DNA from: Chloroflexota bacterium
GTDB lineage: Bacteria > Chloroflexota > Limnocylindria > Limnocylindrales > CSP1-4
Assembly (NCBI GenBank): GCA_003141955.1
Contig: PLOC01000044.1
Location: forward strand, 1-46,154
Reading direction: 5' to 3'
Length of the DNA stretch: 46,154 bases
A program made the translations under genes and the position numbers. This document shows positions 1 through 46,154 of this stretch, piece by piece. Under the pieces are notes generated by a model. That model was not told the DNA's origin and did no database searches. It was given only the letters and a program-made list of their open reading frames with translations. Within the stretch, counting starts at the first letter, position 1, and every line of letters starts with the position of its first letter.

Positions 1-2
1 CC

Positions 3-65
3 GCCGACCAGATCCTGGCCAAGGCGGTCCGCAAGCCGTCATCTACAAGCGAATCGCGACACTAG
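3..65 (+). repeat. Dispersed repeat copy A (possible 3' end of a cut CDS)
   Basis: This stretch closely resembles bases 45293-45354, about three quarters identical with one single-base gap. Frame 3 reads ADQILAKAVRK and then nine residues before a TAG stop at 63-65. The other copy reads ADRILARAVRK. Most differences in the first half are synonymous or Lys/Arg and Gln/Arg swaps, which hints that the sequence was once coding. It may be the last residues of a gene cut off by the window edge or a non-coding dispersed repeat; I cannot decide which. Confidence 0.4.
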
Positions 66-73
66 TAGTGCCC

Positions 74-130
74 GAGCTGAAGTTGGGCAAGCCTGGAGTT
101 GAGCGAGCCTGGAGTTTGGAGTCGGGCAGA
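74..130. repeat. Short-repeat region with a 16-base word found elsewhere
   Basis: Bases 76-91 (gctgaagttgggcaag) occur exactly, in reverse complement, at 25668-25683, and the first 13 bases occur again at 25822-25834. Directly after it the phrase gcctggagtt is repeated in tandem with a spacing of about 16 bases. Nothing here looks coding. Confidence 0.45.
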
Positions 131-167
131 CCTGCGGCGGACCAACTCGCCGCACTCGCCGCCGCCC

Positions 168-1007
168 TCAGCCCATCGCCGAGTTGATCTGGCCCCAGAT
201 CCAGCCGGGGCGCCAGGGAACGTCCGGGCCCAGGAGCATCCGCGGCGCAAGCCAGTTCGGGCGCCAGCCGCGTGCCTCCAGCTCGCGCCAGCCGGCAACG
301 TTCTCGCCTGGAATGCCGGCCCGGGCGAGGCCATCGGGCGGCGCCAGGTGGCGATGCAGGTCGAGCAGGCACAGCCCGTCCTCGAACCCCGGCGCGACTA
401 TGGCGGCAAAGGCCCGGTCTGAGGGGAGCAGGAAGCCGCGCAGGCCCGTCGCGTCGTCGAGCACCCAGCCGCCCGCCTTCGCCAGCTCGGCCAGCACGGC
501 GTGCCGGTCTTCCGCCGTGGCGAGCCTGTCGAGCTCGAGAACGCCCGGCAGATCCTCGGGCATCATCGGCCGAAGGCGCGCACCGGCCGGAGGCTCGGGT
601 TCGCGACTCAGGTGATCGGCGTCCATCTCGTGGTAGTGGGTCACCAGCCGAAAGCCCAGTCGCTCGTACAGCGGCCGGCCCGCGTCAGTGGCCACGAGAG
701 ACAGCGTCTGGCAGCCAGCGCCCCGAAGCCTCCGGCACAACTCCTCCGTCATGGCCCGTCCGTACCCGCGGCCGCGCATCGGCTCGTCCACCACCACTGC
801 TCCGAGCCACCCAACGGCGCCGCTCGCGGTCGCCAGGCCGGTCGCGACGACCCTGCCGTCGATCGTGCCCACCAGCGGCTGGCAGGAGGGCGTGCGAAGA
901 ACGACGGCATAGAAGTGGCGCCGATCGCGCCAGCCCTGAGCAAGCGCCAGGGCCACGGCCGCGTCGACGTCGGCTGGTGTCATGGCTCGGATCTCGAATG
1001 CGGCCAT
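168..1007 (-). CDS. GNAT-family N-acetyltransferase with two GNAT-like halves
   Basis: A 279-residue protein. The N-terminal half (about residues 1-130) is a GNAT domain: it opens with FEIRAMTPADVDAAVALA, and the acetyl-CoA pyrophosphate-binding loop is VVDEPMRGRGYGRAMTEELC (Q/RxxGxG/A type), followed by the usual ending YERLGFRLVTHYHEM. The second half (LRPMMPEDLPGVLELDRLA onward) restarts like another GNAT fold but has no recognisable CoA loop, so it is probably a degenerate second domain that helps shape the substrate pocket. The substrate is unknown. The start ATG has a GAGGGG-like ribosome site just upstream. It stands alone, divergent from gatC. The family call is solid; the function is not predictable. 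Confidence 0.85.
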   Translation of the reverse strand: MAAFEIRAMTPADVDAAVALALAQGWRDRRHFYAVVLRTPSCQPLVGTIDGRVVATGLATASGAVGWLGAVVVDEPMRGRGYGRAMTEELCRRLRGAGCQTLSLVATDAGRPLYERLGFRLVTHYHEMDADHLSREPEPPAGARLRPMMPEDLPGVLELDRLATAEDRHAVLAELAKAGGWVLDDATGLRGFLLPSDRAFAAIVAPGFEDGLCLLDLHRHLAPPDGLARAGIPGENVAGWRELEARGWRPNWLAPRMLLGPDVPWRPGWIWGQINSAMG

Positions 1008-1122
1008 CGGTCCCCTCGGGTTCGGGCTCAGGAGGGCATAACTGTACGACGCGCGTAAGCGAGAGCAGGGAGGGACCGGGTCGCCCGCCGGCCGCAGGTC
1101 GCCCCGGTGGGGTCCTGTCCAG

Positions 1123-1128
1123 TATCAT
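1123..1128 (+). promoter_or_regulatory. -10-like element of gatC (probable leaderless start)
   Basis: TATCAT lies 7 bases before the gatC ATG and no Shine-Dalgarno is present between them, so transcription would start at or next to the start codon. The same arrangement precedes dnaE, mutM and both C39 peptidases. Confidence 0.4.
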
Positions 1129-1135
1129 CCCGCGC

Positions 1136-1444
1136 ATGGCGACACTGTCCCGTGCCGACGTCGAGCACGTAGCCCATCTGGCGCGCCTCGGTCTGACCGA
1201 GGAGGAGCTGGCGCGCCTGGAAGGGCAGCTCAACCACATCCTCGACCAGTACACCATCCTCACCAAGCTCGACACGGAGCACATCCCGCCGACGGCGCAG
1301 ACGATCGAGCTGGCGAACATCCTGCGCGACGACGCCGTCGCGCCTTCGCTCACGACGGACGAGGCCCTGTCCAACGCTCCCGAGCGGAGCGGCGACCACT
1401 TCGTCGTGCCGGCGATCCTCGGCGGCGGCGAGGGGGGCGCCTAG
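1136..1444 (+). CDS. gatC: Asp-tRNA(Asn)/Glu-tRNA(Gln) amidotransferase subunit C
   Basis: A 102-residue protein matching GatC in length and sequence: an N-terminal helix with LSRADVEHVAHLARLGLTEE, then LEGQLNHILDQYTIL, and the C-terminal FVVPAIL. GatC wraps round GatA and GatB and stabilises the GatCAB complex, which converts Glu-tRNA(Gln) or Asp-tRNA(Asn) to the amidated form in the cytoplasm. The ATG at 1136 is chosen because the conserved region begins directly after it and a -10-like hexamer lies 7 bases upstream. gatA follows after 3 bases. It is the first gene of the operon. Confidence 0.95.
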   Translation: MATLSRADVEHVAHLARLGLTEEELARLEGQLNHILDQYTILTKLDTEHIPPTAQTIELANILRDDAVAPSLTTDEALSNAPERSGDHFVVPAILGGGEGGA

Positions 1445-1447
1445 CCC

Positions 1448-3061
1448 GTGGCCGATCTCACGCGCCTCCACGCCCACGAGATGTCGCGCCTGCTGCGGGC
1501 CGGCGAGATCAGCTCCCGCGCCCTGATCGAGGCCCACCTGGCGGCGGCCGAGCGGCAGAACCACGCGCTCAACGCCTGGCTGGTGATCTATCGCGCCGAT
1601 GCGCTGGCCGGGGCCGACGTCGCAGACCGGCGCCTGGCCGAAGCGCGCCGCACCGGCCCCGCCGCTCTGGCCGCCCTCCATCCGTTGTGTGGCGTGCCGG
1701 TGGGGCTGAAGGACCTCGTCTCCGTCAAGGGCGGCCAGGCCACGGCCGGCTCCAAGATCCTCGCCGGCTACATCGCCCCATTCGACTCCACGGTTACCGC
1801 GCGTCTGCGGGCCGCCGGTGCGGTGATCCTGGGCAAGACCAACATGGACGAGTTCGCCATGGGCTCGTCGACCGAGCATTCCGCGTACGGCCCGACCGCC
1901 AATCCGTGGGACCTGACCCGCGTCCCCGGCGGCAGCTCAGGCGGTTCGGCCGCGGCGGTGGCCGCCTTCCACACCCCGCTGGCCATCGGCACGGACACGG
2001 GCGGCAGCGTCCGCCAGCCCGCTTCGATGTGCGGCATTGTCGGGCTCAGGCCCACCTACGGCCGCGTCAGCCGGTTCGGCATCGTCGCCTTCGCCAGCTC
2101 GCTGGACCAGATCGGGCCGTTCGCCCGCGACTCCCGCGACGCCGCCACTCTCCTCCACGCCGTCTCGGGCCACGACCGACGCGACGCCACGTCCGCGCCC
2201 ATTCCTGTTCCGCCGGAGCTTCTCAGCCTCCCCGCCACCGACGACGAAGCCGCCGCGTACCTCCGGGGACGCCGCCTCGCGCTCCCCACGGAGTACTTCG
2301 TCGAGGGCATGGAGCCCGGCGTCGCCGCCCGCGTCGGCGAGGCGGTGGCGGCCATGGAAGCCGCCGGCGCGAAGGTCGAGGAAGTCTCGCTGCCGCACAC
2401 GGACTACGGCCTGGCCACGTATTACATCATCGCCCCCGCCGAGTGCAGCTCCAACCTGGCTCGCTACGACGGCGTGAAGTACGGGTTCGCCGATAGAAGC
2501 TCGGGAGAGTTCATCGCCGACTACCTCCGTACGAGAGGCGCCGGTTTCGGGCCCGAGGTGAAGCGCCGGATCATGCTCGGCACCTACGCCCTCTCGGCCG
2601 GCTACTACGACGCCTACTACCTGAAGGCGCAGAAGGTGCGGACCCTCATCAAGGCGGATTTCGACGCGGTCTGGGCGGCCGGCTTCGACGCGATCTGCGC
2701 GCCGACCAGCCCCACCGTCGCATTCCCTCTGGGTGCCAGGACGGAGGATCCGGTGGCCATGTACCTCTCGGACGCCTGCACCCTGCCGGCAAACATGGCC
2801 GGCCTTCCGGGGATGTCGATCCCGGCCGGTCTCTCGGACGGTCTCCCGGTCGGCCTGCAGGTGATCGGGGCGCCGTGGAGCGAGCTGTCTATGCTTCGGC
2901 TGGCCCGTGCGTACGAGGCGATCACGGCCAGAGCAACCTGGCGGGCCATCGAGCCCGCCGACCTGCACCTGACCGACGATCCGACAACGCCCAGCCCGGC
3001 CGAGCGGAAGACGCGCCGCATGCAAGGCGCCTCCGCCAAGGGTTCGGGCGGCCAAGCCTGA
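1448..3061 (+). CDS. gatA: Asp-tRNA(Asn)/Glu-tRNA(Gln) amidotransferase subunit A
   Basis: A 537-residue amidase-signature protein starting at GTG. It hydrolyses glutamine and passes ammonia to GatB. The Ser-cisSer-Lys triad is visible: the Lys in [15 protein letters not shown], then [15 protein letters not shown], then the nucleophile region [19 protein letters not shown]. The signature [20 protein letters not shown] is intact, and so is the C-terminal [16 protein letters not shown]. It is about 40 residues longer than typical GatA because of a charged, low-complexity C-terminus. It sits between gatC (3 bases) and an aminotransferase gene (10 bases), so it is very likely co-transcribed with both. 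Confidence 0.96.
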
Positions 3062-3071
3062 GGACGCACCG

Positions 3072-4334
3072 ATGACCACCCCGACGACCCGCCCCAGCAA
3101 CCGTCTCACCACCGATCCGTCGATCCTGAACTCCGAGTCGGAACCGGAGCGCCCGCCGCTCTCGACGCGCGTTCTGGCGCGCCGGGTCGACGAGGTTCCG
3201 CGCTCGGGCATCCGCCGCTTCTTCGACATCCTGGCGACGATGACCGACGTGATCAGCCTGGGCGTCGGCGAGCCCGACTTCGACACGCCGCCGCAGGTGA
3301 TCGAGGCCGGCCGGCACAGCCTGGCCTCCGGCCGAACTCACTACGCCAGCAACTACGGCACCATCGAGCTGCGTCGCGCTCTGGCGCACCACCTCGAGCG
3401 CCTGTACGGCGTTCGGTACGACCCTACCGAGGAGATCCTGATCACGATCGGCGCCTCCGAAGCGCTGGACGTGGCGGTCCGCGCGACCCTCGACCCGGGC
3501 GACGAAGTGGTGATGCACGAGCCCTCGTACGTCTCCTATCGGCCGGCTGTCATCTTCGCCGGCGGCGTGCCGGTGGGCGTGCCGACGACCCTGGAGGAGG
3601 ACTTCGCCCTGGATCCGGCCAGGGTCGAGGCGGCCATCACTCCGCGGACCAAGGCCATCCTGCTCAACTACCCCTGCAACCCCACCGGCGCCGTGCTGCC
3701 GCCCGAGGTTCAAGACGAGATCGCCCGTATCGCCGTTCGCCACGACCTGCTCGTCTACAGCGACGAGATCTACGACCGGCTGGTCTACGGCGGCTATCAG
3801 ATGCGGACGATGGGCGGGCTGCCGGGCATGCGCCGTCGAACCGTTCTGATGGGCGGCTTCTCGAAGGCGTACGCCATGACCGGCTGGCGGATCGGCTACA
3901 TCTGCGCCCCATCGGAGATCCTGGAAGGGATTCTCAAGGTCCACCAGTACGTGATCATGTCCGCCCCCACTGTGGCCCAGGACGCGGCGCTGGAGGCGCT
4001 CAAGACCGGCGAGCCCGATATCGCCCGGATGGTCGGCCAGTACGACCGGCGGCGGCGAATGCTGGTCGACGGCTTCAACGCTATCGGCCTGCGCTGCTTC
4101 GAGCCGCTGGGCGCCTTCTATGCCTTCCCGCAGATCTCCTCCACAGGCCTCACGAGCGATGCCTTCGCCGAGGAGCTGCTCCGCGAGGAGTCCGTCGCCG
4201 TGGTGCCCGGCAGCGCCTTCGGCGAGGCGGGCGAGGGCCACGTCCGCTGCTGCTACGCGACCAGCGAGGCGGAGTTGCGCGAGGCGCTCGTCCGCATCGA
4301 GCACTTCGTCAAGCGTCGTAGGGGTGAGGCGTGA
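3072..4334 (+). CDS. PLP-dependent class I/II aminotransferase (aspartate-type)
   Basis: A 420-residue fold-type I aminotransferase. Visible landmarks are the substrate region SLGVGEPDFDTP, the PLP-contacting LNYPCNPTGAVLP (Asn), YSDEIYDRLVYGG (Asp and Tyr), the Schiff-base lysine in GGFSKAYAMTGWRIGYI, and the carboxylate-binding Arg in GHVRCCYATSEAEL. The first 30 residues are a variable tail; there is no signal peptide. Members of this group act on aspartate, alanine or aromatic amino acids, and the sequence alone does not say which. The gene lies inside the gatCAB operon: 10 bases after gatA and overlapping gatB by 4 bases (GTGA). Translational coupling with gatB is likely, which would suit a role in Asp/Glu supply, but that link is inference. 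Confidence 0.92.
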   Translation: MTTPTTRPSNRLTTDPSILNSESEPERPPLSTRVLARRVDEVPRSGIRRFFDILATMTDVISLGVGEPDFDTPPQVIEAGRHSLASGRTHYASNYGTIELRRALAHHLERLYGVRYDPTEEILITIGASEALDVAVRATLDPGDEVVMHEPSYVSYRPAVIFAGGVPVGVPTTLEEDFALDPARVEAAITPRTKAILLNYPCNPTGAVLPPEVQDEIARIAVRHDLLVYSDEIYDRLVYGGYQMRTMGGLPGMRRRTVLMGGFSKAYAMTGWRIGYICAPSEILEGILKVHQYVIMSAPTVAQDAALEALKTGEPDIARMVGQYDRRRRMLVDGFNAIGLRCFEPLGAFYAFPQISSTGLTSDAFAEELLREESVAVVPGSAFGEAGEGHVRCCYATSEAELREALVRIEHFVKRRRGEA

Positions 4335-5815
4335 CGACCGAGCCGGTCGTCGACGGCAGGAGCGCGGCGCTGGAGCGCTACGAGGCCGTCATCGGCATCG
4401 AGATCCACTGCCAGCTCAAGACCGTCAGCAAGATGTTCTGCGGCTGCTCCACCGCGATCGACGGGGCAGCCCCGAACAGCCACTGCTGCCCGGTCTGCCT
4501 GGGCCTGCCGGGCGTCCTGCCGACGATCAACAAGGCGGCGGTCGAATACGTCATCGCCACCGGCTTCGCGATCGAGGCGGCGGTCGCCCCCACGACCCGC
4601 TGGGATCGCAAGAACTATTTCTATCCGGACCTGCCCAAGGGCTACCAGATCAGCCAGTACCAGTTGCCCCTGGCCGCCAACGGCCGGCTCACCTTCGACA
4701 CGAGCGAGGGCCCGTTCACGGTTCGGGTCCGGCGCGCTCACCTCGAGGAGGACACCGGCCGGCTGATCCACGACGAGCTGGGCGGGCGGCGGGTCAGCCT
4801 GATCGACTTCAACCGATCGGGCATGCCGCTGATGGAGATCGTGACCGAGCCCGACATCCGGACGGCCGAACAGGCCCGCCGCTATGCCGAGGAGCTGCGC
4901 CTGCTGATACGGGCGATCGGCGCCTCGGACGCGGAGATGGAGAACGGCCAGATGCGGGTCGAAGCCAACGTCTCGATCCGGCCGCGCGGCCGGGAGGCAT
5001 TCGGGACCCGGATCGAAGTGAAGAACATGAACTCGATGCGGGCCGTGGAGCGGGCGATCGCGTACGAGATAGAGCGGCAGGCGGTCGCGATCGACGCCGG
5101 CGAGACGATCCACATGGAGACTCGCGGCTGGGACGAGGCCCGCCAGTCGACCTACCACATGCGGCCCAAGGAAGAGGAGAACGACTACCGCTACTTCCCG
5201 GAGCCCGACCTGCCGCCGCTGCTCACTTCGCCCGAATGGCTGGCCGAGATCAAGGCCCGCCTGCCGGAGCTGCCGGCGGCGCGGCGCGCGCGCTACCGCG
5301 AGGTCTTCGGCCTGTCATCGTACGACGCCGACGTCCTGGTCAACGACGCGGCGGCTACGTCGCTCTTCGAGGCCACTCTGGAGGCCGGTCCCGGCCTTTC
5401 GCCCAAGCACGTAGCCAACTGGGTGACCGGCGAGTACCTGCGGCTGGCTAAGGCTGCAGGCAATGGCGGCCTGGTCGTGGCGCCGGAGATGGCAGTCCTC
5501 GTCAAGCTGGTCGCGGACGGGATCATTTCGGGCACAAATGCCAAGGAGGTTCTCGCCGAGCAATTCGCCACTGGCAGGAGCGTGTCCTCGATCGTTGCGG
5601 CACGTGGGTTCGAGCAGATTTCGGATGCCGGTGCGCTGGGCGCCGCGATCGACACCGTTCTCGCCGCCAACCCGGCTGCCGTGGCTGATTACCGAGCCGG
5701 CAGGGCCGCGGCCGTCGGCTTCCTCGTCGGCCAGGTCATGAAGGCGACGCGCGGGCAGGCGAATGCGGTCATGGTGCAGACGGCGCTGCGCGAGCGGCTG
5801 GGCAAGGCCGAGTAG
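4331..5815 (+). CDS. gatB: Asp-tRNA(Asn)/Glu-tRNA(Gln) amidotransferase subunit B
   Basis: A 494-residue GatB. The N-terminal cradle domain begins YEAVIGIEIHCQLKT. The zinc-site cysteines are present in MFCGCST and CCPVCLGLPGVLP, and YFYPDLPKGYQISQY and DFNRSGMPLMEIVTEPD are hallmark GatB blocks. The C-terminal YqeY-like tail domain runs from about residue 350 to the end. GatB phosphorylates the mischarged tRNA and receives ammonia from GatA. The GTG start overlaps the aminotransferase stop, so the genes are coupled. Length and motifs are normal. Confidence 0.96.
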   Translation: MTTEPVVDGRSAALERYEAVIGIEIHCQLKTVSKMFCGCSTAIDGAAPNSHCCPVCLGLPGVLPTINKAAVEYVIATGFAIEAAVAPTTRWDRKNYFYPDLPKGYQISQYQLPLAANGRLTFDTSEGPFTVRVRRAHLEEDTGRLIHDELGGRRVSLIDFNRSGMPLMEIVTEPDIRTAEQARRYAEELRLLIRAIGASDAEMENGQMRVEANVSIRPRGREAFGTRIEVKNMNSMRAVERAIAYEIERQAVAIDAGETIHMETRGWDEARQSTYHMRPKEEENDYRYFPEPDLPPLLTSPEWLAEIKARLPELPAARRARYREVFGLSSYDADVLVNDAAATSLFEATLEAGPGLSPKHVANWVTGEYLRLAKAAGNGGLVVAPEMAVLVKLVADGIISGTNAKEVLAEQFATGRSVSSIVAARGFEQISDAGALGAAIDTVLAANPAAVADYRAGRAAAVGFLVGQVMKATRGQANAVMVQTALRERLGKAE

Positions 5816-5834
5816 GACCGGCGGAGGAGCGCGA

Positions 5835-6110
5835 ATGGGACTGATCAACCTGATCTGCTGGGCTGTCGGAGTCCTTCTCGTCGTCGTTGGCTACACCCGC
5901 GCCCGCGGCCCGTGGCGCCGCTACCAGGCCCTCAGGGAGCAAGAGGCGAACATCGCCCGCTACGAGGGCTGGCGAGGTACGCGCCTCCGCGACGACAGCT
6001 CCAGCGCCGCCGACCTCATGGCCCAGGTGCTGCGCCGCCAGGCCCAGATCGGCGGTCTGGTGGCCGTGGCCGGCTTCGTCCTGGTCTTCGTGGGCTTCGC
6101 GGTCCGGTAG
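5835..6110 (+). CDS. Small two-helix membrane protein
   Basis: A 91-residue protein of unknown function. Residues about 4-22 (INLICWAVGVLLVVVGYTRA) and 72-90 (IGGLVAVAGFVLVFVGFAV) are hydrophobic and would span the membrane. The charged middle (RRYQALREQEANIARYEGW) may form an amphipathic helix. A strong GGAGGAG ribosome site lies 4-6 bases before the ATG, and the gene begins 19 bases after gatB, so it is probably the last gene of the operon. I recognise no family. Confidence 0.75.
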   Translation: MGLINLICWAVGVLLVVVGYTRARGPWRRYQALREQEANIARYEGWRGTRLRDDSSSAADLMAQVLRRQAQIGGLVAVAGFVLVFVGFAVR

Positions 6111-6143
6111 GCCCGGAGCGGCGCGGCGCGGGGGCGGGCGGCG

Positions 6144-6240
6144 CGGGAACCGGAAAGCCACACGTGCTTCGGGCCGCGCCCGATCACCGCCGATGTCGTC
6201 TTCGATGTGAGCGGCTACTTTCAGATGCCTGGAACCACGG
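6144..6240 (+). pseudogene. Possible remnant of a secreted surface-repeat protein
   Basis: One forward frame here reads PITADVVFDVSGYFQMPG. The phrase DVSGYF, preceded by a V-V/V-I pair, is typical of the end of a beta-rich repeat in secreted surface proteins (the 'VIVDVxGYF' type). No start, signal peptide or further repeats surround it, and the frame runs out at a TGA near 6379. I read it as a gene relic or chance. The rest of 6111-6417 shows nothing I can name. Confidence 0.22.
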
Positions 6241-6417
6241 CCTTCAGATGTGCAATGCTACGCTCTACATCTGGGCGGGCGCAGTCCGGGGTGGCGGCGC
6301 CTCGCCCATCTTTGCGCAGCCGTAGCATGAGAGGCGACGACGGCGCGAAGCTCACGGATCTCGGACGGGGTGGATCGATGTGATGCCGTCGAGCGCGGCT
6401 GAGCGAAATGATCCTCG

Positions 6418-8049
6418 GTGGACTCGACAGCCGGCCTGGGGCAGCAGAACGAGATGATGTCAGCGCCTTTAGGTGGGGACATCAGTGAGCGAGCGGCTGA
6501 CCCGGGCTTGGGCCAGGACCGCAGGTTTGCCGTGTTCGCGGTCGCGTGCGCCGCCGCCACGCTCGTCATGTGTCTCGCGGACACCGTGGGGGCTCCGCCG
6601 GCCCAGCGCCCGGGGCAGGCTGCTGTCACGGCGCTGCTGGGAGCGACGGTCCTGGCCGGAGTCTGGTTCCTGAGGCGCGGCTTCACGCCGCGGATACTCA
6701 TGGCGGCCGGAGCCACGCTGATGGTGCTCGGAGTGGCGGCCGGGGTATGGCTGCCGGACAGCCTCGATGCCGCCCTGGTCCTGCCACTGGCCGGCGCCGT
6801 GCTGGCCCTGCCCGCGGTGCGTGGGCGACCGTTGCTCATCCTGTTGGCCGTTGCGTTTGGGGCGAGCATGGTCGGCGAGACGGTCGGAACCGTCGGCACG
6901 GGAACGGACGGATCTGGTTTGCCCCCCGACAGCCTGCGGTCGATTCTCGAGTCGGGGGTCATGCTGGCCTTCACGTTTGGCCTGCTGTGGTGGGTCGGTG
7001 ACCGCTGGTGGAGGGCGGACGAACAGGCCCGGCGGGCCCTGGCGAGCCAGCGCCGACTGCTCGAGGTCAACGAGCGTCTCCTCTCGACGCTCGATCCGCA
7101 GGGCGTCTTCGACCTCATCGCGGACTCGCTCAAATCCGTGGTGGCCTATGACAACCTGACGATCTATCGCGTGGACCGATCCGTCGGCGTCCTCCGCCCC
7201 GTCCTCGCGCGCGATCGCTTTGCGCAGCTCATCATCGAGTCAACGTTTCCGATCGACCTCGGGCTCACGGGCTGGGTCGTCGCCCACGGCGCGGCAGAAT
7301 GTGTGAACGACACGCTCCACGATCCGCGTGTCCACACCATTCCGGGCACTCCGAACGAAGCTGAGGCTCTTATCGTGGTGCCGCTCCTGGTCGGCGGCGA
7401 GGTCGCGGGGACCCTGAACGTGGGCCGCATGGGTGAAGAGGAGGCCCATTTCAGCGACGGGGAGTTCGAACTTGCGCGCCTCTTCGCGGGTCAGGCGTCG
7501 ATCGCCCTGCGGAATGCCGAGATGCTGCGTGCCGTCGCCACTCGGGCCGAGACGGACGCTCTTACGGGGCTGCGAAACCGCGGCGCGTTCGATGACCGGC
7601 TGGCGGCGCTGATGGCCGATCCGGGCGTTCAGCCGCTGGTCTTGGTCATGCTCGACCTGGACGGGTTCCACGACTACAACAACGTGCATGGGCACCCGGC
7701 CGGCGACGCACTCCTCCAGGCCGCCGCCGCGGCCATCACGGCATCCGTCCGCGAGGGCGACCTCTGCTTCCGCTACGGGGGCGACGAGTTTGCACTGCTG
7801 CTCCCAGGCACCGATGAGGAGAGCGCCACGCAAATCGCCGAGCGGGTCCGCCTGGCCATCGCCGCGGTGGACACCGGCGGCGCTCCAGGAGTCACTGCCA
7901 GTGTCGGGCTCGGGACCTCGCCTCGGGATGCCCAGTCGGCCGGCGCCCTGGTCGCAGCCACGGATTCCGCGCTGTATCGGGCGAAGGGATCGGGCGGCAA
8001 CTTCGTCGAAACGTGGAGTCGAATCAGCGCCGCGACTGGGGGCCTGTGA
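6418..8049 (+). CDS. Membrane-anchored GAF-GGDEF diguanylate cyclase
   Basis: A 543-residue signalling protein that should make cyclic di-GMP from two GTP. Residues about 37-185 hold five or six hydrophobic segments (a membrane sensor region of MASE type). A linker helix (QARRALASQRRLLEVNERLL) leads to a GAF domain (about 215-365, starting LDPQGVFDLIADSL). The GGDEF domain (about 375-535) opens with DALTGLRNRGAFDDRL and has an intact active site RYGGDEFALL. RxxD (REGD) lies exactly five residues before GGDEF, the product-inhibition I-site. The start is uncertain: the GTG at 6418 or an ATG at 6454. No EAL or HD-GYP partner is in the window. Confidence 0.93.
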   Translation: MDSTAGLGQQNEMMSAPLGGDISERAADPGLGQDRRFAVFAVACAAATLVMCLADTVGAPPAQRPGQAAVTALLGATVLAGVWFLRRGFTPRILMAAGATLMVLGVAAGVWLPDSLDAALVLPLAGAVLALPAVRGRPLLILLAVAFGASMVGETVGTVGTGTDGSGLPPDSLRSILESGVMLAFTFGLLWWVGDRWWRADEQARRALASQRRLLEVNERLLSTLDPQGVFDLIADSLKSVVAYDNLTIYRVDRSVGVLRPVLARDRFAQLIIESTFPIDLGLTGWVVAHGAAECVNDTLHDPRVHTIPGTPNEAEALIVVPLLVGGEVAGTLNVGRMGEEEAHFSDGEFELARLFAGQASIALRNAEMLRAVATRAETDALTGLRNRGAFDDRLAALMADPGVQPLVLVMLDLDGFHDYNNVHGHPAGDALLQAAAAAITASVREGDLCFRYGGDEFALLLPGTDEESATQIAERVRLAIAAVDTGGAPGVTASVGLGTSPRDAQSAGALVAATDSALYRAKGSGGNFVETWSRISAATGGL

Positions 8050-8206
8050 GGTCGCGCTTCCAAGCGCCGCTGAGTACGGCGCACGTACCGCCCAACGATG
8101 GCCCGAAGGCGCATCCCTCCAGTAGATCGGTGGAGTGAGGCCCGGTTGGAATGGACGCTGGCAGAATGCCAGTGGTCGCTTGCTGCGGCGGCGCAGGCGG
8201 CGTTGC
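8050..8206. other. Convergent intergenic gap
   Basis: This is the gap between the convergent cyclase and CoA-binding genes. I see no RNA gene and no clear terminator hairpin in it. Confidence 0.4.
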
Positions 8207-8704
8207 TCAGCTGCGCGGCATCCTCCGCAGCTCGATGGCGGTGCAGCGGTCCATGACGACCGCCAGGCCGCCCGCGGCGGCGATGCGGGCACTCTCCCAG
8301 TTCACGACGTCGAGCTGGAGCCACAGCGCGCGGGCTCCTACGGCGACGGCGTCGCGGGCGATCTCCTCGGTCAGCTCGGCCCGGCGGAAGACGTCGACGA
8401 TGTCGATGGGACCGCCAGCGGCGGCCTCGGCGAGGGTGGCGACGGCGGGCACGCCCAGGACAACGGTTTCGTTCGGGTTGACGGGCACGCACTGATAGCC
8501 TGCGGCGAGCAGCGTCCGGAAGACCCCGAACGACGGCCTGGCCGGGTTGGAGGAGGCGCCCACGACGGCGATGCGTCGGGCGGATCCGAGCAGGTCCAGG
8601 ATGCCCTGGTCGTCCAGTAGTGGCACCGTGTCCCGGCCCGGTCGGTCGCCCGTGGGCTGGCCTGGCGAGGACGTGTGGCTCGGATTCGGCCGGCCGGTCG
8701 TCAT
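8207..8704 (-). CDS. CoA-binding domain protein (YccU type)
   Basis: A 165-residue protein with a single Rossmann-like CoA_binding domain. After about 30 disordered residues comes ILDLLGSARRIAVVGASSNPARPSFGV, the nucleotide-binding loop of this family. Then VPVNPNETVVLGVPAVATLAE, IDIVDVFRRAELTEEIARDAV and ALWLQLDVVN follow in the usual order. Such proteins resemble the N-terminal domain of acyl-CoA synthetase (ADP-forming) subunits but act alone, with unknown function. The conserved region ends with MDRCTAIE. The next reverse gene upstream is the BMP lipoprotein, 14 bases away, so the two are probably co-transcribed. Confidence 0.9.
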   Translation of the reverse strand: MTTGRPNPSHTSSPGQPTGDRPGRDTVPLLDDQGILDLLGSARRIAVVGASSNPARPSFGVFRTLLAAGYQCVPVNPNETVVLGVPAVATLAEAAAGGPIDIVDVFRRAELTEEIARDAVAVGARALWLQLDVVNWESARIAAAGGLAVVMDRCTAIELRRMPRS

Positions 8705-8718
8705 GGGGCTCTTTCGCG

Positions 8719-9873
8719 TCAGGCTGTGGGCGACGGCTCGGCGGTGGGGGTCGGCGCCGGCGTCGGTCGTGGCGGGCCGCTTCGCAGGGCCGCCATCACG
8801 CCGGCGAGCCGGTCGTCGAATCCGGGCGGCATGGGTTTGCCGAAGTCGCTCAGCGTGATCCCGCCGCCCGCGACGTCGAACATGATCGTGGCCGGCAGCG
8901 TGTCCCTGGCCGCGTAGCGCAGGATCGCTTCACGCGCCGCCACGTCGTAGCGCTTGAGCACGCTGACGACGAGGCACGGCTTGACGTCGGGCAGGACGAG
9001 GCTGGCGTCCGTGTCGAGCGCCACCACGCTGACCTTCTTGGCGCAGGCCTCGCGCATGGCGCCGGCTCCGGTGAGGTCGGACATGGCCAGCACCACGTCG
9101 GCCTTGCCCTTGACGAGCCCGTCCGTGACCGCCCGGCCCGTCGCCGGGTCGTTCGACCTGTTTGCGTAGGCCAATGTCACGACGACATCCGGGTTCGCGT
9201 CCGTGGCGCCGTTCCGGTAGCCGTCGGCGTAGTTGGCCGTTCGCACGTCGGTCTTCGTGAAGCCGACCATACCGATCGTGCCGGTGCTCGTGACCGCGGC
9301 GGCAACGAACCCCGCCAGGTACCCGGCCTCGGATTCATCGAAGACGAGTCCGTGGACGTTGGACGGCGCACCGCCGGCGATGGTCTGGTCGAGCTCGAAG
9401 AACTGAGTGGCGGTGTTGCTGGCGGCAGCGTCGAGCACCGCCTGGACGGCCTGCGGACCGACGGTCACGACGACGGTCGTGCCCTCGTCGGCGGCAGTCT
9501 TGACCGCGGCCGTCAGCTCGGCCATCGACACGGGCGTGACGAGCGTCGGGGTCGCTCCCAGCCGGCCGGCGGCATCCTGGACGCCCTGCCAGGCGAGCTC
9601 GCTGGGCGTGCCGTCCCCCGACTCGCCGACCGCCGAGATCAGGACGATGGACGCGACGGAGTTGGTGGGTGCGGGAGTGGGCGGGGCGGCCGTCGGGGTC
9701 TCGCTGGGACCGACGTAGGGCGTGACGGCCGGGCTGGTGGGTGTCGGCGCAGGTGGGTTGGAGAAGAGGCTGCAGGCCGAAACCAAGGCCGCGGCCGCGA
9801 CGATGCCGCACGCGATGGCGACGAGGGACCCGGATCGGGATGTACGGCTCAGCTGGAGGCTCCTTCCCTGCAT
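8719..9873 (-). CDS. BMP-family substrate-binding lipoprotein
   Basis: A 384-residue lipoprotein. A type II signal peptide ends in the lipobox LVSAC with Cys34, followed by a Pro/Thr-rich tether. The binding domain is of the BMP/PnrA kind: SIVLISAVGESGDGTPSELAW, TVVVTVGPQAVQAVLDAAA, IGMVGFTKTDVRTANYADGY and DVVLAMSDLTGAGAMREA. BMP proteins bind nucleosides or related ligands outside the membrane and feed an ABC importer. No BMP-type ATPase or permease is present here, so this copy is an orphan within the window. The domain after the tether is of normal length. The ligand is not predictable. Confidence 0.87.
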   Translation of the reverse strand: MQGRSLQLSRTSRSGSLVAIACGIVAAAALVSACSLFSNPPAPTPTSPAVTPYVGPSETPTAAPPTPAPTNSVASIVLISAVGESGDGTPSELAWQGVQDAAGRLGATPTLVTPVSMAELTAAVKTAADEGTTVVVTVGPQAVQAVLDAAASNTATQFFELDQTIAGGAPSNVHGLVFDESEAGYLAGFVAAAVTSTGTIGMVGFTKTDVRTANYADGYRNGATDANPDVVVTLAYANRSNDPATGRAVTDGLVKGKADVVLAMSDLTGAGAMREACAKKVSVVALDTDASLVLPDVKPCLVVSVLKRYDVAAREAILRYAARDTLPATIMFDVAGGGITLSDFGKPMPPGFDDRLAGVMAALRSGPPRPTPAPTPTAEPSPTA

Positions 9874-9884
9874 GCGTTGGCCCG

Positions 9885-9890
9885 ATTGTA
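9885..9890 (-). promoter_or_regulatory. -10-like element of the BMP lipoprotein gene
   Basis: On the reverse strand TACAAT lies 11 bases before the ATG at 9873, which leaves a very short untranslated leader. It faces away from the alpha/beta hydrolase promoter, so 9874-10048 is a divergent promoter region. Confidence 0.35.
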
Positions 9891-10009
9891 CGCAGTGGTC
9901 TCTTCTCGGGCTGCGGGTGACGATCTCATGGAAGGCGGCGCCCGGCGCCGGGCGGTTTCGCGTAGGGGATCGGACGGTTGGCCGGGTGGGCGGAGCACGC
10001 CGCGGCGGC

Positions 10010-10015
10010 TAGCAT
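10010..10015 (+). promoter_or_regulatory. -10-like element of the alpha/beta hydrolase gene
   Basis: TAGCAT lies here. A start of transcription about 7 bases on would place a GAGGAG Shine-Dalgarno (10037-10042) inside a short leader. This agrees with translation beginning near 10049 rather than at 10100. Confidence 0.3.
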
Positions 10016-10048
10016 GGGGACAGTGCCAGAACAGTCGAGGAGAACGAC

Positions 10049-11023
10049 ATCGAACCCAGGGACGAACGCATCGCGGTTGCCGACGGTCTGAGCCTGCGAG
10101 TGCTGCGCTGGGAGGTGGGCGCCGGCGCGGATGGCGCCGCCCCGCCTGGCGCCGGCGCGGATGGCGCCGCCCCGCCTGGCGCCGGTGCGGGTGCCGCCCC
10201 GGCTTCCAAAGGCGACGGCGCGGCTTTCCTGCTCGTCCACGGACTGGCGTCCAACGCGCGGCTCTGGGACGGAGTCGCGCCGCGGCTTGCCGCGGCCGGG
10301 CATCGCGTGGCAGCCGTCGATCTCCGCGGCCACGGCCGTTCCGACAAGCCGGACCGCGGCTACGACTTCGCCACCATCTCGGAGGACCTGCTAGCGCTAA
10401 TCGCCGCGCTCGGGTTCGTCCGTCCCGTCATCGTGGGCCAATCGTGGGGAGCCGGTGTTGTGCTCGATTTCGCCGTCCGCCATGCGGGCCTGACCCGCGG
10501 GATCGTGCTGGTGGACGGCGGCCTGACGGACCTGCGCGACGCCTTCCCGACGTGGGAGATCTGCTGGCAGCGTCTTGCCCCGCCGCAGCTCGTCGGTCTG
10601 CCGGTGAGCGACGTGGAGGGCTACTTCCGCCAGAACCACGTCGACTGGCCCAGTGAGGGCCTCGAGGCCTCGCTGGCCAACTTCGAGATTCGGCCGGATC
10701 GGACGATCGCCCCGTGGTTGACGCGGGAGCACCACAGGGCCATCCTCGAGTCGATGTGGGGCCAGCGAACCGCCGATCTCTGGGCCGCGCTGAGAGTACC
10801 GGCCCTGGTCGTCCCCGTCGACGGCGGTGAGGGCGACTGGACGAAGGCGAAACGCGCCGGGGCGGACGCGGCCGAGGCAGCGCTTCGCGCCTCCGGCGTG
10901 CCGTGTCGGGTGGAGTGGTTCAGCGGCGATCACGACATCCACGCCCAGCACCCGGCCGAGCTCGCGGAAGCGCTGCTGGCGGCCGATCGAGATGGCATCT
11001 TCTCCGGGGCGGTGCCGGCGTGA
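10049..11023 (+). CDS. Alpha/beta-fold hydrolase with an internal repeat near the N-terminus
   Basis: A serine hydrolase. Landmarks are the oxyanion region LLVHGLASNARLWD, LRGHGRSDKPDRGYDF, the nucleophile elbow GQSWGAG, and the C-terminal catalytic histidine in GDHDIHAQHP. The substrate is unknown. The start is a puzzle. The frame is open from 10013, and the residues before the first standard start (GTG at 10100) read EPRDERIAVADGLSLR, which looks like genuine family sequence. GAGGAG at 10037-10042 points to an ATC codon at 10049 as start, a rare initiation codon. If only standard starts are allowed, begin at 10100 (307 residues). An in-frame 10-residue Gly/Ala/Pro repeat lies close to the start. 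The stop overlaps the next gene (GTGA). Confidence 0.85.
   Translation: MEPRDERIAVADGLSLRVLRWEVGAGADGAAPPGAGADGAAPPGAGAGAAPASKGDGAAFLLVHGLASNARLWDGVAPRLAAAGHRVAAVDLRGHGRSDKPDRGYDFATISEDLLALIAALGFVRPVIVGQSWGAGVVLDFAVRHAGLTRGIVLVDGGLTDLRDAFPTWEICWQRLAPPQLVGLPVSDVEGYFRQNHVDWPSEGLEASLANFEIRPDRTIAPWLTREHHRAILESMWGQRTADLWAALRVPALVVPVDGGEGDWTKAKRAGADAAEAALRASGVPCRVEWFSGDHDIHAQHPAELAEALLAADRDGIFSGAVPA
10118..10200 (+). repeat. 30-base in-frame tandem repeat
   Basis: Two identical 30-base units (10118-10147 and 10148-10177) are followed by a diverged partial third. Each encodes GAGADGAAPP-like residues. The repeat lies between the first strand and the oxyanion loop of the hydrolase and keeps the reading frame. 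Confidence 0.9.
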
Positions 11024-12306
11024 GGCCCGCCGCCCTGCCGCGAATTCTCACGATCATGGGCTCGGGCGAGACGACGCCCACGATGGCCCGCGCCCACCGC
11101 ACCGTCCTCGATCGGTTGGGTGAGCGGCCGGTTTCGGCGGTCCTGCTCGACACCCCGTACGGCTTCCAGGAGAACGCCGACGACATATCCGATCGCGCGC
11201 TCGACTACTTCCGCGACAGCGTCGGAAATCCCTTCACCGTCGCCACCTTCCGTTCGGCCGACGTCGATGTGCTGATCCGCGAGACTGCTCAGGTTCGAAT
11301 CCGTGAGGCACGCCTGGTCTTCGCCGGGCCCGGCAGCCCAACGTACGCGCTCCGGCAATGGGTCGGCACGGAGATACCGAGGCTGTTGGCCGCGAAGCTC
11401 GGGCAGGGCGGCGCCGTCACGATGGCGAGCGCCGCGGCCCTGACGCTGGGCCGCTTCACGATCCCCGTCTACGAGATCTACAAGGTCGGTGAGGCACCCC
11501 GTTGGCTTTCGGGGCTGGATCTGCTGACGCCCCTGGGCTTGCCTGTGGCTGTCATCCCTCACTACGACAACGCCGAGGGCGGGAACCACGACACGCGCTT
11601 CTGTTACCTGGGCGAACGGCGGCTGCGCGTCCTCGAGGCCGAGCTGCCGGACGAGGTCTTCATCCTGGGCGTCGATGGGCATACGGCCTTGGTCATGGAC
11701 CTGGACACCGGATCGGCGTCGGTCCTGGGCCTGGGCACGGTCACCGTCCGAAAAGACGGTCGGAGCACGGTCTTCCCGGCCGGGTCCGAGATGTCGATCG
11801 CGGATCTCGTCGCGGCTGCCTCCGCGGCGGGCGGGGACACGGTGGCGATCCAGCCGCCGGTCGCCGCTTCGGTCGGCGTCGTGGCCGAGGCTTCGTCCTC
11901 GCGCCCGCTGCGGGAAGAAGTGGCCAACCTCGAGCGCATCTTCCAGACCTCGCTGGACGAGTGCGACGCGCCGGCCGCGGTGCGGGCGATCCTCGCGCTG
12001 GAGGAGACTATCCAGGCCTGGTCCCGCGACACGGACCAGTCGGACGCGCTGGCCCAGGCCAGATCGGCGCTGCGGGCGGCCATCGTCTGCCTGGGCGAGA
12101 TGGCGGTCGCAGGCTCGCGGGATCCAGCGGAAACCGTGGGCCCGTTCGTCGACGCGCTCCTGGCCGAGCGCCTGCGCGCCCGCGAGGCCCGCGACTGGGC
12201 CGCCGCCGACGCAATCCGCGACCGGCTGCTGACCGCCGGCGTCGAGATCCACGACACGCCCGACGGCACCTCGTGGGGGTTGCACCCCGCGCAGCCGGTC
12301 TCCTGA
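11020..12306 (+). CDS. Peptidase-E/glutamine-amidotransferase-like protein fused to a CysRS-like C-terminal domain
   Basis: A 428-residue two-part protein. Residues 1-285 resemble the class I glutamine-amidotransferase-like / S51 (peptidase E, cyanophycinase) fold: ILTIMGSGETTPTMARAHR at the start, VFAGPGSPTYALRQW, and GGAVTMASAAALTLG where a GxSAGA-type nucleophile turn is expected. HYDNAEGGNHDTRFCYLG and GVDGHTALVMDLDTG follow. From about residue 300 the protein changes to a helical domain like the C-terminus of cysteinyl-tRNA synthetase, ending AREARDWAAADAIRDRLLTA and then DTPDGTSWG. No synthetase catalytic domain (HIGH/KMSKS) is present. The GTG start overlaps the hydrolase stop, so the pair is translationally coupled. 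The function is unknown. Confidence 0.85.
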   Translation: MRPAALPRILTIMGSGETTPTMARAHRTVLDRLGERPVSAVLLDTPYGFQENADDISDRALDYFRDSVGNPFTVATFRSADVDVLIRETAQVRIREARLVFAGPGSPTYALRQWVGTEIPRLLAAKLGQGGAVTMASAAALTLGRFTIPVYEIYKVGEAPRWLSGLDLLTPLGLPVAVIPHYDNAEGGNHDTRFCYLGERRLRVLEAELPDEVFILGVDGHTALVMDLDTGSASVLGLGTVTVRKDGRSTVFPAGSEMSIADLVAAASAAGGDTVAIQPPVAASVGVVAEASSSRPLREEVANLERIFQTSLDECDAPAAVRAILALEETIQAWSRDTDQSDALAQARSALRAAIVCLGEMAVAGSRDPAETVGPFVDALLAERLRAREARDWAAADAIRDRLLTAGVEIHDTPDGTSWGLHPAQPVS

Positions 12307-12381
12307 CCCGGGCCCCGGGGGCGTCGGCCGTTTGCGGGCCCGCCCACCCCGTTTCGATCCCGGCGGCGTCGATCGTGCAGA

Positions 12382-12400
12382 TGTCCGGCTCCACCGGACA
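12382..12400. promoter_or_regulatory. Perfect inverted repeat TGTCCGG-N5-CCGGACA
   Basis: A 7-base perfect palindromic arm pair with a 5-base centre lies in the 522-base gap before dnaE. A second copy with the same centre length lies at 12562-12578. It could be a protein-binding operator or an RNA hairpin. Confidence 0.4.
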
Positions 12401-12452
12401 GGAATCGCCCCCGGCGCACCATCCGATCCCCCTGACGTGGCTGAGAGCGGCC

Positions 12453-12496
12453 GAATGCGCCTGAGATAGGGCTCAGGAAACCGCCGGGAGGCATTC
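12453..12496 (+). other. Nested hairpin in the gap before dnaE
   Basis: The outer arms gaatgc (12453-12458) and gcattc (12491-12496) enclose an inner hairpin cctgag/ctcagg (12460-12465 with 12472-12477). It may be part of a structured leader or small RNA. I could not match it to SRP RNA, tmRNA, RNase P or 6S RNA. Confidence 0.3.
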
Positions 12497-12561
12497 TCGG
12501 GCCCGCAGGAGGGCAGTCACGAGCTCGCTGGGCGGTCGATCGTGCGTGAGGAGCCAAGTGC

Positions 12562-12578
12562 GTCCGGTGCAGCCGGAC
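12562..12578. promoter_or_regulatory. Second inverted repeat GTCCGG-N5-CCGGAC
   Basis: It has the same core arms and the same 5-base centre as the palindrome at 12382-12400, 180 bases away. Two matching sites in one gap suggest a shared binding protein. Confidence 0.4.
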
Positions 12579-12645
12579 AAACGCGAGATCGGGCGTGCGC
12601 GCGTCGTGGCGCGGAGAGCCGCCGGCCACGGGCCGCCGTTCGATC

Positions 12646-12817
12646 GTGCTCCTCTTCGATGGGATCGAGGGGCGCCGACGCGATCGCGACCGTTGGGCCA
12701 GCCTCGGGGAGCTGACGGCCCGCGGCCGTGCTCTGGCTCAAGCTCTGGGAACACGGAGACGCTGAGCCGTCCTGGGAAGAGGTGATCGCGGCGCATGGAG
12801 GGACCGAGGGCGACTAG
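12646..12817 (+). pseudogene. Possible frameshifted small-gene remnant before dnaE
   Basis: Two adjacent forward frames read protein-like stretches: first VLLFDGIEGRRRDRDRWASL then GELTARGR, and, one frame over from 12728, VLWLKLWEHGDAEPSWEEVI then AAHGGTEGD and a TAG stop. A single indel would join them. I recognise no family, so this may be chance in GC-rich DNA. The remainder of 12307-12828 holds only the hairpins listed separately. Confidence 0.22.
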
Positions 12818-12820
12818 ACT
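12815..12820 (+). promoter_or_regulatory. -10-like element of dnaE (probable leaderless start)
   Basis: TAGACT lies 8 bases before the GTG start of dnaE, with no ribosome-binding site between. This predicts a transcript beginning at or within a base or two of the start codon. Confidence 0.4.
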
Positions 12821-12828
12821 TACCTCCC

Positions 12829-15800
12829 GTGACCGTCGCCCCGAATGACTTCGTCCACCTGCACCTTCACTCCGAGTTCAGCCTGCTGGACGGACTCGGG
12901 CGCATCACCGAGCTCGCCGACCAGGGCTCCGCGCTCGGCTTCGACGCCATGGCCATCACCGACCACGGCGCGCTTTACGGGGCCGTCGCGTTTGTCCAGG
13001 CCACGACCGCGCGGGGCATCAAGCCGATCGTCGGGGTCGAAACCTACGTGGCCCGGCGGAGCATGCGCGACAAAGAGGGCAAGGCCGACAGCCAGCCATT
13101 CCACCTGGTCCTGCTGGCCGAGAACTGGGAGGGCTACCAGAACCTCTGCCGTCTGATCACCGACGCCCACCTCGAGGGTTACTACTACAAGCCCCGCATC
13201 GACCATGAACACCTGGCGAAGCACTCGAAGGGCCTGATCGGCCTCTCGGCCTGTCTTAGCGGCGAGGTGGCCAAGGCGCTCGAAGTCGACGACTGGGACC
13301 TGGCGCGCAAGACCGCCGGCACGTACGGCGAGATCTTCGGCAAGGACCGCTTCTTCCTGGAGCTGCAGGACCACGGCCTGCCCGACCAGCGGGCCCTCAA
13401 CCCCAAGCTGCTCCGCCTAGCCCCCGAAGTCGGTCTCGATCTCGTCGTCACCAACGACCTGCATTACGTCCGCCGGGAGCAGCACGACGCGCACGACGTG
13501 CTGCTGTGCGTTGGCACGGGCAGCAACCTCGACACGCCCGGTCGCCTGCGGTTTGAGACCGACGAGTTCTACCTGAAGTCGGCGGCCGAGATGGCGGCCC
13601 TATTCCCGGACAACCTCGAGGCCATCCGCCGCACCCGCGCCATCGCCGAGATGGTGAGCATGAAGCTGCCGTTCGGCCAGCTCCGCATCCCGTCATTCCC
13701 GGTCCCCGAGGGCGAAACCATCGAGAGCTGGCTGCGCAAGGAGTGCCAGGCCGGCCTGACGCGGCGCTACGGCACCGTCACGCCCGATCTTCAGGCCCGC
13801 CTCGACTACGAGCTCGACGTCATCTGCCGCATGGGCTACGCCGGCTACTTCTTGATCGTGGCCGACTTCACGAAGTTCGCGCGCGACCAGCGCATCGCCA
13901 TCACCGTCCGTGGCTCCGCGCCCGGCAGCATCGTGACCTACACGCTCGGCATTACGCCCGTCGACCCGATCCACTACCAGCTGCCCTTCGAGCGGTTCCT
14001 CAACCCCGACCGCGTGACCATGCCCGATATCGACGTCGACTTCGAGGACGGGCGGCGCGAGGAAGTCATCAACTACGTCAGCCGCAAGTACGGCGCCGAC
14101 CACGTGGCCCAGATCATCACCTTCGGCACGATGCTCGCCCGAGCCGCCATCCGTGACGTGGCGCGAGTCGTCGGCATGAGCTACGGCGAGGGCGACCGCA
14201 TCGCCAAGGCGGTCCCGAACCAGCTCGGCATCAGGCTCGATGAGGCGATCGAGACCAGCCCGGCGCTCAAGGAGATGTACCAGAGCGAGCCGCCGGTCCA
14301 TCGCGTCATCGAGTTTGCCAAGCAGCTGGAGGGCGTGGCGCGCAACGCCTCGACGCACGCGGCCGGGGTCGTGATCAGCCGCGAGCCCCTGACCGAGCTG
14401 ATGCCGCTCCAGCGCGCGACTAACTCCGACGCGGTCATGACCCAGTACGAGATGCACGGCGTCGACGCGTTGGGCCTGCTCAAGTTCGACTTCTTGGGTC
14501 TTTCGAACCTGACGATCCTGCGCCAGGCGGTCGACCTGATCCGCGAGCACCGCGGCCAGGAGATCGACCTCGAGAAGATCCCGCTCGACGATTCGAAGAC
14601 CTTCGAGCTGCTGGCTTCCGGCGAGACGACCGGCGTATTCCAGCTCGAGTCCGCGGGCATGCGGCGCTACATCCGAGAGCTTCGGCCGAGCACCGTCTTC
14701 GACCTGGCGGCCATGGTCGCGCTCTACCGCCCCGGCCCGATGGACAACATCCCGGCCTACATTCGCCGCAAGCACGGCGAGGAGAAGGTGACGTACCTGC
14801 ACCCGCTCCTGGAGCCGTACCTCAACCGGACCTACGGCGTCTTCGTCTACCAGGAAGACATCATGTCCGCGTCCACGGCGCTGGCCGGCTTCACCGGTCC
14901 CGAGGCCGACATGCTCGGTTACGCGATCCGGAAGAAGAAAGCCGCTCTCATGACCGAGATGCGCCACAAGTTCGTCACCCAGGCGGCCGAGCGGGGCGTC
15001 AAGCCGCAGGTAATCGATGCCGTCTTCGCCGCGTTCCAGCCATTCGAGCGCTACGGCTTCAACAAGGCTCACGCGACCTGCTACGGGCTCATCGCCTACC
15101 AGACGGCGTACTTGAAGGCGAACTACACGGTCGAATACATGACCAGCGTCCTGACCGCCTTCCGCGACAACGAGGAAAAGGTCGCAGCCGCGGTGGCCGA
15201 ATGCCGGCGCCTGGGGATCGATGTCCGGCCGCCCGACGTCCATCGTTCTTTCGTCGAATTCACGGTCGAAGACGACGCCATCCGGTTCGGCCTGCTGGCG
15301 GTCAAGAACGTCGGCGAGGGGGCGATCGAATCGATAATCGCAGCTCGCCAGGCAGACGGCGACTTCCGATCGCTGGCCGACTTCTGTGCCCGCGTCGACC
15401 TCAGGCTGGCGAACCGGCGCGTCCTCGAGTCGCTCGTCAAGGTTGGGGCGATGAGTCGGTTCGGGCATCCGGCGCAGCTGCTCGAGGCGCTCGATGATGC
15501 GCTGGCCGCCGGCCAGGCCGCCCAGCGCGACCGAACCAGCGGCCAGACCGCGCTCTTCGACATGGGCTCGTCGCCGGAGGCGCTGGAGCGGCCGCTGCCG
15601 CAGGTCCCGGAGGCGCTCTCTCGCGAGCGGCTGCGCTGGGAGAAGGAGTTGCTCGGGCTGTACCTGTCCGAGCATCCGCTCGGGGCCCTGTCGGAGCAAA
15701 TCGCCCAGTACGTGACCGCGTATTCCGGGGATCTCAAGGATGAGTCGCTCGACGGGCAGCGGGTGGTGATGGGTGGCATCGTCACGGGGCTGCGAACCGT

Positions 15801-16752
15801 GGTCACGCGGAGCAAGGAAACGATGGCCGTCGCCACGCTCGAAGACCTGCAGGGAACGCTGGAGGTGGTTGTCTTCCCGCGCATGTACGGGACGTCCGGC
15901 GGCACGTTCGCCGAGGGGGCGATCCTGCTCGTGGCCGGCCGGGTCGACCATCGCGGCGAGGAAGCCTCGCTGCTGGCCGACGCGGTCTGGGTCTGGGAAG
16001 ATGCCGCCGCCCGGGGACCCGCAGCGATTGCCCAGGAAGTTGCCGCAGGGGAGCGCGGGAGGGGCGGCGGCCGGCGCTGGTCGCCGGGGAGTGGCGCGGG
16101 GAGTGGCGCGGGGAGTGGTAACGGAAACGGCAATGGCAACGGTTATCCGAAGGCCGCGGCCGCTCCGGCGCCGGTCGCGTCGCCGCCGGTCGCCGTTCCC
16201 GTGGCCGGACTGGCTACGTCCGCGCCCGCCGCCCCGATAATGCCCCCCGCGCCTAGAGTTCGCGTCTCACCGCTGCGGGGTGGGGGAGTGACCGCGCTGG
16301 ACGCGCCCGGATCGCCCGTGCCGGGCGAGGCCGTGCCGTCGCTCCCGGTCGAGCCCATCTCATACGTTCCCGCCCCCAAGGACTTCGACGCTCTCGCGCC
16401 CGACCGCGAGGAACCGCCGCTGCCCGATGAGGCGCGAGCCGTCGCGGCCCGTGCATCGGCGGCGCCCACGGCCCCCCTCGAGGCGCCCGAAACGGGAGTT
16501 CTCCAGGTACGCTTCACCCGAGGTGCGGAGACCGACCGCATCGTGTGGGCGATGGAGGAGCTCAGGGCGATGCTCAAGGAACGTCCCGGATCGACGCGCG
16601 TGGTCTTCCATATTCCGGCGCCCGGTGGAGGAACCCTGCCGCTTGAGATCCGCAGCGGCGTTGCCTACGACGCCGAGCTTCTGGCCGAGGTCCATCGCCG
16701 CCTGGGTGAGGGCCTGGTGCGTCTCGAGCTTTCGATCGGAGGCAGGGCATGA
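12829..16752 (+). CDS. dnaE: DNA polymerase III alpha subunit
   Basis: A 1307-residue replicative polymerase subunit, longer than the usual ~1160. The PHP domain (about 1-210) opens with FVHLHLHSEFSLLDGLGR and has AITDHGALYG. The palm catalytic aspartates lie in MPDIDVDFEDGRREEVI (about 395-412), with FQLESAGMRRYIRELRP, ALYRPGPMDNIPAYI and GFNKAHATCYGLIAYQTAYL following in family order. An OB domain covers about 975-1055. Then comes a 140-residue Gly/Ser/Asn and Ala/Pro linker (about 1075-1215) containing a 12-base tandem repeat at 16086-16119. A conserved C-terminal domain (1222-1300) ends LVRLEL. The GTG start is supported by the conserved N-terminus and a near-adjacent -10 hexamer. The stop overlaps the next small gene (ATGA). 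Confidence 0.97.
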   Translation: MTVAPNDFVHLHLHSEFSLLDGLGRITELADQGSALGFDAMAITDHGALYGAVAFVQATTARGIKPIVGVETYVARRSMRDKEGKADSQPFHLVLLAENWEGYQNLCRLITDAHLEGYYYKPRIDHEHLAKHSKGLIGLSACLSGEVAKALEVDDWDLARKTAGTYGEIFGKDRFFLELQDHGLPDQRALNPKLLRLAPEVGLDLVVTNDLHYVRREQHDAHDVLLCVGTGSNLDTPGRLRFETDEFYLKSAAEMAALFPDNLEAIRRTRAIAEMVSMKLPFGQLRIPSFPVPEGETIESWLRKECQAGLTRRYGTVTPDLQARLDYELDVICRMGYAGYFLIVADFTKFARDQRIAITVRGSAPGSIVTYTLGITPVDPIHYQLPFERFLNPDRVTMPDIDVDFEDGRREEVINYVSRKYGADHVAQIITFGTMLARAAIRDVARVVGMSYGEGDRIAKAVPNQLGIRLDEAIETSPALKEMYQSEPPVHRVIEFAKQLEGVARNASTHAAGVVISREPLTELMPLQRATNSDAVMTQYEMHGVDALGLLKFDFLGLSNLTILRQAVDLIREHRGQEIDLEKIPLDDSKTFELLASGETTGVFQLESAGMRRYIRELRPSTVFDLAAMVALYRPGPMDNIPAYIRRKHGEEKVTYLHPLLEPYLNRTYGVFVYQEDIMSASTALAGFTGPEADMLGYAIRKKKAALMTEMRHKFVTQAAERGVKPQVIDAVFAAFQPFERYGFNKAHATCYGLIAYQTAYLKANYTVEYMTSVLTAFRDNEEKVAAAVAECRRLGIDVRPPDVHRSFVEFTVEDDAIRFGLLAVKNVGEGAIESIIAARQADGDFRSLADFCARVDLRLANRRVLESLVKVGAMSRFGHPAQLLEALDDALAAGQAAQRDRTSGQTALFDMGSSPEALERPLPQVPEALSRERLRWEKELLGLYLSEHPLGALSEQIAQYVTAYSGDLKDESLDGQRVVMGGIVTGLRTVVTRSKETMAVATLEDLQGTLEVVVFPRMYGTSGGTFAEGAILLVAGRVDHRGEEASLLADAVWVWEDAAARGPAAIAQEVAAGERGRGGGRRWSPGSGAGSGAGSGNGNGNGNGYPKAAAAPAPVASPPVAVPVAGLATSAPAAPIMPPAPRVRVSPLRGGGVTALDAPGSPVPGEAVPSLPVEPISYVPAPKDFDALAPDREEPPLPDEARAVAARASAAPTAPLEAPETGVLQVRFTRGAETDRIVWAMEELRAMLKERPGSTRVVFHIPAPGGGTLPLEIRSGVAYDAELLAEVHRRLGEGLVRLELSIGGRA

Positions 16753-16913
16753 GCGCACCTCAGGGGGATTCCGCACCGCAATCCGGGGGGTTGGCGCGTC
16801 GCCTGCCGCAGGGCCGCCGCCGCTACCTCGTCGGAGCCGTGGTCGTTGCCATCTGGCTGCTCGTGGCACTCGTCGTGGGGCTGGCCACCGCGAGCGGCGT
16901 CGTCTGGTTCTAA
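16749..16913 (+). CDS. 54-residue single-helix membrane protein coupled to dnaE
   Basis: ATG at 16749 overlaps the dnaE stop (ATGA) and the frame runs to a TAA at 16911. The first 26 residues are polar and basic (ending QGRRRY). Residues about 27-50 (LVGAVVVAIWLLVALVVGLA) form one strong membrane helix, with a short tail TASGVVWF. The basic residues before the helix predict a cytoplasmic N-terminus. The overlap suggests translational coupling with the polymerase. I know no family for it. Its existence rests on the overlap, the clean helix and the correct frame. Confidence 0.6.
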   Translation: MSAPQGDSAPQSGGLARRLPQGRRRYLVGAVVVAIWLLVALVVGLATASGVVWF

Positions 16914-17145
16914 CGGTTCACGCCGTCGCGCATTCGTCCGGTCCTCCCCGGCGCCACTCTCGTGCTCGACTCCCGGATACAATGCGCGCGACCGTCCTTC
17001 CGACACGCCTGTCCTTTCGGCGCGTGTAGAGCGGCCGCAGGCGACAGCCGGCGGTCGCTCCTGAGTGCTCTTTCGTAACAGGTGGGTCCAAGGGGGCGTC
17101 TCAGCGGCCACACCGCCACCAGCTGGAATCGGGGATAGTCAGCCA

Positions 17146-18981
17146 ATGACTGGGCGACAACCATCTTCGGGTCGAAGGGCTCAACCGGTGGCATGGAGTG
17201 CAGGCGGGACTGACCACCGGTCTCTGATCGGATCGCCCGTGGTCGCGGCGGCACTATCGTTCGTGTTCCCGGGTCTGGGCCAGGCGGCTGCCGGAGCGCC
17301 ACGCCGGGGAGCGATCGTGGCGGTCCCGGTGCTGGCGGTCCTGGCCGCGTTCGCGCTGATCCTGATCTTCGACAGCGGCTCGGTCTTCGGTCTGGCTCTC
17401 AACCAGGGGTGGCTGACGAGCCTGCTGATCCTGGATCTTGTTGCGTTCATCTATCACCTGTGGGCTATCGTCGACTCCTACCTGCTGGCCGCCAAGGCGC
17501 AACCCGCGAAGCGACGGGCGAGCGTGTCGGCCAGGAAGTGGGCTCCCATCTTTGGCGTCAGTGTCATCCTGGCGGGCGCCATCGGGGTCCACGCCGGGGT
17601 CGCGGAAGTCGACATGTCCTGGCAGCACGCTCTGTACTGCGTCACCGCCCCCACGCCCTGCTGGGTGACCGACGACGTTGGGTCGCAGAGTGCCGAAGCG
17701 ACTGGCGAGGACGATGAAGAAGATGAGCCGGGCTTGACCGATACCAGCAGCCCGGGCGCCTCCGGCTCTGTGGCGTCGGTCGCTCCAGTCACCACGTTCA
17801 ACCTCACCACTCTGCCGTCGTTCACCACGACGACCGGGTCTTGGACCTGGAATCCGAACGGGCAGTTCAACGTGCTGCTCGCCGGCATAGGGGTTCAAAA
17901 CAACCCGAGCCAGCTGGGGCCGGACACGATCATGGTCCTCCACGTCGATCGCGCGTCAGGCCGCGCGGCATTGATCAGCGTCGGCCGGAACAACTACTGC
18001 GTTCCTCTGCCCGCACAGGCAGCCAAGTACTTCGCGACGAGTGTGAACGGCTGCTCGCCCGGTACCTGGCCGCAAATGATCAACGCCCTGCCGAACGAAG
18101 TGTTGGGCCACTGCAACTACTTCCCCATGCCTGCATACCAGGCTACGTGCGGACAGAAGAACGATCCAAACCGGTACATTCGCGCATACAAGGTCTTCGA
18201 GGAAACCATCGGCGATCTCCTGGGCCTGCAGATAGATGGCTCCATTTGGATCAATCCAGTCGGATTGACCACATTGATCGACGACCTTGGCGGCATCGAC
18301 ATCAACGTCCCGACAACGGTGTACGACAAGCCGTGCGGACCGAAAGGCACGTGGCAGCACGCGTTCTACAACTGCGCCTACGCCCACGACGGTTACTCGG
18401 TTCCGACCGGCAAGAGTGGCGTCCAGCGCATGATCGCCGACGCAGCGAGTTCCGGCGGCAAGCAGTCGATCAGCTGGTCTAGCGGGCAGGACGTCGCCTT
18501 CGTCATCAAGGCCGGCCATCAACACATGGACGGCGATTGGGCCCTCGCCTATGCCCGAACCCGTGTGTTCGCCAACGGCGGCGACTTCAATCGTGCGGGT
18601 CGGCAGCAGCTTGTCCTCAAGGCTCTGCGGACGGACGTCGATCCATGCAAGTACGCGAGTCCGGAGGGCGTCACATCGCTCCTGAGCACGCTTCAAGATA
18701 TCCCGTACGCGTTCAACTCGGACCTGCCGGTCACGGATGCGCAGGACCTGCAGGAGTGGGCCAGCCTGGCGAAGAACGTACTTGCCGGGAACGTCAAGAG
18801 CGTGGTCCTCGATCCAAGCTCGACCGGACAGCACTATGTGGCCGCTGGCGGGACCTCATACCCCGCAGTGGATCCCGCCTGGCAGAAGACCATCCAGGGC
18901 ATCGTCAACCACAGTCTCGACGTGCCCGCTGCAAGCGCCAGTCCCAGCGCCGGTGCCAGTGCCGGTGGCGGTGGCTGCTAG
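17146..18981 (+). CDS. LCP-family (LytR-CpsA-Psr) envelope protein 1
   Basis: A 611-residue membrane protein. The N-terminal part has hydrophobic segments starting SPVVAAALSFVFPGLGQAA, a PGLGQ...G...RRG motif like that of small TM2-type domains, then two or three further helices to about residue 165. A Thr/Ser-rich linker leads to the external LCP domain (about 235-600): FNVLLAGIG, GPDTIMVLHVDRASG, LIDDLGGIDINVPTTVYD, HMDGDWALAYARTRV and DFNRAGRQQLVLKALR. LCP enzymes transfer lipid-linked glycopolymers onto peptidoglycan. The first conserved Arg is replaced (GPDT rather than RxDT) and PRD is GRN, so activity is uncertain. The external part has many cysteines. The ATG at 17146 is preferred; a GTG at 17065 is in frame. 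LCP2 at 20851 is its paralogue. Confidence 0.85.
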   Translation: MTGRQPSSGRRAQPVAWSAGGTDHRSLIGSPVVAAALSFVFPGLGQAAAGAPRRGAIVAVPVLAVLAAFALILIFDSGSVFGLALNQGWLTSLLILDLVAFIYHLWAIVDSYLLAAKAQPAKRRASVSARKWAPIFGVSVILAGAIGVHAGVAEVDMSWQHALYCVTAPTPCWVTDDVGSQSAEATGEDDEEDEPGLTDTSSPGASGSVASVAPVTTFNLTTLPSFTTTTGSWTWNPNGQFNVLLAGIGVQNNPSQLGPDTIMVLHVDRASGRAALISVGRNNYCVPLPAQAAKYFATSVNGCSPGTWPQMINALPNEVLGHCNYFPMPAYQATCGQKNDPNRYIRAYKVFEETIGDLLGLQIDGSIWINPVGLTTLIDDLGGIDINVPTTVYDKPCGPKGTWQHAFYNCAYAHDGYSVPTGKSGVQRMIADAASSGGKQSISWSSGQDVAFVIKAGHQHMDGDWALAYARTRVFANGGDFNRAGRQQLVLKALRTDVDPCKYASPEGVTSLLSTLQDIPYAFNSDLPVTDAQDLQEWASLAKNVLAGNVKSVVLDPSSTGQHYVAAGGTSYPAVDPAWQKTIQGIVNHSLDVPAASASPSAGASAGGGGC

Positions 18982-19004
18982 GGGCGGGCGCCGGACAGGA
19001 GATC

Positions 19005-19091
19005 TGGTGCCGACGGCGGGAGTTGAACCCGCATGACCTCACGGCCACTCGATTTTGAGTCGAGCGCGTATGCCAGTTCCGCCACGTCGGC
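19005..19091 (-). tRNA. tRNA-Leu (anticodon CAA)
   Basis: The reverse strand reads a full tRNA. The acceptor strand GCCGACG pairs with CGTCGGC, followed by A and an encoded CCA. The anticodon stem CTCGA/TCGAG holds loop CTCAAAA, giving anticodon CAA (UUG codons). There is a long variable arm of class II type, and GGTTCAACTCC forms the T loop. Total length is 87 bases including CCA. It lies antisense between LCP1 and the sigma factor. Confidence 0.95.
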
Positions 19092-19245
19092 AGGGCCAGG
19101 CGGCATGGTACAGCCTGCGGGCGCGCGGATGCGGCCAACGCCGTCCGGCGGCCGGATTGTGGCCTGCCAGATGCTAAGCTCCAAGCTGGACTCGCGGCGC
19201 CGCGGCCGGGCCGGACGCGCGGGGCGAGGCCGCATTGGAATCATC

Positions 19246-19878
19246 ATGGCTGGTGGGCGAGTCGTGACCGACGAGGTGGAGGCGGACGTTCGCCGGGTCG
19301 ACGACCCGGGCCAGAAGATCGACGTCGCCCTGGTCAGCCAGGCCGTCCGCGGCGAGCTCGCGGCCTTCAACCAGCTGGTCGTGCGCCACCAGGACCACCT
19401 GTTCGCACTCGTGTACCGCCTGGTTCCCGATCGCGACCAGGCCGCCGACGCCGTTCAGGAGGCCTTCCTCAGCGCCTACCGCAACCTCGGCTCGTTCCGT
19501 GGCGGGAGCGTGAAGAGCTGGCTTGGGCGGATCGCCGTCAACGCGGCCATGGACCTCCAGCGAACCCGGCGGCGCCGGCCATCCCAGCCCTATCCGGAGC
19601 TCGAGGACGAGAGCTGGCAGCCCGCGGCGGCGCGGGACGTCGAGCCCGAGCAGAAGGCCATCGCCGGGGAGCGGTCGCGCGTCCTGGCAGCGGCTCTGGC
19701 CGCGCTGCCCTTCGACCAGCGCAACTGCATCGTGCTATACGACGTGGAGGGGTACGACTACCGGGAGATCGCGCGGATCATGGGCGTCTCCGTCGGGACC
19801 GTGAAGTCGCGCATCCACAGGGGCCGCCTGGCGCTCCGCGCCGCCCTGGCTCCGGTCAGGGAACTGTTCCGTGGCTGA
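19246..19878 (+). CDS. ECF-type RNA polymerase sigma factor
   Basis: A 210-residue sigma-70-family factor with only regions 2 and 4. Region 2 (about 35-105) contains FNQLVVRHQDHLFALVYRLV, DQAADAVQEAFLSAYRNLG and SWLGRIAVNAAMDLQR. Region 4 (about 145-200) contains LAALPFDQRNCIVLYDVEGY, YREIARIMGVSVGTVKSRIH and RGRLALR, a complete helix-turn-helix. It directs RNA polymerase to a regulon that cannot be named from sequence. The start is taken at ATG 19246 because the frame upstream runs through the tRNA. The anti-sigma gene follows after 18 bases, so the two are almost certainly co-transcribed and the sigma factor is held inactive by that protein. Confidence 0.93.
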   Translation: MAGGRVVTDEVEADVRRVDDPGQKIDVALVSQAVRGELAAFNQLVVRHQDHLFALVYRLVPDRDQAADAVQEAFLSAYRNLGSFRGGSVKSWLGRIAVNAAMDLQRTRRRRPSQPYPELEDESWQPAAARDVEPEQKAIAGERSRVLAAALAALPFDQRNCIVLYDVEGYDYREIARIMGVSVGTVKSRIHRGRLALRAALAPVRELFRG

Positions 19879-19896
19879 GATCGTCTGAGAGATGTG

Positions 19897-20763
19897 ATGG
19901 ACCGAACCGCCGCGACTCACGCAACCCACGACGAGCTGCTCCTCGCCCGCCTCTACGGAGGCGATGTCGACGAGAAGGAGCGGCGGCGCGCCCTCGATCA
20001 GATCGCCTCCTGCCAGGACTGCGCGAACGTCTTCGCGGATCTGGGGTCGATAGCCGTCGCCACCGCGGCCCTGCCGACGCCGCCCCGACCGCGCGACTTC
20101 ACGCTTACCGAGGCCGACGCCGCGCGGCTGGGCCGGCGAAGCATCCGTGGGGCGATCTTCGATTGGCTCGGTCAAACGAAGGCACTCGGGGGCTCGATGG
20201 TGGCCGCCGGCCTGATCGGTGTCGTGTTCGTGGGAGCTATCTCCGTCCTCGGACAGGGCGGTGGGAGCGCCACCCTCGAGGGGCAAACATCCGTCGCCGC
20301 GCCGGTCACCGGAGGCGCGCCGGGCTACGCGGCGTACGGCTCGGCCTCTCCAGCTCTGGATCAGAACGGCGCGAGCCGTAATGGCCTGAGCGGCGGCACC
20401 GCAGCCGCCGTGCCCGGTGCGACTGCCGCGCCGCAGGCTGTCGTGGCCTCTCCGGCCCAGCCGCCGACCCCGGCCGCGTCCGCGCCTGATGCCGGGAAAC
20501 TGGCGCTCTCGACCGAACAGCCAGTCAGCTCCGGCGAAGCCGCGCTGGGGCCGTTGAACGAGGGGCAGGGAGGCGTTCCCTCTGCCGTTGTCACGGTGCC
20601 TTCCGGCGCCGGCTCCCCCCATAACTCCAGTCCAGGGTCGCCTGCCGGCGGGTCTGATCCGAGGAGCATCGCGCTCGTCGCCTTCGCCGGCCTGTTGATC
20701 CTCGGAGTGTTGCTTCTGGCCGCCCCCCGTATGGCCGCGCGCCCGTGGAACCGCCTGCGGTAA
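19897..20763 (+). CDS. Membrane anti-sigma factor with zinc-finger-like N-terminus
   Basis: A 288-residue partner of the upstream sigma factor. The cytoplasmic part begins with THDELLLARLYGGDVDEKER, and its CQDC pair with nearby His matches the zf-HC2 layout of zinc-type anti-sigma factors. A first membrane helix lies at about residues 104-122 (GSMVAAGLIGVVFVGAISVL). A 135-residue Ala/Pro/Gly/Ser-rich stretch of simple composition follows, and a second helix (SIALVAFAGLLILGVLLLA) near the C-terminus is followed by a basic tail. With two helices both ends would be cytoplasmic and the simple stretch external, possibly the stress-sensing or cleavage segment. A GTG at 19894 is an alternative start. 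Confidence 0.8.
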   Translation: MDRTAATHATHDELLLARLYGGDVDEKERRRALDQIASCQDCANVFADLGSIAVATAALPTPPRPRDFTLTEADAARLGRRSIRGAIFDWLGQTKALGGSMVAAGLIGVVFVGAISVLGQGGGSATLEGQTSVAAPVTGGAPGYAAYGSASPALDQNGASRNGLSGGTAAAVPGATAAPQAVVASPAQPPTPAASAPDAGKLALSTEQPVSSGEAALGPLNEGQGGVPSAVVTVPSGAGSPHNSSPGSPAGGSDPRSIALVAFAGLLILGVLLLAAPRMAARPWNRLR

Positions 20764-20850
20764 GTGCCGCCGGAGCCAGCCCCGACGCCCGGACTTGCCG
20801 ACCGCCGACGAGTTCCCGCATAGTGTCCCTTGTTGGCTTGCCGGAGGAGC

Positions 20851-22500
20851 ATGTTGAGGACTCGCGCGCTGCTTCGAACCCCGGCCGTGGCCGTCATGTT
20901 GTCTTTCCTGTTCCCGGGCCTGGGGCTGATCGGCGCCGGAAGGCAGCGCCGGGGTCTGATCGTGGCTATCCCGGCCCTTGCCGCCACGGCGGTGGCGGTC
21001 GGCGTGCTGCTCTTCGACAGGCGCGCCCTCGCCGGCTCCCTGTTCTCGGATCGGGCGATGACCTCGTTCCTGCTGCTCGATGTCGCCCTGCTGGTCTACC
21101 GGCTGTGGGCGATCGTCGACACGTACCGGCTCGTTGCGCCGGCAGGGGCGCCACGTGAGGCGAACTCGAGGCCTTCAGCGGAGTCTGCGAGGAGGCGCTG
21201 GAACCCATCCTTCAACCGCGGTGTCAGCGCAGCCATCCTGGTTGCCGTCATCGTCGCGACTACCGGCATGCACGCAGCCCTGGGTGCAGTGGACATCCAG
21301 TATCGAGACGCGTTGGCCTGCGTCTTCAACCCCGACGCGCCATGCTGGTTCGGCAACGGCAACCTGGCTGCTGGCGAGACGGCCCCGCCCGTCCAGGAGG
21401 ATGAGACTCCGGCGATAGACGAACCGACCGCATCGCCTGCAACGGACACACCGTCGCCGTCGCCGGTGCCGGGCTCACCTGCGGCGACCGGGCCGGCATT
21501 GCCGACGCCGCCCGTGACGGCTGGCCCGACCACCGCGAGCGGCATCCCCATCTTCCCAGTCGAGGACGTCAGCGGGCCCGACACCTCTCCGCAGCAGTGG
21601 GCGGACGACGGTTTCCTGAACGTTCTGCTGGTGGGGGCGGATCAGGGCGTGGGCCGCTGGAGCCTCCGGCCGGACACGATGATCCTCCTCCAGGTCGAGC
21701 TTGCGACCGGCCGGGCCGTCATGTACGGGATCCCGCGCAACCTGGAGAACGTGCCCCTGCCGCCCGAGTCGGCGAACGCCTTCGCCTGCCACTGCTTCCC
21801 GTACCCGAACCTGCTCAACGGCCTGTGGCGCGACGCCGTCAACCGCCCCAAGGCATACCCGTATCCGGGCACCGACTTCGTGCGCGGCTTCAAGGCGCTC
21901 GAAGGCGCCATCGGCCAGTACCTGGGGCTCCACGTCGACGGCGCGGTCGTGATCAACCTGATGGGCTTCGTGCACCTCATCGACGCCGTCGGCGGTCTGG
22001 ATATCTACGTGCCGAAGGAGCTCAAGGACAATCAATACTCGCGCCCTCAGGACGGCAAGGACGTCCGTATCGACATCAAGGCCGGCCAGCAGCACATGAA
22101 CGGGTACACCGCCCTGGCGTACGCCCGCAGCCGTCACCAGGACTCGGACTACGGCCGCATGGCCCGCCAGCAGGCCGTGCTGCTCGCCCTGCGGGCCCAG
22201 CTCCGCCCGTGCGAGCTCTTGCCAAAGGTCACAGACATGATCAGCGCCCTCGGGAGCGCTTTCTGGACCGACATGCCGATCGCGGACGCGCCGATCCTGG
22301 CCGGGCTGGCCGAGCGAGTCGGTACGGGCAACGTGAAGAGCATCGAGCTGGTCCCCTCGGTGACCGGCAACCCGGTCGGCTTCCTGACCATCCCCCGTTG
22401 GGCGACCGTGCGCTCGATCGTAGCCCACGGCCTGGATGGCGTACAGCCTTCCAGCACCGCCAGCAATGGCGGCGGTGGCGCTGGCGGGTTCAGCTGCTAG
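20851..22500 (+). CDS. LCP-family (LytR-CpsA-Psr) envelope protein 2
   Basis: A 549-residue paralogue of LCP1. The N-terminal membrane part begins AVAVMLSFLFPGLGLIGAG and RQRRG, followed by helices ending LLLDVALLVYRLWAIVDTYR, which parallels LCP1 closely. After a Pro/Thr-rich linker the LCP domain reads FLNVLLVGAD, RPDTMILLQVELATGRA, YGIPRNLENVPLP, HLIDAVGGLDIYVPKEL and HMNGYTALAYARSRHQDSDY then GRMARQQ. This copy keeps the Arg of RxDT and the paired Arg residues of YARSR, so it is more likely to be an active glycopolymer ligase than LCP1. The start is unclear: ATG at 20851 has GGAGG only 3 bases away, TTG at 20854 is better spaced, and TTGs at 20830/20833 lie just after a TAGTGT hexamer. 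Confidence 0.87.
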   Translation: MLRTRALLRTPAVAVMLSFLFPGLGLIGAGRQRRGLIVAIPALAATAVAVGVLLFDRRALAGSLFSDRAMTSFLLLDVALLVYRLWAIVDTYRLVAPAGAPREANSRPSAESARRRWNPSFNRGVSAAILVAVIVATTGMHAALGAVDIQYRDALACVFNPDAPCWFGNGNLAAGETAPPVQEDETPAIDEPTASPATDTPSPSPVPGSPAATGPALPTPPVTAGPTTASGIPIFPVEDVSGPDTSPQQWADDGFLNVLLVGADQGVGRWSLRPDTMILLQVELATGRAVMYGIPRNLENVPLPPESANAFACHCFPYPNLLNGLWRDAVNRPKAYPYPGTDFVRGFKALEGAIGQYLGLHVDGAVVINLMGFVHLIDAVGGLDIYVPKELKDNQYSRPQDGKDVRIDIKAGQQHMNGYTALAYARSRHQDSDYGRMARQQAVLLALRAQLRPCELLPKVTDMISALGSAFWTDMPIADAPILAGLAERVGTGNVKSIELVPSVTGNPVGFLTIPRWATVRSIVAHGLDGVQPSSTASNGGGGAGGFSC

Positions 22501-22556
22501 AGGGCCGTGGACGCAGCGATTCGGCGTGAGCGCCGGGGCCGATGTTCCGGCCCGGG

Positions 22557-22562
22557 TAAACT
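22557..22562 (+). promoter_or_regulatory. -10-like element before polA
   Basis: TAAACT lies 18 bases before an ATG at 22581 and 48 before the preferred polA ATG at 22611, giving a short leader in either case. Confidence 0.3.
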
Positions 22563-22610
22563 TGACTCCGCCGGCCCCGAATGCCGCCGACCGCCCAGCC
22601 CGAGGCCACA

Positions 22611-25562
22611 ATGACCCGCTTGATGCTGCTCGACAGCAACGGCCTCATCTACCGCGGCTACCACGCTCTGCCGCCGTTGACGACCAGCAAGGGCGAGCTC
22701 GTCAACGCCGTCTTCGGCTTCTGCAGCATCCTGCTGCGCGGAATCCAGGACGTGCAGCCGGAATACGTCGCCGCCTGCTTCGATCTGCCGGGCCCCACCT
22801 TCCGTCACGAGCAGTTCGCGGCGTACAAGGCCACTCGGGCGCCGATGCCCGACGACTTGCGCTCCCAGTTCCCCAAGGTCCGCGAGGTCGTGGCGGCGCT
22901 CCGGATTCCGGTCTACGAGCTGGCGGGCTACGAGGCGGACGACGTCATCGGCACGATCACGCGCGACCTGGACACCCGCGGCGTCGACACGACCGTCGTC
23001 ACCGGCGATCTCGACATGCTCCAGATCGTGACCGAGCACACGCGCCTGATGACGACGCGCCAGGGAGTGGATTCGACCGTCTACTACGACCCGGCCAGGA
23101 TCTGGGAGCGGTTCGAGCTGCGGCCGGACCAGATGATCGACTACAAGGCCCTCAAGGGCGACCCGACCGACAACATTCCGGGGATCCCGGGCGTCGGCGA
23201 GAAGACGGCGGCGAAGCTCGTGGGCCAGTTCGGCTCGCTCGAAGGCATCTATGGGCGAATCGAGGAGGTCAAGCCCGACAAGCTCCGCGAGAAGCTCGTG
23301 GAGGCGCGCGAGCAGGTCTTCGCCAGCCGCGAGCTGAGCCGAATCGTTCGCAACCTGCCGATCACGCTCGACCTGGAGGCGGCCCGCCTGTCCGACTACG
23401 ACCGGGTTGAGGTCGTGCGGCTCTTCCGCGAGTTCGAGTTCCGCTCGCTGATCGACAGGCTGCCGCCACTCACCGGTGAGTCGGTGGTGGCCGCTGCCGA
23501 GGCGCTGCGATCCGTGGCGGGGAGCGTACCCGCCGCCCGAGTTGCCGGCGAAGCACCGCGGGGTTCGCGCCGCGACTCGCGCGAGGGCGGCGCAGGCCGC
23601 TCGCTCATCGGCGAGGGCGCGGGGCTGCAGCTCTCGATGGACTTCGGGTCGACGGGGCTGACCACGCCTGACGTTGGCCCCATTGCGGCAGCCTCGCGCT
23701 CTACCGCCCGCGACGGAGGGGCGGCCGGCTCGGTCGACCTCGCCGCGGCGCTTCGGGCCGCGGTCGCGGACCCGACGCTGATGGACCGTTTCGAAGCCAC
23801 GGACGCGGATGCGGCCGAGGCAGCGGCGTGGATGGCTGGCAAGGCGGAGATCGGCGCCGCGTTGCTCATGGACGACCCGCGGCCGATGCGGGGCATACCG
23901 CAGGCGCTCTCTCTGGCGGGCGGCGACGGCCGCGTGCTGGTTGCCGAGGGGCACGCGGCGGTGGGCTGGCTCGGCGATCTGCTGCTGCGGTCCGGAGCGC
24001 GGGTGGTGGGCCACGAGACAAAGCCACTCGTCGTGGCGAACATTGCCGGCGGAGCCCCTGCGCCGCTTCCCGTCGCCTTCGACACTCAGATTGCGGCGTA
24101 CCTGCTCAATGCCTCGCTTCGCAGTCAGACCATCGCGGACGTGGCCCACGAGCGGCTGGACGTGACGCTGCCCCCCGCCGGAGACGTGCCGCCGGCCGTC
24201 CGTGTCGGCCTCGACGCCCTGGCCGCGATGGCCGTTCGGGAGCCGCTCGAGAAGGCGCTGGTCGAGGCCGGTCTCGACCGCCTCTTCCGCGAGATCGAGA
24301 TGCCGCTGATCCCGGTCCTCGCCGAGATGGAGGCCGCCGGCGTCGCCATCGACCGTGAGGCGCTCGCTCTGCTCGACGTCGAGTTCGGCCGCGAGATGGC
24401 GCGCCTGGAGGCGGAGATCTACCTCGACGTCGGACACGACTTCAATCTCGGCTCGCCCAAGCAGCTCGAGCAGATCCTCTTCTACGAGCTGAACCTGCCC
24501 AAGGGCAAGCGGACGAAGACCGGCTACTCGACCGACGCCTCGGTCCTCGAAGAGCTCAAGCCGGCGCATCCGATGATCGGCAAGCTGCTCGACTGGCGGC
24601 TCTACTCGAAGCTCCGGTCGACTTACATCGAGGCTCTGCCGCTCCTTGTCTCCGACCGCGACGGTCGGCTCCACACGACCTTCCACCAGGCGGTCGCTGC
24701 CACCGGCCGGCTTTCGTCGTCCGACCCGAACCTTCAGAACATCCCAATTCGTTCGGAGCTCGGCCGGCGCATCCGCCGGGCCTTCGTCGCCGGCGCGCCC
24801 GACGTGACCCTGCTCGCGGCCGACTACTCGCAGATCGAGCTGCGCATCCTGGCCCACGTCTCCGGCGACGAGCATCTCCGCGACGCCTTCGCCCGCGGCG
24901 CCGACATCCACCGGGAAACCGCCGCCCGGGTCCTCCACAAGGCGGCCGAGGACGTTACCCACGACGAGCGCTCCATGGCCAAGATGGTCAACTTCGGCCT
25001 CGCCTACGGGATGAGCGACTTCGGGCTCTCGTCGCGGGCCGGGATCTCGCGCGCGGAGGCGAAGGAGTTCATCGACAACTACTTCGCCACGTACAGCGGC
25101 ATCAGCTACTACATGCTCCACATCAAGGAACTGGCGCGGCAGCAGGGCTGGGTCTCCACCCTCCTCGGGCGGCGGCGCTTCATCCCCGAGCTGCGCATGT
25201 CGAACCCGTCGTTGCGCGGCGCCGGGGAGCGGATGGCGATCAACATGCCGATTCAGGGCACGGCCGCCGACATCATCAAGATCGCGATGATCCGCCTGCC
25301 CGAGCGGCTGCGTTCGGCCGGCCTCCGGGCGCGAATGCTGCTCCAGGTCCACGACGAGCTGGTTCTGGAAGTGCCGCGCGGCGAGGTGGACGCGGCCGTG
25401 CCCATCCTGCGCTCCACGATGGAGGAGGCGCTCAAGCTGGACGTGCCGCTGACCGTCGACGTCAAGGTCGGCGACGACTGGGAGTCGATGCGGCCGCTCA
25501 CCCGCGAGGACGCGGTCCTGGCCGAACTCGGCGAGGCCCCAGCCGAGGTGGTGGTCGGGTAG
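22611..25562 (+). CDS. polA: DNA polymerase I
   Basis: A 983-residue polymerase. The 5' nuclease domain (about 1-300) starts MTRLMLLDSNGLIYRGYHAL and has GYEADDVIGTI, TGDLDMLQIV and LKGDPTDNIPGIPGVGEKTA. The middle domain (about 380-570) has the fold outline of a 3'-5' exonuclease, but the DxE metal motif is gone: ALLMDDPRPMRG stands where FDTET is expected. Proofreading is therefore probably lost, as in Taq and Bst. The polymerase domain (about 600-983) is intact: motif A LAADYSQIELRILAHVSGD, motif B RSMAKMVNFGLAYGM, motif C LLQVHDELVLEVP. A low-complexity linker near residues 300-380 separates the nuclease. An in-frame ATG at 22581 is an alternative start. Confidence 0.96.
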   Translation: MTRLMLLDSNGLIYRGYHALPPLTTSKGELVNAVFGFCSILLRGIQDVQPEYVAACFDLPGPTFRHEQFAAYKATRAPMPDDLRSQFPKVREVVAALRIPVYELAGYEADDVIGTITRDLDTRGVDTTVVTGDLDMLQIVTEHTRLMTTRQGVDSTVYYDPARIWERFELRPDQMIDYKALKGDPTDNIPGIPGVGEKTAAKLVGQFGSLEGIYGRIEEVKPDKLREKLVEAREQVFASRELSRIVRNLPITLDLEAARLSDYDRVEVVRLFREFEFRSLIDRLPPLTGESVVAAAEALRSVAGSVPAARVAGEAPRGSRRDSREGGAGRSLIGEGAGLQLSMDFGSTGLTTPDVGPIAAASRSTARDGGAAGSVDLAAALRAAVADPTLMDRFEATDADAAEAAAWMAGKAEIGAALLMDDPRPMRGIPQALSLAGGDGRVLVAEGHAAVGWLGDLLLRSGARVVGHETKPLVVANIAGGAPAPLPVAFDTQIAAYLLNASLRSQTIADVAHERLDVTLPPAGDVPPAVRVGLDALAAMAVREPLEKALVEAGLDRLFREIEMPLIPVLAEMEAAGVAIDREALALLDVEFGREMARLEAEIYLDVGHDFNLGSPKQLEQILFYELNLPKGKRTKTGYSTDASVLEELKPAHPMIGKLLDWRLYSKLRSTYIEALPLLVSDRDGRLHTTFHQAVAATGRLSSSDPNLQNIPIRSELGRRIRRAFVAGAPDVTLLAADYSQIELRILAHVSGDEHLRDAFARGADIHRETAARVLHKAAEDVTHDERSMAKMVNFGLAYGMSDFGLSSRAGISRAEAKEFIDNYFATYSGISYYMLHIKELARQQGWVSTLLGRRRFIPELRMSNPSLRGAGERMAINMPIQGTAADIIKIAMIRLPERLRSAGLRARMLLQVHDELVLEVPRGEVDAAVPILRSTMEEALKLDVPLTVDVKVGDDWESMRPLTREDAVLAELGEAPAEVVVG

Positions 25563-25667
25563 GGAGAGCCAGGGCTGGAGGGCGTCGGTTGCCACAGTGA
25601 GCCCGCGGAGGGCTGGGCGGCCGAGGCCCGGACTCGATCGCCGCCGACGGCCGGACCTTCACAGCCT

Positions 25668-25838
25668 CTTGCCCAACTTCAGCCCCGGCGATGCAAGGTA
25701 GCGCCGAGAGTTCTGGCCGGGCCGTGTCGCCTGCCGGACCGCGGGTCTCACGCTCGCGGTGCCCGTGCGCCGCAGGCCCAGCCGCGCCTGGAGTGCGCTG
25801 GCGTCGCTTAGCAACGCCCCCGCTGAAGTTGGGCGAAG
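25668..25838. repeat. Inverted short repeat in the polA-RraB gap
   Basis: The left arm 25668-25683 (cttgcccaacttcagc) is the reverse complement of gctgaagttgggcaag. The right arm 25822-25838 reads gctgaagttgggcgaag, with one extra base. About 138 bases lie between. The left arm word also occurs in direct form at 76-91. The interior has no coding features I can see. It could be a miniature mobile element or a pair of regulatory sites. The rest of 25563-25861 shows nothing else. Confidence 0.45.
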
Positions 25839-25861
25839 ATTCGGCCGTCGCTGAACCCCGG

Positions 25862-26218
25862 TCAGTCGTTGTCGACGGCGACCTGCCAGTAGTCATACTC
25901 GCCGCCGAGCGGCGCGACCGCGGCCTCGAACTCTGTCCGAAGCGCGGATATGGATTCCGGCGTGACCACGACCGACTGGATCACCGCGACCAGCCAGTAG
26001 CCCTTGCGCGCCGAGGTCTCGATCTCGATGCGTCGATCGGGCCGCTTGAGTGAACGGGCGAGCTGCTGCGCCGCCTTCACCCCTGGCACGTAGAGAAAGT
26101 GGCGCGTTTCGTGAGGCAAGCTGGGATCGGCGCCGGCCTTGCGGAGCTCCTCGACCGCGAGCGCGTCGGGGTCTGCAGTTGCCGGTTTCGGACGCGCGTC
26201 TCTCCTGAGGAAGCTCAT
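25862..26218 (-). CDS. RraB-like protein (ribonuclease E inhibitor family)
   Basis: A 118-residue protein. After about 35 variable residues the sequence HFLYVPGVKAAQQLARSLK, IEIETSARKGYWLVAVIQSV and GGEYDYWQVAV follows the layout of the RraB family: a small ferredoxin-like fold in which proteins bind and restrain ribonuclease E in proteobacteria. In other lineages the family has no proven role, so the name describes the fold, not the function. It is transcribed away from mutM; 26219-26394 is a divergent promoter region. Confidence 0.75.
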   Translation of the reverse strand: MSFLRRDARPKPATADPDALAVEELRKAGADPSLPHETRHFLYVPGVKAAQQLARSLKRPDRRIEIETSARKGYWLVAVIQSVVVTPESISALRTEFEAAVAPLGGEYDYWQVAVDND

Positions 26219-26382
26219 CGGTCGCTCCGAGACTTTGCCATCGGCGTTGCCGCCCGGGAGATATTAGCCGGACTGGGCCACAGACCGTCAGGATTGGTAT
26301 CGCCGGCCTCGGCCGGCGGAAGACGACGAAACCGTCGCTCCCACCGCTCCCGTAGCCTCGCGCGCGCCGGCCGCAGCCCCGC

Positions 26383-26388
26383 TACCCT
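26383..26388 (+). promoter_or_regulatory. -10-like element of mutM (probable leaderless start)
   Basis: TACCCT lies 6 bases before the ATG of mutM, and no Shine-Dalgarno intervenes. Confidence 0.3.
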
Positions 26389-26394
26389 CTTGGT

Positions 26395-27555
26395 ATGCCC
26401 GAACTGCCGGAAGTCGAGACGATCGCCCGCGACCTGCGCGCCCTGGTGACGGGCGCGCGGATCGTCGGAGCGAGCTGCAACTGGCCCCCGACGCTGCGGA
26501 GCCACGACCCGGAAGCCTTCGCGGCGGCGGCCTCGGGGCGGGAGATCGAAGGTGTGGGCCGGCGGGGGAAGCAGCTCCTGGTCTGGCTCGGGCCGGCGTC
26601 GACCCTCGGGCCCGCTGCGGCCCCACAGCCCGCGGCCCCACAGCCCGCGGCTCCGGAGGCAGCGGTCCTGACGGTGCATCTCAAGATGACCGGCCAGCTG
26701 TTCGTCGTGGCGGCGGCCACGCCCCAGGATCGCCACGTCCACGTCGTGCTGGCCCTGGCCGACCGTCGCGAAATCCGCTTCCGCGACATGCGCAAGTTCG
26801 GGCGGATGGGGCTGTATCGGCGCGACCCGGAGACCGGCGAGCCAGTCCAGGGAGAGGCGATCGGCGTCCTGGCGACCGGCGCGGAGCCGCTCTCCGACGA
26901 CTTCACCGCGCGGCGGTTCGCGGAACTGGTCGCCCGGCGCCGCGGCCGGCTCAAGACGCTGCTGATGAACCAGGACTTCCTCGCCGGCGTCGGGAACATC
27001 TACGCCGACGAATCTCTCTGGCGGGCGCGGCTCCACCCGCTCCGCGACGCCCACACGCTTGGCCCCGACGACGTCCGCCGCCTGCATGAGGCCCTCCGAG
27101 ACGTCCTGGCCGAGGCGGTCGAGCGGCGCGGCAGCTCGGTCGACGACTACACGGCTCCTGAAGGCGACGGCTCGATGCAGGAGCATCTGGCCGTGTACCA
27201 GCGCGCCGGCCAGCCCTGCGAGCGCTGCGGCCGGCCGATCCGCCGGATCGTCGTCGGCGGGCGATCGACGCACTTCTGCTCGTGGTGCCAGCGGCTGCCG
27301 GCGGAGCAGCGCGAGGCGGCGGGCAGGCTTCTGCGATCGACTCGGAACGGGGGAAAGCACCCTGGCCGGCGCGGCCCGCGATGGACGGAGCTGTCGGGCC
27401 AAGGGGCCCTTGGCCGAACTATTGACGAAGAAGAGCGCGCTCGGCGCATGACGGCCACTCGCAGGGCCGCGGCCGCTCGACGCGCTGCGGCGCGTGGCGG
27501 CGCCACGGCCCCGGCGCCGGCCGCGGGCGCGGCCGCATCTGGCGGACCCGGCTGA
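26395..27555 (+). CDS. mutM: Formamidopyrimidine-DNA glycosylase with a C-terminal extension
   Basis: A 386-residue enzyme, about 100 longer than usual. It removes 8-oxoguanine and related oxidised bases and nicks the strand. The catalytic N-terminus PELPEVETIARDL is intact (Pro and Glu, revealed after Met removal), the beta-hairpin Lys lies in VGRRGKQLLVWL, and HLKMTGQLFV, RDMRKFGRMGLY and NQDFLAGVGNIYADESLWRA follow. The zinc finger is CERCGRP...HFCSWC, complete. Two oddities: an Ala/Pro insertion (AAPQPAAPQPAAPEAA) just before HLKMTGQ, caused by a short tandem repeat near 26620-26650, and a basic, Ala-rich tail of about 75 residues after the zinc finger. The stop overlaps the next ATG (TGATG). 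Confidence 0.95.
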   Translation: MPELPEVETIARDLRALVTGARIVGASCNWPPTLRSHDPEAFAAAASGREIEGVGRRGKQLLVWLGPASTLGPAAAPQPAAPQPAAPEAAVLTVHLKMTGQLFVVAAATPQDRHVHVVLALADRREIRFRDMRKFGRMGLYRRDPETGEPVQGEAIGVLATGAEPLSDDFTARRFAELVARRRGRLKTLLMNQDFLAGVGNIYADESLWRARLHPLRDAHTLGPDDVRRLHEALRDVLAEAVERRGSSVDDYTAPEGDGSMQEHLAVYQRAGQPCERCGRPIRRIVVGGRSTHFCSWCQRLPAEQREAAGRLLRSTRNGGKHPGRRGPRWTELSGQGALGRTIDEEERARRMTATRRAAAARRAAARGGATAPAPAAGAAASGGPG

Positions 27556-29627
27556 TGTCGATCGTACGGCTGGAAAGCGTCGTTCGAGAGGTCGGCGACT
27601 TCGTAATCCTCGATCACGTGGATGCGGCCATCGCCGCTGGCGATCGAATCGGCCTCGTAGGCCCCAACGGCGCCGGGAAGACGACCCTGCTGCGGCTCGT
27701 CGCCGGGCTCGACGAGCCCGACGAGGGCGAGGTCCATCGCAAGCGCGGCCTGGCTGTCGCCATGCTCCGTCAAGAGGCCAACGTGGACGCGGACTTCACC
27801 GAGGCGCCGAGTCTGAGGCAGGCGGTCCGCGCGGGCGCCGTGCGGTTGCAGGAGCTCGAGCGAATCCTTCGCCAGATGGAAGAGACCGGTCGTGTCACCG
27901 GGCCCGAGTACGAGCAGCTGCAGCATGAGTTCGACCATCGCGACGGGTACGGCCTGGACCAGCGCGTGGAGGCCGCCCTTTCCGGCCTCGGTTTCGATCG
28001 AGGGCAATGGGATCGCCCGCCGACGAACCTCTCCGGCGGGGAGCAGACGCGCGCGGCGCTGGCCCGGCTGCTGCTCGCCGATCCCGACTTGCTGCTTCTC
28101 GACGAGCCGACGAACCACCTCGACCTGGCCGCGCTGGAGTGGCTGGAGCTGCACCTGGGCCGCCGCCACGGCAGCCTGATCGTGGCCTCGCACGACCGGG
28201 CTTTCCTGGACGCGACCGTGACGCGCGTGTGGGAGCTGCGCGATCGACGGTTGACGCCGTTCCGTGGCATCTACTCGGCCTACGCCAGGCAACGCGAGGA
28301 GCGCGACGTTCGCGCCGCGGATGAGGCCGAGGATCGCGCCGGCGAGATCGCCCGCGAGCGGGAGCTCGTGCAGCTGTACCGCCACCAGCGCAAATTCTCG
28401 AAGATGCACGAGCACGAAGCCCGACTGGAGGCCCTCGAGCCGCTGGAGAAGCGCCGCTCGGACGCGAAGCTGCGGCTCCCGACCGAGGCCCTGGCCGGCG
28501 GCGGCCCCGCCCGCTCGTACGAAACGGTGGTTCGGGCGGAGGGGCTGGTCGTTGGCTACGCCACGATGCCGGGCGCCACGGCGGGGGACGGCGGTGGGAC
28601 GGCCGGCCCGGCTGTTCGCACCGAGACGCCGGTCGCGCGAATTCCGTGGCTCGAGCTGAGCCGCGGCCAGCGTGTCGGGATCGTCGGCCCGAACGGCGCC
28701 GGCAAGACGACGCTGCTGCGCACGATCGCCGGCGAGCTGGCTCCGCTGGACGGCGCCCTGGACCTTGGCAAGAACGTCCAGCTGACGTACCTCGCCCAGC
28801 TCCGCGACGTGCCGATCCCCGGCGCGACGGTCCTCGACGCGGTCCTCGACGCGCTGCCGCTCACCCAGGGAGCGGCGCGGGGCCACCTGGCGCGCTTCCT
28901 CTTCCGCGCCGACGACGTCTTCAAGGAGGTGGCGGCGCTTTCGGGCGGCGAGCGGTCGCGCCTGGAGTTGGCGCTGCTCTTCCTGCTGCCGGCGAACCTG
29001 CTCCTGCTCGACGAGCCCACTAACCATCTCGACATTCCCGCGCGCGAGGCCCTCGAGTCGTTCATGGCGAGCACCGACGCCACTCTCCTGGTCGTCAGCC
29101 ACGACCGGCGGCTCCTGGAGAAGGTCTGCGACTCGCTGTGGGTCGTCGACGGCGGCCTGGCCGTTCCGTTCGAAGGCGGCTATCGCCTCTGGCGGACGGC
29201 GGTCGCCGACGGCTGGACGGTGAAGGCGGCGGCCGAAAGCGAGGCCAGGAGACTTCATGGCGGGCGTTCCGCGCCCGATGGGCGGAGGCCGGGGGGCACG
29301 GTCGGGAGCCCGGCTCGGAAGTCCGAGGCGCGATCGGGTGGGGGAGGGGTTGCTTCGGATCGTCCCGTGGCCGCCGCCGGCGGACCGGACCGTGCCCGTG
29401 TCGCGAAACTGTCCAAAGATGCCTATCGACGGCGCAAGATCCAGCTGGACGAGGAGCTGGCAAGCCTGACCGAGCGCAAGCGCCGGCTGGAGTCGGCCCT
29501 CGCCGATCCGGGCGTCCACGGCAACTTCCTCGAGCTGCGCCGCGTCAGCGGCGAGCTGGCCGGCGTGGATCAGGCCCTGGCCCAGGTTGAACAGGCGTGG
29601 CTGGAGATGGAGGAGGCGGCACCGTGA
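27555..29627 (+). CDS. ABC-F family ATPase (ribosome-associated type)
   Basis: A 690-residue soluble protein with two ABC domains and no membrane helices. Domain 1 has GLVGPNGAGKTTLLRLVAGL, the signature LSGGEQTRAALARLL and Walker B LLLLDEPTNHLDL. An arm/linker rich in Arg and Glu (about 235-320) follows. Domain 2 has GIVGPNGAGKTTLLRTIAGE, LSGGERSRLELALLFLL and LLLLDEPTNHLDI. Both lack the TMD contacts of transporters. The C-terminus is a disordered stretch, then a coiled coil (RRRKIQLDEELASLTERKRR) like Uup/YfmR-type members. ABC-F proteins act on stalled ribosomes; the subfamily cannot be fixed here, so a resistance role should not be assumed. It is coupled to mutM upstream and coaE downstream by overlaps. 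Confidence 0.92.
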   Translation: MSIVRLESVVREVGDFVILDHVDAAIAAGDRIGLVGPNGAGKTTLLRLVAGLDEPDEGEVHRKRGLAVAMLRQEANVDADFTEAPSLRQAVRAGAVRLQELERILRQMEETGRVTGPEYEQLQHEFDHRDGYGLDQRVEAALSGLGFDRGQWDRPPTNLSGGEQTRAALARLLLADPDLLLLDEPTNHLDLAALEWLELHLGRRHGSLIVASHDRAFLDATVTRVWELRDRRLTPFRGIYSAYARQREERDVRAADEAEDRAGEIARERELVQLYRHQRKFSKMHEHEARLEALEPLEKRRSDAKLRLPTEALAGGGPARSYETVVRAEGLVVGYATMPGATAGDGGGTAGPAVRTETPVARIPWLELSRGQRVGIVGPNGAGKTTLLRTIAGELAPLDGALDLGKNVQLTYLAQLRDVPIPGATVLDAVLDALPLTQGAARGHLARFLFRADDVFKEVAALSGGERSRLELALLFLLPANLLLLDEPTNHLDIPAREALESFMASTDATLLVVSHDRRLLEKVCDSLWVVDGGLAVPFEGGYRLWRTAVADGWTVKAAAESEARRLHGGRSAPDGRRPGGTVGSPARKSEARSGGGGVASDRPVAAAGGPDRARVAKLSKDAYRRRKIQLDEELASLTERKRRLESALADPGVHGNFLELRRVSGELAGVDQALAQVEQAWLEMEEAAP

Positions 29628-30295
29628 CGGAACGCGATCGCCGCGGCGCGGGCGCTCCGCGCCGCGGCACCCTGGGGACCCGGGCCCCGCTGATCGGCCT
29701 GATCGGCCCGATCGGCTGCGGCAAGTCGACCGTGGCGGGGTGGCTGGCTGCCCGAGGCGCAGCCGTGGTTGACGCCGACGAGCTGACGCGTGAGGTGATG
29801 GCGCCCGGCACCCCGGTCGGCGAGGCCGTCATCGCCCACTTCGGCGGGGAGTATCGCCGCGCCGACGGCTCGCTCGATCGCGTCGCCCTCGGCCGCCTCG
29901 TCTTCGCCGATCCGGTTCGCCTGGCCGAGTTGGAGGCGATCGTCCATCCTGCCGTCGCGGGTTTGCTGGAGGCTTCGATTCGCGCAGTCGATGGTCTTGG
30001 CCCGGCCGCTCCGGCCGCGATCGTGCTCGAGGCGATCAAGCTGGTCGAGGCCGGCCATGCGCCCTGGTGCGACGAGATCTGGCTCGTCGTCTGCGACCCG
30101 AAGGCTCAGCTCGCCCGTCTCAGCGCCCGTGGCATGGCCGAGCCCGACGCCCGCCAGAGAGTGGGCGCTCAGGCCGCCTCTCTCAAACTGTGGCGCGCCG
30201 CCGCCACCCGCACGATCCGCACCGACGGCCCGCCCGACGCCGTGGAGCGCGCCGTCGCCGCCGCGCTGGCGGAGGCCATGGCGCGGCGGCGCTGA
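29624..30295 (+). CDS. coaE: Dephospho-CoA kinase
   Basis: A 223-residue kinase for the last step of coenzyme A synthesis. The P-loop GLIGPIGCGKSTVAGWLAAR, the substrate-site VVDADELTREVMAPGTPVGE, VALGRLVFADPVRLAELEAI and the VIHP-like IVHPAV block are all present. The lid arginines fall in LSARGMAEPDARQRVGAQ. The GTG at 29624 is chosen because it overlaps the ABC-F stop (GTGA) and a GGAGGAGG ribosome site precedes it. The first ~20 residues are a variable tail. It is the last gene of the mutM-ABC-F-coaE run. Confidence 0.95.
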   Translation: MTERDRRGAGAPRRGTLGTRAPLIGLIGPIGCGKSTVAGWLAARGAAVVDADELTREVMAPGTPVGEAVIAHFGGEYRRADGSLDRVALGRLVFADPVRLAELEAIVHPAVAGLLEASIRAVDGLGPAAPAAIVLEAIKLVEAGHAPWCDEIWLVVCDPKAQLARLSARGMAEPDARQRVGAQAASLKLWRAAATRTIRTDGPPDAVERAVAAALAEAMARRR

Positions 30296-30415
30296 AGGCC
30301 CCTGGCTGCTCCTTGCGGCCCCGCGCCGGCCCGTCGCGGGACTCCCGCCACCCCGTGACACGGCGTCGCTCAATCGCGTAGCGCCGGCCTTCAGGTTTGG
30401 ATTCGCCAGTGCGCC

Positions 30416-30421
30416 TACAAT
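30416..30421 (+). promoter_or_regulatory. -10-like element of C39 peptidase 1 (probable leaderless start)
   Basis: TACAAT lies 6 bases before the GTG start of the first C39-like gene. Confidence 0.4.
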
Positions 30422-30427
30422 CGGCAG

Positions 30428-31780
30428 GTGGTCGCGTCCCTTCCCTCACGTCGCCGCGGCCTTGTCGGCGGCGTTGCGATCCTGGCAGTCATCGCCATCG
30501 CGGCGGCGGCCGTTCTTGCAGGCTCGGGCGCCGGCGGGGGCGGATACAGCTTCTCCGCATCTGCGAGCGCGTCCGCCATCGCCGCCGGCACCTCGGTCGG
30601 CGGCGTCGATACGCCCGGTCAGCTGACGCCGGGATCCACCGCGAGCCTTTCGCCCGTTTCCTCGTTTCAGCCGATCGACATGTTCGCGCCGGAGCCGACA
30701 CCCACGCCTGCCCCGACGTTGCGGCCCGGCACGACCAGCCGGCCGGCCAGGACCGGCCCGCCTCCGATCCCCCTCGTCGATCCCGGCCGGGATATCCCGG
30801 ATCAATCGTTCGACTGGCTGACGCTCAAGGCGGCCGGCCGGATCGTGCTTTCGAATGGGCAGATCGGCCTCCTCGATCCTGCCGCCGACCCGCTCGCCAA
30901 CCCCGTCACCGGTCAGGCATTGCCGGCCGCTCGAAGGCTCGACGTGAGCTGGACCCGCTGGATCGTTGAGCCTCCGGCGAGCGGATCGGACGCGAAGGGC
31001 AACACCTACCACGACCTCACCTACTGGAACCTGTGCGGCCCGGGCGCGACCACTGTGGCGCTGTACTACTGGCAGCAGCTAACCGGCCACCCGAACGTCA
31101 CCGGCACCGCCGGTTACTTCCTCGATCCGTACGCGGCGGCCGGCGTGGCCTGGCCCAGTGGCGGGCCCACGTTCACGTCGCCGAACGGGAAGGCGGAGCA
31201 CCTGGGCACGTACTGGTCGGGCTCGGTCAAGGTCAGTGGTTTCACCGCCCACGCTCGCGGCTACATCCTGTACATGGCCATGGCCGTCCTGCCGGCCGGC
31301 TGGACCTCGCCCGGCATCGACATCTTCGTCGGGGGCACGGGCAAGCCCCTGTATCCGACGCGGGGCTCGCCCCAATCGGACATGCAGGCTGGACTCAACT
31401 GGGAGGCTTCCGGCCACGCAGCCGATTGGGCGCAGACTTACTACGCGACGGTCCATAGCTGGGACCCGACCCTGGCCCGCGACCTGACCGCGGCCGTGAT
31501 GCTGGACGTGGGACGGGACGGCGTTCCGGTGGTCGCGGCGGTGGATACCTTCGACCTGCCGAACTGGCAGGCTGGCTCGAAGACGCCGCACACGCGTCAC
31601 GCCATCTCCATCGTCGGCTACGACAACACGGCCAACCCGCCTACGTTCACTTACCTGGACACCTGCGGCCGCTCCTGCAACAGCCGCGGCGGCAACCAGA
31701 ACGGCCAGATCCACGTCATCAGCCAGGCTCAAATGGTCAAGGCCCTGACCGATGGCAGCGGCATGGGCTTCGTCTGGTAG
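30428..31780 (+). CDS. Secreted C39-like cysteine peptidase 1
   Basis: A 450-residue exported protein. Residues about 12-32 (GGVAILAVIAIAAAAVLAG) form a signal anchor, followed by a Ser/Thr/Pro-rich tether to about residue 125. The catalytic domain resembles the Peptidase_C39_2 family: Cys in NLCGPGATTVALYYWQQLTG, His in HTRHAISIVGYDN and Asp in TFTYLDTCGRSCNSRGG. The paired cysteines TCGRSC may form a disulfide. There is no bacteriocin transporter domain, so this is not a leader-cleaving exporter. The substrate is unknown; an envelope or secreted protein is likely given the location. It is a tandem paralogue of the next gene. Confidence 0.82.
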   Translation: MVASLPSRRRGLVGGVAILAVIAIAAAAVLAGSGAGGGGYSFSASASASAIAAGTSVGGVDTPGQLTPGSTASLSPVSSFQPIDMFAPEPTPTPAPTLRPGTTSRPARTGPPPIPLVDPGRDIPDQSFDWLTLKAAGRIVLSNGQIGLLDPAADPLANPVTGQALPAARRLDVSWTRWIVEPPASGSDAKGNTYHDLTYWNLCGPGATTVALYYWQQLTGHPNVTGTAGYFLDPYAAAGVAWPSGGPTFTSPNGKAEHLGTYWSGSVKVSGFTAHARGYILYMAMAVLPAGWTSPGIDIFVGGTGKPLYPTRGSPQSDMQAGLNWEASGHAADWAQTYYATVHSWDPTLARDLTAAVMLDVGRDGVPVVAAVDTFDLPNWQAGSKTPHTRHAISIVGYDNTANPPTFTYLDTCGRSCNSRGGNQNGQIHVISQAQMVKALTDGSGMGFVW

Positions 31781-32106
31781 AGGAGAGGACGGCAGCCGAG
31801 GCGGGTCGAGGCGCGGTCGGGTTCGGGCGGTCGGGGCGCCGGCGGTCGATCGGCGCGGCAGCCGCACTGCAGGGTTCCCGGCCAGTGAACGCCATTCGCG
31901 CTCCGGAGTCGGTGTGACCGCCGTTGCCGGCTCCGGCGCCACGGCGCGCGATTTCCTTCACGCCTGCCGCGGGCGGAACTCGTTGGCGGGAAGCGATCGA
32001 GGGCCGCCCTCTCGCCACTGCACTTGCATAGCGCCCGCCGCACGAGAAATCTGCACAAACGCAGCCGACGGCGGGCGGCCGAAGCCGGGGCTCTGGCCAC
32101 GGGCCC
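31781..32106. other. Gap between the two C39 peptidase genes
   Basis: About 340 bases separate the paralogues. I see no convincing reading frame, RNA gene or terminator. The only usable signal is the -10-like hexamer at its right end. Confidence 0.4.
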
Positions 32107-32112
32107 GATAAT
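32107..32112 (+). promoter_or_regulatory. -10-like element of C39 peptidase 2 (probable leaderless start)
   Basis: GATAAT lies 6 bases before the ATG, the same spacing as in the first paralogue, although the surrounding sequence has diverged. Confidence 0.4.
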
Positions 32113-32118
32113 CGAGCC

Positions 32119-33447
32119 ATGCGGTCGGCCGATCGGCGGTTCTTGGCCTGGGGTGCGGCGGCCCTGGCCGTCGTCCTGACGGGAGGTGCACTTTTCGTCG
32201 GGCTGCACGGCGGGGGAGGTGAGGCCGCCACTTCCTCGCCGACCGCGCTGATCGCCTATGGGTCGCCCGTGGGCTCGCTCGGCACGCCGGCGACGCCCAC
32301 ACCCAGTCCCGGTGTCACGGCCACGGCCAGCGGAACGCCAATGCCGACGCCGGTGGCGCCCACGTTCCAACCGGTCGACGTCTTCGCCACCCCCACCGCG
32401 GTCCCGTCCAAGGGTGCCCTGCCGACCGACCAGGTCGACTCGCCGGCCCCCCGCCGCCCCGTACCGGCCCAGCCGGCGGCGTGGCTGGCCCTCAAGGCGG
32501 CCGGCCGAATCGCCCTCGTCGACGGCAAGGCCGTCGTCCTGGACGCCGGCGTCGACCCGCTGCGCAACCCCTCGACCGGTGCTCCGGTCCCAGCCGCCCA
32601 CATTCTCGACACGACCTACACCCGTTGGATCATCGAGCCGCTCGGCTACGGCGAGGATGAGAAGGGCAACAGCTTCTCGGATCGGAACCTCTGGAACCTG
32701 TGCGAGCCGGGCGCGACCACGGTCGCCCTGTACTACTGGCAGCAGCTGACCGGCCACCCGAACGTCACCGGCACCGCCGGATACTTCCTCGATCCCTATG
32801 CGGCCGAAGGCGCGGCCTGGCCCGTGCCCGGCCCGACGGTCGCCCGATCGAGCGGCGGCGCGCGCATCGGAACCTACTGGTCGGGCTCCGATCGGCTGAA
32901 CGGCTACACCGCCCACGCCCGCGGCTACATCATGTATCTGGGGATGGCGGTTCAGCCGCCGGGCTGGCAGTCGAAGGGGATCGCCGTGTACGCCGACGCG
33001 AACGGCCGGCCGCTGTACCCCACGATCGGCGCTCCGCGGACGAACATCCAGGTCGCCCTCAACTGGGAGGCCTCGGGGCACGAGCCGCAGGGCTGGGCCG
33101 AGTTCTGGTACGCCTCGGTCATGCGGTTCGAGCCGACCGCGGGCCGCGATCTGCAGATGGCGGTCACGCTGGACGTGGGCCGTGACGGCGTGCCGGTCGT
33201 CGTCGAGCTGGACACTCACGGGTTGCCCAACTGGCAGGCGGGCTCGAAGACGCCGCATATCCGCCACGCGGTGACGATCGTTGGCTACGACAATGCGGCC
33301 ACGCCTCCGACATACACCTACATCGACACGTGCGGCCGCTCGTGCAACTCTCGCGGCGGCAACCAGAACGGCCAGCTCCACGTCATCGCCCAATCCCAGA
33401 TGGTCGCCGCGATGCAGGACACCGTCGGCTCGGGCTTCGTCTGGTAG
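32119..33447 (+). CDS. Secreted C39-like cysteine peptidase 2
   Basis: A 442-residue paralogue of the preceding gene. The signal anchor is AWGAAALAVVLTGGALFVGL and the Pro/Thr-rich tether ends near residue 125. The catalytic domain matches its neighbour almost throughout: NLCEPGATTVALYYWQQLTG, HIRHAVTIVGYDN, TYTYIDTCGRSCNSRGG and a shared C-terminus GFVW. The Gly after the catalytic Cys is replaced by Glu. DNA identity is very high around 32700-32800 compared with 31030-31130, while the tethers differ, indicating an old tandem duplication with conservation of the enzyme core. Separate promoters suggest independent expression. Confidence 0.82.
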   Translation: MRSADRRFLAWGAAALAVVLTGGALFVGLHGGGGEAATSSPTALIAYGSPVGSLGTPATPTPSPGVTATASGTPMPTPVAPTFQPVDVFATPTAVPSKGALPTDQVDSPAPRRPVPAQPAAWLALKAAGRIALVDGKAVVLDAGVDPLRNPSTGAPVPAAHILDTTYTRWIIEPLGYGEDEKGNSFSDRNLWNLCEPGATTVALYYWQQLTGHPNVTGTAGYFLDPYAAEGAAWPVPGPTVARSSGGARIGTYWSGSDRLNGYTAHARGYIMYLGMAVQPPGWQSKGIAVYADANGRPLYPTIGAPRTNIQVALNWEASGHEPQGWAEFWYASVMRFEPTAGRDLQMAVTLDVGRDGVPVVVELDTHGLPNWQAGSKTPHIRHAVTIVGYDNAATPPTYTYIDTCGRSCNSRGGNQNGQLHVIAQSQMVAAMQDTVGSGFVW

Positions 33448-33589
33448 GGCGCAGGGCGCGCCACTCCCGCCCCGGGGCGCTCGTGCGGGCCTTCGGTCAC
33501 GTGGCGGGGCGATGGATGTGGGTCGCGTGGGGGGCCATTTGCTCGCCTCAGCCGTTGCCGGCGTATCATTTCGTCAGTTAACCGAGCGG

Positions 33590-33646
33590 CGAAACACGCT
33601 GCGAACTCCTGCGGTTTCGGCGTCCCGAGACGGTGAACCGAAGCCG
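33590..33646 (+). promoter_or_regulatory. Structured leader with alternative hairpins before the lipoprotein gene
   Basis: cgaaac (33590-33595) can pair with gtttcg (33614-33619). The same gtttcg region can instead join a stronger hairpin, cggtttcgg (33612-33620) with ccgaagccg (33638-33646), which encloses a small cgtc-ccga-gacg loop. Two mutually exclusive pairings 70-125 bases before a start codon are typical of a cis-regulatory RNA. It does not fit a riboswitch class I can name. Confidence 0.3.
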
Positions 33647-33716
33647 ACTCAATCGCCCTGGCCGTCCAAGAGCCATGAACAAGTCCTGGCGGCCTTTCGC
33701 CTGAAAGGATCTCGAC

Positions 33717-34268
33717 ATGCTTCTGCGCCGTCGCGCGGCCATCGGGTTCTCCCTCGTCTGCTGCATGGCCGTGGTCTCGGCGTGTGGCTCCTCGAGCACG
33801 GCCACTGCCTCCGCGAACGCGGCCGCCCCATCCAGCCAGGCCTTGAGCCCCACTTCGGGCGGCTTGTCGGGTGGCACCCACGAGTTCACCGCGACGCTCC
33901 AGGTCACCGGGGCCGTCACTCAGACGCTGAACTTCACCCAGTCGCTGTCGGTGCTGCCGGCGTGCTCGGTGCTGGCCCAGTCCGGCTTTTCGGGTACGTG
34001 GAGCATTCCCCAGCCCAACTCGACCGCGTTCGTGCTCAACTGGAACGTCACGCCATACACGGGCGCGGGGACCTATGCCGATGCTTCGACCTATCAGGGC
34101 TCCGTGGAGCTCGATGCCAATCAGGGCGAGGAGTTCGATCCGGTGGCGGCGAGCGTCATGTCCGTGACGGTGAAGGCCGATGGTTCGGGTTCGGCCACCT
34201 TCCAGAACTTGCAGGATGAATACACCGGTGCCTCCGTAAGCGGCAGCGAAACCTGGACCTGCAGCTAG
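33717..34268 (+). CDS. Small secreted lipoprotein of unknown function
   Basis: A 183-residue protein with a lipoprotein signal peptide ending in the lipobox VVSAC, Cys23, followed by a Ser/Ala/Thr-rich tether. The remainder (from about residue 50) alternates hydrophobic and polar residues like a beta-sandwich. Its two cysteines, in VLPACSVLAQ and the final TWTCS, could form a disulfide between early and last strands. AAAGGA lies 7 bases before the ATG. I recognise no family. A structured leader lies upstream. Confidence 0.75.
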   Translation: MLLRRRAAIGFSLVCCMAVVSACGSSSTATASANAAAPSSQALSPTSGGLSGGTHEFTATLQVTGAVTQTLNFTQSLSVLPACSVLAQSGFSGTWSIPQPNSTAFVLNWNVTPYTGAGTYADASTYQGSVELDANQGEEFDPVAASVMSVTVKADGSGSATFQNLQDEYTGASVSGSETWTCS

Positions 34269-34512
34269 AGGCTCCGGAGCCACCCGGTCTGATCGCGAGT
34301 CGCGTTCGGCCGCGGCCTCGGGCCGCAACTGGCTTCCCTGGCGGCTCGAAGCCGCCTTCCGCCACGTGGGTCGGCGCTGCCAGCCGCTGGCGAGCGAATA
34401 TGCAGCGGGGCCCCAGACGAGCCAGAATCCCGATCACGCGAGCCTGAGCCGGGAACTGAGCCGGCCGGGGCGCGCTGGATCGAGCAGCGCCCAGAGACCC
34501 AGGAGAGACAAG

Positions 34513-35109
34513 ATGGACCTGACGCTCATACCGGCGCGGACGGCGCTGGTGGTGATCGATCTGCAGCGTGGAATCGTTGCCGGCGGGGCCGGGCCCAATG
34601 CGGCGAGCGACGTGGTGGCGCATGCGGCGGCGCTGGCCGTCGCGCTGCGGGCAGCCGGCGGAACCGTCATTCTCGTCCACGTCACCCGATCGGCGGACGG
34701 CAAGGACGGACTGCGCCCCCAGACTGACACGCCGCCCTGGCGGCGGGGGCCCAGTCCAGCGGCGGATTGGGCCGAGATCGTCCCCGAGCTTGGCCCCGAG
34801 CCGGGCGACGTCGTGATCGCCAAGCACCAGTGGGGTGCCTTCTACGGGACCGACCTCGACCTCCAGCTCCGGCGCCGTGGCATCGACACGATCCTGCTGG
34901 CCGGCATCTCGACGAACGTCGGCGTAGAGAGCACGGCCCGCGATGCCTACGAGCGTGGCTACGAGCAGGTGTTCGTGGAGGACGCCATGGCGGCCCACAA
35001 CCCCGAGGAGCACGCGAACACGGTCCGGACGGTCTTCCCGCGCATCGGCCGGGTGCGTTCCACGGCCGAGGTGCTGGCCGCGCTCGAGGTGGCGACCAGG
35101 CAGGCCTGA
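34513..35109 (+). CDS. Isochorismatase-like hydrolase-fold protein
   Basis: A 198-residue member of the isochorismatase-like superfamily. Landmarks are ALVVIDLQRGIV (acidic residue, Asp16), VIAKHQWGAFYGTDLDLQLR (Lys of the triad) and LAGISTNVGVESTARDAYER. In cysteine hydrolases of this fold the position after TNV is Cys. Here it is Gly, as in true isochorismatases and the YecD group, so amidase activity by a Cys nucleophile is not expected. A GGAGAG ribosome site precedes the ATG. It stands alone and is convergent with the Nramp gene. Confidence 0.88.
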   Translation: MDLTLIPARTALVVIDLQRGIVAGGAGPNAASDVVAHAAALAVALRAAGGTVILVHVTRSADGKDGLRPQTDTPPWRRGPSPAADWAEIVPELGPEPGDVVIAKHQWGAFYGTDLDLQLRRRGIDTILLAGISTNVGVESTARDAYERGYEQVFVEDAMAAHNPEEHANTVRTVFPRIGRVRSTAEVLAALEVATRQA

Positions 35110-35143
35110 GCGCCGAGCCAATCGCCTTGGCGGCCACCTCTCG

Positions 35144-36415
35144 CTACCCGATCGGGAAGATCGTTGCCCAGACCAGCAGCAGCGACATCAGCGTCAGCGC
35201 GACCGTGATCGCCCAGCCGATCGCCAGCAGCAAGCGCCCGCTTGCGAGCGGCCCCAGCAGCCGGCGATCGCTCGACAGCAGCATCACGAATACGAGGATG
35301 ATCGGCAGCAGCAGGCCGTTGAGCACCTGCGACAGGAACATGACCTGGAACAGCGAGATGTCCGGGATCAGTATGAAGAGCGCGGCGAAGCCGATGAAGA
35401 AGGTGAGCAGGCCGTAGAAGGCTCGGGCTTCGCGCCACTTCCAGTTCACACCCATCTCCCAGCCGAACGCCTCGCAGGCGGTGTAGGCCGACGAGAGGGG
35501 CACCACGCCGAGCCCCAGGAGCGATGCGCCGAGCAGCCCGGCCGCGAACAGCAGGCTGGCCATCGACCCGGCGAACGGAGCCAGGGCCCTGGCCGCGGTC
35601 GCGGCATTGGTGATGCCGGTGTCGCCGTGGGCCCACAGCGTCGCGGCGCAGGCGACGACGATGAAGGCGGCGATCAGGTTGGTCAGGAAGGAACCGAGGC
35701 CGACGTCGATCCGTTCGCCCGCGAGGTCTTCGGGGCCGAGTCGCTTGTCGACCACGTAGGCCTGGATGAAGCCCTGGCCCCAGGGTGTGATGGTCGTTCC
35801 GACGGTGCCGACCACCGCGAGCCAGTACGCGCTCGTCAGGGTGCCGTGCGGGATCACCAGTGACACGGCGGCCCGGCCCCAATCCGCGCCGGACTGGAAG
35901 GCCGAGATCGCGTAGGCGAGCGAGATGGCCGCTCCGAGCCCGACGAACAAGTACTGAATCTTGCCGAAGCTGCCCCACGAGATAAGGGCCACAACGGCAA
36001 CCGCCGAAACGAGTGCGCTGACCGGCACCGGTACTCCGAACAGGCCCAGAGCGGCTCCGATGCCGGCGAACTCGGCGATCGTCGTGCCGAGATTGGCCAC
36101 CAGCATCGCCGCCGCCGCCAGGGTTGCCCAGCGAACGCCAAAGCGCTCGCGGATCAGCCCGGTCATGCCCTGCCCTGTTGCCAGGCCAAGCCGCGCTCCG
36201 AGCTCCTGGGTGAAGAAGAGGGCTATCTGGCTCGCAAGGATGACCCACAGCAAGTCGTAACCGAACTGGATGCCGGCCAGGGAGTAGGTGGTGATCCCGC
36301 CGGCATCGTTGTCGGCGAAGCCACTGACAAGGCCGGGTCCGAGTACGGCGAGCGTGGCTGCCAGGCGGACGCGATTGGCTCTCAGGGGAGAGATGCGGAA
36401 ACCGGGGCCGGTCAT
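35144..36415 (-). CDS. Divergent Nramp-family metal transporter
   Basis: A 423-residue integral membrane protein with about eleven helices and the Nramp outline: LGPGLVSGFADNDAGGITTY in helix 1, FFTQELGARLGLATGQGMTG in helix 2-3, and AYVVDKRLGPEDLAGERIDV in the loop after helix 6. The canonical metal-site motifs DPGN (helix 1) and MPH (helix 6) are absent. Helix 1 has DNDAGG, close to the DDDPSG variant of a large uncharacterised bacterial subgroup, and helix 6 has TTITPWGQGF. Substrate prediction (Mn, Fe, Mg) is therefore unsafe. The ATG at 36415 is preferred over an upstream start because the 18 extra residues look random. Confidence 0.85.
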   Translation of the reverse strand: MTGPGFRISPLRANRVRLAATLAVLGPGLVSGFADNDAGGITTYSLAGIQFGYDLLWVILASQIALFFTQELGARLGLATGQGMTGLIRERFGVRWATLAAAAMLVANLGTTIAEFAGIGAALGLFGVPVPVSALVSAVAVVALISWGSFGKIQYLFVGLGAAISLAYAISAFQSGADWGRAAVSLVIPHGTLTSAYWLAVVGTVGTTITPWGQGFIQAYVVDKRLGPEDLAGERIDVGLGSFLTNLIAAFIVVACAATLWAHGDTGITNAATAARALAPFAGSMASLLFAAGLLGASLLGLGVVPLSSAYTACEAFGWEMGVNWKWREARAFYGLLTFFIGFAALFILIPDISLFQVMFLSQVLNGLLLPIILVFVMLLSSDRRLLGPLASGRLLLAIGWAITVALTLMSLLLVWATIFPIG

Positions 36416-36431
36416 TGCCGATGTCCCACCG

Positions 36432-36591
36432 CTACGTCGACAGATCCCGCCGGCGCATACCCCAGGCACCGACGAGCAGTCCGCAGAGGGCGAGCGCAGC
36501 GAGCAGCGACATGCCGGGCCAATCGTAGACGCCGGCGAGTGGCTCTCCTATGTGGCGCGTGAGCGAGAGGGAGAGCAGATCCGGCGGCCTC
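36432..36591 (-). pseudogene. 3' remnant of an ABC-2 type permease
   Basis: In the frame ending at 36432 the sequence reads LSLTRHIGEPLAGVYDWPGM, then a hydrophobic helix SLLAALALCGLLVGAWGM and RRRDLST, a normal C-terminus for an ABC-2 permease (final helix and basic tail). There is no upstream part: the frame before about 36591 is that of the truncated ATPase gene, read in another phase. The first ~450 codons of the permease are missing. Confidence 0.65.
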
Positions 36592-36978
36592 GCGGTACCG
36601 GCGCGAAGGATCGAGGTCGAGCCGCTCGACGAGGCGGCGCTGGTAGGCACCCTCGACATTGCCGCGCAGGTGGGCGAAGTAGCTGATCGTCTCGCCGCCG
36701 GTCAGCCGGTCGTACAGGATGAACTCCCCGGGCAGATACCCCGTGCGGCGGTGTATGGCGACCGGGTCGCTCATGGTGTCGATATCGAAGACGAAGGCCC
36801 GACCGCTCGTAGGACGGATCAGGTCGAGCAGCAGGCGGATCGTCGTGGTCTTGCCGGCGCCGTTGGGACCCAGGTAGCCGAAGATCTCGCCCGGCTGCAC
36901 CTCCAGGTCGAGCCCGACCACTCCGCGGTGGCGGCCGTATGACTTGGTGAGCGTCTCTGTGCGAATGGTGGCGGTCAT
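36585..36978 (-). pseudogene. 5' remnant of an ABC exporter ATP-binding subunit
   Basis: The gene opens normally with ATIRTETLTKSYGRHRGVVG, Walker A LGPNGAGKTTTIRLLLDLIR, and the Q-loop region RRTGYLPGEFILYDRLTGGE. It continues properly to ERLDLDPSRRYRE (residue 130). There the homology stops, just where the LSGG-type signature (usually YSKGNRQKV in this group) should follow. Signature, Walker B, D-loop and H-loop are all gone, and the frame runs on through permease sequence in the wrong phase. The N-terminal half, start codon and GGAAGG ribosome site are otherwise intact, so the break looks recent. Confidence 0.75.
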
Positions 36979-37188
36979 CGGTTTGCGTTCCTTCCCAGAT
37001 CCGTCCTTCGAGCAAAGAGCGGACGCTGGAGATGCGATCCTTAAATGCGCCGCCGCACTGAGGGCGACGGCGGCGGTGGCGGTCTCAGCGACGCGCAGGG
37101 CAAGGCGAGATCGATACCAGGGATATCGCGCGCAGGCACCCGACCGGGACTCGATGCCCCGAGGTGGCGCCGACGATCTGGCGTGAGG
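36979..37188. other. Left part of the 36979-37677 gap
   Basis: No convincing gene is seen. It would hold the promoter of the broken ABC gene. Composition and codon pattern are not gene-like in any frame. Confidence 0.35.
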
Positions 37189-37245
37189 TCAGCGGCCGCC
37201 CAGGGAGGTCACGACGAGGTCGGGATCTGGTATCGGACCTGACAT
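37189..37245 (-). CDS. Possible 18-residue leader peptide
   Basis: ATG at 37245 has a strong GGGAGG ribosome site 5 bases before it and encodes MSGPIPDPDLVVTSLGGR and a TGA. It could be a leader peptide for the ABC remnant 210 bases downstream, or the surviving 5' end of a lost gene. An inverted-repeat array lies directly upstream. Only the ribosome site supports it. Confidence 0.3.
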   Translation of the reverse strand: MSGPIPDPDLVVTSLGGR

Positions 37246-37292
37246 CTCGACCTCCCTTCCGCTTCTGGAGCGAGTCCCCGCAGGCATACAAA

Positions 37293-37375
37293 GACCACCG
37301 CATCGATCTGCTCGACCGCGGTGGTCACGCCGCATTGGAACAGCGCGAGCGCCTATCCGATGGGCGACCACCGCG
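37293..37375. repeat. Three copies of GACCACCGC, one inverted
   Basis: GACCACCGC occurs at 37293-37301 and 37366-37374, and as its exact reverse complement at 37318-37326. The first and inverted copies make a 9-base perfect stem with a 16-base loop; the inverted and last copies can pair instead. This could be an array of operator half-sites or a switchable RNA. Confidence 0.5.
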
Positions 37376-37462
37376 TCGGGATTCGCGGGGCCACGACGCC
37401 GGAGCGTCGATGACTACGTTCTGGGATCTCGCTCACTGGACCTGCTGCTTCCGATGTTTCCC

Positions 37463-37481
37463 ACGGGAGGACCGCTCCCGT
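37463..37481. terminator. Hairpin acgggag-N5-ctcccgt
   Basis: A perfect 7-base stem with a 5-base loop sits between the repeat array and the deacetylase gene. There is no T tract, so a terminator role is only possible. Confidence 0.25.
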
Positions 37482-37621
37482 AGACCAGCCGCAGAGTACG
37501 CCGCCTCGGCCCTGCCGGTCAAACCCTCCTGTCGGTCGGCCGGGCTGTTCCGGGCGGGCAGGCCAGGGGACGTCGCAGGCGCCGCCGAGAGCCCGCGGTC
37601 CGCGGTGGGTCTCAACCGTTG

Positions 37622-37636
37622 GGACACGAAGTGTCC
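37622..37636. promoter_or_regulatory. Palindrome GGACACGAAGTGTCC, candidate operator
   Basis: Perfect 6-base arms with a 3-base centre, 41 bases before the deacetylase ATG and upstream of a -10-like TAGAGT (37662-37667). Position and symmetry suit a repressor or activator site. Confidence 0.4.
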
Positions 37637-37677
37637 GCAGGCCGAGTTGCAGCGGATGGCATAGAGTTGCCGATGCC

Positions 37678-38730
37678 ATGCAGCCACGACAGGGGAACGG
37701 CCGGCGCGGCCCTCGGTACAGTGTTGCCGGTGCAGCGTTGGGCATAGCCGTGCTGGTGACTGCCGCCGGCTGTGCCGCTCTGCATGTGGGCGGCCCGTCA
37801 GGCACACCGCCGCCGACCCCTGGCCTGTCGCCGTCCACGGTCCCGAGCGCCAATCCAACCGCCACTCCATCTCCGACCCTGGAGATCACCGCGCCCCCCG
37901 CGACCGCTCCGCCCACGATTGCTCCACCTACCCCGCCGCCGCTGGCTGGGAGTCTCCCCGTGGTGGACAGCTGCAACCCGGCGTCCGTCCCCGGTGCCAT
38001 TCCTGTGACGGCGCCGGCGAGCGGCACGGACAGCTCGTTCGCCCTGCGCGTGCCGATACTCGAGTACCACCGGATCGTGCCCTTCGCCCAGGCCGGGGAT
38101 TCGCGCCGCAGCCTGGTCGTCCCGCCGGCGACATTCGCCGCCCAGCTCGACGTCTTCAAGAAGGCAGGCTGGCACACGATCACGATGGCGACGCTCGCCA
38201 ACGACCTGCAGGCGCGCATCAAGCCCCCGGCCAAGACCTTCGTGATCACCATCGACGACGGCTGGGACGACGGCTACACCTATGCCCTGCCGATCCTCCA
38301 GCAGGATGGCTTCGTGGCGACGTACTTCGTCATCGCTGGCCGCATCGACCTGCCGGGCATCCTGACGAGCGCTCACCTCCAGGCGCTCGTGGCCGCCGGT
38401 GAGGAGATCGGCGACCACACCATGGACCACGTCCGGCTCACCCAGCAGACTTATAAGCAGCTGACCTACCAGATCGATGCGGCTGCCGCCCGGATAGCCC
38501 AGGTCACCGGCTACTGGCCCGAGTCGCTGGCCTATCCGTACGGCAGCGTGAGCGCTGGGGTCGAGGCCGGAGTCGCCGCCTGCCAGGGGCTGCGGATCGC
38601 GGTGGTCGAGAAGGGTGGGACCGCGAAGGTTGTGGTCCTCGAGACGTGGGCCAACCGTTTCGCGGTCCCGCGCATCGAGATCAGCTCGGGCACGAAGATG
38701 GCGACTCTGTTGGCCGACCTGGGAGGCTGA
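37678..38730 (+). CDS. Polysaccharide deacetylase-family lipoprotein
   Basis: A 350-residue exported protein with a lipobox-like TAAGC (Cys32) after a hydrophobic segment, then a Pro/Thr-rich tether to about residue 100. The NodB domain (about 125-345) opens with VPILEYHRIVP. Motif 1 is FVITIDDGWDD (catalytic and metal Asp), motif 2 GDHTMDHVRL gives the HxxxH metal ligands, and motif 3 is LAYPYGSVSAG. The triad of metal ligands is complete, so it should remove N- or O-acetyl groups from an envelope polysaccharide, commonly peptidoglycan or a capsule. The ATG at 37678 lies 10 bases after a TAGAGT hexamer. The Ppx-like gene follows 22 bases on. Confidence 0.88.
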   Translation: MQPRQGNGRRGPRYSVAGAALGIAVLVTAAGCAALHVGGPSGTPPPTPGLSPSTVPSANPTATPSPTLEITAPPATAPPTIAPPTPPPLAGSLPVVDSCNPASVPGAIPVTAPASGTDSSFALRVPILEYHRIVPFAQAGDSRRSLVVPPATFAAQLDVFKKAGWHTITMATLANDLQARIKPPAKTFVITIDDGWDDGYTYALPILQQDGFVATYFVIAGRIDLPGILTSAHLQALVAAGEEIGDHTMDHVRLTQQTYKQLTYQIDAAAARIAQVTGYWPESLAYPYGSVSAGVEAGVAACQGLRIAVVEKGGTAKVVVLETWANRFAVPRIEISSGTKMATLLADLGG

Positions 38731-38752
38731 CGAACGGACAGGAGGTTACGGC

Positions 38753-39694
38753 TTGAGCGAACGCGTCCGCATCGCCGCGATCGATATCGGCAGCGACACG
38801 GTCCACCTCCTTATCGCCGACGTCACGGGCTCGCCGGATGGCCCGCTCGTCCGCGACGTAGAGCAACGGGGCGAGCTCATCGAGCTCGGCCGGCTGGTCG
38901 CCACCACAGGAGCGGTCGGCAAGGGGGCCGCGACGCAACTGGAGGCAATTCTGGTCCGCTATCTGAAGCTCGGCCGTCGGGGCGGCGATCGGGTTGTCAT
39001 CGGTGCGACCGAGGCTCTGCGCCGTGCCACCGACGGACCGGCCCTCGTCGACCGATTGTCCGGGGAGCTGGGCGAGCCCGTGCGCGTTCTCTCGGGAGCC
39101 AAAGAGGCCGCACTCGGCCTGGCCGGCGTGGTTCATCGGCTCGACCCAGCCGGATCGCAGCTGCTCATCGATTCAGGTGGCGCGTCGACCGAGGTGACCA
39201 TCACGGACGGCCGCCGTGCCGTAGCGTCGGCGTCGCTGCCGGTCGGGGCTGCCCTGCTCGGTGCCGAGCTTCGCGGCGATCCGCCCGAGGCCCTCAGCTG
39301 GGCTCTGGCCGGCGTCCGCATCGGGTGCGCCGTCTCGTCGGCCCCGGCCGGCAAGCCGTCCCGCGCCTGGGCGACCGGCGGCTCGGCCCACAACCTCGCC
39401 GGCCTCGAGCGGACCAAGGGTCGCTCCGGTGATCAACGTCTGGCAATGGCCGAGCTGTCCACGCTTGCAACCCGTCTGCTGGCGGACCCGGCTCGCAAGC
39501 TCGCCCGGCGCAGCCAGGAAGATCCGGCCCGTGTAGCCATCCTGCCGCCCGGCCTGTTGATAATCGCCGCGATCCTCGCTCACTACGACCTGGACGAGTT
39601 GACGGTGGTGCCCGAAGGGTTGCGTGAGGGGATGGTCGCCGCCGCATTCGAGAACGAGGCCGGTTGGTGGCAGGATCCGCCTCCGAAGCGTTGA
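38753..39694 (+). CDS. Ppx/GppA-family phosphatase-like protein
   Basis: A 313-residue protein of the ASKHA (actin/Hsp70) fold. Phosphate-loop 1 is AAIDIGSDTVHLLIADV, followed by GATEALRRATDG, VLSGAKEAALGLAGVVH (the Glu-containing catalytic block), and loop 2 LLIDSGGASTEVTITDG. It lacks the C-terminal HD-type domain of long Ppx/GppA enzymes, matching the short two-domain forms seen in actinobacteria. Members hydrolyse polyphosphate or pppGpp; which applies here cannot be told. The TTG start is chosen because AGGAGG lies 7 bases before it and the conserved IAAIDIGS follows at once. Confidence 0.9.
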   Translation: MSERVRIAAIDIGSDTVHLLIADVTGSPDGPLVRDVEQRGELIELGRLVATTGAVGKGAATQLEAILVRYLKLGRRGGDRVVIGATEALRRATDGPALVDRLSGELGEPVRVLSGAKEAALGLAGVVHRLDPAGSQLLIDSGGASTEVTITDGRRAVASASLPVGAALLGAELRGDPPEALSWALAGVRIGCAVSSAPAGKPSRAWATGGSAHNLAGLERTKGRSGDQRLAMAELSTLATRLLADPARKLARRSQEDPARVAILPPGLLIIAAILAHYDLDELTVVPEGLREGMVAAAFENEAGWWQDPPPKR

Positions 39695-39718
39695 GCAACT
39701 CGCCGGCCGGCGCGACCC

Positions 39719-39734
39719 TAGAACGCCCGTGCTA
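39719..39734. promoter_or_regulatory. Candidate LexA (SOS) box before uvrB
   Basis: TAGAACgcccGTGCTA is a near-perfect palindrome and matches the GAAC-N4-GTTC core of the Gram-positive LexA site with one mismatch. It lies 16 bases upstream of a -10-like TATACT, where it would cover the -35 region. uvrB is a typical SOS gene. Confidence 0.45.
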
Positions 39735-39750
39735 AACGTGCCCGCGGCAG

Positions 39751-39756
39751 TATACT
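39751..39756 (+). promoter_or_regulatory. -10 element of uvrB
   Basis: TATACT is the best -10 hexamer seen in the window. It gives a leader of about 20 bases containing an AAGAGG ribosome site before the GTG at 39782. Confidence 0.5.
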
Positions 39757-39781
39757 CGGGGTCAACGCCGAAGAGGTTCTC

Positions 39782-42226
39782 GTGCCCGACTTCCGGCTCG
39801 TTGCCGACTTCAAGCCGACCGGCGACCAGCCTGCCGCCATCGAGCAACTGAGCGAAGGCCTGGCCAGAGGTCTGCGCCACCAGACGCTGCTGGGCGCGAC
39901 CGGCACGGGCAAGACATTTGCGATTGCCTCCGTGATCGAGCGGCACCAGAAGCCGACCCTCGTGCTGGCCCATAACAAGACCCTGGCGGCCCAGCTGTAC
40001 TCCGAATTCCGGGAGTTCTTCCCGGACAACGCCGTCGAGTATTACGTCAGCTACTTCGACTACTACCAGCCCGAGGCTTACCTACCGCGCTCGGACACGT
40101 ACATCGAGAAGGATTCGAGCCGCAACGACGAGATCGATAAGTTGCGGCACGCGGCGACGAAGGCGCTGTTCGAGCGGCGCGACGTGATCATCGTCGCCAG
40201 CGTGAGCTGCATCTACGGCCTCGGCGCCCCGATCGACTACGGGGCCACGATCCTGCGGCTGCGTGTGGGCGGGCAATACCGGCGCGACGCCGTTCTGCGC
40301 CACCTCGTCGACCTCCAGTATCAGCGCAACGACGCCACTCTGTCGCGGGCCCGGTTCCGCGTGCGGGGCGACACGCTGGAGCTGATCCCCGCCGCCGAGG
40401 ACCGCCTGGTCCGGGTCGAGTTCTTCGGCGACGAAGTGGAGCGGATCACCGAGCTGGATCCGCTCACCGGCGAGCTGCTGGCGGAGCGCAAGGACGTGAA
40501 CGTCTACCCGGCCAGCCACTTCGTGACGCCGGCCGACAAGCTGATGGCCGCCGTCAAGGCGATCGGCGAAGAGATGGAAGTCCGAGTCGGCGAGCTGGAA
40601 GCACAGGGGCGCGACCTGGAGGCGGCCAGGCTCCGGCAGCGCACGACCTTCGACCTCGAGATGATGCGTGAGCTCGGCTATTGCACCGGCATCGAGAACT
40701 ACAGCCGCCATCTCTCGGGCCGCGAAGCCGGGTCGCGCCCGTGGACGCTGCTCGACTATTTCCCGCCGGACTGGCTGCTTGTCGTAGACGAGAGCCATAT
40801 GTCAATCCCGCAGGTCGTCGGGATGTACAAGAACGATCGAACGCGAAAGGAGATCCTGGTCGACTTCGGTTTCCGGCTTCCTTCGGCGCTCGACAATCGC
40901 CCGCTGACGTTCGAGGAATTCGAGGCCAGCGTCAACCAGGCCGTGTATATGAGCGCCACGCCAGGACCCTATGAGCTCGAACGCAGCCAGCAGATTGTCG
41001 AACAACTCATACGTCCGACCGGAGTGGTGGATCCGCATATTACGGTGAAGCCCACCGAGGGCCAGATCGACGATCTGCTTGAGCTGATACGCGGTCGTGT
41101 CGAACGTAATGAACGAGCCATCGTCACTACGCTCACCAAGAAGATGGCCGAAGATCTCGCCGACTACCTACACGAACTCGGGGTGAAGGTGCAGTACCTC
41201 CACTCGGAAGTCGACACGTTGGAGCGCGTTCAGATACTCCGCGATCTGCGGCTCGGCGTATATGACGTCATCGTCGGCATAAACCTGCTGCGGGAGGGAA
41301 TCGACCTGCCCGAAGTCACTCTGGTTGCGATTCTAGACGCCGACAAGGAGGGATTCCTGCGGAGCGCGTGGTCGCTCGTGCAGATGATCGGGCGGGCGGC
41401 CCGAAACATCGGTGGCGAGGTCGTGATGTATGCCGATCACGTCACCGACTCCATGAAGGCGGCGATCGACGAGACGAACCGGCGGCGCGCGATACAGGAG
41501 CGGTACAACCGCGAGCACGACATCGAGCCGGTCACGATAGTCAAGGGGATCCGCGACATCAACGATCGGCTGCGGGCGGTGGCCGAGGCTCACGGCACCT
41601 ACGCCACCGGGCCCGGGCAGGAGCGCGCCTTCACGGCCATGGCGAAGGAGCAGGTCGGGAAGCTCGTCGCGCAGATGGAGGCGGAGATGCGCCAGGCGGC
41701 CCGGGACCTGGAGTTCGAACGTGCCGCGGCGCTGCGCGACGAGATCCAGGAGATCCGGCTGCGCGTGCTCGAGGAGGACGAGTCGGCGGCGGTCGGGCGC
41801 GCGGCCGAACGGGCGGCCGGCGCTCGGCCCACTGGCAAGGCGGCGGATCGGTTGGCACCGGCGCGCGCGGGTCGTACGATCAAGCCTGTCCGCCAGGTGG
41901 CGCGGAGGGTGTTCGAGTCCATGTATCTTGGTTCGAAGGAATCCGGCGATGAGACCGGCCGCCGGAAGGGTGGCGCGGCGAACGGGGGAGAGTTGGACGC
42001 AGCGGCACTCGACGTCACGGAGGTCCGCGTGGTTGCAGCCGTGGACTCGGACGAGACGGCAACGGCGGCGACCGCGTCGGATTGGCTTCCGGGTATTCGA
42101 GACGAGCACGAAGATGACGGCTGGGCCGCCAAGTGGATCGAGAGGCCGACCTGGGACCACACCGTCACACCGAACGTGATCAAACGCACGGGACAACGAC
42201 CGCCTCGCGGCCGGCGGGGCCGCTAG
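39782..42226 (+). CDS. uvrB: UvrABC excision repair subunit B
   Basis: An 814-residue helicase-like damage-verification subunit. Walker A is [18 protein letters not shown]. The damage-probing beta-hairpin is [19 protein letters not shown]. Motif II is [13 protein letters not shown], and later blocks [44 protein letters not shown] and MIGRAARN are all intact. The UVR motif that contacts UvrC lies at about 617-667 ([20 protein letters not shown]). A further ~147 residues follow, mostly low complexity and ending in a more ordered [18 protein letters not shown] block. Codon choice changes in the middle: six ATA isoleucine codons occur within about 41000-41560 and none before 40780. GTG is the start. 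Confidence 0.96.
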
Positions 42227-42263
42227 GCGGCGGATGCTTCGGAGAACAAGCACAGGAGGATCC

Positions 42264-42758
42264 ATGGACCCGTTGAGTGAGGCCTTCCAGCACCACACCT
42301 GGGCGACGGAGCAGCTGATCAGGCATCTCCGCAAGCTGCCCAAGGAGGCACTCAAGGCCAGCTCTCCAGGTGTCTACGGAGAGGTGCTGGCCACGCTTTC
42401 GCACCTCATCTCCGCTGACTCGCGCTACCTGCGCTACCTCGAGGGCACTCCGCCACCGCCCAAGACCGGACCCGACATCGTCAGGACGCTCGACGAGCTG
42501 TCCGACCTGCTGCGCGATCAGGCAGTCCGCTGGCGCGTCGTCCTGGCGCGCGCGGGCGAGCTCGACATCACGCTGCCGGCTCGCGGGACCAGACCGGTCC
42601 TGCCGCACGCGACGAATCTGCTCTTCGCCCAGGCGCTGCACCACGGCAACGACCATCGGACGCAGATCTGCACGATCCTCTCGTCGAACGGCTACGAGAG
42701 CCCGGACCTGGACGTGTGGCGCTACTGGATGGAGCGGCGCTTCGAGAAGCCGAGCTGA
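42264..42758 (+). CDS. DinB/YfiT-family metal-binding protein
   Basis: A 164-residue four-helix-bundle protein. The expected metal ligands are the His residues in FQHHTWATEQLI (helix 1), LSHLISADSRYLRYL (helix 2) and HHGNDHRTQICTIL (helix 3-4). Family members act as thiol transferases using bacillithiol or mycothiol or have unknown activity, and some are DNA-damage induced; the substrate here is unknown. AGGAGG lies 5 bases before the ATG, an excellent ribosome site that fixes this start over one 30 bases upstream. It follows uvrB by 37 bases and may be read through from it, which would fit a damage response. Confidence 0.88.
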   Translation: MDPLSEAFQHHTWATEQLIRHLRKLPKEALKASSPGVYGEVLATLSHLISADSRYLRYLEGTPPPPKTGPDIVRTLDELSDLLRDQAVRWRVVLARAGELDITLPARGTRPVLPHATNLLFAQALHHGNDHRTQICTILSSNGYESPDLDVWRYWMERRFEKPS

Positions 42759-42791
42759 GGGACGCGGTCGGGTCGCCGGCCGGGGGGGGAG

Positions 42792-42829
42792 GCGCGGCGC
42801 CGCCCGCCGCCCGTTCCGCGGCGCCGCGC
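42792..42829. terminator. Strong GC hairpin between convergent genes
   Basis: The arms gcgcggcgccg (42792-42802) and cggcgccgcgc (42819-42829) are perfectly complementary over 11 bases with a 16-base loop. It sits between the DinB gene and the MFS gene, which converge, so it could end transcription from both sides. There is no T tract. Confidence 0.55.
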
Positions 42830-42833
42830 AACC

Positions 42834-44054
42834 CTACGGAACCTCCGTTGGGACCGCCGGCTCCGGGATGGTGATGGGCGCGCCCACGGCGCGACCGGCT
42901 GCCAGCGCCAGAACGACCAGCAGGGCGACCACCAGCCCCAGGGCCACGCGAAGCCCGGCCACGCCCGCGAGGCTGCCGATGATCGGTGGCCCGGTCAGCA
43001 TGCCGGCGTAGCCCATTGTTGACACGGCCGCTATGCCGAACCCGGACGGGATTCCCGGCTGCGAGCCGCCGGCTCGCAGAGATATCGGGACGATCGCGCC
43101 CAGGCCGAGGCCGAGCATCGTGAAGCCCACGATCGTCGGCACGGCCATGTGAAGCGCCAGGGCCATCCCGAGGCCCGCTGCTCCAAGCATGGCCCCCAGG
43201 GTGACGAGCCTGCCCGCTCCCAGGAGCTCGGTCATGCGGTCGCCCACCAGCCTCGAAACCGTCATCGCCACCGCGAATGCGCCGAAGGTCAGGGCTGCCT
43301 GCTGCTCGGTCGAGAGGACCGACGTGCGCATGTAGACGCCGCTCCAGTCCCCGGCCGATCCCTCGGCCAGCATGCCGCAGAAGATCATGAAGCCGAGAGC
43401 CAGCAGACGTCGGGGTGGGCGACGAAGACCGGAGCCTTCGACGGCCTGCCGGTGCGGCAGCATGATCCGGGCGAGGACCGCCGCCGAGGCGGCCATCCAG
43501 GCCGCGAGCAGGCAGAACTGAGCGAGCACCGAGAGCCCTGCCGTCACCGCGGCGATGGTCACGAACGCGCCCAAGAACGAGCCGATGCTCCACGTGCCGT
43601 GCAGCCGGGACATGATCGGCCGCGTGCCGGCCTGCTCCACAGCCAGGCCGTTGGCGTTCATTGCCACGTCCATCGAGCCCTGGAAGGCACCGACGCACAG
43701 CAGGGCGACGGTCAGCGTGACGAACGAGTTCGCCAAGGCCAGCGCCGGCACGCAAGCCGCGTAGCCGAGGAGCATTGCCGGGGTCACCTTGTGGCTGCCG
43801 AAGCGACCGGCGAGTACTCCGGCCAAAGACATGGCGAGCACGGCCCCGGCCGAAGCCGCCAGCAGGGCAAAGCCCAGGTGGGTCGTGTCGAGGCCGGTGT
43901 GCGTCTGGACGTCCGGGATCCTCGATGCCCAGGCGCCGAACATGACGCCGTGGACCAGGAACGAATACGCGACGGCCAGCCGGGCGCGGCCGAGAGGCGC
44001 CGGTTTGGGCGGATGCGGCGGTCCAGGTCGAGAGTTTGCGACGGCCGGCGCCAT
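42834..44054 (-). CDS. Major facilitator superfamily transporter
   Basis: A 406-residue protein with about twelve membrane helices. After a Pro-rich tail, helix 1 reads LAVAYSFLVHGVMFGAWASR, and SRIPDVQTHTGLDTTHLGFA follows. Further marks are the motif-A-like GVLAGRFGSHKV between helices 2 and 3, GSMDVAMNANGLAVEQAG and SRLHGTWSIGSFLGA, which place it with the FucP/YbjJ-like group of MFS proteins, often annotated as sugar or drug transporters. The substrate is unknown. The ATG at 44054 overlaps the AzlD stop (TGATG). It is the last gene of a three-gene reverse operon. Confidence 0.9.
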   Translation of the reverse strand: MAPAVANSRPGPPHPPKPAPLGRARLAVAYSFLVHGVMFGAWASRIPDVQTHTGLDTTHLGFALLAASAGAVLAMSLAGVLAGRFGSHKVTPAMLLGYAACVPALALANSFVTLTVALLCVGAFQGSMDVAMNANGLAVEQAGTRPIMSRLHGTWSIGSFLGAFVTIAAVTAGLSVLAQFCLLAAWMAASAAVLARIMLPHRQAVEGSGLRRPPRRLLALGFMIFCGMLAEGSAGDWSGVYMRTSVLSTEQQAALTFGAFAVAMTVSRLVGDRMTELLGAGRLVTLGAMLGAAGLGMALALHMAVPTIVGFTMLGLGLGAIVPISLRAGGSQPGIPSGFGIAAVSTMGYAGMLTGPPIIGSLAGVAGLRVALGLVVALLVVLALAAGRAVGAPITIPEPAVPTEVP

Positions 44055-44380
44055 CAGGCCGCCCCGAGCGCCCGGGCGACGGCCACCAGCAGGACGGCAG
44101 CCGCAACTCCGGGGAGGAGCAGGCGAGTCCGCGCGACGATCAGCACGCACGCGGCGACCGCGATCGGTTCGACACCCAGGAGGAGGCGCGGCTGCGGGTC
44201 TGAGGTGAGCAGGCAGTTGACGGCGGCCAGGGCGGCGAGCGCGGCCGGCCCGGCCAGGCGCAGGTAGGCAATCGCCCGGGGCGGAAGCCTCTCGATGCCG
44301 GGGGCGAGCATCGGCACGGCGCGGGCAGGGTAGGTGACGGCCCACATCAAGACGGCGAGGGGGATCAGGCCGAGGCTCAT
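44054..44380 (-). CDS. azlD: AzlD-family small membrane subunit
   Basis: A 108-residue membrane protein with about four helices: LGLIPLAVLMWAVTYPARAV, then [19 protein letters not shown], and VEPIAVAACVLIVARTRLLL. AzlD pairs with AzlC to form a branched-chain amino acid exporter. It starts inside the AzlC stop (ATGA overlap), which is the normal arrangement. Length and position fit; the sequence itself is poorly conserved, so the call leans on the neighbour. Confidence 0.82.
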   Translation of the reverse strand: MSLGLIPLAVLMWAVTYPARAVPMLAPGIERLPPRAIAYLRLAGPAALAALAAVNCLLTSDPQPRLLLGVEPIAVAACVLIVARTRLLLPGVAAAVLLVAVARALGAA

Positions 44381-45159
44381 GGCAGACCGGCCTCCGCCGA
44401 TGGCTCCGGCGTCTCCGGTGCGCTCGACTCCTCGGCGGGAGACGCGGGAACGGCCAGCCCGATGAAGGGACCGACCACGGCACCGGCCACCAGCCCGAGC
44501 GAGGCGCCCCCGACCAGCCCTAGCGGAACCGCGACTGCCACGGCGCCCAGGGCTGCGGCGACGTCCCGGCGCCCCGAAACCATCCCCAGCGAGAGTCCGG
44601 CCATGGCTGCCGGGAAGGCGACGTCCAGGCCGAGTCGGCGCGTATCGACCGCGCCCGCGGCCAGGTAGCCGATGGCCGAGCCGAGTGTCCACGGGACCAG
44701 GATCGCCAGCGCCGCCACCCAGTAGCCGCGCCCGTCGAGGCGCCCAATGCGGCGGAAGTGGGTCAGCGACAGCGCGAAAGTCTCGTCGGTGAGGAAATGG
44801 GCCATGAATGCCCGTTCCTTGCGCGGGCGCGCGGCCGTGTACGGCGCCACGGCTGCGGAGTAGAGCAGGTGCCGGGCATTGACCAGCGCGGTCACTCCCG
44901 CGATCGCCAGCCATGGGGCGCCGTCCTTGACCATTCCCGCCGCCGCGAACTGCGCCCCTCCGGCGAGCACCACGAGGCACGACACGACGACGTCGAGCAG
45001 CGTGAAATGGGCCTGCAGGGCGGCCAGCCCGTAGACGAGGCCCACCGGCAACGCGTACGCCGCGATCGCCAGCGCGTCCCGGATCAGTTGTCGCCGCGAC
45101 TCGCCGACGGGATCGTTTCCCGTCCGGCCCCGCACCGACGCCGTGAGTTGCCCGCTCAT
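44377..45159 (-). CDS. azlC: AzlC-family branched-chain amino acid exporter subunit
   Basis: A 260-residue membrane protein. It matches AzlC in order: YALPVGLVYGLAALQAHFTL, VVVSCLVVLAGGAQFAAAGM, NARHLLYSAAVAPYTAARPR and HFLTDETFALSLTHFRRIG. About seven helices are visible, and the C-terminus is a Pro/Glu/Ala-rich tail. With AzlD it should export leucine, isoleucine, valine or analogues. It is the first gene of the AzlC-AzlD-MFS operon. Its upstream region (45160 onward) would hold the promoter. Confidence 0.9.
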   Translation of the reverse strand: MSGQLTASVRGRTGNDPVGESRRQLIRDALAIAAYALPVGLVYGLAALQAHFTLLDVVVSCLVVLAGGAQFAAAGMVKDGAPWLAIAGVTALVNARHLLYSAAVAPYTAARPRKERAFMAHFLTDETFALSLTHFRRIGRLDGRGYWVAALAILVPWTLGSAIGYLAAGAVDTRRLGLDVAFPAAMAGLSLGMVSGRRDVAAALGAVAVAVPLGLVGGASLGLVAGAVVGPFIGLAVPASPAEESSAPETPEPSAEAGLP

Positions 45160-45459
45160 CCGCTCTCCTCAACCTCCCGACCGCCGGGCTGGCCTCGGAT
45201 CGTACCGGACGTGGCGCCGGAGCGCGGCGTCGACTGTCGCACTGCCGCCGGCTGCCGCACGGCCTCGCTCTCGCCGTGACCGGAGCAAGATGGCCGACCG
45301 GATACTGGCCAGAGCGGTTCGAAAGCTTGATCGGACAGCGAATCGGGAGACTAGAATGGCCGGGTCGGAGTGGGCCGGGTCGCGGCAGGTCGCCCAACGC
45401 AAGCCCGAAGTCCAGCCGGACCTTCACTATGGCCCACGCGACTGTCGGAGGGAAATCGG
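45160..45459. other. Divergent gap before the zinc-ribbon gene
   Basis: It contains repeat copy B (listed separately) and a TAGAAT hexamer at 45352-45357 that could serve the forward gene with a leader of about 100 bases. I found no other gene or structured RNA. Confidence 0.4.
45293..45354 (+). repeat. Dispersed repeat copy B
   Basis: It matches bases 3-65 over its whole length with one gap. One frame reads ADRILARAVRK and runs on without a clear protein pattern. The copy ends inside the TAGAAT hexamer that may be a -10 element. Confidence 0.4.
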
Positions 45460-46154
45460 ATGGAGACTGGATTCGGCTTCTGCCCCAGCTGTGGGGCGGC
45501 GCGAAGCGCCGAAGAGCAGAAGTTCTGCGCTTCGTGCGGCGCTGGCCTGTCGGTTACTGCCACGCCCGCTGCTCCGCCCGTGCCGAGTGCTCCGGTGGCC
45601 CCCCAGATGGGGGTGACCCCGCCGCCGCCCCCTCCGACGTGGGGAGCTCCGCCGCCCCCTCCGACGTGGGGAGCTCCGCCGCCCCCTCCGACCTGGGCTG
45701 CTCCGCCCGTGGCGAGTCCTCCGGCGGCCTCCGCCTATTCGGCGGCCGGGCCAGTCGCGGCCACTCCGGTGAAGACCGGGATCAGCCCGGCTATGGTCCT
45801 GATCGGCGTAGTCCTCATCGCGGCCATCTGCGGAGGGGCGTATCTGGTCACGAATAACGGCTCGAAGTCGTCCGGCCCCGGCAGCTCCAGCGCCCCGGCG
45901 TCCGTGGTCGGCACCTCGTTGAACGGCACGACGAGCCAACCGGGCACGACGAGCCAACCGGGTACGACCGGCCAGACCGGCGGCACCAGCGAGCTGAGCG
46001 GCGCGGTCACCGCCCTGTCCGACATCAACAGCTACAAGTTCAGCATGACCCTCGCCGGTGGTGACTTCGGATCCATGCTCTCCGCCCTGGGCGGCGCCGG
46101 CGCCAGCGCCAGCGGCAACGCCCCGTTCACTATGACCGGCACGATCGTCGAAAA
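45460..46154 (+). CDS. Zinc-ribbon, proline-rich, single-helix membrane protein (3' partial)
   Basis: The frame is open to the end of the window (231 codons seen). It begins with a zinc ribbon, FCPSCGAARSAEEQKFCASC, then a Pro-rich region with three 27-base repeats (45622-45702, PPPPPTWGA each). A membrane helix follows (AMVLIGVVLIAAICGGAYLV). Next is an external Ser/Thr/Gly linker with 18-base repeats (45925-45960, GTTSQP), then the start of a folded domain, LSDINSYKFSMTLAGG, which resembles LolA/LppX-like lipid-binding beta folds. GGAGGG lies before the ATG. This layout, with a cytoplasmic zinc ribbon and external domain, is common in monoderm bacteria; the function is unknown. Confidence 0.75.
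   Translation, partial: METGFGFCPSCGAARSAEEQKFCASCGAGLSVTATPAAPPVPSAPVAPQMGVTPPPPPPTWGAPPPPPTWGAPPPPPTWAAPPVASPPAASAYSAAGPVAATPVKTGISPAMVLIGVVLIAAICGGAYLVTNNGSKSSGPGSSSAPASVVGTSLNGTTSQPGTTSQPGTTGQTGGTSELSGAVTALSDINSYKFSMTLAGGDFGSMLSALGGAGASASGNAPFTMTGTIVE

Follow-up and report, generated by a model that had tools for sequence, protein, structure and literature searches.

A conserved bacterial protein family joining an S51-type serine hydrolase to the anticodon-binding end of cysteinyl-tRNA synthetase

The 46,154-nucleotide window analysed here, contig PLOC01000044.1 of a Chloroflexota draft assembly (GCA_003141955.1), encodes a protein of 428 residues in which an S51-type serine hydrolase is joined to the anticodon-binding end of cysteinyl-tRNA synthetase (CysRS), without the catalytic part of the synthetase. 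The protein belongs to a conserved and uncharacterised bacterial family. Our best reading as a whole is that of a two-module enzyme in which a flexible linker connects the S51-type head and the CysRS-type anticodon-binding domain. The features discussed below are the following:

11020 to 12306, plus strand: whole open reading frame, 428 residues (S51-like hydrolase, linker, helical bundle, CysS_C)
11038 to 11805, plus strand: putative serine hydrolase head with S51 (PepE/cyanophycinase) fold, residues 7-262
11428 to 11430, plus strand: Ser137, presumed nucleophile, in ASAAA; 100% conserved in the 108-row family alignment
11560 to 11562, plus strand: His181, presumed catalytic histidine, in IPHYDN; 100% conserved, 108 rows
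11677 to 11679, plus strand: residue 220 (Gly here), which alignment to the GIDE motif puts at the site of the third triad acid
11806 to 11907, plus strand: variable and partly disordered linker, residues 263-296; pLDDT below 50 at 273-293
11908 to 12147, plus strand: helical bundle, possibly the anticodon-stem bundle of CysRS, residues 297-376; helices in the models
12148 to 12282, plus strand: CysS_C (PF23493), homologue of the anticodon-binding domain, residues 377-421
10100 to 11023, plus strand: alpha/beta hydrolase directly upstream (PF00561, E 2.4e-22)

The open reading frame begins with GTG and is open throughout, and the AlphaFold2 model of its product is confident (mean pLDDT 88.7). 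A Pfam scan returned a single domain, CysS_C (PF23493), at residues 377-419 with an E-value of 2.7e-8 (34.2 bits versus a cut-off of 23); this domain is matched by 55 of the 57 family members at E <= 0.01. The NCBIfam cysS model (TIGR00435) aligns to residues 300-419 with E 8.9e-9, at 34.9 bits versus a cut-off of 340. Only its positions 342-463 of 466 are covered, and the class I catalytic domain of CysRS is absent from the protein, as a sequence-only reading of this DNA had noted. The best PDB match by sequence is Escherichia coli CysRS (1li5, residues 309-419, E 2.9e-9). That reading had assigned the last ~120 residues to the C-terminal region of CysRS. The assignment stands for the last ~45; the preceding bundle of 80 residues, searched alone against PDB by sequence, gave no significant match. 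The predicted tail (residues 297-428) begins with a helical bundle, after which come two helices and a hairpin. When the full tail model was used for a fold search of PDB, the sole significant match was 1u0b, the complex of E. coli CysRS with tRNA(Cys) (probability 1.00, E 2.1e-4; 133 aligned columns with 30% identity). The rmsd is 15.8 A, which means that the bundle and the terminal domain are not superposable on 1u0b as one rigid body. At the sequence level, homology with CysRS is secure for the terminal ~45 residues. Because a search with the bundle by itself finds no significant sequence similarity, its descent from CysRS is only likely, the match at the level of the full tail being suggestive. 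The tail is thus like the C-terminal anticodon-binding domain of CysRS (PF23493, 1u0b) in sequence, in predicted fold and in the residues that contact G34. However, CysRS possesses a class I catalytic domain, whereas here CysS_C is joined to a hydrolase instead. A search of the viral structure library with the tail yielded nothing below E 0.001; with E 0.24 and probability 1.00, a 46-residue stretch of the tail matched at 1.2 A a protein of 122 residues from an uncultured Caudovirales phage, named CysS_C domain protein (BFVD A0A6J5SUU1).

In 1u0b, G34 of tRNA(Cys) is hydrogen-bonded by Arg427 and Asp436, stacked by Trp432 and contacted through water by Arg423 (PMC12684709). Alignment to the E. 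coli sequence places Arg423, Arg427, Trp432 and Asp436 at Arg384, Arg388, Trp393 and Asp397 of our protein. The equivalents of Arg423, Arg427 and Asp436 are invariant in 124 of 124 fusions (107 long and 17 short forms, with some redundancy among the rows because some genomes were fetched by two routes), and the equivalent of position 432 is W, F or Y in all of them bar one Met. More divergent copies from Streptomyces and Nonomuraea also retain the contact residues, as read by eye. These invariant residues strengthen the earlier proposal, a plausible one, that the tail could bring the hydrolase to tRNA, and the architecture suggests a hydrolase working on or near cysteine tRNA.

The same residues are retained in CysRS itself and in a second Chloroflexota family, in which an N-terminal CysS_C precedes a family 2 glycosyltransferase domain; their retention is therefore necessary but not sufficient for tRNA reading. 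The second CysS_C match in the source genome (L002, contig C81:28294-28434, minus strand) is such a glycosyltransferase fusion and not CysRS, and its relatives (L169-L171, L173-L175, L177-L182) likewise keep the signature of two arginines, an aromatic residue and an aspartate. Both families carry CysS_C outside CysRS with this signature kept, but it lies at the N-terminus of a glycosyltransferase-fold partner in one and C-terminally on an S51 head in the other. This bears on the chief rival explanation, rated almost as probable as the tRNA(Cys) reading: CysS_C could be a general protein- or RNA-interaction module shuffled onto unrelated enzymes, and the head a small-molecule peptidase or amidase with no link to tRNA(Cys). 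Besides the glycosyltransferase family in the same Chloroflexota, the occurrence of CysS_C in a short phage protein and of the head in three tailless homologues (L117, L122, L124) would fit such a module. On the other hand, the side chains that contact G34 stay unchanged in a tail that otherwise mostly drifts, and a pure scaffold has no obvious need for both arginines and the aromatic residue.

No CysRS gene above the cut-off was found in the source assembly, which is a 95.6%-complete draft. The idea that CysRS is supplied as two pieces in this genome was set aside, since a normal CysRS gene is present in both congeners examined (G299 and G179). The missing gene is probably a gap in the draft assembly.

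The head was assigned to the S51/class I glutamine amidotransferase-like fold by the sequence-only reading, and the models bear this out. By single-sequence search it matches the S51 peptidase 6nqc only weakly (E 0.025), whereas a profile built from 57 homologues reaches E 3.9e-7. Foldseek with the AlphaFold2 model gives 6nqc at E 1.4e-13, followed by PepE of Xenopus and Salmonella and by cyanophycinase, with probability 1.00. The Pfam model Peptidase_S51 (PF03575) does not match the 428-residue protein itself but matches 13 of the 57 family members at E <= 0.01, and the NCBIfam cyanophycinase model matches 25 of them. Ser137 is located, as anticipated, at the nucleophile elbow, between a strand (131-136) and a helix (137-142) in the AlphaFold2 model. 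An amidotransferase activity, also put forward earlier, is not indicated because the invariant elbow residue is a Ser of S51 type, where class I glutaminases have Cys; that reading was dropped. With PepE, the cyanophycinase CphB, MccG and 6nqc, the head shares a common fold over ~250 residues and a Ser elbow followed by a His, the elbow being SAGA in 6nqc and SAAA in the 428-residue protein. In contrast, the known structures of these peptidases have no CysRS-type tail, and the third acid is not conserved in the fusion family.

Catalytic triads of S51 peptidases are Ser-His-Glu or Ser-His-Asp (PMC9239234; PMC11078827). The third acid is missing from the 428-residue protein, which has Gly220 at this position as placed by alignment, with D219 beside it as a conceivable substitute; the 108 rows have Glu (66%), Gly (21%) or Ser (13%) there. 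From sequence and model, the head is a putative hydrolase with the S51 fold and two of the three catalytic residues. Triad heterogeneity and inactive members are on record for the S51 family (PMC9239234). Together with the Gly or Ser found in about a third of the fusion family, they could speak for a catalytically dead scaffold or sensor whose tail senses tRNA(Cys) or CysRS. We consider this improbable: Ser137 and His181 are invariant in the 108 rows, as are many polar residues near them (N184, E186, H190, D191, R193, C195, R201, E206), which points to a kept active site.

The S51 peptidase MccG hydrolyses aminoacyl-nucleotide mimics, cleaving isoaspartyl-nucleotides that inhibit AspRS (PMC9239234). 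A similar detoxifier of aminoacyl-nucleotide inhibitors of a tRNA synthetase, with the CysRS piece as a targeting aid or decoy, is a still more doubtful explanation of the fusion, as the tail corresponds to the anticodon domain instead of the adenylate site, the examined loci showed no antibiotic cluster nearby, and the gene looks like part of a stable chromosomal pair.

The other member of this pair is the alpha/beta hydrolase, whose TGA stop overlaps the GTG start of the fusion gene (GTGA), in line with the translational coupling described from the sequence. Its Ser115 elbow (GQSWG) and HDxH motif are conserved (66 rows). A survey of the pairing, which had been suggested earlier, showed conservation across phyla: in 66 of the 97 loci with enough flank the hydrolase gene immediately precedes the fusion on the same strand, at identities from 86% to ~42%. 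About a third of loci lack it beside the fusion, among them those of Dormibacterota and some from Chloroflexota and Actinomycetota, and it is thus a frequent but not obligate partner. Other recurring neighbours are lineage-specific only. The N-terminus of the hydrolase as called (10100-10210, plus strand) contains a GAGADGAAPP-type repeat that homologues lack; translation of the hydrolase may in fact begin further downstream.

The long architecture was found in Chloroflexota, Acidimicrobiia, other Actinomycetota and Dormibacterota. Scanning GTDB returned 503 relatives, and the 80 that were kept come from these same groups. Among 400 Chloroflexota genomes, 135 match at E <= 1e-10, some of these matches being only CysRS tails; the head is present in roughly a hundred, as counted from match rows. 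The annotated Streptomycetaceae copies, on plasmid records, are named hypothetical protein. More than 100 partly redundant homologous loci carry the same fusion, which rules out a one-off event or an assembly artefact. Among 20 more distant Chloroflexota homologues, CysS_C follows the head in 17, in most cases with no bundle in between, and is lacking in three. This short form, with CysS_C close behind the head, is widespread in Chloroflexota (L114-L116, L118-L121, L123, L125-L132); the anticodon module is thus the part retained. Between near relatives, dN/dS is 0.09-0.14 in the head; the bundle has 0.09-0.33 and CysS_C 0.13-0.33, against 0.21-1.01 in the linker, indicating that head, bundle and CysS_C are all under purifying selection. 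Literature searches found no report on a cyanophycinase-CysRS link and nothing relevant on amidotransferase-CysRS fusions.

From sequence, models and analogy, we tentatively predict, as a proposal of less than even probability, a serine hydrolase that a borrowed anticodon-reading domain would anchor to tRNA(Cys). The CysS_C tail would dock on the anticodon arm of tRNA(Cys), and the tethered S51 head would hydrolyse a bond on or near the docked tRNA. The anticodon and the 3' end of a tRNA lie far apart, so the head would need the linker to reach the latter. The likeliest target would be an aminoacyl or acyl group, incorrect or modified, on the 3' end of tRNA(Cys), removed in a trans-acting quality control, and the coupled alpha/beta hydrolase may act in the same process. 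We count in favour of this tRNA(Cys)-directed hydrolase both folds, the multi-phylum fusion, selection on the domains versus drift of the linker, the contact residues, the keeping of CysS_C in the short form and the hydrolase neighbour. Against it count the signature kept in the glycosyltransferase fusions, which may then reflect the fold or a general module, the third acid missing from the 428-residue protein and from about a third of long-form members overall, the tailless homologues, the loci without a hydrolase partner, and the distance between anticodon and 3' end. Two precedents are at hand: MccG shows that the S51 fold can act on aminoacyl-nucleotides (PMC9239234), and, by analogy, archaeal ThrRS-ed, a truncated synthetase without a catalytic site that edits in trans, likewise is of hydrolase type, has parts derived from a synthetase and lacks an aminoacylation site (PMC9976931). 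However, the hydrolase fold of such trans-editing proteins is unrelated to the S51 head, and an editing role of the fusion is only putative.

This widespread unnamed family has an architecture that predicts binding of tRNA(Cys) through a known anticodon-reading patch. If the tRNA(Cys)-hydrolase reading is true, an unexpected hydrolase family would be added to tRNA quality control or tRNA-dependent metabolism. Its most specific form, unlikely at present, is a new class of tRNA(Cys)-specific quality control in which an S51 hydrolase would read the GCA anticodon via a CysRS domain and strip wrong or modified acyl groups. CysRS is not known to have an editing domain, and Chloroflexota and Actinomycetota would then possess a dedicated proofreader for cysteine. 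If the tRNA(Cys) reading is false, the anticodon domain of CysRS would be a reusable module outside translation.
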